Below, piece by piece: positions 1 to 64,000 of a stretch of 64,000 nucleotides of DNA (its first letter is position 1; every line of letters begins with the position of its first letter). Position numbers and translations under genes: made by a program. This stretch comes from Ulvibacter litoralis (GTDB lineage Bacteria; Bacteroidota; Bacteroidia; Flavobacteriales; Flavobacteriaceae): contig NZ_FNBA01000003.1 in the NCBI RefSeq assembly GCF_900102055.1, positions 186,001-250,000 of the forward strand, written 5' to 3'. The notes below the pieces were generated by a model. It saw only the letters and a program-made list of their open reading frames with translations, ran no database searches and was not told the origin of the DNA.

Positions 1-476
1 AAAATTACGGCTCCTGATGGTAACTTCGGAAGGAGTAATTCTATGTATTTTGGATAGTTGCTTTTATCGGCATCTATAAATACTAAATCGAAAGTTTCTG
101 AAAGCTCCGGAATAATTTCTGAAGCATCACCTACGTGTTGTATAATTTGTTTTCCGTAGGGAGAAGCGTCAAAATACTTACGCTGAAAATCGTACAACTC
201 TTCATTAATATCAATCGTATGCAATGTGCCGTCTTTCTGAAGCCCTTCTGCCAAGCACAATGCCGAATACCCCGTATAGGTTCCTATTTCTAAAATGTTT
301 TTCGGGTGTATTAATTTTGAAAGCATGCTCAAAACCCTTCCTTGAAAATGCCCGCTAAGCATTCTAGGCTGCATTACTTTTTGCCAGGTTTCTCTGTTCA
401 GTTGTTGTAATAATTCCGGTTCTGGTTGTGAATGCGCCACAACATACGCGTCTAATTTTTCAGAAATAAAATCCAT
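1..476 (-). CDS. O-methyltransferase, SAM-dependent (3' end outside the window)
   Basis: This is a class I SAM-dependent O-methyltransferase of the caffeoyl-CoA O-methyltransferase (Methyltransf_3) type, which methylates hydroxyl groups of small catechol-like molecules. It starts with ATG at 474-476 and runs off the left edge after 158 codons. Visible family marks are the SAM-binding stretch LEIGTYTGYSALCLAEGL and the acidic metal/SAM motif LVFIDADKSNYPKY. The family is usually 210-220 residues, so about a quarter of the protein is missing. The POT transporter lies 12 bases upstream on the same strand, so the two are probably co-transcribed. The natural substrate cannot be told. Confidence 0.88.
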   Translation of the reverse strand, partial: MDFISEKLDAYVVAHSQPEPELLQQLNRETWQKVMQPRMLSGHFQGRVLSMLSKLIHPKNILEIGTYTGYSALCLAEGLQKDGTLHTIDINEELYDFQRKYFDASPYGKQIIQHVGDASEIIPELSETFDLVFIDADKSNYPKYIELLLPKLPSGAVI

Positions 477-488
477 TGCACTACAAAT

Positions 489-2045
489 TTAATGTACGCC
501 TTCCATCATTTTTTTAATGATTGGCGAAATAACTATGGCAAAGATACCTACAATTACACTGATTACCCCAAAACTTGCATACACAGATACGTACGAAAAT
601 AATTGCTGAAAGGCTTCACTTTTACCACTGGCAATTTCGGGAGTTAATCCCGTTATCGCTGTCACAATAGAACCGAAAAAACCTTCAGAAAAAATAGTCG
701 GCTCTCCATTTGAAACAGCCGTTAGTTTCGCGATTTTACCTGCGAAAAAGTGACCGTAAAAGTTCGCCGAAAACCAAACACCCATAATAAAAGAAACGTA
801 TTTTATAGGAGAGAGCTCCGTCATTTTAGACAATCCAATAGGAGATAAAAATAATTCTCCTAAGGTGAGCACCATGTATCCAATTACCAAATAGCTCATT
901 GCAGTTCTGGCGGTTTCGTCTACACTATGTGCCGAGAGTGCAAAAACAATGAATCCTAATCCTAAAAATAAAAGTCCTAAGCCAAATTTGATAGCTGAGT
1001 TCGGATTGCTCTTTCGTTTGCTTAAAAACGTCCATAACATCGAAAACGGGATGGCAAATAAGATGATAAAACCTGCATTAATACTGTTGGTTCCTGCCGC
1101 GTCCATGCCTACAAGATTCACATTTCGGTCGGCAAACAACGTTAACGAACTACCCGCTTGTTCAAAAATAGCGGCAAATAAAGTGTAGAGTATCGTAAAA
1201 TAGACTGCTACTAACAAACGCTTTTTCTCTTTTACTGAAACAGATTTAATAATATAGATGAGGTACGCCACTAAAAAGGCAGAAACAATCCATACCAAGT
1301 AATGTTCAAATTCGTTATAGCGAACAATCAATGCAAAAATAGGAACCGCTAAAAAAGCACCTATAATGGTGAGTGTTCCTTTGGCAAGTCCAAACTTCTT
1401 ACTTTCATATAACTTCACATTTGGTACAAGGCCTTTGTCACCAAATACCGATGTTTTTAAACCTCTATGGAATACAAACAATCCTAGCAACATTCCGAAG
1501 CCAGCCAATACAAAACCATAATGCCATCCATAGGTAATGGCAAACCAAGCACAGGCTAGGGGGGCGATCGCGGCTCCAAGGTTTATTCCGAGGTAAAAAA
1601 TAGTAAATCCAGAATCACGTCGTGCATCTCCTTGTGCATATAAATCGCCCACAAATGAAGAAATATTAGGCTTAAAAAAGCCATTTCCAACAATAATCAG
1701 CGCCAACGACCCATAAAAGAACACGGGCTGCTCTATGGTGAGAAAGAAGTGTCCTAACGACATTAAAATTCCTCCCAGAATGATTGCCTTCCGGAAGCCT
1801 AATAATTTATCGGCTAAAATTCCACCAATCATCGGCGTCACATATACCAACGACATATAGGCTGCATAGACACCAAACGCCATGTCGTCGTCAAACAATA
1901 AATGTTTGGTCATGTACAGTACCAATAAGGCACGCATTCCGTAGAAAGAAAAACGCTCCCATAACTCGGCGAAAAATAAATATAAGAGTCCTTTTGGGTG
2001 TCCAAACAGTTCTTTAGAAGATGCTTCAGGTAGTGTTGCGCTCAT
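489..2045 (-). CDS. POT/PTR family proton-dependent oligopeptide transporter
   Basis: This is an inner-membrane symporter that imports di- and tripeptides with protons (proton-dependent oligopeptide transporter branch of the major facilitator superfamily). At 518 residues it has the usual length with 12-14 hydrophobic segments. The diagnostic helix 1 motif ELWERFSFYGMRALL (ExxERFxYY type) is near residues 27-41. The segment GGILADKLLGFRKAII and the FFKPNISSFVGDLY signature (near 123-136) are also clear. The start is an ATG with no in-frame alternative nearby. It is followed after 12 bases by the O-methyltransferase. Exact peptide specificity is not readable. Confidence 0.93.
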   Translation of the reverse strand: MSATLPEASSKELFGHPKGLLYLFFAELWERFSFYGMRALLVLYMTKHLLFDDDMAFGVYAAYMSLVYVTPMIGGILADKLLGFRKAIILGGILMSLGHFFLTIEQPVFFYGSLALIIVGNGFFKPNISSFVGDLYAQGDARRDSGFTIFYLGINLGAAIAPLACAWFAITYGWHYGFVLAGFGMLLGLFVFHRGLKTSVFGDKGLVPNVKLYESKKFGLAKGTLTIIGAFLAVPIFALIVRYNEFEHYLVWIVSAFLVAYLIYIIKSVSVKEKKRLLVAVYFTILYTLFAAIFEQAGSSLTLFADRNVNLVGMDAAGTNSINAGFIILFAIPFSMLWTFLSKRKSNPNSAIKFGLGLLFLGLGFIVFALSAHSVDETARTAMSYLVIGYMVLTLGELFLSPIGLSKMTELSPIKYVSFIMGVWFSANFYGHFFAGKIAKLTAVSNGEPTIFSEGFFGSIVTAITGLTPEIASGKSEAFQQLFSYVSVYASFGVISVIVGIFAIVISPIIKKMMEGVH

Positions 2046-2145
2046 GGGTATTTTGTTTTTTGAGCAATATAATTGGAAGCTGCTGCGAAAGAAACGCCTG
2101 TATTAAATTATACTAAAAAATAAGGAATTGTAACTAATTGTAACC

Positions 2146-3294
2146 CTAGCTTAGATCTGCTGTAAACTCTTTGTATTCCTTGTTCTCGGTACTTTCTGAA
2201 AATTCCTCCAGCAATGTTTTGTCTATGGAAATATTAGCAGGGATAATTCGCAAACGGTAGCGACTTTCTCCAATAAAAGTAAATAAATCACGACGTTCCA
2301 GCTTCTGATTGGCGTCCAGCTGAAGAATGTCATTGATGTTTTCGATGATACGCGTGAGGTACGTTTGGTTTTTAATCTCTCCGCCCGCATTCACCAAAAT
2401 ACTTTGCGAATCACCTTCCCCGTATTTACGTCGAATCGTAAGTTTCAACAGGTTTTTGTATTGCGTGGTTTTAGAGCCAAAATCGATAGTCTGATCAAAA
2501 ATTCCTTTGGTCGGAATGTTCAGTTTTAGCAAACTCCAATCTAAAAATGAAATTGACATTTCATTCGGTTTAGGCATACTCGCCAGTCGAATCACCCAGG
2601 TAGTTGCCAGTACCAGAAAAATAGAAATCAACGATGTTTTGGCGCAAATTTTAATAAAGTTATTGGTGAAATCGCTTCCGAAGTCTAAAAAAACCTCCGA
2701 AAGTTGCGATATAAAAGTAAGTACAATCACTACAATTGAAAGCGCTCCTACAATTTTAAGCCCTCGGTACGCAAAAGTTCGATAGAAGGAAACCCCTAAT
2801 AAGTAACACAGAAAACCTGACAGAATTAAATCAGGAATGTTGCTAATTTTAACCCCTTGAACAATATTGTTTTCCTTCAAGACCATTGGAAGCAAAAACG
2901 TTACGACCGAAACCCCAACAATAACAGCGATGATCTTTTGAATGTTTTTCTCCTTGTTGTAAATAAATTGTGGTGCGTAGTAAAAGTAGAACAGCGCCAA
3001 TAGCATAAACATATTATTCACAATCGAGAATAAGTTCACGCCCAATTGATACCCTTGAGTGTCGAAAAAAGAAAATGCATTTCCAGCGTAACTCCAACAT
3101 CCTGCTAACACCCAAATAAAAACGGCAAAGCTGAGGTATAGCAATCCTTTGTCAACTCGTTTTTGAGTGTCGTCTTCTTCTAAAAGTTGCTTAAATCGGC
3201 TTCTAATATTATACCAAATAGCGATGAGTAACACCGCTCCAATAAAGGAAATAAAGATGTGCGATAGAATATAAAATCGAGCAACGTCGGTCAT
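2146..3294 (-). CDS. Multi-pass membrane protein of unknown function
   Basis: I do not recognise this 382-residue protein. The N-terminal ~240 residues hold about seven hydrophobic helices, beginning with one at residues ~10-30 (ILSHIFISFIGAVLLIAIWY). The last ~140 residues are soluble and mixed alpha/beta, with a stretch around SILVNAGGEIKNQTYLTRI that could be a small sensor or PAS-like fold; that is a guess. There is no kinase, GGDEF or protease motif. The ATG lies 2 bases before the end of the ACMS decarboxylase gene, so it is the last gene of the kynurenine transcription unit by position, though it need not share the function. Confidence 0.75.
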   Translation of the reverse strand: MTDVARFYILSHIFISFIGAVLLIAIWYNIRSRFKQLLEEDDTQKRVDKGLLYLSFAVFIWVLAGCWSYAGNAFSFFDTQGYQLGVNLFSIVNNMFMLLALFYFYYAPQFIYNKEKNIQKIIAVIVGVSVVTFLLPMVLKENNIVQGVKISNIPDLILSGFLCYLLGVSFYRTFAYRGLKIVGALSIVVIVLTFISQLSEVFLDFGSDFTNNFIKICAKTSLISIFLVLATTWVIRLASMPKPNEMSISFLDWSLLKLNIPTKGIFDQTIDFGSKTTQYKNLLKLTIRRKYGEGDSQSILVNAGGEIKNQTYLTRIIENINDILQLDANQKLERRDLFTFIGESRYRLRIIPANISIDKTLLEEFSESTENKEYKEFTADLS

Positions 3295-3296
3295 AA

Positions 3297-4379
3297 TTAA
3301 CCTAGAATTCGTTTCACAAGTTTGTCTTTGGCAGCCTGATCATCACCGCACAACCATTGTATTACGTTGTCGTCCCAAATAGCATCGCATTCGGTTTCCG
3401 TTAAAATTTTTCGCTCTTTGGCCAAGTCTAAAATCTTTCCAGGATACGACGATTGCATTTCACTTTCCATTTCCCCTAACGGATACGGATCGTCCAGTCC
3501 CATTACCACTTGTTTAGAGCCTTGATTTTCCACTACTAATTTTAAAGATCCCGTATCGTGTACCAAGGTGTCGAAAAAGATGTTTTTATGTCCAACTGCC
3601 TTTCTAGGGTGTGTTTTTCCTTCAAATAAATCGGGGCGACCATCAAACCCTTGAATACGTCTTCCTAAATTCATTTGCGCCAATTGTCCACCGTGTGCAA
3701 AACAAGTTCGCATGTTTGGGTATTTATCGGCGTAGCCATTCAGTGTTAAAAAATGATAGGCATCTGCACATTGCGCTAGCATCCAAATAAGGTGAAAACG
3801 CCATGCAGTATTCTGTAATTTTATAAATTTTTCACCATCGTATGGATGTATTTCTACCGCCAAATTGTATTTACTCGCCAATTCAAAAATAGGCTCGTTT
3901 TCTTCATCAAAAATACAACGCCAGGTTCCAATCGTGTCCATGTAATGCGTTGGCAAACACAATAATTGCATCCCTAATTCTTCCACGCAACGTTCCATTT
4001 CCCACAAAGCACCTCGAACAAAACCAGGATGTACTACAAACCCACAGGTAAATTTAGACGGATGCTCTCGTTGCACTTTTGCATTAAAATCGTTCTGAAA
4101 ACGCAGCGCTTGCTTCATTTCTTCCACGCGCAGACCATTTCCATAAAGCTGCGATAAATTAAGCACTACCGCATGATCAATTTTGTAGCGCTCCATCCAC
4201 GCCAATTTTTCATCCAAAAAGAAACTCGAATCCGTCACCGGTCGGCTCCAATCTTTTTGAAGCATAAACTTTCGATCCTTATCTACCCAAAAAATACCTT
4301 TGTCTTTCATAAATTGAGGAATCTCCTCTGGATACGGAAGCAAATGTGAATGTCCATTAATGCGTAGTTTTCGTCTCAT
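3297..4379 (-). CDS. 2-amino-3-carboxymuconate-6-semialdehyde decarboxylase (ACMSD)
   Basis: ACMSD is an amidohydrolase-fold, metal-dependent decarboxylase that converts 2-amino-3-carboxymuconate semialdehyde to 2-aminomuconate semialdehyde. It pulls the kynurenine pathway away from quinolinate/NAD synthesis and toward full breakdown. The 360 residues begin with the metal-binding HxH (H10, H12). Further conserved sites are the His in EIHPYDGEKF, the His in CFAHGGQLAQM and the terminal Asp in MGLDDPYPLGE. It lies in the kynurenine cluster, separated by about 180 bases from the SDR gene upstream; that gap holds a palindromic element. The length fits the family. Confidence 0.93.
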   Translation of the reverse strand: MRRKLRINGHSHLLPYPEEIPQFMKDKGIFWVDKDRKFMLQKDWSRPVTDSSFFLDEKLAWMERYKIDHAVVLNLSQLYGNGLRVEEMKQALRFQNDFNAKVQREHPSKFTCGFVVHPGFVRGALWEMERCVEELGMQLLCLPTHYMDTIGTWRCIFDEENEPIFELASKYNLAVEIHPYDGEKFIKLQNTAWRFHLIWMLAQCADAYHFLTLNGYADKYPNMRTCFAHGGQLAQMNLGRRIQGFDGRPDLFEGKTHPRKAVGHKNIFFDTLVHDTGSLKLVVENQGSKQVVMGLDDPYPLGEMESEMQSSYPGKILDLAKERKILTETECDAIWDDNVIQWLCGDDQAAKDKLVKRILG

Positions 4380-4425
4380 AGTTTTAATTTAAACTCGGTT
4401 CTTTTACTGTGTTTTAATATTTTTT

Positions 4426-4526
4426 GGGCGTTCCCCATTGTGAAAAACAATCGGGCGGGCTTTCCGTTGTATCTTTTTGTAGTACTGCTGGCACTACAAA
4501 AAGGATGTCACTGCAATCCCTAACGC
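4426..4526. repeat. Palindromic intergenic element, possibly a dispersed flavobacterial repeat
   Basis: This ~100-base element fills the gap between the ACMSD and SDR genes. It starts with GGGCGTTCCCC and ends with AATCCCTAACGC, so its ends (GCGTT at 4428-4432, AACGC at 4522-4526) are inverted. The core is a hairpin with 11-base perfect arms (4473-4483 and 4493-4503) and a 9-base loop. I recall similar elements with GGGC..CGGGCTTTCC..hairpin..CAATCCCTAACGC in other Flavobacteriaceae, but could not check this. No ORF lies in it. It may also act as a partial terminator or mRNA stabiliser inside the operon. Confidence 0.6.
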
Positions 4527-4559
4527 ATTCTCATCTAGCTAAAGTTACAACAATAACGC

Positions 4560-5345
4560 TTATAATGATTTTGTACGTCCACCATCTACCGGAAGATTAA
4601 TTCCGTTAATGTAACTAGCCGATTCGCTGGCTAAAAAAGCAACGGCGTATGCAATCTCTTCAGGTTCTGCAAAGCGTTTGGCAGGAGCGACACTCTTCAT
4701 CATTTTTTCAGCATCTTCAAACGAACCATTTATCTTTTTAGCAACATTGTGTAAAATATCTGTAAGGCGCTCGGTAGCGGTTGCTCCAGGCAATACGTTG
4801 TTTACAGTAATTCCAAACGGACCTACTTCCGTAGCCAATGTTTTACTCCAATTTGCCACGGCACCACGAATGGTATTGCTTACGCCCAACCCTTCAATAG
4901 GTTGCTTTACCGACGTAGAGATAATATTAATAATACGACCAAAGCCTGCTTCTTTCATTCCAGGAATGACAGCCTGTGCCAATATGTGATTGCATTTTAA
5001 ATGCTGTGTAAAAGCGGCTTCAAACTCATCCAAGCCAGCCGTTAATACAGGACCTGCTTTCGGACCTCCAGTATTATTTATTAAAATATGAAAGGTTTTG
5101 TCTTGAGTCGCTTTGGCAAGTTGTTCTTGTAACACCTTCGGATTGCTAAAGTCTACAACCAAATAGTCGTGTTGCTGCCCTTCCGAAGTTGGCAATTCCG
5201 TTAGTACTGCTTTAAGTTTTTCTTCATTTCTAGCGACCAATGTGATTGTGGCTCCCATAGAAGCTAATTCTAGTGCTGACGCTTTTCCAATTCCTGCGCT
5301 ACTTCCGCAGACCAATGCATTTCTATTTTGTAAATCTAACTTCAT
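4560..5345 (-). CDS. SDR-family protein lacking the canonical YxxxK, in the kynurenine cluster
   Basis: This 261-residue protein has a Rossmann fold of the short-chain dehydrogenase/reductase family. The cofactor motif CGSSAGIG lies at residues ~13-20 and the NNTGGPKAG motif follows. The active-site region reads SNTIRGAVANWSK, so the positions of the catalytic Tyr and Lys (YxxxK) hold Ser and Arg. It may use another mechanism, be a binding protein, or belong to a variant SDR group. I chose the ATG at 5343-5345; the longer frame to 5393 would translate the inverted repeat. Its job is not known; reduction or hydration of an aminomuconate-derived intermediate would fit the context. Confidence 0.85.
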   Translation of the reverse strand: MKLDLQNRNALVCGSSAGIGKASALELASMGATITLVARNEEKLKAVLTELPTSEGQQHDYLVVDFSNPKVLQEQLAKATQDKTFHILINNTGGPKAGPVLTAGLDEFEAAFTQHLKCNHILAQAVIPGMKEAGFGRIINIISTSVKQPIEGLGVSNTIRGAVANWSKTLATEVGPFGITVNNVLPGATATERLTDILHNVAKKINGSFEDAEKMMKSVAPAKRFAEPEEIAYAVAFLASESASYINGINLPVDGGRTKSL

Positions 5346-5350
5346 GTTTA

Positions 5351-5418
5351 TGTCAGGTCGAGCGCAGTCGAGACCTATATTTAATATTAACAACCCCTCG
5401 ACTGCGCTCGGGGAGACA
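5351..5418. repeat. Inverted repeat filling the SDR/dehydrogenase gap
   Basis: Two 22-base arms (5351-5372 and 5397-5418) are inverted copies matching at 18 of 22 positions, including a perfect 14-base core CGAGCGCAGTCGAG. The 24-base AT-rich spacer separates them. The arms account for nearly all of the 75-base intergenic space. The core is itself a near palindrome. Motifs like this (TCGACTGCGCTCG followed by GACA) are, as I recall, dispersed in flavobacterial genomes. A weaker relative may lie after clpS near 57462-57484. It could form a hairpin in the operon mRNA. Confidence 0.7.
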
Positions 5419-5420
5419 TT

Positions 5421-6866
5421 TTAAGTATACTTTATACACACGTTTTTCGGTTCTGTAAAAAAACGCAAGGCATCAAATCCGCCTTCACGTCCTACACCGC
5501 TATCTTTCATCCCACCAAAGGGCGTTCGTAAGTCACGATTTAGCCATGTGTTTACCCATACGATACCTGCTTCTAATTGTTTGCTTAAACGCATGGTACG
5601 GTCTAAGTGCGTCGTCCAAAGCGTTGCCGAAAGGCCATACTTTACACTGTTTGCCATTCGCAAAGCTTCTTCCTCTGTTTCAAAAGGCATGATGGTAACC
5701 ACAGGTCCGAAAATTTCTTCCTGATTTACACGACATTGATCGTCGTAAACCTCAATGATCGTAGGTTCTAAGTAATAACCATTTTCCAATCCTTTTACGG
5801 TTACAGGATTCCCTCCGTATAAAATTGTTCCACCTTCTTCTTGTGCAATTTTAATATACGATTGTACTTTTTCGAGGTGTGGTTTAGAAACCAATGCTCC
5901 TAAATTCGTGTCCGCATCAAAAGGATCTCCCACTTTTAAAGCGGCAATCTTCGCGATGAAATCTTTTTTGAATTTCTCGTAGATTGGTTTTTCAACAAAA
6001 ATTCGGCTTCCGCAGAGACAAATCTGCCCTTGATTGGCAAATGACGATTTTACAGTTACGTTTAGCATGGTCTCATAATCACAATCTGCAAAAATGAGAT
6101 TTGGGTTTTTCCCGCCCAATTCTAACGATAATTTTTTAAACATGGGTGCTGCCGTTCTAGCAATGTGCTCGCCTGTTTTAGTACCCCCTGTAAATGAAAT
6201 CGCCTTAATGTTTGGATGCTCTACAATCGCTTGCCCTGCTGAAGGACCCGTTCCGTGAACAATATTTAAAACACCTTTAGGCAATCCTGCTTCCGTACAA
6301 ATTTCACCTAATAAAAAAGCGGTCAAAGGAGTTACTTCACTCGGTTTTGCAACAACGGTATTTCCTGCGGCGATGGCAGGTGCTATTTTCCATGTAAAAA
6401 GATACAAGGGTAAATTCCAAGGAGAAATACAACCCACGACACCAAGAGGTTGGCGTAAGGTAAAATTCATGGTTTGCAACCCAATACTTTCGTGTGCTTC
6501 GCTTGAAAATTGTGTGATAGCGTTTCCGAAGAATCGAAAATTACTAGAGGCACGCGGAATATCTACGGTTAACGCTAAATTTAATGGCTTTCCATTATCC
6601 TTTGCTTCCGCTTTGGCTAAATCGACCATCTTTTCTTCAATGAGATCGGCAATTTTCAATAAAATCCGACTTCGTTCCTCAATGGTGGTGTTTGACCAAA
6701 TTGGGAAAGCTTCTTTCGCCGCTTCATAGGCGTTTGCAATATCTGTCGCATCCGAATTGGCAATTTGCGAATAAACTTCTCCATTACTCGGATTGTAATT
6801 GTCAAGCCATTTTCCGGAGTGAGGTTCGCAGTACGCGCCGTTTATGTAATTTAAGATTTTCTGCAT
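5421..6866 (-). CDS. 2-aminomuconic 6-semialdehyde dehydrogenase (aldehyde dehydrogenase family)
   Basis: An NAD-dependent aldehyde dehydrogenase that oxidises 2-aminomuconate semialdehyde to 2-aminomuconate, the step after ACMSD in the kynurenine meta pathway. The 481 residues include the cofactor motif SFTGGTKTG (~224-232), the general base Glu in LELGGKNPN (E249) and the nucleophile Cys in GQICLCGSR (C283). The dehydrogenase family is broad, so the substrate is inferred from close resemblance to AMSDH and HMSDH enzymes and from the neighbours. The stop codon lies just after the inverted repeat, and the RidA-type gene ends 1 base before its start. Confidence 0.9.
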   Translation of the reverse strand: MQKILNYINGAYCEPHSGKWLDNYNPSNGEVYSQIANSDATDIANAYEAAKEAFPIWSNTTIEERSRILLKIADLIEEKMVDLAKAEAKDNGKPLNLALTVDIPRASSNFRFFGNAITQFSSEAHESIGLQTMNFTLRQPLGVVGCISPWNLPLYLFTWKIAPAIAAGNTVVAKPSEVTPLTAFLLGEICTEAGLPKGVLNIVHGTGPSAGQAIVEHPNIKAISFTGGTKTGEHIARTAAPMFKKLSLELGGKNPNLIFADCDYETMLNVTVKSSFANQGQICLCGSRIFVEKPIYEKFKKDFIAKIAALKVGDPFDADTNLGALVSKPHLEKVQSYIKIAQEEGGTILYGGNPVTVKGLENGYYLEPTIIEVYDDQCRVNQEEIFGPVVTIMPFETEEEALRMANSVKYGLSATLWTTHLDRTMRLSKQLEAGIVWVNTWLNRDLRTPFGGMKDSGVGREGGFDALRFFTEPKNVCIKYT

Positions 6867-6867
6867 C

Positions 6868-7290
6868 TTACAAAGGTTTATAAGCCATTGCCTTAATTTC
6901 TACCACCAAATTTGGATGTGGCAATTGGTGCACAGCAACCGTAGTTCTGGTTGGGCCTGTCTCTTTGTCGAAATATTCTGCATAGACTGCATTATACCCC
7001 GCAAAGTCATTCATATTCACCAAAAAAGAGGTTACATCTACCACGTCTGCCATCGTAGCACCTTCCAATGCTAGGTAGTCTTTTATATTTTCTAATACAG
7101 CTCTTGTTTGCTCACGAACATCAAGATGCATGGCGCCCATTTCGTCAATTTGATGTACGCCAGCAAACGTATTGTCGGGGAGTCGGGAACTAGTTCCAGA
7201 TATAAAAATAAAATCACCAACACGTTTTACGTGCGGATAGGCTCCTCTTGGCGTTGCTTTTCCTTCTACGAGTCTGCTTTTAACGGTCAT
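6868..7290 (-). CDS. RidA/YjgF-family protein, probable 2-aminomuconate deaminase
   Basis: The 140-residue protein belongs to the RidA (YjgF/YER057c) family of enamine/imine deaminases. The conserved arginine lies in [13 protein letters not shown] and the C-terminal glutamate in VVEIKAMAY. Within the kynurenine cluster, the most likely job is hydrolytic deamination of 2-aminomuconate to 4-oxalocrotonate and ammonia, as known for RidA-type 2-aminomuconate deaminases. A general RidA role in clearing 2-aminoacrylate is the alternative. It sits 1 base upstream of the dehydrogenase and 7 bases downstream of the monooxygenase, so translation is probably coupled. Confidence 0.88.
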
Positions 7291-7297
7291 ATCTTTA

Positions 7298-8698
7298 TTA
7301 TTTTAAGTTTCTTACCACGGCATCGTCGTGTAAAATCTCTTTGGTTTCTTTTTTTACGAGTTCTAGTTTTTCGCGTAACGTCATCGTGTCTTTTAACGTG
7401 CCATCGTCAATTAAATTAAGAATGGCTTTGTCTTGTGCGCGCCCTTTTTTCATAGCTTCATCGTACGATATTGCTTCGTTAAAGGTAACTAATGAGTATT
7501 TTGAATAGTATTCTTTTGGAAACTCAGCTTCAAATGCAGTTTCCAGTTTTCTTTTTTGCTGAAACAATTCGCTAGCCGTATGCTCCTTCATTTCATGGAA
7601 ATTATCAACCGCTAAATCGGCAATTGCATTGGTATCGGCTATTCGGTTCTTTTCGTATTCGTGAAATACTTTGGTCCAATCTCCTTCATGTTTGTCTAAA
7701 ATAGCATCAAAAACCACTACGTCTTCAAAAGAAGCATTCATTCCTTGACCGTAAAAAGGGACAATGGCATGTGCAGCATCTCCTAAGAGCAGGGTTTTTC
7801 CGTAGCAATTCCAAGGAGAACATTTTATGGTTCCTAAAGGGCCTGTCGGATTTTGGAAAAATTCTTCTGCAAGATTCGGCATTAACGCAACCGCATCTGG
7901 AAACTCTTTGGTGAAATACTCCAACACCATTTCGGGAGTGGTTAAATTATCGAAACAGTAATCGCTATTTGAGTAAGGTAAAAAGAGGGTTACTGTAAAA
8001 CTACCGTCCAAATTAGGAAGTGCAATTAACATATCTTCCCCACGAGGCCAAATATGCAAGGCACCTTTGTCTGTTCGGTAGCCGCCTTCTTTGGTCGCCG
8101 GGATTTCAAGTTCTTTATAACCGTGTGTTAACCACTGTTGCGAAAAGCTAAAGAGAAATTTGCGGTGGTTAAACATACTTTTTCGAACGGCAGAACCCGC
8201 TCCATCCGTTCCTAAAAGGATGTCGCCACTAAAGGATGTTTCAGCTCCCGTTTCATAGTTTTTAAACGTAGCCGACGCATTTTCTAAGTCAACAGTTTTA
8301 CAACCGTGATTAAAAACGAGCGTAACATTTGGCATTTTTTCCGCAGCATCTAACAACAACATATTCAATCCTGGACGCGAAATAGAGTTGATGTATTCGT
8401 TATTTCGTCCGCTGTACTTGCTTAAAAAAGTATTTCCTTGCTTGTCGTGAATCATTCGACCGTACATGGGAATGCACAATTTTTTGGCTTCTTCTTCAAC
8501 ACCAGCAAGACGCAATCCTTGCAATCCACGATTTGAAAGTGCCAAGTTGATAGAACGACCTGCATCTTGTTCTGTTTTACGTAAATCTGGGCGTTTCTCT
8601 ACCAACGTAACTTTGTAGCCTCGTTGTGCCATGCGTAACGTAAGAAGGCTTCCGCAAAGGCCAGCGCCAACAATGAGTATGTGTTCTTGTTTTGTCAT
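7298..8698 (-). CDS. kmo: Kynurenine 3-monooxygenase
   Basis: This FAD-dependent aromatic hydroxylase converts L-kynurenine to 3-hydroxykynurenine with NADPH and oxygen. The FAD dinucleotide motif GAGLCG is at residues 11-16. The motif [16 protein letters not shown], the GTDGAGS motif and the second FAD motif [16 protein letters not shown] are all present. I chose the ATG at 8696-8698 (466 residues), which puts the GxGxxG motif at the usual distance from the N-terminus. The longer open frame to 8857 only overlaps kynureninase in another frame. The start is 4 bases after the kynureninase stop, so the two are tightly linked. Confidence 0.95.
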
Positions 8699-8702
8699 TT
8701 GT

Positions 8703-9965
8703 TTAGTTAAGTACTTTTTTAAGTCGTTGTGTAAAGTGATAAACGTCTTCAAAACTATTGTAAAGAGGAGTAGGGGCGATTCGAATAACATCGGGCTCGC
8801 GCCAATCGCTAATGACACCTGCTTCTGTAAGTTCTGTATGTAAGTTTTTATCGGCACTTTTTACTTGTATCGATAATTGACAGCCCCTTTCTTCCGGATT
8901 TCTAGGGGTGATGATATTGATTCTATCGTCCTTTAAATCGTCTACAAGGAATTCTAAAAAGTTGGTTAGCTGCACTGATTTTTTTCGAAGATTGTCAAAT
9001 CCAGCAGCAGCAAACGTATCTAAAGAGGCTCTAATTGCCGTCATTGATAAGATTGGAGGGTTGCTCAATTGCCAACCTTCCGCTCCTGGTAAAGCATCAA
9101 ATTCGTGACGCATATTAAAGCGCGTTGTCTTGTTGTGTCCCCACCAGCCTACAAAACGTTTTAAATCGTTGTTGTTCGCATGACGTTCGTGCACGAAGCA
9201 GCCACCCAAACTTCCAGGGCCACTGTTTATATATTTGTACGTACACCAAACGGCAAAATCGGGACCGTTTTCGTGTAAATTAGGTTGTATGTTTCCAGCA
9301 CCGTGGGCAAGATCAAACCCAACTTTACAGCCGTGTTTGTGTCCTAAATCGGTGATTTTCTTTATAGGAAACGATTGTCCTGTATAATAATTTGTGCTTC
9401 CAATGAGTACCAAAGCGACTTCATCTCCGTGTTCTTTGAGCAGGGTTTCGTAATCTTCAAAACGGCATAATTCTTCTCCTTCGCGAGGTTTCCAAAGAAT
9501 TAATCCGTCTTTTGGGTCGATATTATGAAATTTTAACTGACTTTCAACCGCGTATTTATCACTTGGAAAGGCATCGCTTTCCACAATAATTTTATAGCGT
9601 GTTTTGGTCGGTTGGTAAAACGTAACCATCATTAAATGAAGGTTGGTGGTAAGGGTATTCATCACCACCACTTCGGAAGGCTTTGCGCCTACAATCGTAG
9701 CCATGGTTTTAGTAAGATACTCGTGGTAAGGCAACCAAGCGTGTTCAGCTTCAGTATGACCTTCAACACCATAAGCAGCCCAATCGTCTAACACTTCTTG
9801 AATATATTCTGAAGTTATTTTTGGTTGTAATCCTAATGAGTTTCCGCAGAGGTAAATCAAGTCTTCTCCGGAAGAATCTTTAGGGATGTGAAATTTATTT
9901 CTGAAAGATGCTAATGAGTCTGAAGCATCTTGCTTTTTAGCGAATTCTAAACTGTTTTCGAACAT
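8703..9965 (-). CDS. kynU: Kynureninase
   Basis: A PLP-dependent hydrolase that cleaves kynurenine or 3-hydroxykynurenine to (3-hydroxy)anthranilate and alanine. The 420 residues have the usual length. The PLP-binding lysine is K244 in CTYKYINSGPGSLGG, and the cofactor-contacting Asp is D218 in GFDLAHGAG. It is the first gene of a six-gene kynurenine operon. A TATTTTTG -7 box lies about 29 bases upstream (9994-10001), in a short region shared with the divergent haloperoxidase-like gene. With KMO beside it, 3-hydroxykynurenine is the likely natural substrate. Confidence 0.95.
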   Translation of the reverse strand: MFENSLEFAKKQDASDSLASFRNKFHIPKDSSGEDLIYLCGNSLGLQPKITSEYIQEVLDDWAAYGVEGHTEAEHAWLPYHEYLTKTMATIVGAKPSEVVVMNTLTTNLHLMMVTFYQPTKTRYKIIVESDAFPSDKYAVESQLKFHNIDPKDGLILWKPREGEELCRFEDYETLLKEHGDEVALVLIGSTNYYTGQSFPIKKITDLGHKHGCKVGFDLAHGAGNIQPNLHENGPDFAVWCTYKYINSGPGSLGGCFVHERHANNNDLKRFVGWWGHNKTTRFNMRHEFDALPGAEGWQLSNPPILSMTAIRASLDTFAAAGFDNLRKKSVQLTNFLEFLVDDLKDDRINIITPRNPEERGCQLSIQVKSADKNLHTELTEAGVISDWREPDVIRIAPTPLYNSFEDVYHFTQRLKKVLN

Positions 9966-9993
9966 TCGTTTTCTCTTAATTTTCGGCTTCTAA

Positions 9994-10001
9994 CAAAAAT
10001 A
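9994..10001 (-). promoter_or_regulatory. -7 promoter box for the kynurenine operon
   Basis: On the minus strand this reads TATTTTTG, a perfect match to the Bacteroidota -7 element TAnnTTTG. It lies 28 bases before the kynU ATG. I see no matching TTG at the usual -33 spacing, so the call rests on the -7 box and its position only. Confidence 0.45.
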
Positions 10002-10025
10002 AGAATTATAAATTGGGATTAGTGG

Positions 10026-10033
10026 TATCTTTG
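10026..10033 (+). promoter_or_regulatory. -7 promoter box for the haloperoxidase-like gene
   Basis: TATCTTTG matches TAnnTTTG exactly and ends 12 bases before the ATG at 10046. Its position argues against the longer TTG start at 10013, which would lie upstream of transcription. It is only 24 bases from the divergent kynU box. No clear -33 TTG is present. Confidence 0.45.
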
Positions 10034-10045
10034 AAAAAAAGCATA

Positions 10046-12202
10046 ATGAGAAGAATCTTACTTTTCGTTTTACTATCTATTGTCACTACTCCCTTGATTT
10101 CACAGTCGGTCGCGCGACAATGGAATGAAGAGGTGCTACACGGAATTCGGAATGATTTTGCACGACCTACCGTTCACGCGCGAAATTTGTTTCATAGTTC
10201 GGTAGCGATGTATGATGCTTGGACTGTATTTGATAAAAATGCAGATTCCTTCTTTTTAGGAAAAACGGTAGGCGTATTTCATTGTGATTTTGATGGATTT
10301 GAGGCTTCCGAATCTGTTTCCGAAGCTCGACAAAAAGCAATTAGTTATGCCGTGTATCGCTTTATGCGTCATCGGTTTGCAACCTCTCCAGGACAAGAAG
10401 AAATTTTTCAATCTATTGAAGCATTGATGCAAGATTTCGGATACGACACTTCTTTTACAAGCACCGATTATCATACGGGAAACGCCGCCGCATTAGGGAA
10501 TTATATTGCAGCACAGTTGATTGCTTTTGGGCTGCAAGATGGGGCTAATGAAGCGTTAGGATATGAAAATCAACACTACGAGCCTTTAAATGCGCCTCTG
10601 AATGTGGATATTTCTGGAAACTTAACAATGACACATCCCAATCATTGGCAGCCGTTGAAGGTAGAAAATTATGTAGATCAGAGTGGAAATACCATTCCAG
10701 GAGGTCAGCCTCCGTTTTTAGGACCCGAATGGGGGAGTGTGACTCCTTTTTCGTTTCAGGAAGATCAAAAGACCGTTTTTTCAACTCCTGATTTTGACTA
10801 TATCGTTTACAATGACCCAGGACCCCCTTCGTATTTGCAAGAAGGTTTAGGAATTGAAGATGCCTACAAATGGGGTTTTTCATTGGTGGCTGCTTGGAGT
10901 TCGCATTTAGATCCGACCGATGAAGTGCTCATCGATATTTCTCCTGCAAGTATGGGGAATCTTGATATAAGTACCTTTCCAGAAACGTTTGAAGAATACA
11001 CTGCGTTTTACGATTATGTGAATGGAACAGACCCTAGTTCGGGGCGTGCTTTAAATCCTAAAACACAACAACCGTACGAACCTCAAATGGTGCTACGTGG
11101 GGATTATACGCGCGTACTTGCCGAGTTTTGGGCAGACGGACCCGACAGTGAAACACCTCCAGGACATTGGTTTACTCTTTTAAATTATGTGAGCGACCAA
11201 CCCGATTTGGTAAAACGTTTCAAGGGGGAAGGACGGGTGTTGTCCGACTTAGAATGGGATGTTAAAAGTTATTTTATTTTAGGTGGAACCATGCACGATG
11301 CTGCAATTAGTGCCTGGGGAATTAAAGGGTATTACGATTACGTTCGGCCGATTAGTGCCATACGTTACATGGCAGATAAGGGACAATCTTCAGATCCAAA
11401 TCAACTGAGTTATAATCCGCACGGTTTGCCATTAACACCTGGATTGATTGAAGTAATTGAAGAAGGAGATCCAATGGCAGGTGCTTTTAATGAAAATATT
11501 GGAAAAATTAAACTGTACGGTTGGCGGGGTCCTGGTGTTATTGCAAATCCATCGACAGATGTGGCAGGCGTAGGTTGGATTTTCGCAAACGAATGGTTTC
11601 CGTACCAACGACCGTCGTTTGTAACACCTCCTTTTGCGGGCTATGTGTCTGGACATTCTACGTATTCAAGGGCTGCTGCTGAAGTATTAACGCAGTTAAC
11701 AGGCGATCCTTTTTTTCCTGGAGGCATGGGGACTTTTGAGGCGCCTGCCGATTCATTTTTAAAGTTTGAAAAAGGACCTTCTATGCCAATTCAATTGCAG
11801 TGGGCAACGTATAGAGATGCCAGCGACCAGACGAGTCTGTCTCGAATTTGGGGTGGAATTCACCCGCCAATCGATGATATTCCTGGGCGTTTTTTAGGAG
11901 AAAAAATTGGAAAAGAAGCCTTTGCTTTTGCGGAAGCCTATTTTACAAAAAAGAGTGCGCAGCAAGGTGTGTTGTTTCCAAATCCTGTAGGCGATGAGGT
12001 CGTGTTATTGTATGAGACAACAGCCCCGATTCAGTTGGAAGTGTATGATGTGTTGGGCAGAAAAGTACTTTCAGAAGCAGCTGTTTTTGATGCAGAAAAT
12101 ACCTGTACAGTAAATACTTCAATGTTAAACCAAGGACTCTATTTTATGCGATTGCTTTCAGACCGAAAAACGGTAGTTGTGTGTAAATTTTTAAAGAAAT
12201 AA
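10046..12202 (+). CDS. Secreted vanadium-haloperoxidase/PAP2-like protein with T9SS sorting domain
   Basis: The 718-residue protein begins with a signal peptide (RRILLFVLLSIVTTPLISQS). The C-terminal half has PAP2/vanadium-dependent haloperoxidase signatures: SGHSTYSRAAA near residues 535-545 and SRIWGGIHPP with a catalytic-type His at ~606. The last ~75 residues, starting with FPNPVGDE and passing through YDVLGRKV and LNQGLYFMRL, form a type A T9SS sorting domain, so it is exported and probably surface-bound. It could be a haloperoxidase or an acid phosphatase; these share a fold and the sequence does not decide. It is divergent from the kynurenine operon. Confidence 0.88.
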   Translation: MRRILLFVLLSIVTTPLISQSVARQWNEEVLHGIRNDFARPTVHARNLFHSSVAMYDAWTVFDKNADSFFLGKTVGVFHCDFDGFEASESVSEARQKAISYAVYRFMRHRFATSPGQEEIFQSIEALMQDFGYDTSFTSTDYHTGNAAALGNYIAAQLIAFGLQDGANEALGYENQHYEPLNAPLNVDISGNLTMTHPNHWQPLKVENYVDQSGNTIPGGQPPFLGPEWGSVTPFSFQEDQKTVFSTPDFDYIVYNDPGPPSYLQEGLGIEDAYKWGFSLVAAWSSHLDPTDEVLIDISPASMGNLDISTFPETFEEYTAFYDYVNGTDPSSGRALNPKTQQPYEPQMVLRGDYTRVLAEFWADGPDSETPPGHWFTLLNYVSDQPDLVKRFKGEGRVLSDLEWDVKSYFILGGTMHDAAISAWGIKGYYDYVRPISAIRYMADKGQSSDPNQLSYNPHGLPLTPGLIEVIEEGDPMAGAFNENIGKIKLYGWRGPGVIANPSTDVAGVGWIFANEWFPYQRPSFVTPPFAGYVSGHSTYSRAAAEVLTQLTGDPFFPGGMGTFEAPADSFLKFEKGPSMPIQLQWATYRDASDQTSLSRIWGGIHPPIDDIPGRFLGEKIGKEAFAFAEAYFTKKSAQQGVLFPNPVGDEVVLLYETTAPIQLEVYDVLGRKVLSEAAVFDAENTCTVNTSMLNQGLYFMRLLSDRKTVVVCKFLKK

Positions 12203-12205
12203 AAC

Positions 12206-12904
12206 CTACTTCACTTTAATGTTGGTAAAATACAGTTTGAAATTACCTGTCTCGTCCTTGTGCATTTTCGCGATGTTTAGACCGTTGAAGCCTTCGTAAT
12301 CTTCCCACGTAGTTGTCATAGATGGAACGCTGTCATTTCCTTTGCGATACACCCATTCTTTGATAACGAAATCTTTTCCGAAGTAAAAATCATACGCATC
12401 ACCAGGCGTGTAACCACCATCGTTTCCATAAACAATTGTGAGTTGATTTAACGTGTCTTTAGAGATAGGAGCAATTACATTTTCTTTTTCTGAAGTTTGA
12501 ATTCCGTTGTCCCAAACCAAATTATAAGGAGCCAATAACCAATATTTATCATTTATGAAAGATGCATCTGTTTTTTGAGCAATGGTATCCATAATAGCTC
12601 GGTTATAACTAATGGTGTCTTGTGCAGATTTCATCGTTACAGCGTCAGTTTTAGGATTCCAAGTCCAAGAACGCTCAAAATGGTTTCCGTTGCGGTCTAC
12701 ATTGAAAGTAAATTGTATTTCTGAAACATTTTTCCAGTTTTCAAATCCGTTTTTGTAAGCGATAGTTTCTGCAGTAGTACGATTTGAATTCACTTCTAAT
12801 TGTGAAGAGGAGTCTTCTGAGTTCTTTTCTTCGGAAGATTTTGAAACTTCTTTACATGCTGTGGCAAATATGATTAAACTAAATAGCAGTATGGCTTTTT
12901 TCAT
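12206..12904 (-). CDS. Hypothetical lipoprotein
   Basis: The 232-residue protein starts with a lipoprotein signal peptide ending in FATAC (Cys at residue ~17), followed by a Ser/Glu-rich linker, so it is probably anchored in a membrane facing the periplasm or surface. The remainder is soluble, with many aromatic and charged residues. I do not recognise the family and see no catalytic motif. It converges with the haloperoxidase-like gene with only 3 bases between the stop codons. Confidence 0.75.
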   Translation of the reverse strand: MKKAILLFSLIIFATACKEVSKSSEEKNSEDSSSQLEVNSNRTTAETIAYKNGFENWKNVSEIQFTFNVDRNGNHFERSWTWNPKTDAVTMKSAQDTISYNRAIMDTIAQKTDASFINDKYWLLAPYNLVWDNGIQTSEKENVIAPISKDTLNQLTIVYGNDGGYTPGDAYDFYFGKDFVIKEWVYRKGNDSVPSMTTTWEDYEGFNGLNIAKMHKDETGNFKLYFTNIKVK

Positions 12905-12972
12905 GGTGTCAGAATTTGATTGTGTAAAAATACATAAAGAATCATTGAAGTGGGTGTTTTGCAGGCCACGAA

Positions 12973-13008
12973 AAAACGTCCGTCTACATATTTGTAAACG
13001 GACGTTTT
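12973..13008 (-). terminator. Intrinsic terminator after the small lipoprotein gene
   Basis: Perfect 11-base arms (12973-12983, 12998-13008, AAAACGTCCGT type) enclose a 14-base loop. On the minus strand the 3' arm ends in a run of T. It lies 24 bases after the stop of the small lipoprotein at 13032. Confidence 0.75.
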
Positions 13009-13031
13009 GTGGGATTATACAAAGTTAGGTA

Positions 13032-13163
13032 TTAATCTACTGCATCTTCTACATCATCGGCAACCTCTTCAATTTGGTCACCTACTGTTTTTTTCTCTCT
13101 ACAACTTGTAAAGCTTGTTGCAAATAATCCTGCTGCGAATAATATTAAAATTACTTTTTTCAT
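13032..13163 (-). CDS. Small lipoprotein, 43 residues
   Basis: A short ORF starts with ATG at 13161-13163 and ends with TAA at 13032-13034. The product begins MKKVILILFAAGLFATS and has a lipoprotein-type site ending in SFTSC (Cys at residue 21). The tail is acidic (QIEEVADDVEDAVD). It looks like the small YtxH/entericidin-like stress lipoproteins common in Bacteroidota, though I cannot name a family. It follows the DUF5670-like membrane peptide by 26 bases and is followed by a strong hairpin, so the two small genes form a compact unit. Confidence 0.7.
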   Translation of the reverse strand: MKKVILILFAAGLFATSFTSCREKKTVGDQIEEVADDVEDAVD

Positions 13164-13189
13164 AGTTTTTGTTTTTTTAAAGTTAGTGT

Positions 13190-13348
13190 TTACGGCCTTC
13201 TACCAGTTGCTAAACGGTATAGAATTCCAATTACTGCTAATACTAATAAAATGTGTATTAAACTACCTACAGCTTCTCCGAAGCCAAAGTAACCTACAAG
13301 CCATCCTATTATTAATAGTACTACGATTAACCAGACAATGTCTTTCAT
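13190..13348 (-). CDS. Small membrane protein, lmo0937/DUF5670 family
   Basis: The 52-residue peptide has two hydrophobic segments (residues ~3-18 and ~25-43) separated by YFGFGEAVG and ends in RLATGRRP. This pattern matches the lmo0937 (DUF5670) family of small membrane proteins, often linked to envelope or general stress; its activity is unknown. I chose the ATG at 13346-13348, which gives the usual family N-terminus; the longer frame adds 11 residues that do not fit. It is upstream of the 43-residue lipoprotein on the same strand. Confidence 0.75.
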   Translation of the reverse strand: MKDIVWLIVVLLIIGWLVGYFGFGEAVGSLIHILLVLAVIGILYRLATGRRP

Positions 13349-13496
13349 GATTTGTTGATTTTTTGTGATTAGTAATGACAATATAGCAACGATTAGCTTT
13401 GATTTTTAAGAATTTAACCAAGTTTAACGAGAAATGTTAATTCGATATTAAATCTCTTATTCTACTTATTTTTATATTTTTACTGAAAATACTACC

Positions 13497-14294
13497 ATGG
13501 ATTTAAAAGAAGCTTTTGATACTAACCGGAATACTTGGAATCAAAAAGTAGCGGTACACGCTGAAAGTGATTTTTATAATATGAAAGCATTTAAGGAAGG
13601 TCAAACTTCTTTAAACAGGTATGAGATTGAAGCGCTAGGAGATCTATCTGGTGAGTCGTTACTGCACTTGCAGTGTCATTTTGGACAAGATACCTTAAGT
13701 TTTAGTAGAATGGGCGCAAAATGCACGGGAGTGGATCTTTCTGATAAAGCCGTTGCTTTGGCAGAACAGCTCAATACAGAGTTGGCATTAGATGCCCGTT
13801 TCGTGTGTTGTAATGTATTAGATACGTCGAAGCATATTTCTGAAACTTTTGATGTGGTATTTACAAGTTACGGTACCATTGGTTGGTTACCCGATTTACG
13901 ACCTTGGGCACAAATGATTTCTGAAAGATTGAAGGTAGGAGGAATATTTTACATAGTAGAGTTTCATCCCATCGCTTGGATGTTTGACTATACTGTATCT
14001 CCACCTGAAATGAAATATGGGTATCATCAAAAAGAAGCAATCTATGAAGAATATGAAGGAACGTATGGCGATACTAATTCGAAAATGACAAGTAAAGAGT
14101 ACGGTTGGAATCACAGCTTGAGCGAAATAATAAGTTCCTTGCTTGAAGCGGGATTGGAAATAACCAATTTTAAAGAGCACGATGCTTCTCCATACGACAT
14201 TTTTCCTGACTTGGTGAAAAATGATGAAGGCTTCTTTGAGATGAAGACCAAACGCTACCCTTTATTATTTGAAATAAAAGCTGTAAAAAAATAA
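13497..14294 (+). CDS. Class I SAM-dependent methyltransferase
   Basis: The 265-residue protein has the SAM-binding motif LLHLQCHFGQDTLSFSRMG (near residues 55-75), followed by the acidic motif TGVDLSDKAV and the post-motif FDVVFTSYGTIGWLP. These identify a Rossmann-fold methyltransferase of the Methyltransf_11/25 type. The substrate is unknown. It stands alone between the small membrane genes and msrA; a hairpin follows the stop codon. Confidence 0.88.
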   Translation: MDLKEAFDTNRNTWNQKVAVHAESDFYNMKAFKEGQTSLNRYEIEALGDLSGESLLHLQCHFGQDTLSFSRMGAKCTGVDLSDKAVALAEQLNTELALDARFVCCNVLDTSKHISETFDVVFTSYGTIGWLPDLRPWAQMISERLKVGGIFYIVEFHPIAWMFDYTVSPPEMKYGYHQKEAIYEEYEGTYGDTNSKMTSKEYGWNHSLSEIISSLLEAGLEITNFKEHDASPYDIFPDLVKNDEGFFEMKTKRYPLLFEIKAVKK

Positions 14295-14295
14295 A

Positions 14296-14321
14296 CCTCG
14301 CAATACAATTATTTTGCGAGG
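14296..14321. terminator. Bidirectional terminator between methyltransferase and msrA
   Basis: Eight-base arms CCTCGCAA/TTGCGAGG (14296-14303, 14314-14321) sit between two convergent genes. On the minus strand a T-rich stretch follows directly, so it suits msrA best; on the plus strand T residues come about 10 bases later. Confidence 0.7.
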
Positions 14322-14346
14322 CATATTCTATGTTTTTTTTGATGAT

Positions 14347-15030
14347 TTAATGTGCTCCATCTTTTTTTAATAATTCTGGAAACTTTGCTTTAAAACGATT
14401 CAGTCTAGGAACCGACACATTCTGAATGTATGGGTTTTCAGGGTGTAAGCGTTCGTAATTTTGGTGATAGGCTTCTGCTACCCAGAATTTTTCAAAAGGC
14501 AATACTTGCGCAGCTACTTTTCCTTTTCCAACCTCTTTTTCTAAAGTCTTAATTTTAGCGTCGATACTCTTTTTCTGCGCATCATTCTGATAGAATATAA
14601 TGGAACGGTATTGCGACCCGAGATCACCACCTTGTCCATTTACTTGTGTTATATTCTGAGAGCCAAAATACACGTCTACCAACTGACTAAAACTAACTTC
14701 TTTTGGGTTGTAAATAATTTCTACAGCTTCGGCGTGGCCGGTGCGTCCCGTATTGCTAGACTCGTAGGTTGGGTTTTTAGTGTGACCCCCACTGTATCCT
14801 GAAATAGACTCTTGAACGCCCTGAACACTTTCGAACACTGCTTCAACACACCAAAAACAACCGCTTGCAAAATAAGCGCGATCTAGTCCGTTCTCACTTG
14901 GAACCTGAATTGGAGTTATTTCCTTTTGTGCAATTGCTTCTGCTTCTTTATTTTTTTTATGTGAAGGTTGACAAGCCGCTTGGATTCCAAAAAGAATAAG
15001 GGCTGTAACAATAATTGTATGTTTTTTCAT
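14347..15030 (-). CDS. msrA: Peptide methionine sulfoxide reductase MsrA, lipoprotein-like
   Basis: MsrA reduces methionine-S-sulfoxide in oxidised proteins. The catalytic motif GCFWCVEAVF has its nucleophile Cys at residue 58. Other family marks are GYSGGHTKNPTYE, TGHAEAVEIIYNP and GSQYRSIIFY. I chose the ATG at 15028-15030 (227 residues). The N-terminus then has a hydrophobic segment ending at AAC (Cys20), suggesting an exported lipoprotein acting on the periplasmic or outer face. The residue three before the Cys is Gln, so the lipobox is not ideal. Confidence 0.92.
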   Translation of the reverse strand: MKKHTIIVTALILFGIQAACQPSHKKNKEAEAIAQKEITPIQVPSENGLDRAYFASGCFWCVEAVFESVQGVQESISGYSGGHTKNPTYESSNTGRTGHAEAVEIIYNPKEVSFSQLVDVYFGSQNITQVNGQGGDLGSQYRSIIFYQNDAQKKSIDAKIKTLEKEVGKGKVAAQVLPFEKFWVAEAYHQNYERLHPENPYIQNVSVPRLNRFKAKFPELLKKDGAH

Positions 15031-15085
15031 AAAAATACTTTTGGTAGGTAGTCGTGTTGTGGGTTGTAAACTTTCAGAATAGCGC

Positions 15086-15112
15086 AAAAAAAAACCTTCA
15101 TAAAAATGAAGG
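15086..15112 (-). terminator. Intrinsic terminator after the coiled-coil/zinc-ribbon-like gene
   Basis: A short perfect stem CCTTCAT/ATGAAGG (15095-15101, 15106-15112) with a 4-base loop is followed on the minus strand by nine T residues. It lies 24 bases after the stop codon of the gene at 15137. Confidence 0.8.
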
Positions 15113-15136
15113 CTTTGTAATATATTGGGATGGGTT

Positions 15137-15919
15137 CTATTTAAGCTTTGCAAAAATACCTTCCATTTTTTCGCGTTCTTCAGTAGCCAATTCTGGATCT
15201 ACTAAGATACGTCCACTGTGCTCATCTGTAATAATTTTTTTACGAGAAGCAATTTCCATTTGTACTTGTGGTGGAATTGTAAAGAAAGAACCTCCAGAAG
15301 CGCCACGCTCTACAGGAACTACTGCTAAACCATTCTTTACGTTAGTACGAATACGTTTGTAAGCGTTTATTAAACGGTCTTCAATTTTCTTTTCGAAGCT
15401 TTGAGACTCTTTAATTAAAGATTGCTCTTCTTTTTCTGTTTCAGAAAGGATTTCATCTAACTCACCTTGTTTGTGTTTTAAATGTTCCTCACGAGCTTTT
15501 ACGCGTGCTTTTGTTTCATCAATTACTTGATTTTTTTGCTCGATTTGCGCTTTAAATTCTTTGATGTGCTTTTCAGCCAACTGAATTTCTAACTCTTGAA
15601 ATTCAACTTCTTTACTTAAAGAGTTGTATTCTCTGTTATTTCGAACGTTATCTTGCTGCGTAGTATATTTCTTAATTAAGGTTTTAGATTCCTCAATTTG
15701 ATTTTTCTTCGCTTTGATATCGTCTTCGATAAGCTCAAGATCATTTTTCAATTTTGTAAGACGAGTGTTCATTCCCGCTACTTCATCTTCTAAATCTTCA
15801 ACTTCTAAAGGAAGTTCTCCGCGAACGTTTCTAATTTCGTCGATTCGAGAGTCGATTAATTGAAGATCATATAATGCTCTTAATTTCTCTTCTACAGTAA
15901 TTTCTGTCTTTGCTGCCAT
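15137..15919 (-). CDS. Coiled-coil protein with a degenerate, cysteine-free zinc-ribbon domain
   Basis: The 260-residue protein is a long coiled coil (residues ~10-185, rich in Glu, Lys and Gln) followed by a C-terminal domain of the zf-RING_7 type (CT398-like family). In this family two Cys pairs normally bind zinc, but here the positions read ERGASGGSFF (204-213) and EHSGRILVD (233-241). The whole protein contains no Cys. The fold around them (IPPQVQMEIASRKKII) is kept, so the domain probably stays folded without metal. It follows the Nif3-like gene by 5 bases, as is usual in Bacteroidota. Its role is not known. Confidence 0.88.
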   Translation of the reverse strand: MAAKTEITVEEKLRALYDLQLIDSRIDEIRNVRGELPLEVEDLEDEVAGMNTRLTKLKNDLELIEDDIKAKKNQIEESKTLIKKYTTQQDNVRNNREYNSLSKEVEFQELEIQLAEKHIKEFKAQIEQKNQVIDETKARVKAREEHLKHKQGELDEILSETEKEEQSLIKESQSFEKKIEDRLINAYKRIRTNVKNGLAVVPVERGASGGSFFTIPPQVQMEIASRKKIITDEHSGRILVDPELATEEREKMEGIFAKLK

Positions 15920-15922
15920 AAT

Positions 15923-17017
15923 TTAAGAATAGCTAATAGGATTGGTGTTTGTTTGTGATAAAACGATTGCAAAATTAGTGATTTTTTTGTTAAGGAAAGA
16001 ATGTAAAAGCTCTTTTGTGTATTGTTCGCTTTCATAATGTCCAATATCTGCTAAAAGGATGGTGTTTTCAGCCTTAAAAAAATCATGATATTTTAAGTCG
16101 GAAGTCACAAAAGCATCAGCGCCAGCGTGTTTAGCAGCTTCAATGGCAAAACTTCCGCTTCCGCCCAGTACGGCTACTTTTTTTATGGGTTTCGAACTTA
16201 TTTTAGAATGACGTACACATTCAGTATTCATTGTTTGCTTCAGATGTAGAATAAACTCAGAAGCGGTTTTTTCCGAAGAAAATTCGCCTATCATTCCCAT
16301 TCCAATATGCTGATCGTTGTTTTCTAACGTTGTAATTTCATGGGCAACTTCCTCGTATGGATGTTCGCTAAATAAAGCGGAAAGCACCTTAGATTCAAGG
16401 TGTTTTGAGTACGTAACCGAAATTTGTGTTTCTTCTTCAAAATGAAGTTCGCCCTTTTTTCCAATGACAGGATTTGCTTGGTCGTTGGCTTTAAAACTCC
16501 CTATTCCGTTGGTGGTAAAACTACAATTACTGTAATTTCCAATGCCTCCAGCACCCGCAGCAAATAAAGCTTCTCGTACCTTTTCTGCGTCTTTTATAGG
16601 AGCAAACGTGATAAGTTTTTTGATGGTGCCTTTCTGCGGAATTAGAATTTTTTTGTTTTCTAAGTGTAGCTTTTCGCAAATCATTGCATTCACACCTTGA
16701 AAAGAATTATCTAACGCAGTATGAATCGCATAAATAGCAATATTATGCTGTATGGCTTTAACGACAACACGTTCTACGTAGGTTTCATTTGTAATCTTTT
16801 TTAAACCAGAAAAAATAATGGGATGAAAGCTTACAATGAGATTGCATTTATTTTCAATCGCTTCATCGACCACACTTTCTAGCGTGTCTAGTGTGACCAG
16901 AACACCTGTGATAGTAGTGTCTTTATTTCCAACTAAGAGCCCTGTATTGTCAAAACCTTCGGCGTAGCGATTTGGTGCAAGCTCTTCTAAAACGTGAATT
17001 ACATCTTTAACCTTCAT
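15923..17017 (-). CDS. Nif3-like dinuclear metal-centre protein
   Basis: A Nif3/GTP cyclohydrolase I type 2 family protein that forms hexamers and binds two metal ions; its activity is not settled. The 364-residue length indicates the bacterial form with an inserted PII-like domain (residues ~130-235). Metal-binding marks are the His in SFHPIIFSG, the neighbouring IYAIHTALDN and the C-terminal SDLKYHDFF and GHYESEQYT. It is followed by the coiled-coil gene after 3 bases; the pair is often conserved together. LpxK diverges from its start with 43 bases between. Confidence 0.92.
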   Translation of the reverse strand: MKVKDVIHVLEELAPNRYAEGFDNTGLLVGNKDTTITGVLVTLDTLESVVDEAIENKCNLIVSFHPIIFSGLKKITNETYVERVVVKAIQHNIAIYAIHTALDNSFQGVNAMICEKLHLENKKILIPQKGTIKKLITFAPIKDAEKVREALFAAGAGGIGNYSNCSFTTNGIGSFKANDQANPVIGKKGELHFEEETQISVTYSKHLESKVLSALFSEHPYEEVAHEITTLENNDQHIGMGMIGEFSSEKTASEFILHLKQTMNTECVRHSKISSKPIKKVAVLGGSGSFAIEAAKHAGADAFVTSDLKYHDFFKAENTILLADIGHYESEQYTKELLHSFLNKKITNFAIVLSQTNTNPISYS

Positions 17018-17060
17018 TGTTTTTATTTTACGGTAAAGATAAAAAAGTTACTTTCGTTAA

Positions 17061-18074
17061 ATGAATTTGCTACGGAAAATACTGTTTCCTTTTTCACTGA
17101 TTTACGGTGTAATTACTGCCGTCCGAAATTATTTTTACGATAAAGGTTGGTGGGAGAGCAGGACGTATGACACTCCTATTATTTGCGTCGGAAACCTTTC
17201 TACTGGCGGTACAGGGAAGTCTCCCATGATTGAATTTTTAATCGATTTTCTTCGGAAAGATTTTCGAATAGCTGTATTAAGTAGGGGATACAAGCGAAAA
17301 ACTACTGGATTTCGTGAAGTTTTGGTAACAAGTACTGCTGAAGAAGTAGGAGATGAGCCGCTTCAGTTTAAGCAGAATTTTTCAGACACTACCATTGCAG
17401 TGTGTGCAGACCGACGTACAGGAATTGAGCAATTGGAAGCTAAAGCAGATGTGATATTGCTAGACGATGCCTTTCAGCACCGAAAAGTTAAAGCATCAAC
17501 CTATATATTACTAACACCTTTTAACGACTTGTATAGTAACGACTACGTATTGCCAATGGGAAATTTGCGTGAGTTTAGAAGCGGAGCGCAGAGGGCAGAT
17601 ATTGTTTTGGTGACCAAATGTCCAGAAGGTGTTTCGTATGCAAAAATGCAGGAAATAGAAAAATCGTTACAGCTTACAACTAATCAGAAAGTGTATTTTT
17701 CAAAAATAGGCTATGATGATTTTATTTTTGGTCCTTCGGAAACCCTTCCGTTACAGTACCTTCAGAATAAAAAATTCACATTGGTAACTGGAATTGCAAA
17801 TCCGAAGCCATTGATTCATTTTTTGAAGCGAAATGAGTTTCAGTTTACGCATGATAAATTTCCTGACCACCATCATTTCTCTGCTTCGGAAATAGCCAAA
17901 TTGAAGAAGAATGAGATTATTCTCACCACCGAAAAAGATTATATGCGACTACAACCTAAATTGGGGAAGTTTGCCATCTACTATCTTCCTATCAAAACAA
18001 TTATATTGAGAGAGCAGGAAGAATTTTTGAAAAAAACAATACTAGAAAAGATAGATGAAGCTCGTTTTAGTTAG
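17061..18074 (+). CDS. lpxK: Tetraacyldisaccharide 4'-kinase (lipid A synthesis)
   Basis: LpxK phosphorylates the 4' position of tetraacyldisaccharide-1-phosphate to make lipid IVA at the inner membrane. The P-loop-like motif is NLSTGGTGKSPMIEFL (residues ~44-59), preceded by the Kdo/lipid A family motif PIICVGN. The LDDAFQHRKV motif with the catalytic Asp is near 138-147. At 337 residues it has the normal length. A TACTTTCG -7-like box (17049-17056) ends 4 bases before the ATG, so a leaderless message is possible. Its last 8 bases overlap the convergent histidine kinase gene. Confidence 0.93.
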   Translation: MNLLRKILFPFSLIYGVITAVRNYFYDKGWWESRTYDTPIICVGNLSTGGTGKSPMIEFLIDFLRKDFRIAVLSRGYKRKTTGFREVLVTSTAEEVGDEPLQFKQNFSDTTIAVCADRRTGIEQLEAKADVILLDDAFQHRKVKASTYILLTPFNDLYSNDYVLPMGNLREFRSGAQRADIVLVTKCPEGVSYAKMQEIEKSLQLTTNQKVYFSKIGYDDFIFGPSETLPLQYLQNKKFTLVTGIANPKPLIHFLKRNEFQFTHDKFPDHHHFSASEIAKLKKNEIILTTEKDYMRLQPKLGKFAIYYLPIKTIILREQEEFLKKTILEKIDEARFS

Positions 18075-20322
18075 AGTCTCCAGGTTCTAATTTAAAGTGA
18101 ATTACCTTATAGATTTTCTCAAAAAACTCTTCAGGTTTAAAAGGCTTCGGAATGATTTCATTAAAGCCTGCTTGGTAGAAATCGTCTAAGTTTTCATCGA
18201 TAGTAACAGCAGTTAGTGCAATAATTGGAAGCGTTGTGTCGAAAGCGCGTATTTTTTGAGTGGCTTCTATTCCGCTAATTCCAGGCATGTGGATGTCCAT
18301 CAATACAACATCGTATTTATTGTTTTTAACCAGTTTGACTGCCTCCATACCGTTGTCGGCTACCATACAAACCATCTTATTTTTCTCTAAGATTTTTTTG
18401 GTAATCATCTGGTTGATTTTATTGTCTTCTACAACCAGTACTTTTTTGTTAACAAGCGATTCTAAATCTACTTCCAGTCCTCGATCTGCAGCAGTATCTA
18501 CTTCAACACTATTGTCGGAAACAAGGAAGTTGATATTAAACCAAAATTTAGATCCTTTCCCTAAATCACTTTCAAGCTGAATTTTACTATTCATCAACTC
18601 TAAGAGGTTTTTAACAATGGAAAGCCCTAATCCAGTTCCGCCAAACTTTCTGTTGATTTGCAGTGAGCCTTGGGAGAATGTTTCAAATATACTTTTTTGC
18701 TTTTTCTTAGAAATACCAACCCCATTGTCTTCCACTTCAAAATGAAGCATTACTTTGTTTTTGCTTAGGTCTAATTTTTTAACCCGAACATATACATCAC
18801 CATTTTGGGTAAATTTTACAGAGTTACCTATTAAGTTGATGAGAATTTGTGATAGTTTTAATGGGTCTCCAACAAGTCTGTCAGGCACGCTATCATCAAA
18901 TTCTAAATGTAGTTTTGTTTTCTTGTCATCGGCCGATTTCTTTAAAGCAATTAACACGTCATTGATACGCTTTTTAAGATTAAAAGTAGTTTTTTCTACT
19001 TCTACCTTGTTGGCTTCTAGTTTGTTTAAATCTAGGATGTTATTGATTAGAGATAAAAGGTATTCTCCTGAAAACTTCAACGAATTTAAATGCTCTTTTT
19101 GGTACTCTTTAGGATTTTCCTCCATTAATAAATGGGTTAGTCCTGTTACTGCGTATAATGGAGTACGAAGCTCGTGTGTAATCGTTGAAAGAAATTGTGC
19201 TTTCGCTAGTGAAGCTTTTTCGGCTTTTTCTTTTGCGAGCTGTAATTCGTTGTTTTTGTCTTGCAACAACTCGTTCGCCTTGGCTCTTAAATTATTGTTT
19301 TTGTAAAGCGATAGCGTTAGAAGGGATAGTATAACAATTAAAGCAATGCTTAATCCATTCGTCATTTTACCGAAGTTAAGCGATTTCTTCTTTTTGTCTA
19401 AATCGTTTTTTTGTTCTTCAATGATTTGATTTAAATCTCCTAAATTGGACTCGATGTCTAATGCTCTTGAACTAGTTTTTATATACTCTTTAAAGATGGA
19501 ATCTTTTTTAGTTGTATATATTATTAGGTTTTCTTGTGCTTCTTTTAAATTGTTGTCTTTTTTGGCGATTTGGTATGCTGTATTATAACTTTCAATTTTT
19601 AAGGAAGCATAGGAGTTTGTGTCTATAATTGCAAGCGCTTTTTTATAAGCTTGTTTTGCCAATACAATGTTTTGGTAGCCAACTTCATTTTCTAGTTGCA
19701 AAAGAGCGTCTGCTTTGTTAAGTTGCGCATATGCTTCTTGGTACGTTAAATGGAAGTTGTCGTAAAGCGGAATTCCAGCATCAAAATAGTTTACAGCCCT
19801 TTTTGGATTTCCTCTTTTTAACTCAAGAACTCCAAGACCAATTAAAACATTCGATTGGGTTTGCTCATCATTCAGTTGTGTAAATAATTCATCGGCGTCA
19901 TTAAAATAACCTTCCGCTTGGTTAAATCTTCCTGTTTGCGTTAAAATGAGCCCTTGCATGGTATATGCTTTGGCAAGACTCAATTTGTCGTCGTTTTTTT
20001 GAAATAGTGTGATCGCCTTTATGTTCTCCGAATCTGCTTTTTCGTAATTTTTTACGGCATAGTACAGAAAAACAAAGGTTTGCAATACCCCACCCTTTAA
20101 TTGATTGTTGTTGATATTTGAAACAAGAAAGTTTGCTTCGGTTAAGTTGTCAATTGCTTTATCGAAGTTTTGAGTTGCAATATTTAGTTTGGCTTCTTGA
20201 CAATGTCTAATAACACTTGCAATACTATCTTGATTAGTTTGCATGCCAAAGGCCACTCTTGATAGTAAGAAAAATATCAAAAATGGGGCTAATATTTTGT
20301 ATGTAAAACCAACTTTACTCAA
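18067..20322 (-). CDS. Hybrid sensor histidine kinase with TPR sensor region
   Basis: The 751-residue protein starts with a signal or anchor segment (ILAPFLIFFLL) and TPR-like repeats (~40-260) that probably face the periplasm. A transmembrane helix follows at ~322-340, then a coiled linker, a HisKA domain with phospho-acceptor His383 (ITHELRTPLY), an HATPase_c domain (DNGVGIS, FGGTGLGLSIV) and a receiver domain with Asp676 in MDIHMP. No output domain is attached, so a separate partner is expected. The start is TTG (20320-20322); the next ATG would remove the signal segment. It overlaps lpxK by 8 bases at the 3' end. Confidence 0.9.
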   Translation of the reverse strand: MSKVGFTYKILAPFLIFFLLSRVAFGMQTNQDSIASVIRHCQEAKLNIATQNFDKAIDNLTEANFLVSNINNNQLKGGVLQTFVFLYYAVKNYEKADSENIKAITLFQKNDDKLSLAKAYTMQGLILTQTGRFNQAEGYFNDADELFTQLNDEQTQSNVLIGLGVLELKRGNPKRAVNYFDAGIPLYDNFHLTYQEAYAQLNKADALLQLENEVGYQNIVLAKQAYKKALAIIDTNSYASLKIESYNTAYQIAKKDNNLKEAQENLIIYTTKKDSIFKEYIKTSSRALDIESNLGDLNQIIEEQKNDLDKKKKSLNFGKMTNGLSIALIVILSLLTLSLYKNNNLRAKANELLQDKNNELQLAKEKAEKASLAKAQFLSTITHELRTPLYAVTGLTHLLMEENPKEYQKEHLNSLKFSGEYLLSLINNILDLNKLEANKVEVEKTTFNLKKRINDVLIALKKSADDKKTKLHLEFDDSVPDRLVGDPLKLSQILINLIGNSVKFTQNGDVYVRVKKLDLSKNKVMLHFEVEDNGVGISKKKQKSIFETFSQGSLQINRKFGGTGLGLSIVKNLLELMNSKIQLESDLGKGSKFWFNINFLVSDNSVEVDTAADRGLEVDLESLVNKKVLVVEDNKINQMITKKILEKNKMVCMVADNGMEAVKLVKNNKYDVVLMDIHMPGISGIEATQKIRAFDTTLPIIALTAVTIDENLDDFYQAGFNEIIPKPFKPEEFFEKIYKVIHFKLEPGDSN

Positions 20323-20352
20323 ACAGGGTGTGTAGTTAAGCGATAAATATAG

Positions 20353-21351
20353 TTATTTCCTCGATATCTTGGCGATTAAATCAACTATTCTCGATGAATA
20401 CCCTCTTTCATTATCATACCAACCAATAATTTTAACCATTTTGCCTATCACTGAAGTCATTTCAGCATCAAAAATACACGAATGGGTGTTTCCAATAATG
20501 TCAACAGAGACAATTGGGTCTTCCGTATATTGTAATATTCCTTTTAAACTCCCTTCGGAAGCTTTCTTAAATGCTTCATTTATAGTGGCTATCGACACTT
20601 CTTTTTTTACATTGAAGGTGATATCGGTTAAAGAGCCATTCGGAACTGGAACCCGAATTCCACAACCTCCAATAGCATCTGCTAAATCAGGAAATATTTT
20701 AGTTAACGCTTTTGCAGCTCCAGTAGTGGTGGGTACAATAGATTGTCCAGCAGCACGCGCACGACGTAAATCTCTATGCGGTTGATCGTGTAGGCTTTGG
20801 TCGGTTGTGTACGAATGTATGGTTGTAATGTACGCTTGCTCAATACCACAAAGTTCATTAATTACTTGTAGCATAGGTGCGGCATTATTAGTTGTACACG
20901 AAGCATTAGAAATAATAGTATCACTATCGTCTAAAATGGAATCGTTTACTCCTAAAACAACTGTCTTTATATCATCTTCAAGAGGAGGGACAGATAAAAT
21001 CACTTTTTGAACACCTAGTTTCAGGTGTTTTTCTAATGCTTCTCTTGTTTTAAATTTTCCAGTGGCTTCTACTACAATATCTACATCTTTCCACGGAATT
21101 GCTTCTATGTTTTTTTCCGAAGAAAAAGCTATTTTTTTACCCGCGACAATTAGTTCATTTTCAGTATACGAAATGTCTTCGTGTAAAACTCCGTGAATGC
21201 TATCGTACTTTAGTAAATGACTTAGTGTTTTCGCATCGGCAAGATCATTAACGGCAATAACTTCAATGGTGGGATGATGCAAAAGAATTCTAAACAGGTT
21301 TCTGCCAATACGTCCAAAACCGTTAATTCCAATTTTTACTTTTGAAGCCAT
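20353..21351 (-). CDS. gap: Glyceraldehyde-3-phosphate dehydrogenase, type I
   Basis: GAPDH oxidises glyceraldehyde 3-phosphate to 1,3-bisphosphoglycerate with NAD. The NAD-binding motif GINGFGRIGRNLFR is at residues ~7-20. The catalytic Cys lies in ISNASCTTNNAAP, and the His in TTIHSYTTDQ. The common second Cys four residues after the nucleophile (CTTNC) is Asn here, a variant that should not stop catalysis. At 332 residues it is complete. Bacteroidota often have more than one GAPDH; this may be the glycolytic one or a paralogue. Confidence 0.94.
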   Translation of the reverse strand: MASKVKIGINGFGRIGRNLFRILLHHPTIEVIAVNDLADAKTLSHLLKYDSIHGVLHEDISYTENELIVAGKKIAFSSEKNIEAIPWKDVDIVVEATGKFKTREALEKHLKLGVQKVILSVPPLEDDIKTVVLGVNDSILDDSDTIISNASCTTNNAAPMLQVINELCGIEQAYITTIHSYTTDQSLHDQPHRDLRRARAAGQSIVPTTTGAAKALTKIFPDLADAIGGCGIRVPVPNGSLTDITFNVKKEVSIATINEAFKKASEGSLKGILQYTEDPIVSVDIIGNTHSCIFDAEMTSVIGKMVKIIGWYDNERGYSSRIVDLIAKISRK

Positions 21352-21360
21352 TTTAGTAAC

Positions 21361-22233
21361 CTATGTTAAATGTTTTTGTGCTTTGTATGACGAACGAACT
21401 AAGGCACCACTCTCTACATGACGGAAGCCCATTTCTAGGCCAATAGTTTCGTATTTTTTAAACTGCTCTGGAGTGATAAACTCTTTTACTGGTAAATGTC
21501 TTTTAGAAGGTTGTAAGTATTGTCCAATCGTAACAATATCAAGGCCTACAGAGCGCAAGTCTTCGAGTGTTTGAATTACTTCCTCTTCTTTTTCGCCCAA
21601 CCCTAACATAATTCCACTTTTGGTACGATTAATTCCTTGCGCTTTTAAGTATCGCAACACTTCCAAACTTCGCTCGTATTTTGCTTGAATACGAACCTCT
21701 CTTGTTAATCGTTTTACGGTTTCCATATTGTGCGAAACCACTTCAGGTTTTACAGCAATAATACGGTCAATATTACGAGTCTCTCCTTGAAAATCGGGAA
21801 TTAAAGTCTCTAAGGTTGTTTCGGGGTTCATTCTGCGAATCGCCTTTACGGTTTCGGCCCACATAATTGAACCCATATCTTTAATATCGTCGCGATCTAC
21901 TGAGGTGATCACGGCGTGTTTAATATTCATGATTTTAATAGAACGCGCTACTTTTTCAGGTTCGTCCCAATCTACGCTTTCTGGGCGTCCAGTTTTTACA
22001 CCGCAAAAACCACAAGAACGGGTGCAAGTATTTCCTAAAATCATGAAAGTTGCAGTCCCTTCTCCCCAGCATTCACCCATGTTTGGGCAACTTCCTGATG
22101 TGCAAATAGTGTGCAAGTTATACTTATCTACTAAGCCTCTTAACTCGGTGTATTTTTTACCCGTAGGAAGCTTAACGCGTAACCATTTTGGTTTTGGTGT
22201 GCGTTTCTGAATGTCTATAGTTTCTGTGCTCAT
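21361..22233 (-). CDS. lipA: Lipoyl synthase
   Basis: LipA is a radical-SAM enzyme that inserts two sulfurs into protein-bound octanoyl groups. The radical-SAM cluster motif CTRSCGFC (near residues 71-78) and the auxiliary cluster Cys residues in [13 protein letters not shown] (44-56) are intact. The terminal serine motif lies in VRSSYKAQK. At 290 residues it is the usual size. It is 9 bases upstream of gap on the same strand. Confidence 0.95.
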
Positions 22234-22360
22234 ATTGTTTTACAAAGGTACAACTAAAATGATTTTAATTTCAAGCAGAACGGTTCAAATAAACCAATTG
22301 ATTTGTATTCGAATTCTAGATTTTGTGCGGTTTGTTTTTTCTGAAAGGTAAGGTTGTAAA

Positions 22361-22933
22361 TTACACTTTGCGGTGTTGTGTAATGATTTCGGCCAATAAT
22401 TTACGGGCTCTTAGCAGTCTAACTTTAACGTTGTTAAGAGGTTCGTTGAGCGATTCTGAAATTTCATTATAGCTCATCTCGTTAAAATATCGAAGATTGA
22501 TTACTTCTTGGTAGTGGGGTTTAAGTCGTTTTATGAATAGTAAAAGCTCTGCAAGATTTTGTTCTGTAATCAGAATATCTTCTGGTGTAGGAGAGTCGTC
22601 CACAATTTTCTGAACGTGTTCATCACCTACATCGGCGGTCTGAAGGTACACCGCTGCATTTTTCTTTCGAGATTTATCAATTTGAATATTTTTAGAAATG
22701 GTGATAAGCCATGTTCCGAAGGTGTAATTCTCGTCAAAAGTATTGATCTTGTCAAAGGCTTTCGAAAAAGTTTCGATGGTAATATCTTCTGCTTCGTATT
22801 CGTTTTTAACGCGTTTTAATTGGAAACCAAAGACTTCATTCCAAAAATGATCCAGTAAAAATTTAAAGGCACCTTGTTTTCCGGCTTTTGCTTTTTGTAT
22901 TTGGGTAAGAAGTTCGCTCTTTTTTAATTCCAC
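22361..22933 (-). CDS. RNA polymerase ECF-type sigma factor
   Basis: This 190-residue sigma-70-family factor of the ECF type has region 2 (ITIETFSKAFDKINTF, TWLITISKNIQIDKSRK) and region 4 (VINLRYFNEMSYNEISESL, DNVKVRLLRARKLL). The start codon is GTG at 22931-22933, overlapping the end of the glycosyltransferase gene by 10 bases, which suggests translational coupling. No anti-sigma gene lies beside it. What it controls cannot be read from the sequence. Confidence 0.92.
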   Translation of the reverse strand: MELKKSELLTQIQKAKAGKQGAFKFLLDHFWNEVFGFQLKRVKNEYEAEDITIETFSKAFDKINTFDENYTFGTWLITISKNIQIDKSRKKNAAVYLQTADVGDEHVQKIVDDSPTPEDILITEQNLAELLLFIKRLKPHYQEVINLRYFNEMSYNEISESLNEPLNNVKVRLLRARKLLAEIITQHRKV

Positions 22934-24018
22934 TTAGTTTGTTTTGAAACGCTATTAGAAATAAAGATACTCATTTGAATGAAGACTAAAAATAAATCTA
23001 AAAACGGAAGAAAAGGAATCAAGTTATTCTCTTTAAGTTTTGAAGCGGCTTTTCCTATGGTAATCCATTGCACTAAAAAACGGAAGCTAATAAGTATTGC
23101 TGGAATTTTCCAATCTAGAAACACAAAGCTTGCTGCAGCAACGATCCAAAATAATAGGTTTAAGAAATAGTAAGTTCCGAGTAAAAATTTATGAGTGGGT
23201 TTGTACAGTTTTGCAGTAGAAACGTGTCTTTTTTTCTGAATAAACCATGATTTCCAAGTTTTCTTCGGAAGGGAATACGTAAATGCATTTTCTGAATAAC
23301 AAAGCGCTGTGTTTTTTGAAGTTGCTGCTTCATTTACAAATAAATCGTCGTCGCCTGAAGGTATTTTAATGTGCGACATAAACCCGTTGTTCGCGTAGTA
23401 TAAATTACTAGTGTACGCGAGATTTCTGCCCACGCCCATATAAGGCATTCCTACTTTGGCGTACGAAAAATATTGTACTGCAGTAAGAAGCGTTTCATAC
23501 CGAATAAGACTGTTTAATAAGCCAGGAGCTTTTTCGTAGGCACCATATCCTAATACAAGTTCTTTTTCTTCAGTAAATGAACCTGCCATTAGAGCGAGCC
23601 AATTGTTGCTTGCGGGTTTGCAGTCTGCGTCTGTAAACAACATGCGTTTGTTTTTAGCACGTTTAATTCCTAACGTAAGTGCGTATTTTTTGTTTCCCCA
23701 AAAAGCTTCATTGTTTTTCACATTTACAATTTGAATGCAATCGTTTTCAGCAGCAAATTGCTCCATGATTTCTAAGGTATCGTCTGAAGAAGCATCGTTA
23801 ATTAAAATAATTTCAAAATTTGGATACGCTTGTGCCAACCACAAAGGGATGTTGTTTTTAAGGTTCTCAGCTTCATTCTTCGCGCAAACAATCAGTGAAA
23901 TCGCATGATTTTCCGAAGAAATAGGATCCAAAGTTTTGGAAAAAGAAAATTTAGAGAATACTAAGAAATAAACACAGTTTAAAAAAACAACAATGCCTAG
24001 CACGTAAAGTAGCACCAT
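22924..24018 (-). CDS. Family 2 glycosyltransferase, membrane-bound
   Basis: The 364-residue protein has an N-terminal membrane helix, a GT2 catalytic domain and three C-terminal helices. Visible GT-A motifs are the nucleotide-binding SLIVCAKNEAENL (~43-55), the DDA-type motif LINDASSDDT, the metal site LFTDADCKPAS and the acceptor motif FIQKKRHVSTA (Q/RxxRW-like). This plan suggests polymerisation or transfer of sugars to a membrane lipid or extruded glycan. It sits upstream of the sigma factor. The sugar is unknown. Confidence 0.88.
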   Translation of the reverse strand: MVLLYVLGIVVFLNCVYFLVFSKFSFSKTLDPISSENHAISLIVCAKNEAENLKNNIPLWLAQAYPNFEIILINDASSDDTLEIMEQFAAENDCIQIVNVKNNEAFWGNKKYALTLGIKRAKNKRMLFTDADCKPASNNWLALMAGSFTEEKELVLGYGAYEKAPGLLNSLIRYETLLTAVQYFSYAKVGMPYMGVGRNLAYTSNLYYANNGFMSHIKIPSGDDDLFVNEAATSKNTALCYSENAFTYSLPKKTWKSWFIQKKRHVSTAKLYKPTHKFLLGTYYFLNLLFWIVAAASFVFLDWKIPAILISFRFLVQWITIGKAASKLKENNLIPFLPFLDLFLVFIQMSIFISNSVSKQTKWN

Positions 24019-24094
24019 AAAATTAAATTAAAGGTTACGGGGATGTAGGTTTGTAGGCCGTTTTAAAACGGCACAACAGACAGAAGGAGGTTGG

Positions 24095-24301
24095 TTATGC
24101 TTTGTGAGTGTCTTCGGTACAATTTTCAAATTGATCCGGAGTTTTTCCGCAGAAACCACAAGCTTCATTGTCCTTATTTAGAAAAGGACTCTGACTGGCA
24201 CAAGTACCCGCAAATTTACCGTCTTTTTTACCCCATATTTTGATAGCAATACCAGCTACAGCAAGTAATAATAATGCAAAAGTGATAACTAAAATTTTCA
24301 T
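24095..24301 (-). CDS. Small membrane-anchored cysteine-rich protein
   Basis: The 68-residue protein has one N-terminal hydrophobic helix (ILVITFALLLLAVAGIAI) and a short exposed domain with Cys residues in GTCASQSPF, EACGFCGKT and FENCTED. The Cys spacing suggests metal binding or disulfides. I recall similar small Cys proteins in Bacteroidota near redox genes, but cannot name a family. It stands between the glycosyltransferase and the divergent fasciclin gene. Confidence 0.7.
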   Translation of the reverse strand: MKILVITFALLLLAVAGIAIKIWGKKDGKFAGTCASQSPFLNKDNEACGFCGKTPDQFENCTEDTHKA

Positions 24302-24391
24302 ACGCTTAATTTGAGCTACAAAAATACAATCTTTCTTGGTGTTGTGAAGGTATTTTGGTTATTTTTAGCCTAAATTATTAAGATTTTAACT

Positions 24392-25009
24392 ATGAAATTG
24401 ATCTATCGTACTCTCTTCCTTTTAGGACTTACAATTGTTACGTTCTCGTGTAAAAATGAAGTTAAAAATACTTCTGTGGAAGCTGAAACAATTGTGGCTA
24501 AAAAGAATGAATCTACTTCTCAAAAGAAAAAAGATCTTTCTGAAGAAGATAAGAATCAAGTAAACAGTGTATTGATGAAGGCAATGGTTACGCCAGAGTT
24601 AAAGTCTTTTGTAAGCTTAATGGTGAGTGCCGGAGTTACGGATATGTTAGCAAAAAATAAAGGACCCTTTACTATTTTTGCTCCGTCGAACGATGCACTA
24701 AAAGCAATGGGAGATGAGGCAATGAAGAGTCTCTTAAATCCAGAAAATAAAGAAACTCTAGCAGCGTTTGTGAATGCTCATATTATAAAAGCAGATTTAA
24801 AATCTACTAATTTGGTGCAGGAAATTAAAAGCGCTAAAGGAAATTATGCACTAACAACACTTTCTGGAGAAACGATTACTGCTTCAAGAGAAGGGACTAA
24901 AATTGTACTTTCTAGTGCAGCTGGTAAAAAAGCAACTCTAGGTAAAAGTGATATTGTTGGTGGTAATGGAGTGTTGCACGTACTAGATAACGTGTTATCT
25001 TCTAAATAA
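24392..25009 (+). CDS. Fasciclin-domain lipoprotein
   Basis: The 205-residue protein has a lipoprotein signal (TLFLLGLTIVTFSC, Cys ~20) and a charged linker. A fasciclin (FAS1) domain covers residues ~70-203, with the H1 motif GPFTIFAPSNDALKAM and the H2 motif GVLHVLDNVL. FAS1 domains mediate adhesion or bind small ligands at the surface. Its final 8 bases overlap the convergent murB gene. Confidence 0.92.
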   Translation: MKLIYRTLFLLGLTIVTFSCKNEVKNTSVEAETIVAKKNESTSQKKKDLSEEDKNQVNSVLMKAMVTPELKSFVSLMVSAGVTDMLAKNKGPFTIFAPSNDALKAMGDEAMKSLLNPENKETLAAFVNAHIIKADLKSTNLVQEIKSAKGNYALTTLSGETITASREGTKIVLSSAAGKKATLGKSDIVGGNGVLHVLDNVLSSK

Positions 25010-26015
25010 CATTCACTTCGGGTTCAATATAAATCCCGAATTTTTCTTTTACTTTTTTCTGAATCAATAAAGCAAGTTCCCAAATTTCGGAGCCTGTTGC
25101 GTTTCCGTAGTTTACTAGAACGAGTGCTTGATTTTTATGAACACCTGCTTCTCCAAACTGCTTTCCTTTAAATCCAGCTTGTTCAATAAGCCAGCCTGCC
25201 GGAATTTTAAATTCGGTAGGTGATACCTCGTAAAAAGGAGCTTCAGGATTTTGTATTCTGAATTTATTAAACACCTCGTTATTGACCACAGGATTTTTGA
25301 AAAAACTTCCGCTATTTCCTAATTTTTTTGGGTCAGGTAACTTCGATTGGCGAATGGAAATAACTGCTTCAGAAATATCTTTGATAGAAGGGTTTTCTAT
25401 GTTTTTTTCTGAAAGCTCTTGCTGAATAGCCCCGTAAGAAGTTTTGTAAGCGTGATTCTGTTTTGTCAGATTGAAAACAACGCTTGTAATAATATATTTT
25501 CCTTTTGCCTCGTTTTTGAAAATAGAGTTTCGATATCCAAAATTACATTCAGCTTTACTGAAGCTTAGCTCCAATTGGTCTTCAATAGAAACTGCAGTGC
25601 AACGAACAAATGAATCTTTCAACTCAACACCGTATGCGCCAATATTCTGAATGGGTGCCGTTCCGACGTTACCAGGGATAAGCGACAGGTTTTCGAGTCC
25701 GCCATATCCCTTGTCAATACATGAAGTTACAAATTCATGCCAGTTTTCACCCGCCATAGCTTCGAGTTGAATGGTATCTTCATCCTCGCTAATTACGGTT
25801 GTTCCTTTCAGATTTAGATGAATTACCAACGCATCAATATCTTGTGTTAACAACATATTACTTCCGCCGCCTAAGATGAATCGATTAGGATATTCTTTAT
25901 TGGCTAGAATTTCTTTTAATTCTGAAACGGATGAAATAGAAACGTAGTGTTTCGCTTTACAGTCAATTCCGAAGCTGTTCAGATTTTTAAGGGACTTGTT
26001 GGTTTCAATCAGCAT
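25002..26015 (-). CDS. murB: UDP-N-acetylenolpyruvoylglucosamine reductase
   Basis: MurB reduces UDP-GlcNAc-enolpyruvate to UDP-MurNAc with FAD and NADPH, a cytoplasmic step of peptidoglycan synthesis. The FAD motif FILGGGSNMLL is near residues 45-55. The motifs NLSLIPGNVGTAPIQNIGAYG (shown in part: IPGNVGTAPIQNIGAYG) and LGNSGSFFKNP with the catalytic Ser are clear. At 337 residues it is a type I MurB. The ATG overlaps the aminotransferase stop by 1 base. Confidence 0.94.
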   Translation of the reverse strand: MLIETNKSLKNLNSFGIDCKAKHYVSISSVSELKEILANKEYPNRFILGGGSNMLLTQDIDALVIHLNLKGTTVISEDEDTIQLEAMAGENWHEFVTSCIDKGYGGLENLSLIPGNVGTAPIQNIGAYGVELKDSFVRCTAVSIEDQLELSFSKAECNFGYRNSIFKNEAKGKYIITSVVFNLTKQNHAYKTSYGAIQQELSEKNIENPSIKDISEAVISIRQSKLPDPKKLGNSGSFFKNPVVNNEVFNKFRIQNPEAPFYEVSPTEFKIPAGWLIEQAGFKGKQFGEAGVHKNQALVLVNYGNATGSEIWELALLIQKKVKEKFGIYIEPEVNVI

Positions 26016-27205
26016 TAGTCTTTGTATTCTTGTAATGCGATTCTTAGTATTTCAACGGCTTTGATAAGACTCTCTTTGTTTAATACGTAAGCGATTCGTA
26101 TCTGATTTAATCCAACGCCAGGGCTAGAATAGAAACCTCCAGCAGGCGCTACCATAATCGTTTCGCCATTTACGTCAAACTCTTCTAATAGCCATTGCGC
26201 AAAAGCATCACTATTTTTTACAGGCAATTCTGCGATGCAATAAAAAGCACCTTTAGGAACTCCAACTTTCAGCCCTGGAATTGCTTGAAGGTTTTCTACC
26301 AATGTGTTTCTTCGTTCTTGGTATTCTTCAATCACTTCGTCAAAATAACTTTGTGGTGTAGAAAGTGCAGCTTCACTAGCAATTTGAGCAAAGGTAGGAG
26401 GGCTTAACCTAGCTTGTGCAAACTTTAAAGCTGTTTTAATTACTTGCTTGTTTTTAGAAACCAAACAACCAATACGTGCGCCACACATGCTGTATCTTTT
26501 AGAGACAGAGTCAATAATAATAGCGTGCTCTTCCAAGCCTTCAGTCTCAAGGATAGAAAAGTGTTTTAGGCCATCGTATGTAAATTCTCTATATACTTCA
26601 TCTGCAATTAGAAAGAGGTCGTGTTTCTTTACAATGGCAGCAAGTTTTTCAATTTCTTCTTTTGAATATAAATACCCTGTTGGATTTCCAGGGTTGCAAA
26701 TTAGAATTGCTTTGGTTTTAGGAGTAATAAGTTTTTCAAATTCTGAAATAGGAGGCAACGCGAAATTGTCTTCAATTTTAGAAATAACAGGAACGATATT
26801 TACATCTGAAGCTGTAGCAAAACCATTGTAATTTGCATAAAATGGCTCTGGAATGATAATTTCATCTCCAGCATCTGCAATACTTCCCATGGCAAACAAC
26901 AAAGCTTCACTACCGCCGGTAGTTACTATAATTTCATTTGCTTCTACAGGGATGTTGTTGTTTTGGTAATACGTTGCAATTTTCTCACGGTATTCTTGCG
27001 AGCCTTCAGAACGTGTGTACGCTAAAATTTCTAGCGAATGATTGGCAACAGCATCCATTGCTAGTACTGGCGACTTAATATCTGGCTGTCCAATATTTAA
27101 ATGATAGACAGTCTTTTTCGCTTTATAGGCCTTTTCTGCAAAAGGAACTAATTTACGAATTGGCGATTCAGGCATGTGTTGCCCCTTTACTGAAATGCTC
27201 GGCAT
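26015..27205 (-). CDS. Class I/II pyridoxal phosphate aminotransferase
   Basis: A fold-type I PLP enzyme of the aspartate aminotransferase superfamily. The PLP lysine lies in IIDSVSKRYSMCGARIG, and the cofactor Asp and Tyr in LIADEVYREF. The family motif ICNPGNPTGYLYS and the closing Arg in NQIRIAYVL are also present. I start it at the ATG 27203-27205 (396 residues) rather than at the TTG 24 bases upstream. The amino acid used is not certain. It overlaps murB by 1 base. Confidence 0.9.
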   Translation of the reverse strand: MPSISVKGQHMPESPIRKLVPFAEKAYKAKKTVYHLNIGQPDIKSPVLAMDAVANHSLEILAYTRSEGSQEYREKIATYYQNNNIPVEANEIIVTTGGSEALLFAMGSIADAGDEIIIPEPFYANYNGFATASDVNIVPVISKIEDNFALPPISEFEKLITPKTKAILICNPGNPTGYLYSKEEIEKLAAIVKKHDLFLIADEVYREFTYDGLKHFSILETEGLEEHAIIIDSVSKRYSMCGARIGCLVSKNKQVIKTALKFAQARLSPPTFAQIASEAALSTPQSYFDEVIEEYQERRNTLVENLQAIPGLKVGVPKGAFYCIAELPVKNSDAFAQWLLEEFDVNGETIMVAPAGGFYSSPGVGLNQIRIAYVLNKESLIKAVEILRIALQEYKD

Positions 27206-27302
27206 AGGATGTATATTTAATGGAGGCAAAGTTGCAAAATATATTTAATAAATCAATACCTCTTTTCGCCTCTTTCCGTAATTTTTTACTATCTTAAGTA
27301 AG

Positions 27303-28664
27303 TTGAAAGCAATCTATAAAATATCGTTATTATATATTTTTACGGCAATTTTTTTTTGTTGTACTGCTACTTCTTTTTCACAGGAAGGACTTGTATTGCC
27401 CACAGGAACTCATAAAGATAAAATCTCCTTTGAACTTGTTAATAATTTAGTAATTATTCCTGTAGAAGTGAACGGGGTGCCTCTTTCTTTTTTGTTAGAT
27501 ACAGGTGTAGATGCCACTATTTTATTCGGAATTACAGAGTCGGATACTTTATTAATCAATAAAGCAACTCCAGTCAAAATGCGCGGCTTGGGTGCAGGCG
27601 AAGGTGTATTGGCTTTTAAAAGTGCGGGTAATAAAATAAAAGTGGGTGAGGCTAGTGATGATGATCATTCTGTGTATTTAATATTTGATACCTCTTTAAA
27701 CTTTTCTACTCGAATGGGAGTTCCCATTCACGGAATTCTGGGCTATGAGTTTTTTAAAAATTTTATAGTAAAAACAGATTATGTTTCCAAAAAGGTAACT
27801 TTTTATAATCCCAAAAACTATTCTAGAAAAAAATGCAATGGTTGTGAAGTTCTCAATTTAGTCTTTTATAACAACAAACCCTATGCAGAAATATCGATGG
27901 CAGATTATAATAATGTAAAGCAGTCTATAACTCTTCTGGTAGATTCTGGTTCAAGTGATGCTTTGTGGTTATTTGATGAACCTGAATCATTTTCTAGTAC
28001 AAATGAATCTTATTTTAAAGATTATCTAGGATTGGGCTTTAGTGGGAATATCTTCGGAAAGCGATCAAAACTAAACGAAGTTTGGGTGGGAAGTCATCAT
28101 TTAGAAGATGTGAAAGTTGCTTTTCCAGACAAACAAGCCATAGAGGGAATCAACTTTTTTAAAGATCGAGACGGAAGCATAGGTGGGGATATTCTAAAGC
28201 GGTTTACTGTTTGGGTAGATTATGAAGCCAAAACCATGACCTTACGTAAAAACAGAAATTTTAACGAGCCTTTTTATTATAATATGGCTGGATTAACAAT
28301 TGAACACGATGGTTTGGATGTAGTGACAGAACGTGCCACCTGGCAAAAGTTAACGTTTGAAAACTCAAGAGAGGTAGGGGCTAATACACCAATTAAAATT
28401 GTAACAGATGCAAGTGTTTATACTCAAATTATTTTAGTGCCTCGTTATATTGTAGTTGAAGTTAGAGAAGGGTCTCCTGCTGCTTTGTCAGGAATTGTAG
28501 CTGGAGATGAAATTGTTCAAGTAAACGGGATGGCTGTTTACAAAACAAAACTTTATGAACTAAATACCCTCTTTTCTTCTAAAGTAGGGAAGAAAATAAA
28601 ACTTTTAATTCGGAGAAATAATCAATTGTTGAAGGTGAAGTTTGCGCTAGAAAAGGTATTATAA
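27303..28664 (+). CDS. Exported aspartyl protease-PDZ protein
   Basis: The 453-residue protein starts with a signal peptide (IYKISLLYIFTAIFFC). Two retropepsin-like half-sites follow: SFLLDTGVDATILFG (residues ~61-75) and ITLLVDSGSSDALWLF (~215-230). A C-terminal PDZ domain starts near REGSPAALSGIVAGDEIVQV. The start is TTG at 27303-27305; a stop codon lies 8 codons upstream and no ATG intervenes. It is probably a periplasmic or surface protease. Substrate unknown. Confidence 0.87.
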   Translation: MKAIYKISLLYIFTAIFFCCTATSFSQEGLVLPTGTHKDKISFELVNNLVIIPVEVNGVPLSFLLDTGVDATILFGITESDTLLINKATPVKMRGLGAGEGVLAFKSAGNKIKVGEASDDDHSVYLIFDTSLNFSTRMGVPIHGILGYEFFKNFIVKTDYVSKKVTFYNPKNYSRKKCNGCEVLNLVFYNNKPYAEISMADYNNVKQSITLLVDSGSSDALWLFDEPESFSSTNESYFKDYLGLGFSGNIFGKRSKLNEVWVGSHHLEDVKVAFPDKQAIEGINFFKDRDGSIGGDILKRFTVWVDYEAKTMTLRKNRNFNEPFYYNMAGLTIEHDGLDVVTERATWQKLTFENSREVGANTPIKIVTDASVYTQIILVPRYIVVEVREGSPAALSGIVAGDEIVQVNGMAVYKTKLYELNTLFSSKVGKKIKLLIRRNNQLLKVKFALEKVL

Positions 28665-28670
28665 TAAAAA

Positions 28671-28704
28671 AAGTCTGGTTTTAAACGAATGTAAAACCAG
28701 ACTT
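28671..28704 (-). terminator. Intrinsic terminator after the DUF1573 gene
   Basis: Perfect 13-base arms (28671-28683, 28692-28704, AAGTCTGGTTTTA type) enclose an 8-base loop. On the minus strand five T residues and a T-rich stretch follow. It lies between convergent genes and may also slow plus-strand transcription. Confidence 0.85.
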
Positions 28705-28726
28705 GAATACTGTAATGAGTATATTA

Positions 28727-29122
28727 TTACTCTGTTTTTTCTAGAACACTTTTACCTTCAGGTAAAATTTCTCCTTTAATTTTTAAGGCTTTAATTGGTT
28801 CGTCTGCATTAGAATACACAGTGATTGTTTTTCTAATGGGACCCACGCGGTTGGTGTCGTATTTTACCTGAATTGTACTCGTCGCGCCAGCAGCAACAGG
28901 GCCGTCTGGTTTTTTTGGAACAGTACAGCCGCAACTCGATTTTACGTCAGAAATAATTAATGGTTGATCTCCTGTATTTGTAAATTCAAATACACGAATT
29001 CCATCACTTCCTTTTGCGATTTCGCCATAATCGACAGTTTCAGTTTTAAAACTAATTTTTGCTTGTGCATTAGCAGCAAAACTTACTAGTGTCACTAATG
29101 CGATAAGTGCTAATTTTTTCAT
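28727..29122 (-). CDS. DUF1573 exported protein
   Basis: The 131-residue protein has a signal peptide (KKLALIALVTLVSFAANA) and a single immunoglobulin-like DUF1573 domain with the typical DYGEIAKGSDGIRVFEF and SDVKSSCGCTVP. The start is ATG at 29120-29122; the longer frame adds 18 residues ahead of the signal peptide. DUF1573 proteins are abundant in Bacteroidota and have no settled activity; periplasmic scaffolding is a common guess. Confidence 0.9.
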   Translation of the reverse strand: MKKLALIALVTLVSFAANAQAKISFKTETVDYGEIAKGSDGIRVFEFTNTGDQPLIISDVKSSCGCTVPKKPDGPVAAGATSTIQVKYDTNRVGPIRKTITVYSNADEPIKALKIKGEILPEGKSVLEKTE

Positions 29123-29213
29123 GGTTTCAATTTTTTTGATAATTGCTAATTTAGGTAACTTTACTTCTATCTGCAAAATAAGTTATTCACTTTTATAATC
29201 CTGTAGATATACC

Positions 29214-29221
29214 TACTTTTG
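29214..29221 (+). promoter_or_regulatory. -7 promoter box for valS
   Basis: TACTTTTG matches TAnnTTTG exactly and lies 29 bases before the valS ATG. No TTG is found at the usual -33 spacing. Confidence 0.4.
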
Positions 29222-29250
29222 CCGATTATAGTTCAAAAATTAGACCAAAA

Positions 29251-31881
29251 ATGGCTTTAGAGGCAAAATATAGTTCGAAAAACGTTGAGGATAAGTGGTA
29301 TAGCTACTGGTTAGAGCATAATTATTTTCATTCAGAAGTGGATGAAAGGACTCCTTATACCATTGTGATTCCGCCACCTAACGTAACGGGAGTATTGCAT
29401 ATGGGACACATGCTTAATAATACGCTTCAAGATGTATTAATTCGTCGTGCTCGTTTAAAAGGATTCAACGCCTGCTGGGTACCTGGTACCGATCACGCCT
29501 CTATTGCGACCGAAGCTAAGGTAGTTGCGAAACTTAAAGCTGACGGAATAGATAAAGCTACGTTGTCGCGCGAAGATTTCTTAGAGCACGCGTGGGAATG
29601 GACACACAAGCACGGAGGGATTATTCTAGAGCAGCTTAAGAAATTAGGTGCTTCTTGCGATTGGGAACGAACGAAGTTCACCATGGATGACGATATGTCT
29701 GCTTCTGTTATTAAGGTTTTTGTTGATTTGTATGAAAAAGGAAATATTTACCGCGGGTATCGTATGGTAAATTGGGATCCTGAAGCAAAAACAACACTTT
29801 CAGATGAAGAAGTGATCTATGAAGAAAAACAAGGAAATCTATATTATTTAGAATATAAAATTGAAGGTAGTGACGATGTATTGACCATTGCTACTACACG
29901 TCCTGAAACTATTTTAGGAGATTCAGCTATTTGTATCAATCCGAACGATGAGCGCTTTCAGCATTTAAAAGGGAAAAAAGCTATTGTGCCTATTTGCAAT
30001 AGAGTGATTCCAATTATAGAAGACGAATATGTAGATATTGAATTTGGTACAGGGTGCTTAAAAGTAACGCCTGCACACGATGAAAATGATAAGGCCTTAG
30101 GTGAAAAGCACAATTTAGAAGTCATCGATATTTTAAATGACGACGCTTCTTTAAATAGCTTCGGAATGCATTACCAAGGGAAAGATCGTTTTGTAGTTCG
30201 TAAAGAGATTGTAAAAGAGCTTCAAGGTATGGGGGTGGTTTCTAAAATTGAAACGCACATGCATAAAGTAGGAACCAGTGAGCGTACGGGTGCAGTTATT
30301 GAGCCTAAATTAAGCGATCAATGGTTTTTGAAGATGAAAGAATTGGCGCAACCTGCTTTGGATGCTGTCTTAGAAAAAGATGTAAAATTAGTTCCTGAAA
30401 AATTCATAAACACCTACCGCCATTGGATGGAAAATGTACGTGATTGGAATATTTCACGTCAGTTATGGTGGGGACAACAAATTCCGGCCTACTTCTATGG
30501 TGATGGGAAAGAAGATTTTGTCGTTGCTGAAACCTTAGACGCTGCGGTTGTGAAAGCACAAGAAAAAACAGGGAATAAAGCCCTTACAGCTTCAGATTTA
30601 AAACAAGACCCAGATGCATTAGATACTTGGTTTTCTTCTTGGTTATGGCCTATAAGTGTGTTTAACGGGATTTTAGAGCCCGATAATGATGAGGTTAATT
30701 ATTACTACCCAACCAACGATTTGGTAACGGCTCCAGAGATTTTATTCTTTTGGGTGGCGCGTATGATTATTGCTGGGTATGAATACAGAGGTGAAAAACC
30801 ATTTACCAATGTATATCTAACAGGGATTGTTCGTGATAAGCAACGTCGTAAGATGAGCAAATCCTTAGGGAATTCTCCCGATCCAATTGATTTAATAGGT
30901 CAGTACGGTGCCGATGGGGTGCGTGTTGGGATGTTATTAAGCTCACCGGCAGGAAACGATTTAATGTTTGAAGAAGACTTGTGTAAGCAGGGTAGTGGTT
31001 TTGTAAATAAAATATGGAATGCCTACCGTTTAATTGATGGTTGGGAAGTTTCCGCAGAAAAAGAAGAAACTGAAACAGCTGCAATCGCTATAAAATGGTA
31101 CAAGAGTAAGTTTCAGAAAACATTGGTGGAACTTGAAGATCACTACGGAAAGTACCGTATTAGTGATGCGCTAATGGCTACGTATAAATTAATTTGGGAC
31201 GATTTCTGTTCGTGGTTCTTAGAAATGGTAAAACCTGGATATCAGGAACCAATTTCAGAAAAAACCTTCAAACAGATTATTGCTATTTTAGAAGATAACT
31301 TAAAAGTGTTACATCCTTTTGTTCCTTTTATTTCTGAAGAAATTTGGCAACATATTACTGATAGAACTCCTGAAGAAGCTCTTATTATAGCAAAATGGCC
31401 TGCTTCAGAAGCATACGATACACAGCTTATTTCTGATTTTGAATTTGCTTCGGAAGTGATTTCTGGAATACGAACCATTCGTAAAGAGAAAAACATTTCA
31501 TTTAAAGATGAAATATCACTTTCGGTATTAAATAACGACAATGCACCGACGTCTTTTGATGCTGTAATTGCGAAACTCGGAAACATTTCAGAAATAAATT
31601 ACATTACGGAAGCTTTAGAAGGAGCTTTGACATTTAGAGTAAAATCGAATGAGTATTTTGTGCCTATCTCTGGAACTATTAATGTAGAAGAGGAAATTGA
31701 AAAACTTTCCGCAGAATTAAAATACACGGAAGGTTTCCTAAAGAGTGTTCAAGGAAAACTTAAAAACGAACGTTTTGTAAATAGTGCACCAGAAAAGGTG
31801 GTGGCTATTGAGCGTCAGAAAGAAGCTGATGCATTGTCTAAAATAGAGATGATAAAAACGAGTTTGGCAAGTTTAAAATAA
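29251..31881 (+). CDS. valS: Valine--tRNA ligase
   Basis: ValRS attaches valine to tRNA-Val and edits mischarged threonine. The 876 residues carry the HIGH-type motif NVTGVLHMGHMLN (~43-55), the editing-domain entry TIATTRPETILGD (~210) and the KMSKS motif RKMSKSLGN (near 534-542). The C-terminal coiled coil (residues ~805-875) is present. It stands alone on the plus strand and converges with the acyl-CoA-binding gene, sharing a hairpin that includes both stop codons. Confidence 0.96.
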   Translation: MALEAKYSSKNVEDKWYSYWLEHNYFHSEVDERTPYTIVIPPPNVTGVLHMGHMLNNTLQDVLIRRARLKGFNACWVPGTDHASIATEAKVVAKLKADGIDKATLSREDFLEHAWEWTHKHGGIILEQLKKLGASCDWERTKFTMDDDMSASVIKVFVDLYEKGNIYRGYRMVNWDPEAKTTLSDEEVIYEEKQGNLYYLEYKIEGSDDVLTIATTRPETILGDSAICINPNDERFQHLKGKKAIVPICNRVIPIIEDEYVDIEFGTGCLKVTPAHDENDKALGEKHNLEVIDILNDDASLNSFGMHYQGKDRFVVRKEIVKELQGMGVVSKIETHMHKVGTSERTGAVIEPKLSDQWFLKMKELAQPALDAVLEKDVKLVPEKFINTYRHWMENVRDWNISRQLWWGQQIPAYFYGDGKEDFVVAETLDAAVVKAQEKTGNKALTASDLKQDPDALDTWFSSWLWPISVFNGILEPDNDEVNYYYPTNDLVTAPEILFFWVARMIIAGYEYRGEKPFTNVYLTGIVRDKQRRKMSKSLGNSPDPIDLIGQYGADGVRVGMLLSSPAGNDLMFEEDLCKQGSGFVNKIWNAYRLIDGWEVSAEKEETETAAIAIKWYKSKFQKTLVELEDHYGKYRISDALMATYKLIWDDFCSWFLEMVKPGYQEPISEKTFKQIIAILEDNLKVLHPFVPFISEEIWQHITDRTPEEALIIAKWPASEAYDTQLISDFEFASEVISGIRTIRKEKNISFKDEISLSVLNNDNAPTSFDAVIAKLGNISEINYITEALEGALTFRVKSNEYFVPISGTINVEEEIEKLSAELKYTEGFLKSVQGKLKNERFVNSAPEKVVAIERQKEADALSKIEMIKTSLASLK

Positions 31882-31904
31882 CAGAAACAAAGGCCTGTTA
31901 TTTT
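31875..31904. terminator. Bidirectional terminator holding both stop codons
   Basis: Perfect 10-base arms AAAATAACAG/CTGTTATTTT (31875-31884, 31895-31904) enclose a 10-base loop. The valS stop (31879-31881) is in one arm and the convergent ACBP stop (31898-31900) is in the other. Each strand ends its stem in T residues. Confidence 0.75.
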
Positions 31905-32164
31905 CTATACAGGAAATAATGGGTCACCGTTTCAATGTATAATTCTTTAGCTTCATCAGAGCTTAAATTTCGCGTTTGGAAGAGTGCGTTGGTTTTAAAA
32001 GCACTAATTAAAGGATTGCTGCTGCTAGGTTGGTCTTGTGAGTTTGTAGCCTTTTTATAATACGAATACAGCCGAAGTAGCAAATCTGCAGGAAAAGGCT
32101 CCGTGTGATCATTAATGCTCTTTACGGCATTTAAAAAGGCAGTATTTAGTTCTTCAGAATTCAT
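31898..32164 (-). CDS. Acyl-CoA-binding protein (ACBP family)
   Basis: The 88-residue protein fits the four-helix ACBP fold that binds long-chain acyl-CoA. Visible marks are NTAFLNAVKSIN, the core LLLRLYSYYKKAT (LxLYxxYKQAT-like) and AKELYIETVTHYF near the C-terminus. Most ACBPs are eukaryotic, but short forms occur in Bacteroidota. It is the last gene of the psd-cdsA run and overlaps psd by 1 base, which suggests a role in acyl supply or buffering for phospholipid synthesis. Confidence 0.85.
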   Translation of the reverse strand: MNSEELNTAFLNAVKSINDHTEPFPADLLLRLYSYYKKATNSQDQPSSSNPLISAFKTNALFQTRNLSSDEAKELYIETVTHYFLYRK

Positions 32165-32814
32165 TATTTTTCAGCAAGTACGGTGATTCCTCCTTTTACA
32201 ACTTGATTCAATTTTACGTTAACTTTTGTGTCCAAAGGTAAGAATACATCTACCCTAGAACCAAATTTAATAAATCCACTATCATCAGCTTGATTTACTT
32301 CTTGTCCTTCTTCGGCATAATTTACAATTCGTTTTGCCAAAGCACCTGCAATTTGACGGTGTAATACATCTCCAAAAATAGGCGACTTTACAACAACAGT
32401 AGTTCGTTCATTTTCTTCAGAAGATTTAGGATGCCATGCCACTAAGAATTTACCGGGATGGTATTTGCTAAATACAACTTTTCCACCTACTGGATATCGA
32501 GTTACGTGTACGTTTATGGGCGACATAAACACAGAAACTTGAAGTCTTTTTTCGTTAAAATATTCCTTTTCAAAAACTTCTTCTATCACAACTACCTTTC
32601 CGTCAACTGGCGATAGTACTTGGTTTTCATTGAGTAAGAAGTTTCTTTTTGGATTTCTGAAAAACTGTAGCACAAGAAATAATAGCAGTATAAAAACACC
32701 GATAAGCGTATTTTTTAAAATTACATTATCAATAAAATGATTGAGTAGTAATGCTGCTGTAATACAGATAGCAAGCGTTGCTATGATAATAGTATTTCCT
32801 TCTTTATGAAACAT
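32164..32814 (-). CDS. psd: Phosphatidylserine decarboxylase
   Basis: Psd decarboxylates phosphatidylserine to phosphatidylethanolamine at the inner membrane. The 216-residue length and the self-cleavage motif FIKFGSRVDVFLP (pyruvoyl Ser in FGSR, near residues 189-192) mark the short PSD-A form. Two hydrophobic segments at residues ~8-45 anchor it. The sequence VHVTRYPVGG with conserved His is also present. It overlaps cdsA by 11 bases. Confidence 0.92.
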   Translation of the reverse strand: MFHKEGNTIIIATLAICITAALLLNHFIDNVILKNTLIGVFILLLFLVLQFFRNPKRNFLLNENQVLSPVDGKVVVIEEVFEKEYFNEKRLQVSVFMSPINVHVTRYPVGGKVVFSKYHPGKFLVAWHPKSSEENERTTVVVKSPIFGDVLHRQIAGALAKRIVNYAEEGQEVNQADDSGFIKFGSRVDVFLPLDTKVNVKLNQVVKGGITVLAEK

Positions 32815-33607
32815 AATTTATTATTTCTAAAAATGCATAAATAAACGGACTTGCATATATAATACTGTCCAATCTGTCGTACAAACCACCATGTCCTGGC
32901 ATAAGTTTTCCACTGTCTTTTACACCTGCTTGTCGTTTAAACTTAGATTGTATTAAGTCTCCAATAGTACCAAAAACAGAGCTAATTAAAGCAAGTATGA
33001 TCCAAATGTAAAAATCGTAATCGCTTAGGTATTTAAATATAAAAAAACTAGCGATAACCGCGCCTACTAAACCTCCAAAAAAGCCTTCAATGGTTTTTTT
33101 AGGGGAGATACGTTCTAGTAATTTATGTTTTCCGAAACTTTTACCAATAATATACGCAAAGGTGTCGTTTGCCCAAATAAGGATAAAGATACCGATTACA
33201 ATGCTTGGGGTGAACTCTCCTTTTTGCATTGGGATGAGCGTAAGAAATACAAAGCCGCTAATAATGTAAAAAATTACAGCGACGTATTTCTTCTTTTCAA
33301 ACATGGGTATTTTGCTAACCCAGAGTAAATCATTAAAAAGAAATAGGTTTACAAAACACGATAGTATGAGTAATAAGTTAACTGCATTTATTTCGAAAAT
33401 GGAGTAACTTAAAAAGTAAAGAGATAGTGCTAGTAAAAAATAGGCAAGGTAACTTGTAAGATGAACCAATTTTAAAAACTCACGCAAGGTGATGATAGCA
33501 AGTGCAAAAAAAAGACCCATGAACCATTCGCGCGAGGTGAACATAGAAAAGATAACTATAGAAATGTATAAAACACCCGATATAGTTCGCACGATAACTT
33601 CCTTCAT
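32804..33607 (-). CDS. cdsA: Phosphatidate cytidylyltransferase
   Basis: CdsA makes CDP-diacylglycerol from phosphatidate and CTP. The 267 residues span about eight hydrophobic helices. The C-terminal signature has KRQAGVKDSGKLMPGHGG then YDRLDS (near residues 221-250), the diagnostic CDP-DAG synthase motif. It overlaps psd, its downstream user through phosphatidylserine, by 11 bases and follows the LUD gene by 1 base. Confidence 0.94.
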   Translation of the reverse strand: MKEVIVRTISGVLYISIVIFSMFTSREWFMGLFFALAIITLREFLKLVHLTSYLAYFLLALSLYFLSYSIFEINAVNLLLILSCFVNLFLFNDLLWVSKIPMFEKKKYVAVIFYIISGFVFLTLIPMQKGEFTPSIVIGIFILIWANDTFAYIIGKSFGKHKLLERISPKKTIEGFFGGLVGAVIASFFIFKYLSDYDFYIWIILALISSVFGTIGDLIQSKFKRQAGVKDSGKLMPGHGGLYDRLDSIIYASPFIYAFLEIINYVS

Positions 33608-33608
33608 A

Positions 33609-34220
33609 TTATAGGTCTTCCAATAGCAGCAAATATAGGTTTTTTGTGCTACTTCCGTAACTCATAAAGTCCTTTTCTTTTTCAGGCTCAAAGTCTTGAA
33701 TAGTAGTAATATTACTTGGAATATAATTAGTACTTTGGTTTTTTATGTTTCGAAGTCCTTCACTAATCGATTCTACTAATTGACTCGTAGTGGCAAAAAC
33801 AACAAAGTTGGAAGGGAGTTCTTTTAGCTTTTTCTCTTTTATCTGATTTGATGAAAGTAATATAGCGCCATTGTTAGCAACTAATGCTTCACAGGGTAAT
33901 AGAAAAAAAGTAGCGTCGGGTTTTTCAATAAAGTTTAAATTGAAGCCGTCAAACCTAGCGGTAAGTAATTCATTTAAACAGAACACATCCCGTTCGTACC
34001 AATCATTTTCTAAAAGTATATTGTCGAAAGCTTCCAAAACCTCTGTCATGTTTTCACAATACAGAAATTTACCTCCATTTTTATTGAAGTTATAGGTGAA
34101 TTTTTCATCTATAGGAAGCTTCTCTTCTGGGTAATATTTACCATGTTCAGAATCCTTAGCCTTTTTGGCTTTTTCATCTGACTTGTATTTAGGGTTTAGA
34201 AGTCTTTTAAATAGACTCAT
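33609..34220 (-). CDS. LUD-domain protein
   Basis: The 203-residue protein has an LUD (LutB/LutC-type) domain over residues ~55-200, with features such as TARFDGFNLNFIEKPDATF, ALVANNGAILLSS and FVVFATTSQLVESI. The N-terminus is basic and probably disordered. LUD proteins can take part in lactate use, but this gene sits between ftsH and cdsA, a place I recall as conserved in Flavobacteriaceae, so another role is likely. Its activity is not known. Confidence 0.82.
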   Translation of the reverse strand: MSLFKRLLNPKYKSDEKAKKAKDSEHGKYYPEEKLPIDEKFTYNFNKNGGKFLYCENMTEVLEAFDNILLENDWYERDVFCLNELLTARFDGFNLNFIEKPDATFFLLPCEALVANNGAILLSSNQIKEKKLKELPSNFVVFATTSQLVESISEGLRNIKNQSTNYIPSNITTIQDFEPEKEKDFMSYGSSTKNLYLLLLEDL

Positions 34221-34330
34221 TTAGTCGTATTGAAGAGTTTTATAATTAGGCTTATTCAAAGATATAAAATCTCTACTGAAGTTTTGTTATCATAAAACTA
34301 AAGTTTCGGCAAATAATCAAAAAGGATTAC

Positions 34331-36286
34331 TTACGAAGTAGTCGCCGTTTCTGTTTCTTCTTCATCTTTTTGAAAAGGTCTGTTTCCGAATATCTTCTGA
34401 AGATTGTCTTTAAAAATCACTTCTTTCTCTAACAATACATTGGCTAATTCTGTAAGCTTGTCTTTATGAAGCTCTAACAGGTCGATAGCACGTTGGTATT
34501 GTGTTTCGATAAGATTTGAAATTTCTTTATCAATCATTTCAGCAGTTTTCTCGCTATATGGTTTTGAGAATCCATATTCATTCTGACCACTAGAATCGTA
34601 ATACGTTAAGTTTCCAATGCTATCATTTAAACCATAAATGGTTACCATAGCTCTTGCTTGTTTCGTCACTTTTTCAAGATCGCTTAATGCGCCTGTCGAA
34701 ATTTCATTGAAAATTACTTTCTCAGCAGCACGACCACCTAAAGCAGCACACATTTCATCAAGCATTTGATTTGGACGTACAATTAAACGCTCTTCAGGAA
34801 GATACCAAGCAGCTCCTAACGACTGTCCACGAGGAACGATAGTTACTTTTACCAACGGAGCAGCATGTTCTAGCATCCAGCTAACAGTTGCATGTCCAGC
34901 CTCGTGATAAGCAATTGCTTTCTTCTCGTCTGGAGTAATGATTTTATTTTTCTTTTCTAAACCACCAACGATTCTATCTACTGCATCAAGGAAGTCTTGC
35001 TTTGCAACAAATTTATGTTCATTTCTAGCAGCAATAAGTGCAGCTTCATTACATACATTGGCGATATCAGCTCCAGAGAAACCAGGAGTTTGTTTTGCGA
35101 AAAAGTCTAAATCTAACGATTCGTCTGTTTTGATAGGACGTAAGTGTACTTCAAAAATTTCTTTACGTTCTCTTACATCTGGTAAGTCCACGTAAATTTG
35201 TCTGTCAAAACGACCTGCACGCATTAATGCTTTGTCTAATACATCGGCGCGGTTGGTTGCAGCAATAACAATAACGTTAGAGTTTGTTCCAAAACCATCC
35301 ATTTCAGTTAATAACTGGTTTAGGGTGTTTTCGCGTTCGTCATTCGATCCAGAGAAATTATTTTTACCACGAGCACGTCCAATAGCATCAATTTCATCAA
35401 TGAATATAATTGCTGGTGCTTTCTCTTTAGCTTGCTTAAATAAGTCTCTAACTCTTGAAGCTCCTACTCCTACAAACATTTCTACGAAATCTGATCCAGA
35501 TAACGAGTAGAAAGGCACTTTAGCTTCACCAGCTACAGCTCTCGCTAGTAACGTTTTTCCTGTACCTGGAGGCCCTACTAATAAAGCTCCTTTAGGTATT
35601 TTTCCTCCTAAAGAGGTGTATTTATCGGGTGTTTTTAAGAAGTCTACTATTTCTTGTACCTCTTCTTTAGCACCTTCAAGACCTGCTACATCTTTAAATG
35701 ATGTTTTAACGTCTGTCTTTTCGTCAAAAAGTTTTGCTTTAGATTTTCCAATATTGAAAATCTGTCCGCCAGCACCGCCGCCACCGCCAGATGACATACG
35801 ACGCATAATAAAAATCCAAATACCAATAATAATTACAAACGGTAATAGGCTAATTAGAATTTCGCCCCAAACATTAGATTCTGTATTCCAAACAACTTGA
35901 GTGCTAAGGTTGTTTTGTTGTTTTATGGTTGCAATACTGTTTTCGAAATTTTGAAGATCACCAAACTCAAACTGATAATTTGGTTCGCTGGCTCCAGCGT
36001 CTAGAATACTATTTTTCTTCTTATTCGCATGTACAGCTTTCTCCTTAGCTTCCTTTGTAAGATATACTTTGGCTACTTTTTTGTTTACAACTTCAACTTT
36101 TTCAACATCGCCATCTCTTAAGAATTGCTCAAACTCAGCTTGTGTTGTTTTCGCAGGTTGTGCCCAGCTACCGCTTCCAAAAAATTGGATACCTATAAAT
36201 ACTAAAAGAATTGCACCATATATCCAATATGCATTAAATTTAGGTTTTTTAATCTCGGGCTTTTTGTCTTTTTTATCGTCTGCCAT
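34331..36286 (-). CDS. ftsH: ATP-dependent zinc metalloprotease FtsH
   Basis: FtsH is an inner-membrane AAA+ protease that removes damaged membrane proteins and short-lived regulators. The 651 residues have two transmembrane helices (~18-40 and ~135-160), a Walker A GPPGTGKT near 237-244, Walker [12 protein letters not shown], the SRH region and the zinc site HEAGH near 462-466. A Gly-rich stretch ([11 protein letters not shown]) follows the second helix. It is 17 bases after rsfS. Confidence 0.96.
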
Positions 36287-36303
36287 GTGGCTATTTTATT
36301 TTT

Positions 36304-36675
36304 TTAATAAGTAGTTTCTATTTTAACTGTTTTCGCGTCACCCCATAATCCTTCTATGTCATAAAACTCGCGAATATGTTTTTGAAATACATGCACCACT
36401 ACGTGTACATAATCAATCAATATCCACTCAGCATTATCACTACCTTCAATGTGCCAAGGTTTTTCTTTGAGCGCTTTGCTTACAGTTTTTTGAACTGAAT
36501 TTACAATTGCATTCACTTGTGTGTTTGAAGTACCATTGCAGATAATAAAATAGTCACATACGGTGTTTTCTATTTCTCTAAGGTCAAGAATATCAATGTC
36601 TTGTCCTTTTACTTCTTCAATACCTTTTACTATTTGAGTAATAAGTTGGTCGGTTCCTTTTTCTTTCTTCGACAT
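36304..36675 (-). CDS. rsfS: Ribosome silencing factor
   Basis: RsfS (Iojap/DUF143) binds L14 of the large ribosomal subunit and blocks subunit joining in slow growth. The 123 residues show DYFIICNGTSNTQVNAI, the conserved WHIEGSDNAEWILIDY and VVVHVFQKHIREFYDIEGLW. It starts an operon with ftsH. BirA diverges upstream with 85 bases between. Confidence 0.94.
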   Translation of the reverse strand: MSKKEKGTDQLITQIVKGIEEVKGQDIDILDLREIENTVCDYFIICNGTSNTQVNAIVNSVQKTVSKALKEKPWHIEGSDNAEWILIDYVHVVVHVFQKHIREFYDIEGLWGDAKTVKIETTY

Positions 36676-36760
36676 TAAAAATTTTTATTTGTGCAAAGTT
36701 ATTACTTTTTTGTTTCTTTAAACACTTTGCCAACATAATAGTAATACATTCTTTTTCTCC

Positions 36761-37492
36761 GTGAAGATAATCAAACTTAATGCCATTGACTCCACAAATA
36801 CCTACCTAAAAGACTTAAGTAGGAATGTAACGGTACAAGACGGTACCATTGTAACAGCAGAAGCACAGACGCAAGGTAGGGGGCAAATGGGCTCAAAATG
36901 GCAATCTAAAACAGGGCGAAGCCTTACGTTTAGTGTGTTTAAGCGATTTCACGGGCTGCCAATAACTCAGCAACCTATGATTGCTTTTGCAGTGGCATTA
37001 GCACTGCAGAAGGCGCTTCAAAAGCTGCAAATTCCAATGGTTTCTATTAAATGGCCTAACGACATAATGTCATATCAGAAAAAAATATGCGGCATTTTAA
37101 TTGAAAATCAGTTGGAGGGTTCTAAAGTTATAGCTTCCGTAGTCGGAATTGGCTTAAATGTGAATGAAACTGAATTTATTCAATTACCACAAGCCACTTC
37201 AATGCGATTGGCTTCAGGAATACAATTTAATTTGGATGAAGTACTGGTTCTTGTTTCTGAAGAAGTTTTTAGGCAATTACAGGCTTTAGATGAAGGAAAT
37301 TCAGAAGTACTAAAACAAACCTATGAAGCGTCATTATTCCGAAGAAATAAGGTGACTGCTTTTGAAAGTAAAGATGGAGTGCAATTTAATGGAATTATAA
37401 AAGGAGTTGCCGATACTGGGGAACTCCTTTTAGAAATTGAAGACGAATCGCTTCAAAAATATGAGGTGAAACAATTGAAAATGCTCTTTTAA
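36761..37492 (+). CDS. birA: Biotin--[acetyl-CoA-carboxylase] ligase
   Basis: BirA activates biotin with ATP and attaches it to a lysine of biotin carboxyl carrier protein. The 243-residue protein has no N-terminal helix-turn-helix, so it is the non-repressor form. Marks are DSTNTYLKDL, the biotin/ATP loop QTQGRGQMGSKW and VSIKWPNDIMSYQKK with GILIENQ. The start is GTG (36761-36763). The C-terminus overlaps the convergent SRPBCC gene by 4 bases. Confidence 0.94.
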   Translation: MKIIKLNAIDSTNTYLKDLSRNVTVQDGTIVTAEAQTQGRGQMGSKWQSKTGRSLTFSVFKRFHGLPITQQPMIAFAVALALQKALQKLQIPMVSIKWPNDIMSYQKKICGILIENQLEGSKVIASVVGIGLNVNETEFIQLPQATSMRLASGIQFNLDEVLVLVSEEVFRQLQALDEGNSEVLKQTYEASLFRRNKVTAFESKDGVQFNGIIKGVADTGELLLEIEDESLQKYEVKQLKMLF

Positions 37493-37881
37493 AGCTTTCC
37501 TAGGTTTTCTGAAAGTGTTTCTATAAATTTTGAAATAGGTCCTTTAATCATCATAGCCATCATGCTGTTAAACTCTCCCGAGAATAACAATTCAGCTTCC
37601 GAAGAAGTTTCGTCTATGGCTTGAATGTTACTAGTTAGTGTAAAGGGGATTTTATCACTAATTGCACCAAGAACAACTTTTTCTGGCGCTTGAACTTCTT
37701 TTACTTCTAATGCGATTTCTGGCATTCCTTTTAATGCAAATACAAAAGCGTCGTCTCTGATAACTTCAAACTTGCTAATATTCTCTGGCATTAATTGTTC
37801 AAAATTCTTAACGTCACTTAAAAAATCACAAAGTGCCGAAGCAGATTTTTGAACGGTTACTTTTTTACTATTTAGTTCCAT
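37489..37881 (-). CDS. SRPBCC-fold protein
   Basis: The 130-residue protein fits the START/SRPBCC fold: an N-terminal beta strand and helix SALCDFLSDVKNFEQLMP, then alternating strands (FEVIRDDAFVFAL, EIALEVKEV) and a long C-terminal helix KFIETLSENLG. Such proteins bind hydrophobic ligands. It lies 46 bases downstream of pyrE on the same strand. Its ligand is unknown. Confidence 0.82.
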   Translation of the reverse strand: MELNSKKVTVQKSASALCDFLSDVKNFEQLMPENISKFEVIRDDAFVFALKGMPEIALEVKEVQAPEKVVLGAISDKIPFTLTSNIQAIDETSSEAELLFSGEFNSMMAMMIKGPISKFIETLSENLGKL

Positions 37882-37927
37882 AGGAAAGATTTGTTTTTTT
37901 ATATGACTATTTAAACAACAATTGTGC

Positions 37928-38581
37928 CTAGTTATTTGTGTCTGGATTCCAGTTCGCAGGATCTGTTTTCCATTGGGATAATAACAAAGCTTCTTCAGCC
38001 GAAATGTAATTTGTGTTTTCTGCTTGCACTAACAAGTTAGAATAATCACTTAATGTGTTTAACTGAACGTCGTGCTTTTTAAAATTTTCTTCAGCAATAT
38101 CAAAACCATAGGTAAAAATGGCTACCATTCCTTTAACGTTTACATTCGCTTCTCGAAGGGCATCCACGGCTAACAAACTGCTTTTTCCAGTGCTGATAAG
38201 ATCTTCTACCACCACGACATTTTGATTCGCTTCAATATAACCTTCAATTTTATTTTGACGTCCGTGCTTTTTCGCTTCCGGACGAATGTAACAGAAAGGT
38301 AGGTTCAAATAATCGGCAACAAGAGCACCAATACCAATGGCTCCCGTAGCAACTCCTGCAATAGCATCTGGCTTTCCGTAGAGCGTTTCAATTTGCTTTG
38401 AAAGCTGCTCGCGTAAGAAATTACGAATCGGCGGATATGACAGTGTTATACGGTTGTCGCAATAAATTGGCGATTTCCAACCAGAAGCCCATGTAAAAGG
38501 TTTTTGTGGTTGTAATTTAATTGCATTAATTTGCAGAAGTAATTCGGCAGTTTTGTGTGCCGTTTCTTTGTTTAATATCAT
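37928..38581 (-). CDS. pyrE: Orotate phosphoribosyltransferase
   Basis: PyrE joins orotate and PRPP to orotidine 5'-phosphate in pyrimidine synthesis. The 217 residues contain the PRPP loop NVVVVEDLISTGKSSLLAV (~126-144) and the orotate loop FTWASGWKSPIYCDNRI. I chose the ATG at 38579-38581, where homologues also start; the longer frame to 38737 reads back across the divergent NUDIX gene. A TACATTTG -7 box ends 4 bases before the ATG. Confidence 0.95.
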   Translation of the reverse strand: MILNKETAHKTAELLLQINAIKLQPQKPFTWASGWKSPIYCDNRITLSYPPIRNFLREQLSKQIETLYGKPDAIAGVATGAIGIGALVADYLNLPFCYIRPEAKKHGRQNKIEGYIEANQNVVVVEDLISTGKSSLLAVDALREANVNVKGMVAIFTYGFDIAEENFKKHDVQLNTLSDYSNLLVQAENTNYISAEEALLLSQWKTDPANWNPDTNN

Positions 38582-38585
38582 ACTG

Positions 38586-38593
38586 CAAATGTA
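38586..38593 (-). promoter_or_regulatory. -7 box for pyrE overlapping the NUDIX start codon
   Basis: On the minus strand this is TACATTTG, a perfect TAnnTTTG. The first base of the pyrE ATG is 5 bases downstream, so the message would be leaderless or nearly so. The box covers the ATG (38589-38591) of the divergent NUDIX gene. A TTG (38606-38608) is too close to be a normal -33. Confidence 0.45.
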
Positions 38594-39212
38594 TAAAGTT
38601 TTTGTCAAAGAAATTCCTATCATTCTCTCAACAGAGAAAAAAATTGGTAGTAAATATACCTCTATCCCATTGAAGGAGGTAAAATTTAAAAAATTGATAG
38701 AGAAAATTAACAACGGCGAGCTGCTGTATGTTAACATCTATCATAAGAACGAAGAGAAGTTAGAACAATTTCTTCGGAAGAAACTTCCTGTGGTTGAAGC
38801 AGGCGGCGGAATGGTATACAACAACAAAAAAGAAATTCTTTTTATCCGTAGAAACTCAAAATGGGACCTTCCGAAAGGAAAGGTTGAAGAAGGGGAAAGC
38901 TATGAAGATGCCGCAGTTCGTGAAACGATGGAGGAAACAGGTGTTAAAAATCTGGAAGTCCGCCGTTTTATAAAAAAAACCTATCATATTTTTCAACGAA
39001 ACGAAAAGTTTAAACTGAAAATCACGTATTGGTACGAAATGTACAGCGATTACGATGGTGTTTTAATTCCAGAAGAAAAGGAAGGTATCAAAAAGGTAAA
39101 GTGGAAGAATTTCGAAAAATCCCAAAAAGCACTTCAAGACTCCTACGAGAACATAAAACTTCTTTTTCCGAAAGAATATTTACTCACGCACCCGAACGAT
39201 CGGATATCGTAA
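38589..39212 (+). CDS. NUDIX hydrolase
   Basis: The 207-residue protein has an N-terminal ~75-residue extension and a NUDIX domain with the motif GKVEEGESYEDAAVRETMEE (GX5EX7REUXEEXGU, near residues 97-120). NUDIX enzymes cleave nucleoside diphosphates linked to another group. I chose the ATG at 38589-38591, giving the MYKVFVKEIPIIL start I recall in relatives; the ORF starting at 38553 overlaps pyrE. Its start lies 7 bases from the pyrE start. The end overlaps the M14 peptidase by 33 bases. Confidence 0.93.
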   Translation: MYKVFVKEIPIILSTEKKIGSKYTSIPLKEVKFKKLIEKINNGELLYVNIYHKNEEKLEQFLRKKLPVVEAGGGMVYNNKKEILFIRRNSKWDLPKGKVEEGESYEDAAVRETMEETGVKNLEVRRFIKKTYHIFQRNEKFKLKITYWYEMYSDYDGVLIPEEKEGIKKVKWKNFEKSQKALQDSYENIKLLFPKEYLLTHPNDRIS

Positions 39213-40925
39213 ATGCGCTTTTTCGTAATTAGGCGATTGTTTGTGGATCCAATCTAGTTGTGCATACCAATTTCCTGCAAAATTAGGGTCTGTCGCCTTT
39301 TTAGTTTCAAACTGCGCTTTAATTTCTGGGTTATTTGTCAAAAATATGTCGGCTTGGTCTTCCCAAACATACGGAGAGAAGCCTTCTTTTTGCTGTAAAA
39401 TTGGATCGAAAAAGTTCCAGTTAAAAAAGGAATCTACGGCTGAAGGTTCTAAGGTTTCTAGAATATATCGAATTCCTTCCTGTTGGGTATCCACAATGTA
39501 ATCACCCTTTCGAACCGCTGTTTTTTCTGAAAGTGTCGTTGTTGTGGTTTTGTAATGCAAGTAATGACCTTCGTAAGGACTATTTCTAGTTTCATAACTT
39601 TTTATAGCATAGACTTCAGTTTCTATAATAGTGTCTTTTTTTAATTTGGTGAACTCTATGTCATTCAGCTTTAAAAGGTCGATTACGTTCCAATATCCCT
39701 GCGGAATTATATATGCTTTTGGGATTGTAATGCTGTCTGAAGCTTTAAAATAGTTGTAGTATGTAAGCTCTTTGGTAAAAGGTTTGTTTCGATCGTATTT
39801 TAGTCTGTTAGTACCTGTAATGGTGCTCGGTATTTGTTCGCCTTCGTATCCTTTAAATTTTAGCGTGCTCGTTTTAGAACTGTCAACTTTCCAAGCAATA
39901 GGGTAGTAGTTGTTTGTTTTGTAGTTTAAAGGAGCGTTTTTCCGAAGTTCAGTAACCAATTCAGCATCTTTATCGGCAATATTGATGAAGCTTTTCATGA
40001 GTTCGTAGGTTCCTTCTACGCGTTGTTTGTAGGGTTTCAGCATGTGCGTTTCCACCATCATTCCAACCGTGTTAAATAATGTAGTGTATCCTGTAGAATA
40101 ACGAGGCGAGTCCATGAACTGAGAAAAACCACCTTCAGGTGTTCTGTTAAATACATTTACATAGGGTGTGATGTCCCATTTTTTAAGTTGTAATGAGTCT
40201 TCAAGTTGTGGCATTAAGGACGTGTGAACGTAATTTCCTAATGGTCCGCCAAGTTTGTTGTGCTGTGTAAATAAATGGGTTAATGCATATTGATAATCAG
40301 CACCATTACTTACGTGATTATCAATAAAAAAAGCGGGTTTTATACTTCTGAAAAGTTCTTTAAAAGCACGCGCATTTTTAGTGTCGGCTTTAATAAAATC
40401 TCTGTTAAGGTCGTAATTACGGGCGTTTCCGCGAAAACCGTATTCTTTCGGGCCATTTTGATTGGTACGCGTGGTGCTATTTCTATTTAAGGCGCCACCA
40501 ATATTATATACTGGAATGACTGCGATAATTGTGTTTTCGGGAGCGCTTAGTTTTCCTGTAGCAAAATCTCTTAACAGCATCATGGAGGCATCAATCCCGT
40601 CACTTTCGCCAGGGTGGATTCCGTTATTGATTAGAAAGATATTTTTTTTATTTTCTTCGGAAAATTCCGATTCAAAACTGCGATTTGGGTTAAACGTAAC
40701 TAAATGAAGCGGTTCTCCACTATCTGTTTTGTCCATCGTGTAGATTGAAATAGACGTATATGCTTCAGAAAGATGCGTGTAATATTCAATAACTTCAGCA
40801 TACGTTGCCGTTTCTGTTCCTTCTGAAATTTCAAAAGAGGTTGTGAAGTTAAATGTAGTTTCTTTTTTTTCCGAAGAACAAGAAAAAAGAATCAGGATTG
40901 AAAGTGAAAAGAATACGTTTTTCAT
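39180..40925 (-). CDS. M14 family zinc carboxypeptidase-like lipoprotein
   Basis: The 581-residue protein starts with a lipoprotein signal (KNVFFSLSILILFSC) and so is probably in the envelope. The M14 carboxypeptidase domain covers residues ~40-330, with the zinc motif HPGESDG (HxxE) near 100 and the second zinc His in FIDNHVSNGADYQ. The C-terminal ~250 residues are a beta-rich accessory part. It likely trims peptides or muropeptides. Its 3' end overlaps the NUDIX gene by 33 bases on the other strand. Confidence 0.88.
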   Translation of the reverse strand: MKNVFFSLSILILFSCSSEKKETTFNFTTSFEISEGTETATYAEVIEYYTHLSEAYTSISIYTMDKTDSGEPLHLVTFNPNRSFESEFSEENKKNIFLINNGIHPGESDGIDASMMLLRDFATGKLSAPENTIIAVIPVYNIGGALNRNSTTRTNQNGPKEYGFRGNARNYDLNRDFIKADTKNARAFKELFRSIKPAFFIDNHVSNGADYQYALTHLFTQHNKLGGPLGNYVHTSLMPQLEDSLQLKKWDITPYVNVFNRTPEGGFSQFMDSPRYSTGYTTLFNTVGMMVETHMLKPYKQRVEGTYELMKSFINIADKDAELVTELRKNAPLNYKTNNYYPIAWKVDSSKTSTLKFKGYEGEQIPSTITGTNRLKYDRNKPFTKELTYYNYFKASDSITIPKAYIIPQGYWNVIDLLKLNDIEFTKLKKDTIIETEVYAIKSYETRNSPYEGHYLHYKTTTTTLSEKTAVRKGDYIVDTQQEGIRYILETLEPSAVDSFFNWNFFDPILQQKEGFSPYVWEDQADIFLTNNPEIKAQFETKKATDPNFAGNWYAQLDWIHKQSPNYEKAHLRYPIVRVRE

Positions 40926-41177
40926 GCTGTAAATTTTAACAAATATAAGGGATTGTATTTGATAATTATTAAAGCGCTGTCAATGAGGCATTGGTGATTA
41001 AGGCTGCAAAAATTTTTCTTTATTCTAAATTTTAACACTTCAAAATCGTGGATGCAATTCGCTGTTTATTAGTGTTTTAATAATGAGGGTGAGGTGTTAA
41101 GTTGAAAATGATATTTTTTATAGGCTTTTTTATAATTTCATTTTAATATATTCGCTACTCATTTTAAAAAAATAGTT

Positions 41178-42017
41178 ATGAAAAAAATTACTTTATTAGT
41201 AGCTGCATTAGCAGTTACTGCGTTTGTGAATGCACAAACTACAATGTCACATTCAACAGATCAAACTGATATTACAGGAAGTGTAGCATGTGCTGATAAC
41301 ACATCTGGAATTTCAACAGATAATAGTTTTTGGAGATCTTATACTCCTGCAGATTTTGGAGTGACTGATGAAATGGCTGTTACTCAAGTAGAATTTGCAG
41401 TAGGTTCTTCAGATTTTGCTGTTGCACCTTATGCAGTAACAGTGAATCTTTATTCTTCTGATGCTACTTTTCCAGCTGGAAACTTTACATTATTAGCTAC
41501 ACAACAGGTTCCTGTTTTAGAATCTGATGCTGGTACTATTTTAACTGCAACGTTAGATACTCCTTTTAACATTGATTCAACTTCTGAAGTTATTGTTGAG
41601 GTAGCTGATGTTGATGAAACAGTTAACTTCCGTATTGGTCAAAACACTTTAGGTGAAACTGCTCCTTCTTATTTAACATCTGTAGGTTGTGCTATTACTG
41701 AGCCAACTACTACTGAAACAATCGGATTCCCTGATGATTTCATTATTAATGTAGTACTTGATACTGCTCTTGGTTTAGATAACAACAGCCTTGCTGGAGT
41801 TTCTATCTACCCAAACCCTGCTTCTGATGTATTAAACGTATCTGTTCCTTCAACTGTTGAAGTAACAAGTGCTGTTTTATATGATGTATTAGGAAAAGAC
41901 ACTGGTGTAAGTTTAGTAAACGGAGCTATGAATACTGCAAACCTTGCAAGAGGAGTTTATATTTTAAGTATCAACACTACTGCTGGTTCACTTACTGAAA
42001 AAGTTGTAAAAAACTAA
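41178..42017 (+). CDS. Secreted protein with T9SS sorting domain (paralogue 1)
   Basis: The 279-residue protein has a signal peptide (KKITLLVAALAVTAFVNA), a beta-rich domain (~20-205) with many Thr, Ser and Asp, and a T9SS type A C-terminal domain (~208-279: YPNPASDVLNV, YDVLGKDTG, ARGVYILSINT, LTEKVVKN). It is probably exported and attached to the surface. The middle domain is not recognised; it has pairs of Cys that may form disulfides. A TATATTCG -7-like box lies at 41147-41154. The last 77 bases match the next gene at 76 positions. Confidence 0.85.
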   Translation: MKKITLLVAALAVTAFVNAQTTMSHSTDQTDITGSVACADNTSGISTDNSFWRSYTPADFGVTDEMAVTQVEFAVGSSDFAVAPYAVTVNLYSSDATFPAGNFTLLATQQVPVLESDAGTILTATLDTPFNIDSTSEVIVEVADVDETVNFRIGQNTLGETAPSYLTSVGCAITEPTTTETIGFPDDFIINVVLDTALGLDNNSLAGVSIYPNPASDVLNVSVPSTVEVTSAVLYDVLGKDTGVSLVNGAMNTANLARGVYILSINTTAGSLTEKVVKN

Positions 42018-42047
42018 GTAGTATTTAAAACTAATATTACTAGAAAA

Positions 42048-42074
42048 GCCTCACGAAAGTGGGGCTTTTTTTTT
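42048..42074 (+). terminator. Intrinsic terminator of T9SS paralogue 1
   Basis: Seven-base arms GCCTCAC/GTGGGGC with one G:T pair and a GAAA tetraloop are followed by nine T residues. It is nearly the same sequence as the terminator after paralogue 2. Confidence 0.92.
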
Positions 42075-42221
42075 GTGTATTAACTACTGTGAATTGGTTG
42101 GAAAAAGAATTGTAATTTTTAGAATAAAATGGATTTTTTTATTTTTTTTGGTACGACATGATAATTAGTTACTTGTGGTTTATTATCTTTATTTGATATT
42201 AATCTTTAAATAACTAACATA

Positions 42222-43163
42222 ATGAAAAAAATTACGGTAATCTTTTTATTCGCATTTGGTACTACATTTGCGCAACAAGCAGAAAGTTTTAGTGAGGTTC
42301 TTAGTAATTCTTCTACAACAGTTCAAACGACTTCTAATCAGGAAGCTGTTGTTATTAGCGGCGGTGATGGAGCTGAAAGTATAATTGATACCTATACAAC
42401 TCTTAATGGATTTAGTGATGCAGTAGGAGATAATTGTTCAGATACGACATTAACATCAGAAGATTTTGCAGGAGGTCCTAGTGGAATCACAGAATGTGGA
42501 ATTGTAATAAGTAATGCAGGTGATGGATGTTATGCTGCTGGAGAATTAGAACTTGGCTTTGATGTGATGGCTTCTAATAGTACGAATGTAATTAGTATTC
42601 CTGGAGGAGCTATTGGTAATGTTGATCCGCTTGTGGGAGCTAATACTTTTACAGAATATACTATTATTAATTTTGCACCAGATGTATATGCTGTTGGAAT
42701 GGATCTTTGGGAAAACAGTGATCCATCGGTTGATATCAGAGTGTTTGGAACTGGAGGTGCTTTAATAGATGTTTTAACTATAGCTGTACCAGTTGGAGTA
42801 CAAACATTTTTTGGTGTAATTGCTGATGAGCCAATCACAAAAATGGAAATAGAAGGTATTAATGGAAGTGGAGAGCTTTTTGGAAACTTCTTATTTGGTG
42901 CGGACTGTGGAGTAGCGGGTGTGAATGATACTTTGTTATCTCAAGTGTCAGTGTATCCTAACCCAGCTTCAGATGTATTAAACGTAAGAGTTCCTGCTAC
43001 AGTAGAGGTGAAAAATGCTGTTTTATACGATGTATTAGGAAAAGATACGGGTGCTAGATTAGTAAATGGTTCTTTAGATATAGCTGACCTTGCAAGAGGA
43101 GTTTATATTTTAAATATCAACACTACTGCTGGTTCACTTACTGAAAAAGTTGTAAAAAACTAA
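42222..43163 (+). CDS. Secreted protein with T9SS sorting domain (paralogue 2)
   Basis: The 313-residue protein has a signal peptide (KKITVIFLFAFGTTFA), a Gly/Ser/Thr-rich beta domain (~20-238) and a C-terminal T9SS domain (~242-313) closely like that of paralogue 1. Its middle domain shares little with paralogue 1, so the two are fusions of different bodies with one tail. The middle domain contains paired Cys (DNCSDTT, TECGIVIS, GDGCYAAG), probably disulfides. A possible -7 element TTTATTTG is at 42188-42195. Function unknown. Confidence 0.85.
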   Translation: MKKITVIFLFAFGTTFAQQAESFSEVLSNSSTTVQTTSNQEAVVISGGDGAESIIDTYTTLNGFSDAVGDNCSDTTLTSEDFAGGPSGITECGIVISNAGDGCYAAGELELGFDVMASNSTNVISIPGGAIGNVDPLVGANTFTEYTIINFAPDVYAVGMDLWENSDPSVDIRVFGTGGALIDVLTIAVPVGVQTFFGVIADEPITKMEIEGINGSGELFGNFLFGADCGVAGVNDTLLSQVSVYPNPASDVLNVRVPATVEVKNAVLYDVLGKDTGARLVNGSLDIADLARGVYILNINTTAGSLTEKVVKN

Positions 43164-43216
43164 ATAGTATTTAATACTATTAGTAGTAAAAGCCTCACGA
43201 AAGTGAGGCTTTTTTT
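43087..43216 (+). repeat. Duplicated 3' module: T9SS tail end plus terminator (partner at 41941-42074)
   Basis: The last 77 bases of paralogue 2 (43087-43163) match 41941-42017 of paralogue 1 with one substitution, including silent positions. Similarity continues past the stop codon (TAGTATTTAA) to the GCCTCAC GAAA hairpin. Further upstream in the sorting domain the two genes differ at many silent sites. This points to a recent copy or conversion limited to the 3' end. Confidence 0.85.
43191..43216 (+). terminator. Intrinsic terminator of T9SS paralogue 2
   Basis: Perfect eight-base arms AGCCTCAC/GTGAGGCT with a GAAA tetraloop are followed by a run of T. It is the partner of the hairpin at 42048. 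Confidence 0.92.
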
Positions 43217-43277
43217 ATGCGGTATAGGCTGGTGTGTTGCTAGAAAGAACAAAGATTAGTTCTAGCTATTGTACAAA

Positions 43278-43312
43278 AAAAGCGTCAATTACAAGGTGTA
43301 ATTGACGCTTTT
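43278..43312 (-). terminator. Intrinsic terminator after rho
   Basis: Perfect 16-base arms (43278-43293, 43297-43312, AAAAGCGTCAATTACA type) with a 3-base loop are followed on the minus strand by T residues. It lies 25 bases after the rho stop codon; the gene for the termination factor itself ends in a factor-independent signal. Confidence 0.88.
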
Positions 43313-43337
43313 CATATTCTAAATAGAATGGTTTAAA

Positions 43338-45065
43338 TTATCCGTTCATGGATATTAAAAACTCTTCGTTGTTTCTTGTATTCTTGATGCGGTCATTGAT
43401 AAATTCCATCGCCTCTACAGGATTCATATCGGCTAAGTATTTGCGAAGTACCCACATACGCTGAATTGTAGTTTCGTCAAGTAATAAGTCGTCTCTACGT
43501 GTGCTTGAAGAGGTAAGGTCGATAGCAGGGAAGATTCTTCTGTTAGATATTTTACGATCCAACTGAAGCTCCATATTACCAGTTCCTTTAAATTCTTCAA
43601 AAATAACTTCGTCCATTTTAGATCCAGTTTCAGTAAGAGCCGTAGCAATTATAGTTAAAGACCCACCATTTTCAATATTACGAGCCGCTCCAAAGAAACG
43701 TTTTGGTTTGTGTAATGCATTTGCATCCACACCACCACTTAATATTTTACCACTTGCAGGTTGTACGGTATTGTAAGCACGTGCTAAACGAGTAATAGAG
43801 TCTAAAAGAATAACTACATCGTGACCACATTCTACCAAACGCTTTGCTTTGTCAATTACTAAATTGGCAACGCGTACGTGTTCAGTAGCTTCTTTGTCAA
43901 ATGTTGACGCGACTACTTCACCTTGTACATTACGCTGCATGTCGGTAACCTCTTCAGGACGTTCGTCAATTAATAAAATAATTTGGTATACTTCAGGATG
44001 ATTTGCTGCAATTGCATTTGCAATATCCTTAAGCAACATCGTTTTACCTGTTTTAGGTTGCGAAACGATCATACCACGTTGTCCTTTTCCGATAGGTGCA
44101 AATAAATCTAAAATACGTGTCGAAATAGTACTTTGTCTGTCTGCTAAATTGAATTTTTCCTGAGGGAATAAAGGAGTTAAGTGCTCAAATGAAACACGAT
44201 CACGAACCACATTTGGGTTCAAACCGTTTATTTTACTCACTTTAATAAGAGGGAAGTATTTTTCACCTTCTTTAGGAGGGCGAACTTCCCCTAATACAGT
44301 ATCTCCTGTTTTTAGTCCGAACAAACGAATTTGCGATTGTGATACATAGATATCATCAGGAGACGATAAGTAATTGTAGTCACTAGAGCGTAAAAATCCA
44401 TAACCATCTTGCATGATGTCTAGAACACCTTCGCTTTCAATAATCCCATCAAACTCAAAATCCGGTTCTCTATAACGATTACGAGAATCTTTATTTCCGT
44501 TATTTCTATTGTCTTTATGGTTGTTGCTTTGCTTATTATGATCTCGGTCTCTTTGTTGTTTTTGACGTGGCTCCTTAGAAGAGTTGTTATTGTCTCTTTT
44601 GTTAGGTTGCCTTTTATTGTCTTGTTCTTTTTGAGGTGCTGCAGGTTTAGCATCTTCTGTTTTAGAAACAGTATCAGATGTCGTTGCAGTTGTTTTTTCT
44701 TCCTCTTTTTTTGGAGCTCTTGGCTTTGGTGTATTTTTTTGACGGTTGTCTGTACGTGGCTCACGTTTGCGCACTTCGCGTGGTTGTGGCTTTTTGTGAG
44801 TACTTTCGGTTGCGTCTTTAGGAGCAGTTGTTTCTTGTTTTTCTTTTGGCGTAGCTGCCTTTTCAGCTGGTTTTGCTGCAACAGGCTCTGCTTTAGCTTC
44901 TGGAACAATAGCTTTTACGGCTTTAGGATTGGTTGCCTGGTAATCTAGAATTTGATATACAAGGTCTAGTTTTTTTAGGGACTTAAATTTTGGGACATTT
45001 AAGGTTTTAGCTAATTCCTGAAGTTCGGGAAGCTTTTTTAATTTTAATTCTGAAATTTCAAACAT
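43338..45065 (-). CDS. rho: Transcription termination factor Rho with a long disordered insert
   Basis: Rho is a hexameric RNA helicase that ends transcription. The 575 residues hold an N-terminal Rho_N helix domain (~1-45), then ~160 residues (~45-205) rich in Lys, Asn, Arg, Gln, Pro and Glu with no predicted fold, the cold-shock RNA-binding domain (~208-280, [14 protein letters not shown]) and the ATPase core with Walker [11 protein letters not shown] and the Q/R loops (RRIFPAIDL). Many Rho proteins are ~420 residues, so the insert makes it long. A 190-base leader upstream may be regulatory. The gene ends in a strong hairpin. Confidence 0.96.
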
Positions 45066-45229
45066 TTAAAATACTATAAGTTAATGGATATACTGTTTCC
45101 CGTTGGGAGATGTATCGTTCTGAAAATTAATTGAAGACTAAGTAACCTTGATTGAAGTGGTTACGAATTGTTACTGCAATTATACAACAATAAATTATAT
45201 TCTTCATTTATATTTTTAAAAAGAAACTG

Positions 45230-45237
45230 TATTTTTG
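45230..45237 (+). promoter_or_regulatory. -7 promoter box for the DUF4293 gene
   Basis: TATTTTTG matches TAnnTTTG exactly, 22 bases before the chosen ATG at 45260. No TTG at the usual -33 distance is visible. Confidence 0.4.
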
Positions 45238-45259
45238 CTTTTAATTAACAACATTGTCA

Positions 45260-45670
45260 ATGTTACAACGCATACAAACTATATACCTTATTATCTCTGC
45301 GCTAGTCATGGGATCGCTTTATGTGTGGTTTCCTTTAGTTCAAGATGCAGCTGGCGTAGTTATTATAGATCGAAGTGAACCATTAGTTTTTGGACTGATT
45401 TTTATTTCTATTGTTTTGATAATTATATCAATTCTAAGTTTTAAAAAACGACAATTACAATTTGTATTAAATCGTTTAAACATCATATCAAACTTTGTAT
45501 TACTGGGAGTTTTCGTTTATAGGTCGCTAACATTATCCGGAGAAACTTTGGTTTCTGAGAAGGGTATTGGGGTGCTACTTCCTATCATTTCTATCGTTTT
45601 TTTAGTGTTGGCCAATAAGGCTATTAAAAAGGACGAGGATCTCGTAAAATCTGTTGACCGTTTACGCTAA
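45260..45670 (+). CDS. DUF4293 membrane protein
   Basis: The 136-residue protein has four hydrophobic helices (~7-26, ~44-63, ~72-92, ~103-125) and the family start MLQRIQTIYLIISAL. DUF4293 is a Bacteroidota family with no known activity. I start it at the ATG 45260; an in-frame TTG 6 bases upstream is possible but the ATG fits relatives. It is divergent from rho, which is often its neighbour. Confidence 0.85.
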   Translation: MLQRIQTIYLIISALVMGSLYVWFPLVQDAAGVVIIDRSEPLVFGLIFISIVLIIISILSFKKRQLQFVLNRLNIISNFVLLGVFVYRSLTLSGETLVSEKGIGVLLPIISIVFLVLANKAIKKDEDLVKSVDRLR

Positions 45671-45693
45671 ACCGATCTTAGTATATTAGTGCG

Positions 45694-45730
45694 AACCCCT
45701 TTAGGATGCCACCTAAAGGGGTTTATTGTT
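45694..45730 (+). terminator. Intrinsic terminator after the DUF4293 gene
   Basis: Perfect 12-base arms AACCCCTTTAGG/CCTAAAGGGGTT (45694-45705, 45712-45723) with a 6-base loop are followed by a T-rich stretch on the plus strand. It lies 23 bases after the stop codon. Confidence 0.88.
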
Positions 45731-45826
45731 TTAATTAACAGTTTGTAGCGAGTAGTTTTAGGACGCTTCACATGTTGAGAAAAGAATGGAGTATTTATTT
45801 TTGTGCAACAAATAAATTAAATTTTT

Positions 45827-45878
45827 CACAAGTCACAAGTCACAAGTCACAAGTCACAAGTCACAAGTCACAAGTCAC
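45827..45878. repeat. Heptanucleotide tandem repeat, 7 copies of CACAAGT plus CAC
   Basis: The unit CACAAGT is repeated seven times without a mismatch (45827-45875), then a partial CAC. The TGA stop of the convergent-side phosphoesterase gene is at 45875-45877, formed at the edge of the repeat. A perfect short repeat of this kind can change copy number by slippage. Adding copies would not change the protein, because the stop is at its inner edge. Confidence 0.92.
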
Positions 45879-46366
45879 CGCTTAAACTCTATCACTTCTA
45901 AATTCTGAATGTTTTTCCCATCTATTTCAAAACGAAGCATGGTTCGTACTTGATGAAACCCATGTGTGCCTATAGCACCTGGATTCATATGAAGAATCCC
46001 TCTTTTTTTATCATTCATTACTTTTAAGATGTGCGAATGACCCGATATAAAGATGCGCGGCGGATTGCTATAAATTTCCTCTCTAATGGCGGGACTGTAC
46101 CTTCCTGGATAACCGCCAATGTGTGTAATGAGCACTTCTACATCTTCACAATAAAATCGATTGTTCAACGGAAATTCAACTCTTGCCTTTGCATCATCAA
46201 TATTTCCATATACAGCGCGAAGCGGTTTTAGGGCCTTCAAAGTATCGGTCACTTTTAAATCGCCAATATCGCCAGCATGCCAAACTTCGTCGGCTTGTTT
46301 TACATACGAAATCACTTTGTCGTCTATATAACTATGGGTGTCACTAAGAAGGAGTATTTTTTTCAA
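45875..46366 (-). CDS. YfcE-like metallophosphoesterase
   Basis: The 163-residue protein is a calcineurin-like phosphoesterase of the YfcE/MJ0936 type. The dimetal motifs are complete: LLLSDTHSYID (residues ~5-15), VWHAGDIGD (~28-36), VYGNIDD (~53-59), LITHIGGYPG and FISGHSHILKV (~108-118). It hydrolyses phosphodiesters; the cellular substrate is unknown. Its TGA stop abuts the heptanucleotide repeat. Confidence 0.92.
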   Translation of the reverse strand: MKKILLLSDTHSYIDDKVISYVKQADEVWHAGDIGDLKVTDTLKALKPLRAVYGNIDDAKARVEFPLNNRFYCEDVEVLITHIGGYPGRYSPAIREEIYSNPPRIFISGHSHILKVMNDKKRGILHMNPGAIGTHGFHQVRTMLRFEIDGKNIQNLEVIEFKR

Positions 46367-46487
46367 AAGAATAGGGTATTAAGCGACAAAGTTACATCAA
46401 TAATCTCTTAGAATTTTTGGTTCTACTCACTTTCCGAAGGACTCTGAATAATACTTTTAAAAAGGATGACGGACGATGAGTATTTTG

Positions 46488-46495
46488 TAAATTTG
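46488..46495 (+). promoter_or_regulatory. -7 promoter box for truA
   Basis: TAAATTTG matches TAnnTTTG exactly, 17 bases before the TTG start of truA. It supports that start over any earlier codon. No -33 TTG is seen at normal distance. Confidence 0.4.
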
Positions 46496-46512
46496 AACTT
46501 TACAAAAAAGAT

Positions 46513-47259
46513 TTGCGATACTTTATTGAAATTAGCTACAAGGGAACCCATTATTTTGGGTGGCAAAGACAACCGGATGCAATTAGTGTTCAGGAGGTTT
46601 TAGAGCAGGCCTTATCTACATTGCTTCGGAAAGAAGTTAAGGTTATGGGAGCTGGGCGTACCGATGCAGGTGTGCATGCAAAGCAGTTGTATGCCCATTT
46701 CGATTTTGATACCATTGAAGATTCTTCAGCGTTGGTATTTCGGCTTAATTCGTTTCTTCCGAAGGATGTTTCAGTAAAAACTATTTTTCAAGTAGCTGAA
46801 GATGCACACGCACGCTTTCATGCTTGTGAAAGAGAATACGAATATATTGTGACGCTCGGGAAAGACCCTTTTTCTGAAGGATTTAGTCATCAACTACATC
46901 ACAAACCCGATGTAGCTTTAATGAATACAGCCGCCGCTTTGTTATTAGAGTATAAAGATTTTCAATGCTTTTCACGTTCCAATACAGATGTAAAAACTTA
47001 TTTTTGTATTGTAAAAACAGCATATTGGAGGTTGGAGGATAACCAGTTAATTTTCACTATTGCTGCCGATCGTTTTTTACGAAATATGGTCCGTGCCATT
47101 GTAGGTACTTTATTAGATGTTGGTTTTCAAAAAACAACATTGGATGAATTTAGAACCATTATAGAAGGTAAAAACAGAGTGAATGCGGGCGCTTCGGCAC
47201 CTGCGAAAGGACTCTTTTTAACCAAAGTGTTATACCCAGAAGAAATATTTAAAGTTTAA
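46513..47259 (+). CDS. truA: tRNA pseudouridine(38-40) synthase TruA
   Basis: TruA converts uridines 38-40 of the tRNA anticodon stem-loop to pseudouridine. The 248 residues carry the catalytic Asp in VMGAGRTDAGVHAKQLYAHF (near residue 53), the start MRYFIEISYKGTHYFGWQRQ and the motif RFLRNMVRAIVGTLL. The start codon is TTG (46513-46515), consistent with the length of relatives. The ABC exporter follows after 27 bases. Confidence 0.94.
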   Translation: MRYFIEISYKGTHYFGWQRQPDAISVQEVLEQALSTLLRKEVKVMGAGRTDAGVHAKQLYAHFDFDTIEDSSALVFRLNSFLPKDVSVKTIFQVAEDAHARFHACEREYEYIVTLGKDPFSEGFSHQLHHKPDVALMNTAAALLLEYKDFQCFSRSNTDVKTYFCIVKTAYWRLEDNQLIFTIAADRFLRNMVRAIVGTLLDVGFQKTTLDEFRTIIEGKNRVNAGASAPAKGLFLTKVLYPEEIFKV

Positions 47260-47286
47260 ACAGATACCCAACTACGCGGTAATACT

Positions 47287-49050
47287 ATGGCAGATTCAGG
47301 CAATGCATTCGATTTTAAATTATTTAAACGGTTATTAGCGTTCACAAACCCGTACCGTCTTATTTTCTTTTTAGTAGCATTCACTGCTGTGGCAATGTCG
47401 GTGCTTTCGGTGTTGCGTCCGTATATTTTACAGAAAGCCATAGACGAGTCTATTGTGCCTAAAGATTATGAGAATTTCATGTTCTTCTTAGGGATTATGC
47501 TCGGAACACTCTTGTTGGAGGTAATTTTTCAATTTGTATTTGTTTTTTATACCACGTGGCTCGGACAAAATGTAATCAATGATTTACGAGTAAAGCTTTT
47601 TAAACTCATGACGGGTTTTAAAATGCAGTATTACGATAAAAGTGCGGTGGGGCGTTTAACGACGAGAGCTGTAAACGATATTGAAACCATTTCGAGTATT
47701 TTTAGTGAAGGCTTATTCATGATTATAAGTGATTTACTGAAAATGGGGGTGATTGCAGGGTTTATGCTAACACAAAGCTGGCGATTGTCTCTGATTGTTT
47801 TCGCAATTCTACCTGTTATTTTATATGCAACGCGTGTGTTTCAAAGAGCGATGAAAGTGGCTTTTGAAGATGTACGGAATCAGGTGGCGAATTTAAACTC
47901 TTTTGTGCAAGAGCGTATTACAGGGATGAAAATTGTACAGGTTTTTGTGCGTGAAGACACCGAATACAAGCAGTTTAAAGAGATTAACGAAAAACATAAA
48001 AAAGCGTGGATTAAAACGGTGTGGTACAACTCTATTTTCTTTCCTATTGCTGAAATGTCTTCGTCGGTTGCCATTGGTTTGTTAGTTTGGTATGGTGGTT
48101 TAAACGCAGCACAAGGCGGTGTTGTTTCGCTGGGTATGATTGTCGCTTTTATTGAATTATCTCAAATGCTCTTTAGACCCTTACGTCAAATTGCCGATAA
48201 GTTCAACACTTTGCAAATGGGAATGGTTGCTGCCAACCGTGTGTTTGCAATTTTAGACACCAAATCTCATATTGCAGATGAAGGGACAAAGGTTTTAAAA
48301 GAAACAGAAGGGCATATTGAGTTTCAAAAAGTCCGTTTCGGCTATATTGAAGATGAAGAAGTGATTAAAGATATTTCGTTTTCAGTACAACCAGGAGAAA
48401 CCATTGCAATTGTAGGGGCTACAGGCGCAGGGAAATCGACCATTATTAATTTATTGAATCGTTTTTACGAAATAAATAGTGGTACCATTTTGATTGACGG
48501 AGTTTCAATTAAAGAATATACTTTAGCATCATTGCGAAGTCATATAGCGGTGGTATTGCAAGATGTATTTTTATTTGCAGACACCATTCTGAACAACATT
48601 ACGTTAAATGATCCATCAATTTCTGAAGCAAAAGTAATTGAAGCAGCAAAAGAAATTGGAGTGCATAAGTTTATTGAAAGCTTGCCAGGGGCATATCATT
48701 ATAACGTGAAAGAACGCGGTACGATGTTGTCTTCAGGACAGCGTCAATTAATTGCTTTTTTACGAGCCTATGTTAGCAAACCAAGCATTCTTGTCTTAGA
48801 TGAAGCAACCTCTTCTGTCGATACCTATTCCGAAGAAATGATTCAGATGGCTACCGATAAAATTACCAAAGGAAGAACCTCCATTGTGATTGCGCATCGT
48901 TTGGCTACTATCAAAAAAGCCGATAAGATTTTAGTAATGGATGCTGGTAAAATAGTAGAATCTGGAACTCACAAAGAACTTCTTAAAAGAGAAGATGGGT
49001 ATTACCGAAACCTTTACGAAGTGCAGTTTGCAACCGAAACAGCAGTCTAG
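47287..49050 (+). CDS. ABC exporter, fused permease and ATPase (MsbA-like)
   Basis: The 587-residue half-transporter has six transmembrane helices (residues ~15-300) and an ATPase domain with Walker A VGATGAGKST (~377-386), signature LSSGQRQLIAF, Walker B ILVLDEATSSVD and H-loop VIAHRLATI. It would act as a dimer in the inner membrane, exporting lipid or drug-like molecules. It resembles MsbA and lipid A exporters, but substrate is not readable from the sequence. Confidence 0.93.
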   Translation: MADSGNAFDFKLFKRLLAFTNPYRLIFFLVAFTAVAMSVLSVLRPYILQKAIDESIVPKDYENFMFFLGIMLGTLLLEVIFQFVFVFYTTWLGQNVINDLRVKLFKLMTGFKMQYYDKSAVGRLTTRAVNDIETISSIFSEGLFMIISDLLKMGVIAGFMLTQSWRLSLIVFAILPVILYATRVFQRAMKVAFEDVRNQVANLNSFVQERITGMKIVQVFVREDTEYKQFKEINEKHKKAWIKTVWYNSIFFPIAEMSSSVAIGLLVWYGGLNAAQGGVVSLGMIVAFIELSQMLFRPLRQIADKFNTLQMGMVAANRVFAILDTKSHIADEGTKVLKETEGHIEFQKVRFGYIEDEEVIKDISFSVQPGETIAIVGATGAGKSTIINLLNRFYEINSGTILIDGVSIKEYTLASLRSHIAVVLQDVFLFADTILNNITLNDPSISEAKVIEAAKEIGVHKFIESLPGAYHYNVKERGTMLSSGQRQLIAFLRAYVSKPSILVLDEATSSVDTYSEEMIQMATDKITKGRTSIVIAHRLATIKKADKILVMDAGKIVESGTHKELLKREDGYYRNLYEVQFATETAV

Positions 49051-49056
49051 CTCAGT

Positions 49057-49833
49057 TTAACTAGGTTGCAGTGATCCCGTTAAAAACATATAAATTCCGA
49101 TGCAAATAATAATCGCAAGATAGAATAAGAGCATAATCGGAATAAATAAAAGCGTTTTCAAAATTGTTTTTATAATACTAAGGCTGTATAATCTTTTCAG
49201 TACAAAGGAATAATACAAAATGATAGCGGGCACGGAGACAATCGCAATGATGGCGAATAGCCCTTTAAAAGGAATGGTTAGAAAGTAAATAAGTGTCATC
49301 ACAATGGTTCCATGTGAGTACGCATACATGTTAATTAATAAGTGTTCTGCAAAGTTGTATTTTTTGTTTTTTAAGAAAACGATTCGAGAAATGAGTGCTA
49401 AAAGAGGAATTGAGGCAAAAGAAATTAATGTTTGGTATTCTATCGTCGCTTGTAGTACGTTTTCAGAAACATCAGGGTCATTAGGGTTCTGTTTTGCCAT
49501 CAAGCTTCCTAAACTTTCTAATGAAGCTGGGAAAAAATTACTAAATACAAACCAAAAGAAGGAAGAAAGCGTAACGGCAATGGTAAAATAACCAAATGCG
49601 TTAATATATTTTTTTCGAGTGCCGTCAATGTAGCTTCCAATGACAACTTCAGGTTTGCTAAAAAGACCTAAAAAAGTACGAATGGGTTTGCTTGAATCAA
49701 TGCTTAAAAAGCCTTCATACACTTCCGAAGCGATATAGCCTAGGGTGATTCTATTTGTAATAACTTTTGCGCCGCAATTACTGCAAAACTTGTCGTTTGA
49801 GGAAAGTGGAAATTCACAGTTTTTACAGTTCAT
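49057..49833 (-). CDS. DUF3667 membrane protein with N-terminal zinc ribbon
   Basis: The 258-residue protein starts with a zinc ribbon (CKNCEFPLSSNDKFCSNCGA, Cys pairs at 3/6 and 17/20) followed by the DUF3667 core and about five hydrophobic helices. DUF3667 proteins are common in Bacteroidota and have no known activity. It follows cdaA by 7 bases on the same strand and converges with the ABC exporter. Confidence 0.85.
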   Translation of the reverse strand: MNCKNCEFPLSSNDKFCSNCGAKVITNRITLGYIASEVYEGFLSIDSSKPIRTFLGLFSKPEVVIGSYIDGTRKKYINAFGYFTIAVTLSSFFWFVFSNFFPASLESLGSLMAKQNPNDPDVSENVLQATIEYQTLISFASIPLLALISRIVFLKNKKYNFAEHLLINMYAYSHGTIVMTLIYFLTIPFKGLFAIIAIVSVPAIILYYSFVLKRLYSLSIIKTILKTLLFIPIMLLFYLAIIICIGIYMFLTGSLQPS

Positions 49834-49840
49834 GCTTCTA

Positions 49841-50614
49841 TTAGCTTAAATCTTTTGTAATTACTTTTGTTAACTCTTCAAGTGTTTCATACAACACAAA
49901 ATCTCCGTCTTTTAAGTATGAAATTTGTCCGTTTTCTTCAGAAACCACCAAGCAAACGGCATCGGTTTTTTCAGTGATTCCAACGGCAGCTCTGTGTCGA
50001 AGTCCGAAACGCAACGGAATTTTACGATCGTTAGAAACAGGCAAGATAACCCGTGTTGCTGTAATTTTACTGTCTTCAATAATCATGGCACCATCGTGCA
50101 GCGGACTGTTTTTAAAGAAGATGCTTTCAATAATAGGTTGGTTGACTTCAGCGTTCATTTCGTCTCCACTATTTTTCACAAAATCGAGACTGTTGTTGCG
50201 CTTCAAAACAATAAGTGCTCCTGTGTGGGATGCCGACATTTTTTTACACGCTTCCATAAGTGCTTTAATGTTGGTGGACGATTTTGTTTCTTCGGAAAGG
50301 AATTTAAAACGATTGAAAAAGCGACGTCTGGCATTAAAATTTGTAGAACCTAGCATCAATAAAAAACGACGAATTTCTTGCTGAAAGACAACAATTAAGG
50401 CAAACATTCCAACTCCTAAGAAGCCTCCTAGAATTTTACTTAAAAGCTCCATTTCTAGAATTTCGGTCAATCTCCAAATTCCGTAGATAATCACAATTCC
50501 AACAAAAATATTGATGGCTACCGTCCCTTTCACCAATTTGTACACATAATACAAAAGCAAAGCGACAAGCACGATATCAACAATGTCTATAATTCGTATG
50601 TCTAGAAATTCCAA
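49841..50614 (-). CDS. cdaA: Diadenylate cyclase CdaA
   Basis: CdaA makes cyclic di-AMP, a second messenger for potassium and osmotic balance and cell-wall stress. The 257 residues have three N-terminal membrane helices (~8-80) and a DAC domain with the DGA motif SPLHDGAMII (~168-177) and the RHR motif RFGLRHRAAVG (~200-210). It follows folP by 54 bases; the pair is usual in this group. Confidence 0.94.
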   Translation of the reverse strand: MEFLDIRIIDIVDIVLVALLLYYVYKLVKGTVAINIFVGIVIIYGIWRLTEILEMELLSKILGGFLGVGMFALIVVFQQEIRRFLLMLGSTNFNARRRFFNRFKFLSEETKSSTNIKALMEACKKMSASHTGALIVLKRNNSLDFVKNSGDEMNAEVNQPIIESIFFKNSPLHDGAMIIEDSKITATRVILPVSNDRKIPLRFGLRHRAAVGITEKTDAVCLVVSEENGQISYLKDGDFVLYETLEELTKVITKDLS

Positions 50615-50668
50615 AAGAGTGTGGGTTTTTGTAAAAGTACTTTAAAATTATTGAAAATAGTAAGATCC

Positions 50669-51493
50669 TTATTTGAGGTTTTGCGTTAATTTGATGCATT
50701 CGACCGCTTCAGAAACATCGTGTACACGAAGTATGTTAGCACCCTTAGATACAGCAATCGTATGTAAAACGGTGCTTCCGTTTAAGGCGTTGTCTGGAGT
50801 AGTTTCTAAGGTTTTGTAAATCATAGACTTTCTCGATACACCGACCAAACAAGGGACTTCAAGTTGTTTAAAAAGATCTAAATGCTTCAGTAGTTCAAAA
50901 TTTTGATCTTTAGTTTTTGCAAACCCGAAGCCTGGATCTATAAGTATATCGTTTATTCCTGCAGCTCTGGCTTCTGCAATTTTTTCAGAAAAAAAGAAGA
51001 TGACTTCTTTCGTAATAGTTTCATAATCGGTTAATGCAGCCATTGTTTGTGGTGTTCCGCGCATGTGCATCATACAATAAGGAACGTTGAGTTTGGCTAC
51101 TTCGGAAATCATTGTTGGGTCTATTGTGCCTGCCGAGATATCGTTTACTAGCGCAGCTCCAGCTTCCACAGCTTGTTTTGCTACTTCACTTCTGAAGGTG
51201 TCGATAGAAATAAGTGCCTCTGGAAATTCGTTTAAAATGGCTTCGATAGCAGGAAGTACGCGTTGTAATTCTTCCGCTTCAGAAACCTCTTCGGCGTTGG
51301 GACGCGAGCTGTAACCGCCAATGTCTAAAAAGGTGGCGCCTTCGTCTAACATGGTTTTTGCTTGTGCTACAATTTCTCTCGAAGCAGTTGTTTTTCCGCC
51401 GTCGTAAAAGGAATCTGGGGTTACATTGATAATGCCCATTACTTTTGGATAGGACAGGTCTATTAACGTACCTTTACAATTAAGTGTTCGCAA
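50669..51493 (-). CDS. folP: Dihydropteroate synthase
   Basis: DHPS condenses p-aminobenzoate with a pterin pyrophosphate in folate synthesis. The 274 residues have the pterin motif MGIINVTPDSFYDGG (near 19-33), the second motif LDIGGYSSRPNAEEV, NDISAG, and the substrate-binding DPGFGFAKTKDQN. Sulfonamide-site residues look normal. It is the first gene of a short run with cdaA. Confidence 0.94.
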   Translation of the reverse strand: MRTLNCKGTLIDLSYPKVMGIINVTPDSFYDGGKTTASREIVAQAKTMLDEGATFLDIGGYSSRPNAEEVSEAEELQRVLPAIEAILNEFPEALISIDTFRSEVAKQAVEAGAALVNDISAGTIDPTMISEVAKLNVPYCMMHMRGTPQTMAALTDYETITKEVIFFFSEKIAEARAAGINDILIDPGFGFAKTKDQNFELLKHLDLFKQLEVPCLVGVSRKSMIYKTLETTPDNALNGSTVLHTIAVSKGANILRVHDVSEAVECIKLTQNLK

Positions 51494-51546
51494 TTTTTTA
51501 ATTTAATTTATTTAAGCGAAATTTACGCAAAATCTTACACATTATT

Positions 51547-52089
51547 ATGGCAGATACTTCAAAACAATACAGCGCGGTAATTGAAACCTGTAGAGCGTTG
51601 TTTGTCAATAAAATGAAAGACTATGGAAGCGCTTGGAGAATCTTACGTCTGCCTTCATTAACCGATCAAATTTTTATAAAAGCACAGCGTATTCGCGGTT
51701 TACAACAAAATGCAGAGCGCAAAGTAGATGAAGGAGAAAGTGCCGAGTTTATTGGGATTATTAATTATTCTATCATGGCCTTGATTCAGCTAGAGCTTGG
51801 TGTGGTAGAGCAACCCGATTTAGGTATTGAGGAAGCAACCCGTCTGTTTGATGAAAAAGTGGCTGTGACCAAACAATTAATGCTCGATAAAAATCACGAT
51901 TACGGAGAAGCTTGGCGCGATATGCGGGTGAGTTCGTTAACAGATTTGATTCTTCAGAAATTGTTACGTGTAAAACAAATTGAAGACAATCAAGGAAAAA
52001 CGTTAGTTTCCGAAGGAATAGATGCCAATTATCAAGACATGATTAATTACTCAGTATTTGCGCTAATTTTATTAGAGCAAGAAGCATAA
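51547..52089 (+). CDS. DUF1599 protein with internal duplication
   Basis: The 180-residue protein consists of two copies of one ~70-residue unit. The first includes KMKDYGSAWRILRLPSLTDQ and INYSIMALIQLELG; the second KNHDYGEAWRDMRVSSLTDL and INYSVFALILLEQE. DUF1599 is a Bacteroidota family often said to be a nucleotide-binding or all-helical module; the activity is unknown. It begins a plus-strand run to clpS and diverges from folP. Confidence 0.88.
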   Translation: MADTSKQYSAVIETCRALFVNKMKDYGSAWRILRLPSLTDQIFIKAQRIRGLQQNAERKVDEGESAEFIGIINYSIMALIQLELGVVEQPDLGIEEATRLFDEKVAVTKQLMLDKNHDYGEAWRDMRVSSLTDLILQKLLRVKQIEDNQGKTLVSEGIDANYQDMINYSVFALILLEQEA

Positions 52090-52120
52090 AAATAAAAAAA
52101 CGCTATTTAAAAGAACTACT

Positions 52121-53833
52121 ATGAAGCTACTCGTTGCCATTTCAAGATTTCTCGTCGGAGCCTTATTTATTATCAGCGGATTAATAAAATTAAATGATCC
52201 CGTTGGTTTTTCGTTTAAACTGAAAGACTACTTTGCTCCCGAAGTTTTAAATTTAGAGTTTTTGGTGCCATACGCATTGGTAATCGCAATTTTTGTGGTG
52301 ATTTTTGAAGTACTTTTAGGAGTGATGGTACTGATTGGCTATGCTAAAAAGTTCACGGTTTGGAGTTTATTGTTAATGATTGTGTTTTTTACGTTCCTAA
52401 CCTTTTACTCAGCGTATTTCAACAAAGTAACCGACTGTGGATGCTTCGGAGATGCGATCAAACTAACCCCTTGGGAGTCGTTTACCAAAGATATTATACT
52501 GTTGGTATTCATCCTTATTTTATTCTTCGGAAGGAAATACATTCAGCCTATATTTTCAAAGAACATCAATAGCATTGTCGTATTTGCATCATTTGTAGTT
52601 TGTTTGGCAATTACCTATCATGTATTACAGCACTTGCCAATTATCGATTTTAGACCCTACAAAATTGGAAACAATATCACGGAAGGTATGACGGTTCCTG
52701 AAGATGCTCCAAAACCTATTTTTGAGTACGATTGGAAGTTTACTATAGATGGCGCTGAAAAAGTGATAACAACCAATGGAGATTATCCAAAAGTAGATGG
52801 TGAGTTTGTAAGTGTTGATACACGAGAAATTCAGGCGGGATACGAAGCGCCAATTCACGATTTCACGATGGAACGTGAAGATAAAGATTATACAGCCGAG
52901 TTTTTAGCAGAAGAAAATCTTATTGTTGTGATTGCGTATAATTATAGTATGACCGAAAAAGAAGGGTATGCTAATGTTCGTAAAGTAACCAATGAAGCCA
53001 TTAAAAAAGGATATAAAGTAATTGGGTTGTCAGCTTCTTCGCAGGCGATTATGGAAGACTTGTCGGAAGCATACAAACTTAATTTCAAGTTTTACTTTTG
53101 CGACGAAACTACTTTGAAAACTATTGTTCGAAGCAATCCAGGAATTCTAGAATTGCAAGAAGGAACCATCATGCAAAAATTACATTGGAATGATGCATTG
53201 CAATTACAATTAAACACCTTAGAAAATGCAAAACCAAACTTAGATTTTGATGTAAAACGTCGTTTGGATAGTATCGCAGTATTAGATCAAAAATACCGAA
53301 GATTAATGCAAGCAAGTTCTCCAGAAGCTCTAAAAGAATTAGGAGAGTCTATGGGATTAAGCAAAGAGGAATACACAGGCGATCTAATGCAAATGCAAAA
53401 AGCGGTAGATGGTTCTAACATGGCATTTGTTGAAGATTATTTTAAAACCAAAGGCTATCCTGGGAAATCGGTAGTAGGTGAGGAGTCAAGTTTGGCTGCG
53501 TGGTATGTACTACAGCACAATCCTGATAAAATAGAAACGTACTTGCCATTGATTAAAAAAGCTGCGGAAGCGGGAGAAATTTCAAAACGTTCGGCAGCAA
53601 TGATGGAAGATCGTTACTTAATGAACGAAGGGAAGCCACAAATTTATGGTACACAAGGAATGACTTTCGATGATGAAAGAGGATCGTTTATTTGGCCTAT
53701 TGAAAATCCGGAAACTGTAAACGAACGTCGTGCGGCTGTAGGATATGACGAAACAATTGAAACTTATGCGAAAACATTGTTTGGAGAAGATTTTGAATAC
53801 AAAGTAGTATCCATAGATGATGTAAAACAATAA
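52121..53833 (+). CDS. DoxX/MauE-like membrane protein with large C-terminal region (BT_3928-like)
   Basis: The 570-residue protein has four membrane helices (~5-165), with SGLIKLNDPVGFSFKL and a Cys-pair loop TDCGCFGDAI between helices 3 and 4, as in MauE/DoxX proteins that carry thiol electrons. A thioredoxin-like domain without a CxxC appears at ~250-370, and the last ~200 residues are helical and unassigned. It is followed after 3 bases by an ABC permease. I infer a thiol-redox function from the loop and the TlpA-like gene downstream. Confidence 0.82.
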   Translation: MKLLVAISRFLVGALFIISGLIKLNDPVGFSFKLKDYFAPEVLNLEFLVPYALVIAIFVVIFEVLLGVMVLIGYAKKFTVWSLLLMIVFFTFLTFYSAYFNKVTDCGCFGDAIKLTPWESFTKDIILLVFILILFFGRKYIQPIFSKNINSIVVFASFVVCLAITYHVLQHLPIIDFRPYKIGNNITEGMTVPEDAPKPIFEYDWKFTIDGAEKVITTNGDYPKVDGEFVSVDTREIQAGYEAPIHDFTMEREDKDYTAEFLAEENLIVVIAYNYSMTEKEGYANVRKVTNEAIKKGYKVIGLSASSQAIMEDLSEAYKLNFKFYFCDETTLKTIVRSNPGILELQEGTIMQKLHWNDALQLQLNTLENAKPNLDFDVKRRLDSIAVLDQKYRRLMQASSPEALKELGESMGLSKEEYTGDLMQMQKAVDGSNMAFVEDYFKTKGYPGKSVVGEESSLAAWYVLQHNPDKIETYLPLIKKAAEAGEISKRSAAMMEDRYLMNEGKPQIYGTQGMTFDDERGSFIWPIENPETVNERRAAVGYDETIETYAKTLFGEDFEYKVVSIDDVKQ

Positions 53834-53836
53834 CGG

Positions 53837-54910
53837 GTGACAGGCTACATACTTCAGAAAATAGGTTATGCGTTGCTTACTTTGGTTGGAGTAGTTACTG
53901 TTATTTTTTTCCTGTTTACAATTCTTCCAGGAGATCCTGCGCGGATGATGCTGGGACAAAATGAAAGTGCCGAACAAATTGCTGTTGTAAAAAAGAAGTA
54001 CGGATTCGACAAGCCTGTTGGAGTTCAGTACCTACAGTATATGAATGATTTGTCGCCACTTTCTTTTCACAGTACAAATCCTGATGATTATACGTTTCTT
54101 TCCGAAGAAAAATACAGCGCAACGCAACTTTTTACAGTCGGAAACACTACCGTAGCCTTGAAATTTCCGTATTTACGAGAATCGTTTCAGAAGAATGGAA
54201 AAAAAGTAAGCTCGGTAATAGCTGAAACATTACCCAATACAGTAGTGTTAGCAGTTTCGGCAATTTGTATCGCGATCTTTTTAGGAATCCTCTTAGGAAT
54301 TGTCTCCGTACTCTTTAAAGACGGTTGGATCGACAAGTTGATACAACTCGTGAGCACCTTCGGAATGAGTGTGCCTTCTTTTTTTAGTGCCATTTTATTT
54401 GCGTGGCTGTTCGGTTTTGTGTGGCATACATACACAGGACTAAATATGACAGGTAGCTTGTACGAGGTAGACGATTTTGGGGAAGGACGTTACATACAAT
54501 GGAAAAATATTATTCTGCCGGCTGTAGTTCTAGGGATACGTCCCTTAGCAGTTGTGAGTCAGTTAATGCGAAATTCATTGTTAGAAGTTTTAAACCAAGA
54601 TTACATCAGAACGGCAAAAGCGAAAGGCTTGTCTTTTTTTACAATCATTTGGAAACACGCTTTGAAAAATTCCTTAAATCCTGTGGTTACGGCTATTTCA
54701 GGATGGTTTGCTTCCATGTTGGCAGGAGCTGTTTTTGTTGAATACATTTTTGGATGGAATGGTTTAGGGAAAGAAATTGTAGATGCTCTAAATACCTTAG
54801 ACTTACCTATTATTATGGGCGCGGTGCTTGTGATAGCTTCCTTATTTATTATCATTAATATTTTAGTAGATGTTATTTACGGTTGGCTCGATCCTAAAAT
54901 TAGAGCTTAA
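53837..54910 (+). CDS. ABC transporter permease, DppB-like
   Basis: The 357-residue integral membrane protein matches the DppB/OppB permease family: an N-terminal helix with the FFLFTILPGDPARMMLGQ loop and the BPD_transp_1 core with NSLLEVLNQDYIRTAKAKGL (EAA motif, ~253-272). The start is GTG (53837-53839). No ATPase, second permease or binding-protein gene is nearby, which is odd for an importer. It may work with subunits encoded elsewhere. Confidence 0.9.
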   Translation: MTGYILQKIGYALLTLVGVVTVIFFLFTILPGDPARMMLGQNESAEQIAVVKKKYGFDKPVGVQYLQYMNDLSPLSFHSTNPDDYTFLSEEKYSATQLFTVGNTTVALKFPYLRESFQKNGKKVSSVIAETLPNTVVLAVSAICIAIFLGILLGIVSVLFKDGWIDKLIQLVSTFGMSVPSFFSAILFAWLFGFVWHTYTGLNMTGSLYEVDDFGEGRYIQWKNIILPAVVLGIRPLAVVSQLMRNSLLEVLNQDYIRTAKAKGLSFFTIIWKHALKNSLNPVVTAISGWFASMLAGAVFVEYIFGWNGLGKEIVDALNTLDLPIIMGAVLVIASLFIIINILVDVIYGWLDPKIRA

Positions 54911-54956
54911 GTAATATTTAACAGCTATTTTTTAAATAACTCAATACCTTTGCAAG

Positions 54957-55445
54957 ATGAAATTAATCCTAACTATTTGTATTGTATTTATAAGTCTTTC
55001 AGTGCAAGCGCAAGAAGAAGTTGCTTTTCAGAAAGAAGCTTTAGAAGATACTTTTTTAAGTCTTGAAGGCGATTCAGTTTCCTTTGGAGATATCTTAGAA
55101 AAACACGTTGGTAAAACCATTTTAATAGACGTTTGGGCTTCTTGGTGCAAAGATTGTATTCAAGGGATGCCTATTGTGAAAGCCTTGCAAATTCAACATA
55201 GTGATGTGGTTTTCTTGTTTCTTTCGATGGATAAAAATGTGCCAAGTTGGAAAAAAGGAATTGAAAAATACGATGTAACAGGCGAGAACTATTTTGTGAA
55301 ATCTGGATGGAAAGGTCCTTTTGGAAGTTCGATCAAGTTAGATTGGATTCCGAGATATATGGTAGTGAGTCCGGAAGGCGATATTCGTTTGTATAAAGCG
55401 ATAAAAGCCAACGACAAAAATATTACAAAAGCATTAAAACAATAA
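54957..55445 (+). CDS. Thioredoxin-fold protein, TlpA-like
   Basis: The 162-residue protein has a signal peptide (LILTICIVFISLSVQA) and a thioredoxin fold with active site WASWCKDCIQGM (C64, C67). It should act as a periplasmic thiol reductase, for example in cytochrome c maturation. The FLSMDKNVPSWKKGIEK part and the cis-Pro IPRYMVVSPEGDI support the TlpA type. It follows the permease by 46 bases. Confidence 0.88.
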   Translation: MKLILTICIVFISLSVQAQEEVAFQKEALEDTFLSLEGDSVSFGDILEKHVGKTILIDVWASWCKDCIQGMPIVKALQIQHSDVVFLFLSMDKNVPSWKKGIEKYDVTGENYFVKSGWKGPFGSSIKLDWIPRYMVVSPEGDIRLYKAIKANDKNITKALKQ

Positions 55446-55467
55446 ACCACCCTTTAACAATTAGTAT

Positions 55468-56226
55468 ATGAGAAAGCAAATCGTAGCTGGAAATTGGAAA
55501 ATGAATAATGATCTTTCAGAAACAGAAACTCTTTTAAACGACCTGAAAAAACAAGTGATTCCGGAAAATGTTTCGGTACTTGTCGCACCGACGTTTACAA
55601 ACTTGTATGCTGCTTTTAATTCGGTAATAGATCATCCTATCGAAGTGGTGGCGCAAAACATGCATCAAGCAAAAAACGGAGCCTATACTGGCGAAGTTTC
55701 GGCACAAATGCTTCAAAGTGTTGGTGTGAAGACAGTGATTCTAGGACATAGTGAACGTCGTGCTTATTTTCATGAAACCAATGCATTGTTGGCTGAAAAA
55801 GTAACGGCTGCGTTGGAAAACGAGATGACAGCTATTTTCTGTTTTGGAGAAGAGTTGGAAGACCGAAAGTCGGGAAATCATTTTGAATTGGTAGCTTCTC
55901 AATTAAAAGAAGGATTGTTTCACATTGCTGAAGCCGATTGGAAACAGATTGTGTTAGCGTACGAGCCTGTATGGGCGATTGGAACAGGCGAAACTGCCAG
56001 TCCGGAGCAAGCACAAGAGATGCACGCATTTGTACGTAAAACAATTGCGGAAGCCTATTCAGAGTCAGTAGCAACTAATGTTTCTATTTTATACGGAGGG
56101 AGTGTAAAACCTGCCAATGCTTCAGAAATATTTGGAAAGCCAGATGTTGATGGCGGATTAATTGGTGGCGCTGCATTAAACGCTGAAAGCTTCATGGGAA
56201 TTGTAAATGCATTCGAAACGAAGTAA
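55468..56226 (+). CDS. tpiA: Triosephosphate isomerase
   Basis: TIM interconverts dihydroxyacetone phosphate and glyceraldehyde 3-phosphate. The 252 residues have the catalytic Lys in AGNWKMNND, His in VILGHSERR and Glu in LAYEPVWAIGTG. The flexible loop 6 is intact (WAIGTGETAS). It follows a TlpA-like gene, with 22 bases between. Confidence 0.96.
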   Translation: MRKQIVAGNWKMNNDLSETETLLNDLKKQVIPENVSVLVAPTFTNLYAAFNSVIDHPIEVVAQNMHQAKNGAYTGEVSAQMLQSVGVKTVILGHSERRAYFHETNALLAEKVTAALENEMTAIFCFGEELEDRKSGNHFELVASQLKEGLFHIAEADWKQIVLAYEPVWAIGTGETASPEQAQEMHAFVRKTIAEAYSESVATNVSILYGGSVKPANASEIFGKPDVDGGLIGGAALNAESFMGIVNAFETK

Positions 56227-56269
56227 AACATTCAGCATAAAAAAACATAGAAAGTACTTAAAATAGCAT

Positions 56270-57103
56270 ATGTCACAAATATATATAGGATACGAATTTA
56301 CAGTAACACCCCTTCAGCCAGGAACCGAAATTTTGATTGCTGAATTGGGATACGCAGGCTTTGAAAGTTTTGTTGAAACAGAAGAAGGTGTAACGGCGTA
56401 CATTCAGAAAGACGAATGGAACGAAGCTATTTTAGAAGAGATACAAATTCTTTCTTCGGAAGAGTTTGCAATTACGCACACTTTTTCAGAAATAGAACAA
56501 GTAAATTGGAACGCGGAGTGGGAGAAAAATTTTGATTCTATTGAAGTAGACGGAACTTGTATTGTAAGAGCGCCTTTTCATCCAGAATCCGACGTGAAAT
56601 ACGAGATTGTTATAGAGCCTAAAATGTCGTTTGGAACAGGACATCATGAAACCACTTTTATGATGATTCAACATGTATTAGAAAACGATTTTGAAGGAAA
56701 AACTGTATTGGATATGGGCTGCGGAACGGCAGTGTTGGCTATTTTGGCTGAAATGCGAGGTGCTTCAAAACTAGATGCTATCGATATTGATCCGTGGTGT
56801 TTCGAAAATTCGGAGGAAAACGTAGCGCGTAATAATTGTAAAAATATTACTGTCGGTCTAGGGGATGCTGCTTTACTGAAAGGAAACCAGTACGATATTG
56901 TAATAGCAAATATTAACCGTAACATTCTATTAAACGATATGGCGATGTATAGAAGCTGCTTAACAGAAGGCGGATCGTTGTATTTAAGTGGTTTTTATAA
57001 AGAAGACTTGCCAATCATTACCGATTGTTGCAATAAGTTGGGATTCACTTTCGTTGATAATAAAGAAAAGAATAACTGGATTGCGGCAAAATTTGTAATT
57101 TAG
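56270..57103 (+). CDS. prmA: Ribosomal protein L11 methyltransferase
   Basis: PrmA trimethylates ribosomal protein L11. The 277 residues have the SAM motif VLDMGCGTAVLAILAEM (~144-160), the acidic AIDIDPW and the N-terminal substrate domain. The motif KMSFGTGHHETTFMM and the DIVIANINRN motif (NPPY-like) are clear. ClpS follows after 28 bases. Confidence 0.94.
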   Translation: MSQIYIGYEFTVTPLQPGTEILIAELGYAGFESFVETEEGVTAYIQKDEWNEAILEEIQILSSEEFAITHTFSEIEQVNWNAEWEKNFDSIEVDGTCIVRAPFHPESDVKYEIVIEPKMSFGTGHHETTFMMIQHVLENDFEGKTVLDMGCGTAVLAILAEMRGASKLDAIDIDPWCFENSEENVARNNCKNITVGLGDAALLKGNQYDIVIANINRNILLNDMAMYRSCLTEGGSLYLSGFYKEDLPIITDCCNKLGFTFVDNKEKNNWIAAKFVI

Positions 57104-57131
57104 TAAAAGTGTTTAAAAAATTCTTTTTATT

Positions 57132-57407
57132 ATGAGTTTTAAAGAGAAAATACAAGAAGAAGGTTCGGTTGCCGAATTAGAAAGCAATCAAAACGAAATA
57201 GTACTTTATAATGATGAGGTTAATACCTTCGATCATGTAATTAATGTACTTATGTATGCCTGTGAGCATACACCCGAACAAGCAGAGCAATGCTCTATTA
57301 TTGTGCATTACAAAGGAAAATGTACGGTTAAAACAGGTGCTTACGACGAGTTAGAACCAAGGTGTTCAATGTTATTAGACGCAGGTTTAAGTGCAGAAAT
57401 ACACTAA
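57132..57407 (+). CDS. clpS: ATP-dependent Clp protease adaptor ClpS
   Basis: ClpS delivers N-degron substrates to ClpAP-type proteases. The 91 residues carry the conserved LYNDEVNTFDHVINVLM (binding Asn/Asp), EQAEQCSIIVHYKGKC and the C-terminal PRCSMLLDAGLSAEI. It is the last gene of this plus-strand run and is followed by a palindromic terminator. Confidence 0.94.
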   Translation: MSFKEKIQEEGSVAELESNQNEIVLYNDEVNTFDHVINVLMYACEHTPEQAEQCSIIVHYKGKCTVKTGAYDELEPRCSMLLDAGLSAEIH

Positions 57408-57484
57408 ATAGTATAAAATTTTATTCTGAGATTGTAGAAGAAGTGTTGATAGTCTATTTAAAAACTTCGAAGCGCTCAGTTTGA

Positions 57485-57522
57485 CAAAAGGCTTACCAAA
57501 TTTGGTAAGCCTTTTGTTTTTT
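57485..57522 (+). terminator. Intrinsic terminator after clpS
   Basis: A perfect 32-base palindrome (arms 57485-57500 and 57501-57516, CAAAAGGCTTACCAAA type) is followed by six T residues. There is no unpaired centre, so the loop forms from the middle AAATTT. It lies about 78 bases after the stop codon. Confidence 0.9.
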
Positions 57523-57898
57523 AATACATCGTATTTGGGTTTTTGGAGTGCTTAGGGATTTGTTGAATGGAATCCCAATGTTCGCAAATTTTACCGTTTT
57601 CATCAAATCTAAAAAAGTCCATCGTGATGTATTGGTCATCATCTGGCCATATTTGATGCGTGTGTAATGCGACCAAATCGCCTTCAGCTATGCAACGTAC
57701 AAATTTAATAGATTTTTGAGGATATTCGGCTTGCATCCTTTCGAAGTATGAAATAAAACCTTGTATGCCGTTTTCAACATCCGGATTGTGCTGGATGTAT
57801 TCTTGTCCAACATATAACTGAACCGCTTTTTCTGGGTTTCCTTCGTAAGCCATTTTGTAAAAAGCAATGGCATTTTCTTTGTTTTGATCTAAAGACAT
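57521..57898 (-). CDS. SnoaL/NTF2-like protein
   Basis: The 125-residue protein fits the NTF2-like (SnoaL) cone fold: an N-terminal helix ENAIAFYKMAYEGNPEKAVQ, YIQHNPDVENGIQGF and LVALHTHQIWPDDDQYITMD followed by FFRFDENGKICEHWD. SnoaL-like proteins can be small cyclases or binding proteins. It is divergent from the tetR-type gene, so the operator region may affect both. Substrate unknown. Confidence 0.88.
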   Translation of the reverse strand: MSLDQNKENAIAFYKMAYEGNPEKAVQLYVGQEYIQHNPDVENGIQGFISYFERMQAEYPQKSIKFVRCIAEGDLVALHTHQIWPDDDQYITMDFFRFDENGKICEHWDSIQQIPKHSKNPNTMY

Positions 57899-58014
57899 GG
57901 GTTTTTTGAATTATAACTATGGAAAGTTAAAAGTATAAAATTTCAAGCTATACTTGAGTTAATACGTCTCTTTAGTAATTCTTGAATAAAAAAATAGAAT
58001 AATGTTTTTTTATT

Positions 58015-58036
58015 ACTAAACGATTGGTTAGTTTTG
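58015..58036 (+). promoter_or_regulatory. Operator and -7 box before the TetR gene
   Basis: The imperfect palindrome ACTAAACGATTGGTTAGT (58015-58032) overlaps a perfect -7 box TAGTTTTG (58029-58036), placing it where a bound repressor would block transcription. The same 18 bases, with one change, occur at 58636-58653 before the next gene. It ends 16 bases before the TetR ATG. Confidence 0.72.
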
Positions 58037-58052
58037 TACTGTATTAAGTAAC

Positions 58053-58616
58053 ATGGCACGGAAAAAACAATATAAAGAAGATGAGGTTATAGACAAAGCA
58101 ATGCATTTGTTTTGGCGGAATGGGTATGAAAATACTTCTATGCAAATGCTTGAGAAAGAAATGGGAATTAATAAGTTTTCTATTTATTCAAGTTTTGGAA
58201 GTAAGCATGGTGTTTTTTTGGAAAGCCTAAAATGCTATAAAAAGAACATTAAAAGCATTTTCGATACATTCAAAAATGGGACAGAAGGGGTGGCAGATAT
58301 TAAAAAGTTCTTTTATGATTCTGTAGCGATTACGTTTCAAGGAAAAAATCAAAAAGGGTGTTTGGTAACTAATACCTACAATGAATTTTCAGAAAGTGAT
58401 GATCAATTAATAAAGGAACAAATGGGTTCTTTTATGGACAATCTTAAAGAGTTAATTATCGAAAAATTAAAAATGGATCCTTCAAAAGATGAAGATACCA
58501 TATTAAAACAGGCTAATTTTTTATTACTAGCTAAGCATGGCCTAGCAGCGGCATCTAGAGTAAACAGTCAGAAAGAAATTGAAGATTACATAGAAATGAC
58601 CTTCCAAAACATCTAA
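58053..58616 (+). CDS. TetR/AcrR family transcriptional regulator
   Basis: The 187-residue repressor-type protein has the N-terminal helix-turn-helix (residues ~8-53: AMHLFWRNGYENTSMQMLEK, INKFSIYSSFGSKHGVF) and a C-terminal ligand-binding helical domain. It contains Cys in LKCYKKNI and QKGCLVTN that might sense thiol-reactive agents; this is a guess. It is followed by a second copy of its likely operator and a chain of thiol and detoxification genes. I infer it represses itself and the chain, and is released by an unknown ligand. Confidence 0.92.
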   Translation: MARKKQYKEDEVIDKAMHLFWRNGYENTSMQMLEKEMGINKFSIYSSFGSKHGVFLESLKCYKKNIKSIFDTFKNGTEGVADIKKFFYDSVAITFQGKNQKGCLVTNTYNEFSESDDQLIKEQMGSFMDNLKELIIEKLKMDPSKDEDTILKQANFLLLAKHGLAAASRVNSQKEIEDYIEMTFQNI

Positions 58617-58635
58617 TCCTTTTTTTTACAAAATA

Positions 58636-58657
58636 ACTAAACGATTGTTTAGTTTAG
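58636..58657 (+). promoter_or_regulatory. Second operator and -7-like box, before the AhpD-like gene
   Basis: ACTAAACGATTGTTTAGT (58636-58653) matches the operator before the TetR gene at 17 of 18 bases and is close to a perfect palindrome (CTAAAC..GTTTAG). It overlaps TAGTTTAG (58650-58657), a -7-like box with one mismatch. The AhpD-like ATG is 35 bases downstream. Confidence 0.72.
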
Positions 58658-58692
58658 AACAACAATTATAAATATTTAAAAATTCAGAAATT

Positions 58693-59259
58693 ATGACAAC
58701 ATTAAAAGTTCACAACATAGAAACTGCACCAGAAGGTAGCAAAGCACTATTAGAAAACTCTCAAAAAGCCTATGGGATGATTCCAGGTTTACACGGTGTA
58801 CTAGCGGGAGCTCCAAAAATTTTAGAAGCCTATCAAACACTACACGAGTTGTTTACACAAACTTCTTTTAATGAAGAGGAATTAACGGTAGTGTGGCAAA
58901 CCATTAATGTAGAACATGCTTGTCATTACTGTGTTCCTGCACATACAGGAATCGCAAAAATGATGAAAGTAGATGATGCCATTACTGAAGCTTTACGAAA
59001 TGAAACTCCTCTGGAAGATTCAAAATTAGAAGCGTTACGTACTATGACATTAACGATTGTTCGTAATCGTGGAAATGTTGCACAAGAAGATTTAGATGCT
59101 TTCTATGCGGCGGGTTATGGTGAACAACAAGTATTAGAAATCATTTTGGGATTGTCTCAAAAAGTAATTAGTAATTATACAAATCACATCGCACATACGC
59201 CTGTAGATGCTGCATTTGAAAAATTTGCGTGGAAAAATAGCGTTGTAACTCCCCAATAA
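58693..59259 (+). CDS. Carboxymuconolactone decarboxylase/AhpD-like protein
   Basis: The 188-residue protein has the AhpD fold with the active site EHACHYCVPAHTG: the thiol pair C77 and C80 and His84. This CxxC-xxx-H layout marks alkylhydroperoxidase-type thiol oxidoreductases rather than true decarboxylases. It is probably a reductant for peroxides or other electrophiles with the peroxiredoxin-like gene downstream. It is the first gene after the second operator. Confidence 0.9.
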   Translation: MTTLKVHNIETAPEGSKALLENSQKAYGMIPGLHGVLAGAPKILEAYQTLHELFTQTSFNEEELTVVWQTINVEHACHYCVPAHTGIAKMMKVDDAITEALRNETPLEDSKLEALRTMTLTIVRNRGNVAQEDLDAFYAAGYGEQQVLEIILGLSQKVISNYTNHIAHTPVDAAFEKFAWKNSVVTPQ

Positions 59260-59278
59260 TACAGGTTACTAGCTGTAG

Positions 59279-59305
59279 GCCTTCCGTTAGAGGACGGAAG
59301 GCTTT
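59279..59305 (+). terminator. Internal hairpin between the AhpD-like and EthD genes
   Basis: Nine-base arms GCCTTCCGT/ACGGAAGGC (59279-59287, 59294-59302) with a 6-base loop are followed by only three T residues. It is a weak terminator or an mRNA-processing site that could reduce expression of the later genes. Confidence 0.55.
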
Positions 59306-59323
59306 AATTAAATAAAAAAACAA

Positions 59324-59632
59324 ATGATTAAACTAACAGTATTGTATCCGAATAATGCGGATGTAAAGTTTGATAAAGAATACTATACAAAGCAACACAG
59401 TCAGTTGCTTTCAGAGCTTTTAGGTGATGCAATCGTAGCGTCTGACGTTAACTTTGGACTAACGGGTGCCACACCATATATAGCGGCTCCTTATGTTGTA
59501 ATTGCGAACCTAACATTTGCGTCATTAGATTCCTTTGAGAAATCTTTTGGAGCAAATGCAGCAGCTATTTTAGCAGATCTTCCAAATTTCACAAATGCAC
59601 AGCCATTAGTTCAGATTAGCGAAGTAGTATAA
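59324..59632 (+). CDS. EthD-family protein
   Basis: The 102-residue protein has the EthD ferredoxin-like fold: the start KLTVLYPNNADVKFDKEYY, the Tyr/His region YYTKQHSQLLSELLGDA and FASLDSFEKSFGANAAAIL. EthD-like proteins are small dimeric barrels associated with oxidation or quinone metabolism; the activity is unclear. It lies in the detoxification chain. Confidence 0.88.
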   Translation: MIKLTVLYPNNADVKFDKEYYTKQHSQLLSELLGDAIVASDVNFGLTGATPYIAAPYVVIANLTFASLDSFEKSFGANAAAILADLPNFTNAQPLVQISEVV

Positions 59633-59681
59633 CTTCTTTCAGAAGTAGATTTAATGAAAAGGTAATTAGAACACCGAAATG

Positions 59682-59697
59682 TAGTTTTGTAAATTTG
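59682..59697 (+). promoter_or_regulatory. Tandem -7 boxes before the peroxiredoxin-like gene
   Basis: TAGTTTTG (59682-59689) and TAAATTTG (59690-59697) are adjacent perfect TAnnTTTG elements. They suggest a second promoter for the later genes of the cluster, 58 bases before the ATG at 59756. No -33 TTG is in place and no copy of the palindrome is nearby. Confidence 0.4.
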
Positions 59698-59755
59698 GAA
59701 AATTATAGTTTTTCTGTGTTCATTCAGAATTAAAAAAAAAGAACAAGTAACTAAG

Positions 59756-60421
59756 ATGGAAGCAACAAAAAATAAAGGGGAATTAGACGCATTGTTAGAC
59801 GTAAAGCGCAAAGAAGGAATTGCAAAATATTCCGAAGAAAAAAATCAAATTTATACAGAGGGTATTGCTGCAGTAGCAACTTCTGGAATCCTTGATAAGG
59901 CTATTAATGTAGGCGATAAAGCACCAAATTTTAATTTAAAAAATGCGTTAAATGAATCTGTTTCATTGTACAATGAATTAGAAAAAGGCCCTGTAGTTTT
60001 AACATGGTACCGAGGAGGATGGTGTCCGTATTGTAATATAACATTGCAGTATTTGCAACAAAAATTACCAGCGTTTAAAAAAGCAGGAGCAACCCTAATC
60101 GCATTAACACCTGAGTTGCCTGATAATTCTTTAAGTACTTCGGAAAAAAATAAGTTAGAGTTTACTGTTTTAAGTGATGTCGGGAATACCGTTGGAAAAG
60201 AATACGGTGTTGTGTTCAAACTAACAAACGAGGTAGCGTCTATTTATGAAGCTGCGTTTGGTTTGAATGAAAAAAATGGTGATGAAAGCAATGAATTACC
60301 CTTAGCGGCCACCTATGTCATTGATGTAAACGGAATTATTCAGTATGCATTTTTAGATGCAGATTATAGAGAAAGAGCAGAATTGACTGAAATTATCGCG
60401 GCATTAAAAAAACGGAAATAA
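59756..60421 (+). CDS. Peroxiredoxin-like (AhpC/TSA) family protein
   Basis: The 221-residue protein has a thioredoxin-fold AhpC/TSA domain with the active site YRGGWCPYCN (C90, C93), followed by a Prx-like core (KKAGATLIALTPELPDNS, FTVLSDVGNTVGKEYGV). The CxxC is more like a thiol-disulfide enzyme than a classic peroxiredoxin, so it may reduce hydroperoxides or disulfides. It starts a tight run with SDR, dehalogenase and DsbA genes. Confidence 0.9.
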   Translation: MEATKNKGELDALLDVKRKEGIAKYSEEKNQIYTEGIAAVATSGILDKAINVGDKAPNFNLKNALNESVSLYNELEKGPVVLTWYRGGWCPYCNITLQYLQQKLPAFKKAGATLIALTPELPDNSLSTSEKNKLEFTVLSDVGNTVGKEYGVVFKLTNEVASIYEAAFGLNEKNGDESNELPLAATYVIDVNGIIQYAFLDADYRERAELTEIIAALKKRK

Positions 60422-60452
60422 AATACTATTCATATTTAAATAAAAAAGGAAC

Positions 60453-61166
60453 ATGGAATTAAAAAATAAAAAAGCCATCGTTACAGGTGGAAGCAGAGGG
60501 TTGGGAAAAGCCACAGCCATAGCATTTGCCAAACTAGGGATCGATGTCGCTATTACGGGTAGAAATGAAGCTAATTTAACTGAAACAGTTTCAGAGCTTA
60601 AGGCATTAGGGGTAAATGCGTTTTATGAAGTATTTGACGTTGGAAATTACGATGAGGTTAAAACTGGGATTAAAAATATAATTTCAAATTTAGGGACGGT
60701 AGATATTTTAGTAAACAATGCAGGTATTGCTGCATTTGGAACGTTAAATGAAATGGACCCTACTGTATGGGAAAATATCATTAAAACCAACGTTCTAGGA
60801 ATGTATTATGTAACTAAAGAAGTACTTCCATATTTAATAGATAAGAACGAAGGAGATATCATCAATATTTCTTCTACCGCTGGTTTAAATGGAAATGCAA
60901 GTACTTCTGCGTATTCTGCTTCCAAATTTGCCGTTATCGGTTTGTCACAATCCTTAATGAAAGAGGTTCGTAAAAACAACATTAGAGTCAATACGTTGAC
61001 GCCAAGTACAATCGCTACAGATATGTCGTTAGAATTAGGAATTACAGATGGGAATACAGAATCGGTATTACAACCAGAAGATTTTGCGCAATTAATAGTT
61101 GCAGGGTTGCAATTGCCAAGACGCGCAATGATGGCTAGCGGATCATTATGGTCTACGAATCCTTAA
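60453..61166 (+). CDS. Short-chain dehydrogenase/reductase
   Basis: The 237-residue SDR has the cofactor motif VTGGSRGLGKA (~11-20), NNAGIAAFG, the catalytic Ser in ISSTAGLNGN and the intact YSASKFAV motif (YxxxK). The NAD(P)-dependent substrate is unknown; reduction of reactive carbonyls would match the cluster. It lies 31 bases after the peroxiredoxin-like gene. Confidence 0.93.
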   Translation: MELKNKKAIVTGGSRGLGKATAIAFAKLGIDVAITGRNEANLTETVSELKALGVNAFYEVFDVGNYDEVKTGIKNIISNLGTVDILVNNAGIAAFGTLNEMDPTVWENIIKTNVLGMYYVTKEVLPYLIDKNEGDIINISSTAGLNGNASTSAYSASKFAVIGLSQSLMKEVRKNNIRVNTLTPSTIATDMSLELGITDGNTESVLQPEDFAQLIVAGLQLPRRAMMASGSLWSTNP

Positions 61167-61206
61167 TAACGTTTCATCATACCTTCAGATATAAAAACAC
61201 TTTCTA

Positions 61207-61896
61207 ATGGAAACTAAAATCAGACCCAAAGTATTATTTTTCGACGTCAACGAGACATTGCTAGACCTTATTCAAATGAAAAAGCAAGTTGGAGAAACTT
61301 TAGGCGGAAATGAAGACTTGCTGCCCTTATGGTTTACAACAATGTTACACTATTCCTTAGTGGTTTCGGCAAGTGGTCGCTATGAGTCTTTCGGACATAT
61401 TGGTGCTGCAGCTTTACAAATGGTGGCAGCGAATCACGATATTGAAATTTCCGAAGAAAAAGCGCGAAGTGTTATTTTATCTGGTTTGCGAGGATTGCCG
61501 GCACATCCAGAAGTTAAAGATGCATTGACACAGTTAAAAGAAGCGGGATATACTTTGGTATCTTTCACAAACTCATCGAACGAAGGGGTTACAAAACAAT
61601 TTGAAAGTGCTGGTTTAACGCATTTTTTCGACGAAAGATTAAGCATTGAAGATGCGGGTAAATTTAAACCCTTTACCGATTCCTATGCTTGGGCAGCAAA
61701 TAAATTAAATGTAAAGCCCGAAGAGTGTATGTTGATAGCAGCCCATGGTTGGGATGTTGCCGGAGCACTTTGGGCAGGATGGAGAGCTGCTTTTGTAAGA
61801 AGACCTGGACAACAAACATTTCCGTTAGCACCAAAAACTGAAATAGAAGCATCCGACTTGAATAAAATAGCAGCAATTCTTGTTGCTTATTCATAA
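61207..61896 (+). CDS. Haloacid dehalogenase, type II
   Basis: The 229-residue HAD enzyme has the nucleophile motif FFDVNETLLDL (Asp near residue 13), motif II SFTNSSNEGV, the Lys in GKFKPF and motif IV LIAAHGWDVAGA. These fit L-2-haloacid dehalogenases, which remove halogen from 2-haloacids, though relatives can be phosphatases. It stands 40 bases after the SDR gene. Confidence 0.9.
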   Translation: METKIRPKVLFFDVNETLLDLIQMKKQVGETLGGNEDLLPLWFTTMLHYSLVVSASGRYESFGHIGAAALQMVAANHDIEISEEKARSVILSGLRGLPAHPEVKDALTQLKEAGYTLVSFTNSSNEGVTKQFESAGLTHFFDERLSIEDAGKFKPFTDSYAWAANKLNVKPEECMLIAAHGWDVAGALWAGWRAAFVRRPGQQTFPLAPKTEIEASDLNKIAAILVAYS

Positions 61897-61916
61897 GTAT
61901 GCAAAACCAATAAATT

Positions 61917-62570
61917 ATGAACAAGATGAAAGAGAAATTAAAAATAGATATAGTTTCAGATGTAGTGTGTCCTTGGTGTACCATTGGATACAAACGTTTG
62001 GAAAAAGCAATAACAGAACTTGGTATTGAAGACCAAGTAGAAATAGAATGGCAACCGTTTGAGTTAAATCCAAACATGCCTGCGGAAGGTCAAAATGTAC
62101 AGGAACATATTGCTGAAAAATACGGTTCTACCTTAGAACAACAAAAAGCTTCGCAACAACACATGACGGAAGCTGGAGCAGAATTAGGCTTCACGTTCGA
62201 TTATTTTGATGAAATGCGAATGGCAAACACCTTTGATGCGCATGTACTCTTAGAATATGCGAAAGACTTCGGAAAACAAACCGAATTAAAAATGCGTTTA
62301 ACAGCTTCTTTCTTTAGTGAACGAAAAGATGTTTCTAAAAGAGACGTTTTAAAACAAGCTTTATTAGATGTTGGTTTAAATGCAGAAGAAGCATTAGCAA
62401 AACTTGACGATGAGGAAGCGCGTAACGAAGTGAGAACTAAAGAAGGGTATTGGCAACAATTAGGAGTAAGTTCTGTGCCAACAATAGTGTTTAACAGAAA
62501 AAGCGCTGTAACAGGAGCCCAGCCGGTCGATGTGTTTAAACAAGTGCTCTCTGAATTAGTACAAGAATAA
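61917..62570 (+). CDS. DsbA-family oxidoreductase (FrnE-like)
   Basis: The 217-residue protein is a cytoplasmic DsbA-fold protein with active site VCPWCTIG (C18, C21). It lacks a signal peptide. The helical insertion and the cis-Pro motif VSSVPTIVFNRK are typical of FrnE-type thiol oxidoreductases. A second ATG at codon 4 is possible. It is the last gene of the cluster and is followed by a terminator. Confidence 0.92.
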   Translation: MNKMKEKLKIDIVSDVVCPWCTIGYKRLEKAITELGIEDQVEIEWQPFELNPNMPAEGQNVQEHIAEKYGSTLEQQKASQQHMTEAGAELGFTFDYFDEMRMANTFDAHVLLEYAKDFGKQTELKMRLTASFFSERKDVSKRDVLKQALLDVGLNAEEALAKLDDEEARNEVRTKEGYWQQLGVSSVPTIVFNRKSAVTGAQPVDVFKQVLSELVQE

Positions 62571-62619
62571 GGATAAAAGCCTCGAAGTAATATTGAGACT
62601 TGTATTGTTCTAAAAAAAG

Positions 62620-62652
62620 AAAACCACGCTCTTATAAAAAGCGTGGTTTTTT
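62620..62652 (+). terminator. Intrinsic terminator after the DsbA-like gene
   Basis: Eleven-base arms AAAACCACGCT/AGCGTGGTTTT (62620-62630, 62640-62650) with a 9-base loop end in T residues. It lies 50 bases after the stop and 8 bases before the end of the convergent tRNA gene. Confidence 0.85.
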
Positions 62653-62660
62653 GTATTTCG

Positions 62661-62734
62661 TGACCTCGACAGGATTCAAACCTGTAACCTCTTGAGCCGT
62701 AATCAAGTGCGCTATTCAGTTGCGCCACGAGGCC
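62661..62734 (-). tRNA. tRNA-Arg (anticodon ACG)
   Basis: The minus strand folds into a 74-base cloverleaf: acceptor GGCCTCG with CGAGGTC (one G:T pair), D arm GCGC/GCGC, anticodon stem CTTGA/TCAAG around the loop TTACGGC, and T arm ACAGG/CCTGT around TTTGAAT. The anticodon is ACG, read as ICG after deamination, so it reads CGT, CGC and CGA. The discriminator base is A and the CCA end is not encoded. Confidence 0.95.
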
Positions 62735-62785
62735 GATTGTATGCTCCAAAACAAAAGAAACAGAAGTCGCAATTGTTTCGGGGTG

Positions 62786-62817
62786 CAAATATATTTCTTT
62801 TTACGGTTATAGCGCAA
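62786..62817 (-). promoter_or_regulatory. Consensus promoter for the tRNA-Arg gene
   Basis: On the minus strand TTG (62815-62817) is followed after 21 bases by TATATTTG (62786-62793), a full match to the Bacteroidota promoter (TTG, 17-23 bases, TAnnTTTG). The tRNA begins about 50 bases downstream. It is the best promoter in the window. The rest of 62735-62961 shows no gene. Confidence 0.65.
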
Positions 62818-62961
62818 TACTTTCTTAATTTTTTTTCATGGCTTCGGAAAGTTCCCTTTATTTAAGGATGTGTCTGCATTTTTAACATTATAAATGTAAT
62901 GAGGGAGCAAGTTGTTTCTTATATTTTCAGTAATTTAAGGCATCCTTTTAAACCAACTCCT

Positions 62962-63417
62962 ATGAAGTCATCAGAACGATTAGAACAGGCGATTAAAAAA
63001 CTGTATGTTGCTTTTCATAACGATACATTGCATCCCGAATGTTGTAAAAGCTGTGCGGTAGGAAATATATGTGATACTTCAGAAAGCTGGAAATATCTAA
63101 CAGACACGCACGGTTCTTTGGAGTTGAACTATATAGGAACTGTACACCAACGTTTTGGACGGAAAATGAATGGATACGCACCCAAAGAACTATTGCAAAT
63201 TGAAGCCGTTTTCTTAGAAGGTTGTGGTTACAGTGTCCCTTTGATTCGAAATTCAAAACGACCTGAAAATCCTACCGACAAGGAAGTGTTGTTTAACGGA
63301 CTCTCTGCTACGGTCGCTTTTTTGTGTCAATTAGATGGTATTTCAAACGTGATGGACTATTCCAAGCTATTTGAATTTGAAAATAACAAACCCAAACATG
63401 AATTAACGTTTGCCTAA
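62962..63417 (+). CDS. Conserved hypothetical protein with a Cys cluster
   Basis: The 151-residue protein has HNDTLHPECCKSCAVGNICD near its N-terminus (His plus four Cys), GSLELNYIGTVHQRFGRKMN and EAVFLEGCGYSVPL. I start it at the ATG 62962-62964, the start I recall in relatives. These are sometimes annotated as an Nqr subunit F, but no flavin, NADH or iron-sulfur domain is visible. A metal-binding role is possible. It precedes apt. Confidence 0.78.
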   Translation: MKSSERLEQAIKKLYVAFHNDTLHPECCKSCAVGNICDTSESWKYLTDTHGSLELNYIGTVHQRFGRKMNGYAPKELLQIEAVFLEGCGYSVPLIRNSKRPENPTDKEVLFNGLSATVAFLCQLDGISNVMDYSKLFEFENNKPKHELTFA

Positions 63418-63445
63418 AATGTGCAAACACTCCTAAAAACAAACA

Positions 63446-63961
63446 ATGATCCAACTACAAGACTATATTAGAGATATTAAAGATTTTCCAAAGCCAGGCG
63501 TCTTATTTAAAGACATTACGCCGCTATTGGCAAATAGTGAAGCTTCAGCACTTTGCTTAGAAGGTCTGTTAAGTTTGGTAGAAGACCAAAAAATAGACAA
63601 GGTAGTTGGGATAGAATCTAGAGGTTTTTTCTTCGGAACACTATTAGCACAAAAGTTAAATGCTGGATTTGTACCCATTCGTAAATCTGGGAAACTTCCG
63701 TACTCAACCATCAAAGAACCCTATTCGTTAGAGTATGGAATTGATGTACTGGAAATGCATGACGATGCTATTAAAAAAGGGGACCGAGTATTGTTACACG
63801 ACGATGTGCTTGCTACTGGCGGAACCGCAAAAGCGGCATGTAAACTCATTGAGCAACTCGGCGGAATTGTAGTGCAGTGTAATTTTATTATGGAAATCGA
63901 ATTTTTAAAAGGAGCTCAAAAACTAGATCAATACGAACTGAGACCGTTAATAAGCTACTAG
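63446..63961 (+). CDS. apt: Adenine phosphoribosyltransferase
   Basis: Apt salvages adenine to AMP with PRPP. The 171 residues contain the start IQLQDYIRDIKDFPKPGVLF, the adenine-binding GIESRGFFFGTLLA and the PRPP loop VLLHDDVLATGGTAKA (~116-131). It follows the hypothetical by 28 bases. The remaining 39 bases to the right edge hold no gene. Confidence 0.96.
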   Translation: MIQLQDYIRDIKDFPKPGVLFKDITPLLANSEASALCLEGLLSLVEDQKIDKVVGIESRGFFFGTLLAQKLNAGFVPIRKSGKLPYSTIKEPYSLEYGIDVLEMHDDAIKKGDRVLLHDDVLATGGTAKAACKLIEQLGGIVVQCNFIMEIEFLKGAQKLDQYELRPLISY

Positions 63962-64000
63962 TCCAAGGCGTTTTTAGTTACCCAAAGCTTATAGCCAAAC

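Follow-up and report, generated by a model that had tools for sequence, protein, structure and literature searches.

Probable recurrent overwriting of export-tail DNA and terminators between neighbouring genes for unlike secreted proteins in Ulvibacter litoralis and related bacteria

In Ulvibacter litoralis and in related Flavobacteriaceae, adjacent genes whose secreted products have unrelated bodies very probably copy over one another's export-tail DNA time and again; this DNA encodes a T9SS C-terminal sorting domain (CTD), and the terminator behind it is copied as well. The window, which is the whole stretch of 64,000 nucleotides analysed here, carries two such genes, A and B, one behind the other, with an M14-like gene to their left and rho to their right. 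Recurrent homologous recombination between neighbouring copies of CTD and terminator, as gene conversion and probably also as unequal exchange, is very likely the best explanation of their resemblance. The features of the locus are as follows.

39180..40925, minus strand: left boundary gene, M14-like by motif only, a conserved neighbour in the loci of relatives
41178..42017, plus strand: gene A, ORF of 279 aa with an N-terminal signal-like segment, a beta-rich family A body and a T9SS type A sorting domain
41798..42045, plus strand: older repeat, copy in A, covering the CTD and the first part of the 3' UTR, 83% identical to 42944-43191
41941..42017, plus strand: recent homogenised tract, copy in A, 76/77 bases identical to B, stop codon included
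42044..42075, plus strand: terminator of A, a GAAA-loop intrinsic terminator with a fold of about -18 kcal/mol
42222..43163, plus strand: gene B, ORF of 313 aa with an N-terminal signal-like segment, a family B body unrelated to A and a T9SS type A sorting domain
42944..43191, plus strand: older repeat, copy in B, direct-repeat counterpart of 41798-42045
43087..43163, plus strand: recent homogenised tract, copy in B, counterpart of 41941-42017
43188..43219, plus strand: terminator of B, a GAAA-loop intrinsic terminator 94% identical to that of A, likewise with a fold of about -18 kcal/mol
43338..45065, minus strand: right boundary gene, convergent, by its sequence the rho transcription termination factor, an ORF and conserved neighbour in the loci of relatives

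The CTD of gene A (residues 210-279) matches TIGR04183 with an E-value of 4e-12 (45.8 bits) and PF18962 with 1e-10 (42.1 bits), and that of gene B (residues 244-313) matches them with 2e-12 (46.9 bits) and 4e-11 (43.4 bits), all above the curated cut-offs of 23 bits for TIGR04183 and 27 bits for PF18962 (Pfam). Both proteins end in EKVVKN, and both N-termini, judged by eye, have an MKK start followed by a hydrophobic stretch; export of the two products by the T9SS is predicted. Apart from the CTD, neither A nor B has a Pfam or NCBIfam domain, other models being matched via the CTD or far below cut-off. The bodies share 21% protein identity, in agreement with the first-pass annotation, which had described the middle domains as nearly wholly unlike. 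The AF2 model of gene A has a mean pLDDT of 81 and an all-beta body, with partial, low-TM matches only in the PDB, and the family A profile matches the CTD chains 8glk_D and 8glj_D. The model of gene B is poor (pLDDT 62), and phmmer with gene B gave no match among PDB sequences. The M14-like gene has the zinc-carboxypeptidase-like motif NNGIHPGE, and no match at E<=0.1 among Pfam, NCBIfam or PDB sequences.

The ends of the two genes are almost the same at the DNA level. The last 77 coding bases match at 76 positions, as the first-pass annotation had it, and the single mismatch is AGT/AAT at -51. Comparison base by base shows that, in the final 25 codons, the two genes use the same codon at all 23 positions with a shared residue, with 0 silent changes, while the 47 codons of the CTD upstream of the tail comprise 20 identical codons, 16 silent changes and 11 residue differences; silent differences, described as many in the first-pass annotation, are present there in 16 of the 36 codons for shared residues. 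The silent contrast between tail and upstream CTD (0/23 against 16/36) gives a Fisher p of 7e-5, and a run-length permutation on the A/B codons, which is independent of the chosen breakpoint, gives p=0.001. These results also answer the two conditions that had been named as refuting a copied tail, even silent divergence along the sorting domain and strong codon bias: both were tested and neither held. Purifying selection or codon bias as the force that keeps the tail DNA alike would draw on the conserved last residues of type A CTDs and on the biased codons of an AT-rich organism. The codon usage of the window predicts 8.7 identical codons in the tail where 23/23 are observed (P=4e-11), and for the upstream CTD the same usage predicts 13.1/36 where 20/36 are observed. 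The non-coding terminator is also common to the two genes, each species has its own common sequence and the tails differ between genera, which makes this account very improbable in general; for the window tail it is ruled out by the silent sites.

The expected sharp step in identity is borne out by the silent sites, with the correction that the rise does not start from zero. The whole CTD and 3' UTR already form a repeat of 83-85% identity (self-BLAST of the window aligns 41808-42075 with 42954-43219 at 84.7%), and the recent short tract is therefore nested inside an older, longer one. The similarity passes the stop codon and reaches both GAAA-loop hairpins, as had been claimed. A search of the 3.8-Mb genome for this hairpin, with up to 2 mismatches allowed, gives exactly two copies, by which a dispersed repeat or mobile hairpin is ruled out. 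BLAST of the tail region against the whole genome likewise gives only the A and B copies as strong matches, the third match being 44 bases long with an E-value of 9e-4.

The CTDs of the same genome give a background for the A/B pair. The 435 pairs formed by 30 CTDs have a mean nucleotide identity of 48% (sd 6%), and the top three are all same-strand neighbours less than 6 kb apart: 89% on contig C42 (881/886 kb), 84% for A/B and 71% on C42 (870/876 kb). The 89% pair consists of adjoining cargo genes of about 1494 aa at C42:881352-885836 and 886028-890509 on the minus strand (L221, L222), whose similarity climbs steeply where the CTD begins and falls off directly behind the stop, the terminator not being common to them; it is a second CTD-limited case in the genome of the window. 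The 71% pair consists of large cargo genes at C42:870745-873843 and 876608-881224, also on the minus strand (L221; C42:868500-888400), in which about 1.2 kb of body is near-100% identical and the identity ends at the CTD, the opposite of the A/B pattern.

Relatives were found by searches with the bodies of A, B and C and with the rho end, and their loci were then read. In many Flavobacteriaceae, 1-3 T9SS cargo genes lie between the M14-like gene and rho. They belong to four unrelated body families, A, B, C and D, which were set by BLAST before the CTD tree was built. Seven genomes among those examined have no cargo gene in the interval, many have one, and two are found in the window, in Ulvibacter antarcticus (G001) and in G057, G246 and G117. 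G131 has three, and in its sister G333 these three are distributed over two contigs. In G197 there are two genes that belong to a different type, G015 has an A-like gene and a short CTD-bearing ORF, and many more distant genomes have rho without an adjoining M14-like gene. Array content differs between close relatives. The arrays of the A-D families are C-A, C-A, A-B, C-B, C-B and A-B-D, and each is a subsequence of C-A-B-D-rho, a pattern seen post hoc, which losses from one ancestral array would leave. B-family genes of Cochleicola gelatinilyticus (G042, L061) and of G262 (L113), for which no rho or M14-like neighbour was found, each carry a divergent CTD, which agrees with the idea that a tail is shared only where there is a neighbour to share it with.

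Neighbouring genes are alike in their tails in several of these genomes. The C and B genes of G057 encode identical CTD proteins (94% at the nucleotide level) on bodies of 21% aa identity, and their similarity runs from the CTD start to just past the terminator. The B and D genes of G131 have CTDs of 90% identity on bodies of 18% aa identity. The C/B pair of G246, with CTDs 93% identical in protein and 83% in nucleotides, is an older event, and the C/A pair of G117, with a CTD identity of 71%, apparently is homogenised in the terminator only. Downstream of 3252 and 4515 of that locus (L130), 3' UTR and terminator are almost identical and the CTDs differ by 29%. The C/A pair of Ulvibacter antarcticus (58% nt) and the A/B pair of G131 (65%) are not homogenised. 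Pairs in different genera have each been homogenised to their own sequence, which strongly supports the origin proposed in the first-pass annotation, either gene conversion or a copied 3' module. The three-gene array of G131 (L111, reverse-complement 4269-4613 and 5374-5726) also contains a 77% repeat that takes in the end of a CTD, the terminator, the intergenic region and the beginning of the gene that follows, which looks as if a gene-gene junction had been duplicated. The site table of G131 and G333 is ambiguous as to donor and recipient, and the B gene of G333 is truncated.

The assembly of G333 breaks inside the common B/D tail (L112 end, L165 start), so short-read assemblies may hide such arrays, and a repeat that is hard for short reads might have led assembly or polishing to paste one tail over the other. 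The array of the window lies inside a 542-kb contig with distinct bases flanking the tract on both sides, and the pattern recurs in independent assemblies, among them G246 on a 3.0-Mb contig, which leaves such an error next to no probability.

A DNA tree of 34 CTDs (219 columns), in which many deep forks are unresolved, places adjacent genes with unrelated bodies as CTD sisters in 5/7 adjacent pairs, counting B/D of G131. Support for the sisters is 94/73 in G000, 100/98 in G057, 96/98 in G246 and 98/88 in G117, and the B and D CTDs of G131 lie inside a 100/95 clade that also holds the G333 counterpart of D; genomes of five genera have adjacent genes of unrelated body with mutually closest CTDs. 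Body labels change 15 times on the tree, compared with 15.5 times for shuffled labels. The best tree that keeps the four B-body CTDs together is rejected (dlnL 233, AU p=4e-7), as is that for the four A-body CTDs (AU p=5e-7), while the test does not reject a tree that joins the A CTD of the window to the A CTD of Ulvibacter antarcticus (p=0.25). Taken on its own, the window pair is not decided by the whole-CTD tree, and the short 3' tract carries the case. For the locus overall, there is strong evidence that paralogues in one genome are closer than orthologues in the tract while the flanks group by orthology.

CTD distance between genomes correlates with host distance, measured on the M14-like neighbour (Spearman 0.27, Mantel p=0.009), and shows no correlation with a shared body (p=0.20). 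Across the family the CTD follows the host, not the body. Joint acquisition of an A-B pair with already matching tails from another lineage would agree with the varying array content of close relatives, and is hardly credible given this correlation, the same two neighbours throughout and the fact that it leaves the tail match in the donor unexplained.

Domain capture deserves more weight. Here the resident CTD and terminator would be duplicated and one copy fused to a body from outside, or the old body upstream of a retained tail would give way to a new one, with no conversion afterwards. Tail and terminator do act as one unit, the similarity in G057 beginning at the CTD start and stopping just past the terminator, and the similarity in G131 spans CTD, intergenic region and the start of the next gene. 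Within one genus-level clade, moreover, different bodies have a common CTD: that of a lone A gene in a Marixanthomonas MAG groups with the C and B CTDs of G057 (99/97). Capture is nevertheless unlikely to account for the pattern, as the B-body and C-body orthologues in other genera already have CTDs, and in the window the tract edge falls within the CTD, not where the CTD begins, with much silent divergence upstream of it, neither of which a single capture gives. CTDs are present in all full-length A, B, C and D genes found at the site, and in the B genes found elsewhere. The suggestion that new proteins gain their export tail by this route is accordingly not supported, since tails are seen being replaced, not first acquired.

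On the explanation by recurrent recombination, the M14-rho interval would be a place where small T9SS cargo genes turn over; every gene there has its own body and the same kind of 3' module (CTD, short 3' UTR and terminator). Because neighbouring modules stay similar and about 1 kb apart, homologous recombination, presumably of the RecA type, would repeatedly copy one module onto the other, in either direction, by gene conversion. Now and then, unequal exchange between these repeats probably also removes or adds an entire gene, which would explain gene turnover. At least two rounds would have taken place in the window, the older across the entire CTD and the recent one across the final ~77 coding bases together with the terminator. 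The outcome would be a CTD sequence that tracks host and chromosomal site under changing bodies. The observations are identity steps, silent-site identity, tree discordance and recurrence across genera, and the tract of raised identity has the sharp edges, silent sites included, that characterise gene conversion between paralogues. Conversion explains the nested tracts, the sharp edges and the inclusion of the terminator; the traces that it leaves resemble those of unequal exchange and of body replacement. A wider proposal, which we consider possible and offer tentatively, is that M14-rho is a standing cargo-exchange site, where the CTD and terminator (joined in G131 by the intergenic region and the beginning of the following gene) form a constant landing module through which homologous recombination adds, removes and re-tails unlike bodies, starting from an ancestral C-A-B-D array.

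The closest published parallel appears to be that of the KLIKK proteases of Tannerella forsythia, which are encoded by clustered genes with different protease domains and a nearly identical T9SS C-terminal domain, and for which an origin by fusion of proteases to signal and C-terminal sequences common to them all was suggested by the authors (PMC4404884). A and B are alike in mode, having clustered genes, unlike bodies and near-identical CTDs, but are not KLIKK members, as they end in EKVVKN, lack the KLIKK motif and have no protease domain that could be found. The present analysis differs in examining silent sites and the terminator, and in that several genera show the process again at one and the same syntenic site. 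The gingipains and adhesins of Porphyromonas gingivalis undergo domain rearrangement and allelic exchange (PMC5266723) and are likewise T9SS cargo diversified through homologous recombination; there adhesin modules and alleles are rearranged, whereas here homogenisation affects CTD and terminator and leaves the bodies unlike. Bacterial paralogues come to have tracts in common through gene conversion, as in release factors RF1 and RF2 (PMC4530459), which are genes homologous over their whole length, while in A and B only the 3' module is homologous. These three were the only parallels found for gene conversion in T9SS cargo in the open-access literature searched, in which no paper was found on species-wise homogenisation of CTD and terminator at a syntenic locus.

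A and B are ordinary members of the T9SS type A sorting domain family (TIGR04183, PF18962), and what is unusual is the evolution of the DNA of the domain. T9SS CTDs are often studied via the attached protein; here the history of the CTD is uncoupled from the body and follows host and site, so CTD-based trees or functional classes can mislead, and body-specific adaptation of the CTD is doubtful for these arrays. The locus is a clear natural case of an export signal and a terminator behaving as one recombining unit, an idea that is testable in culturable marine flavobacteria.
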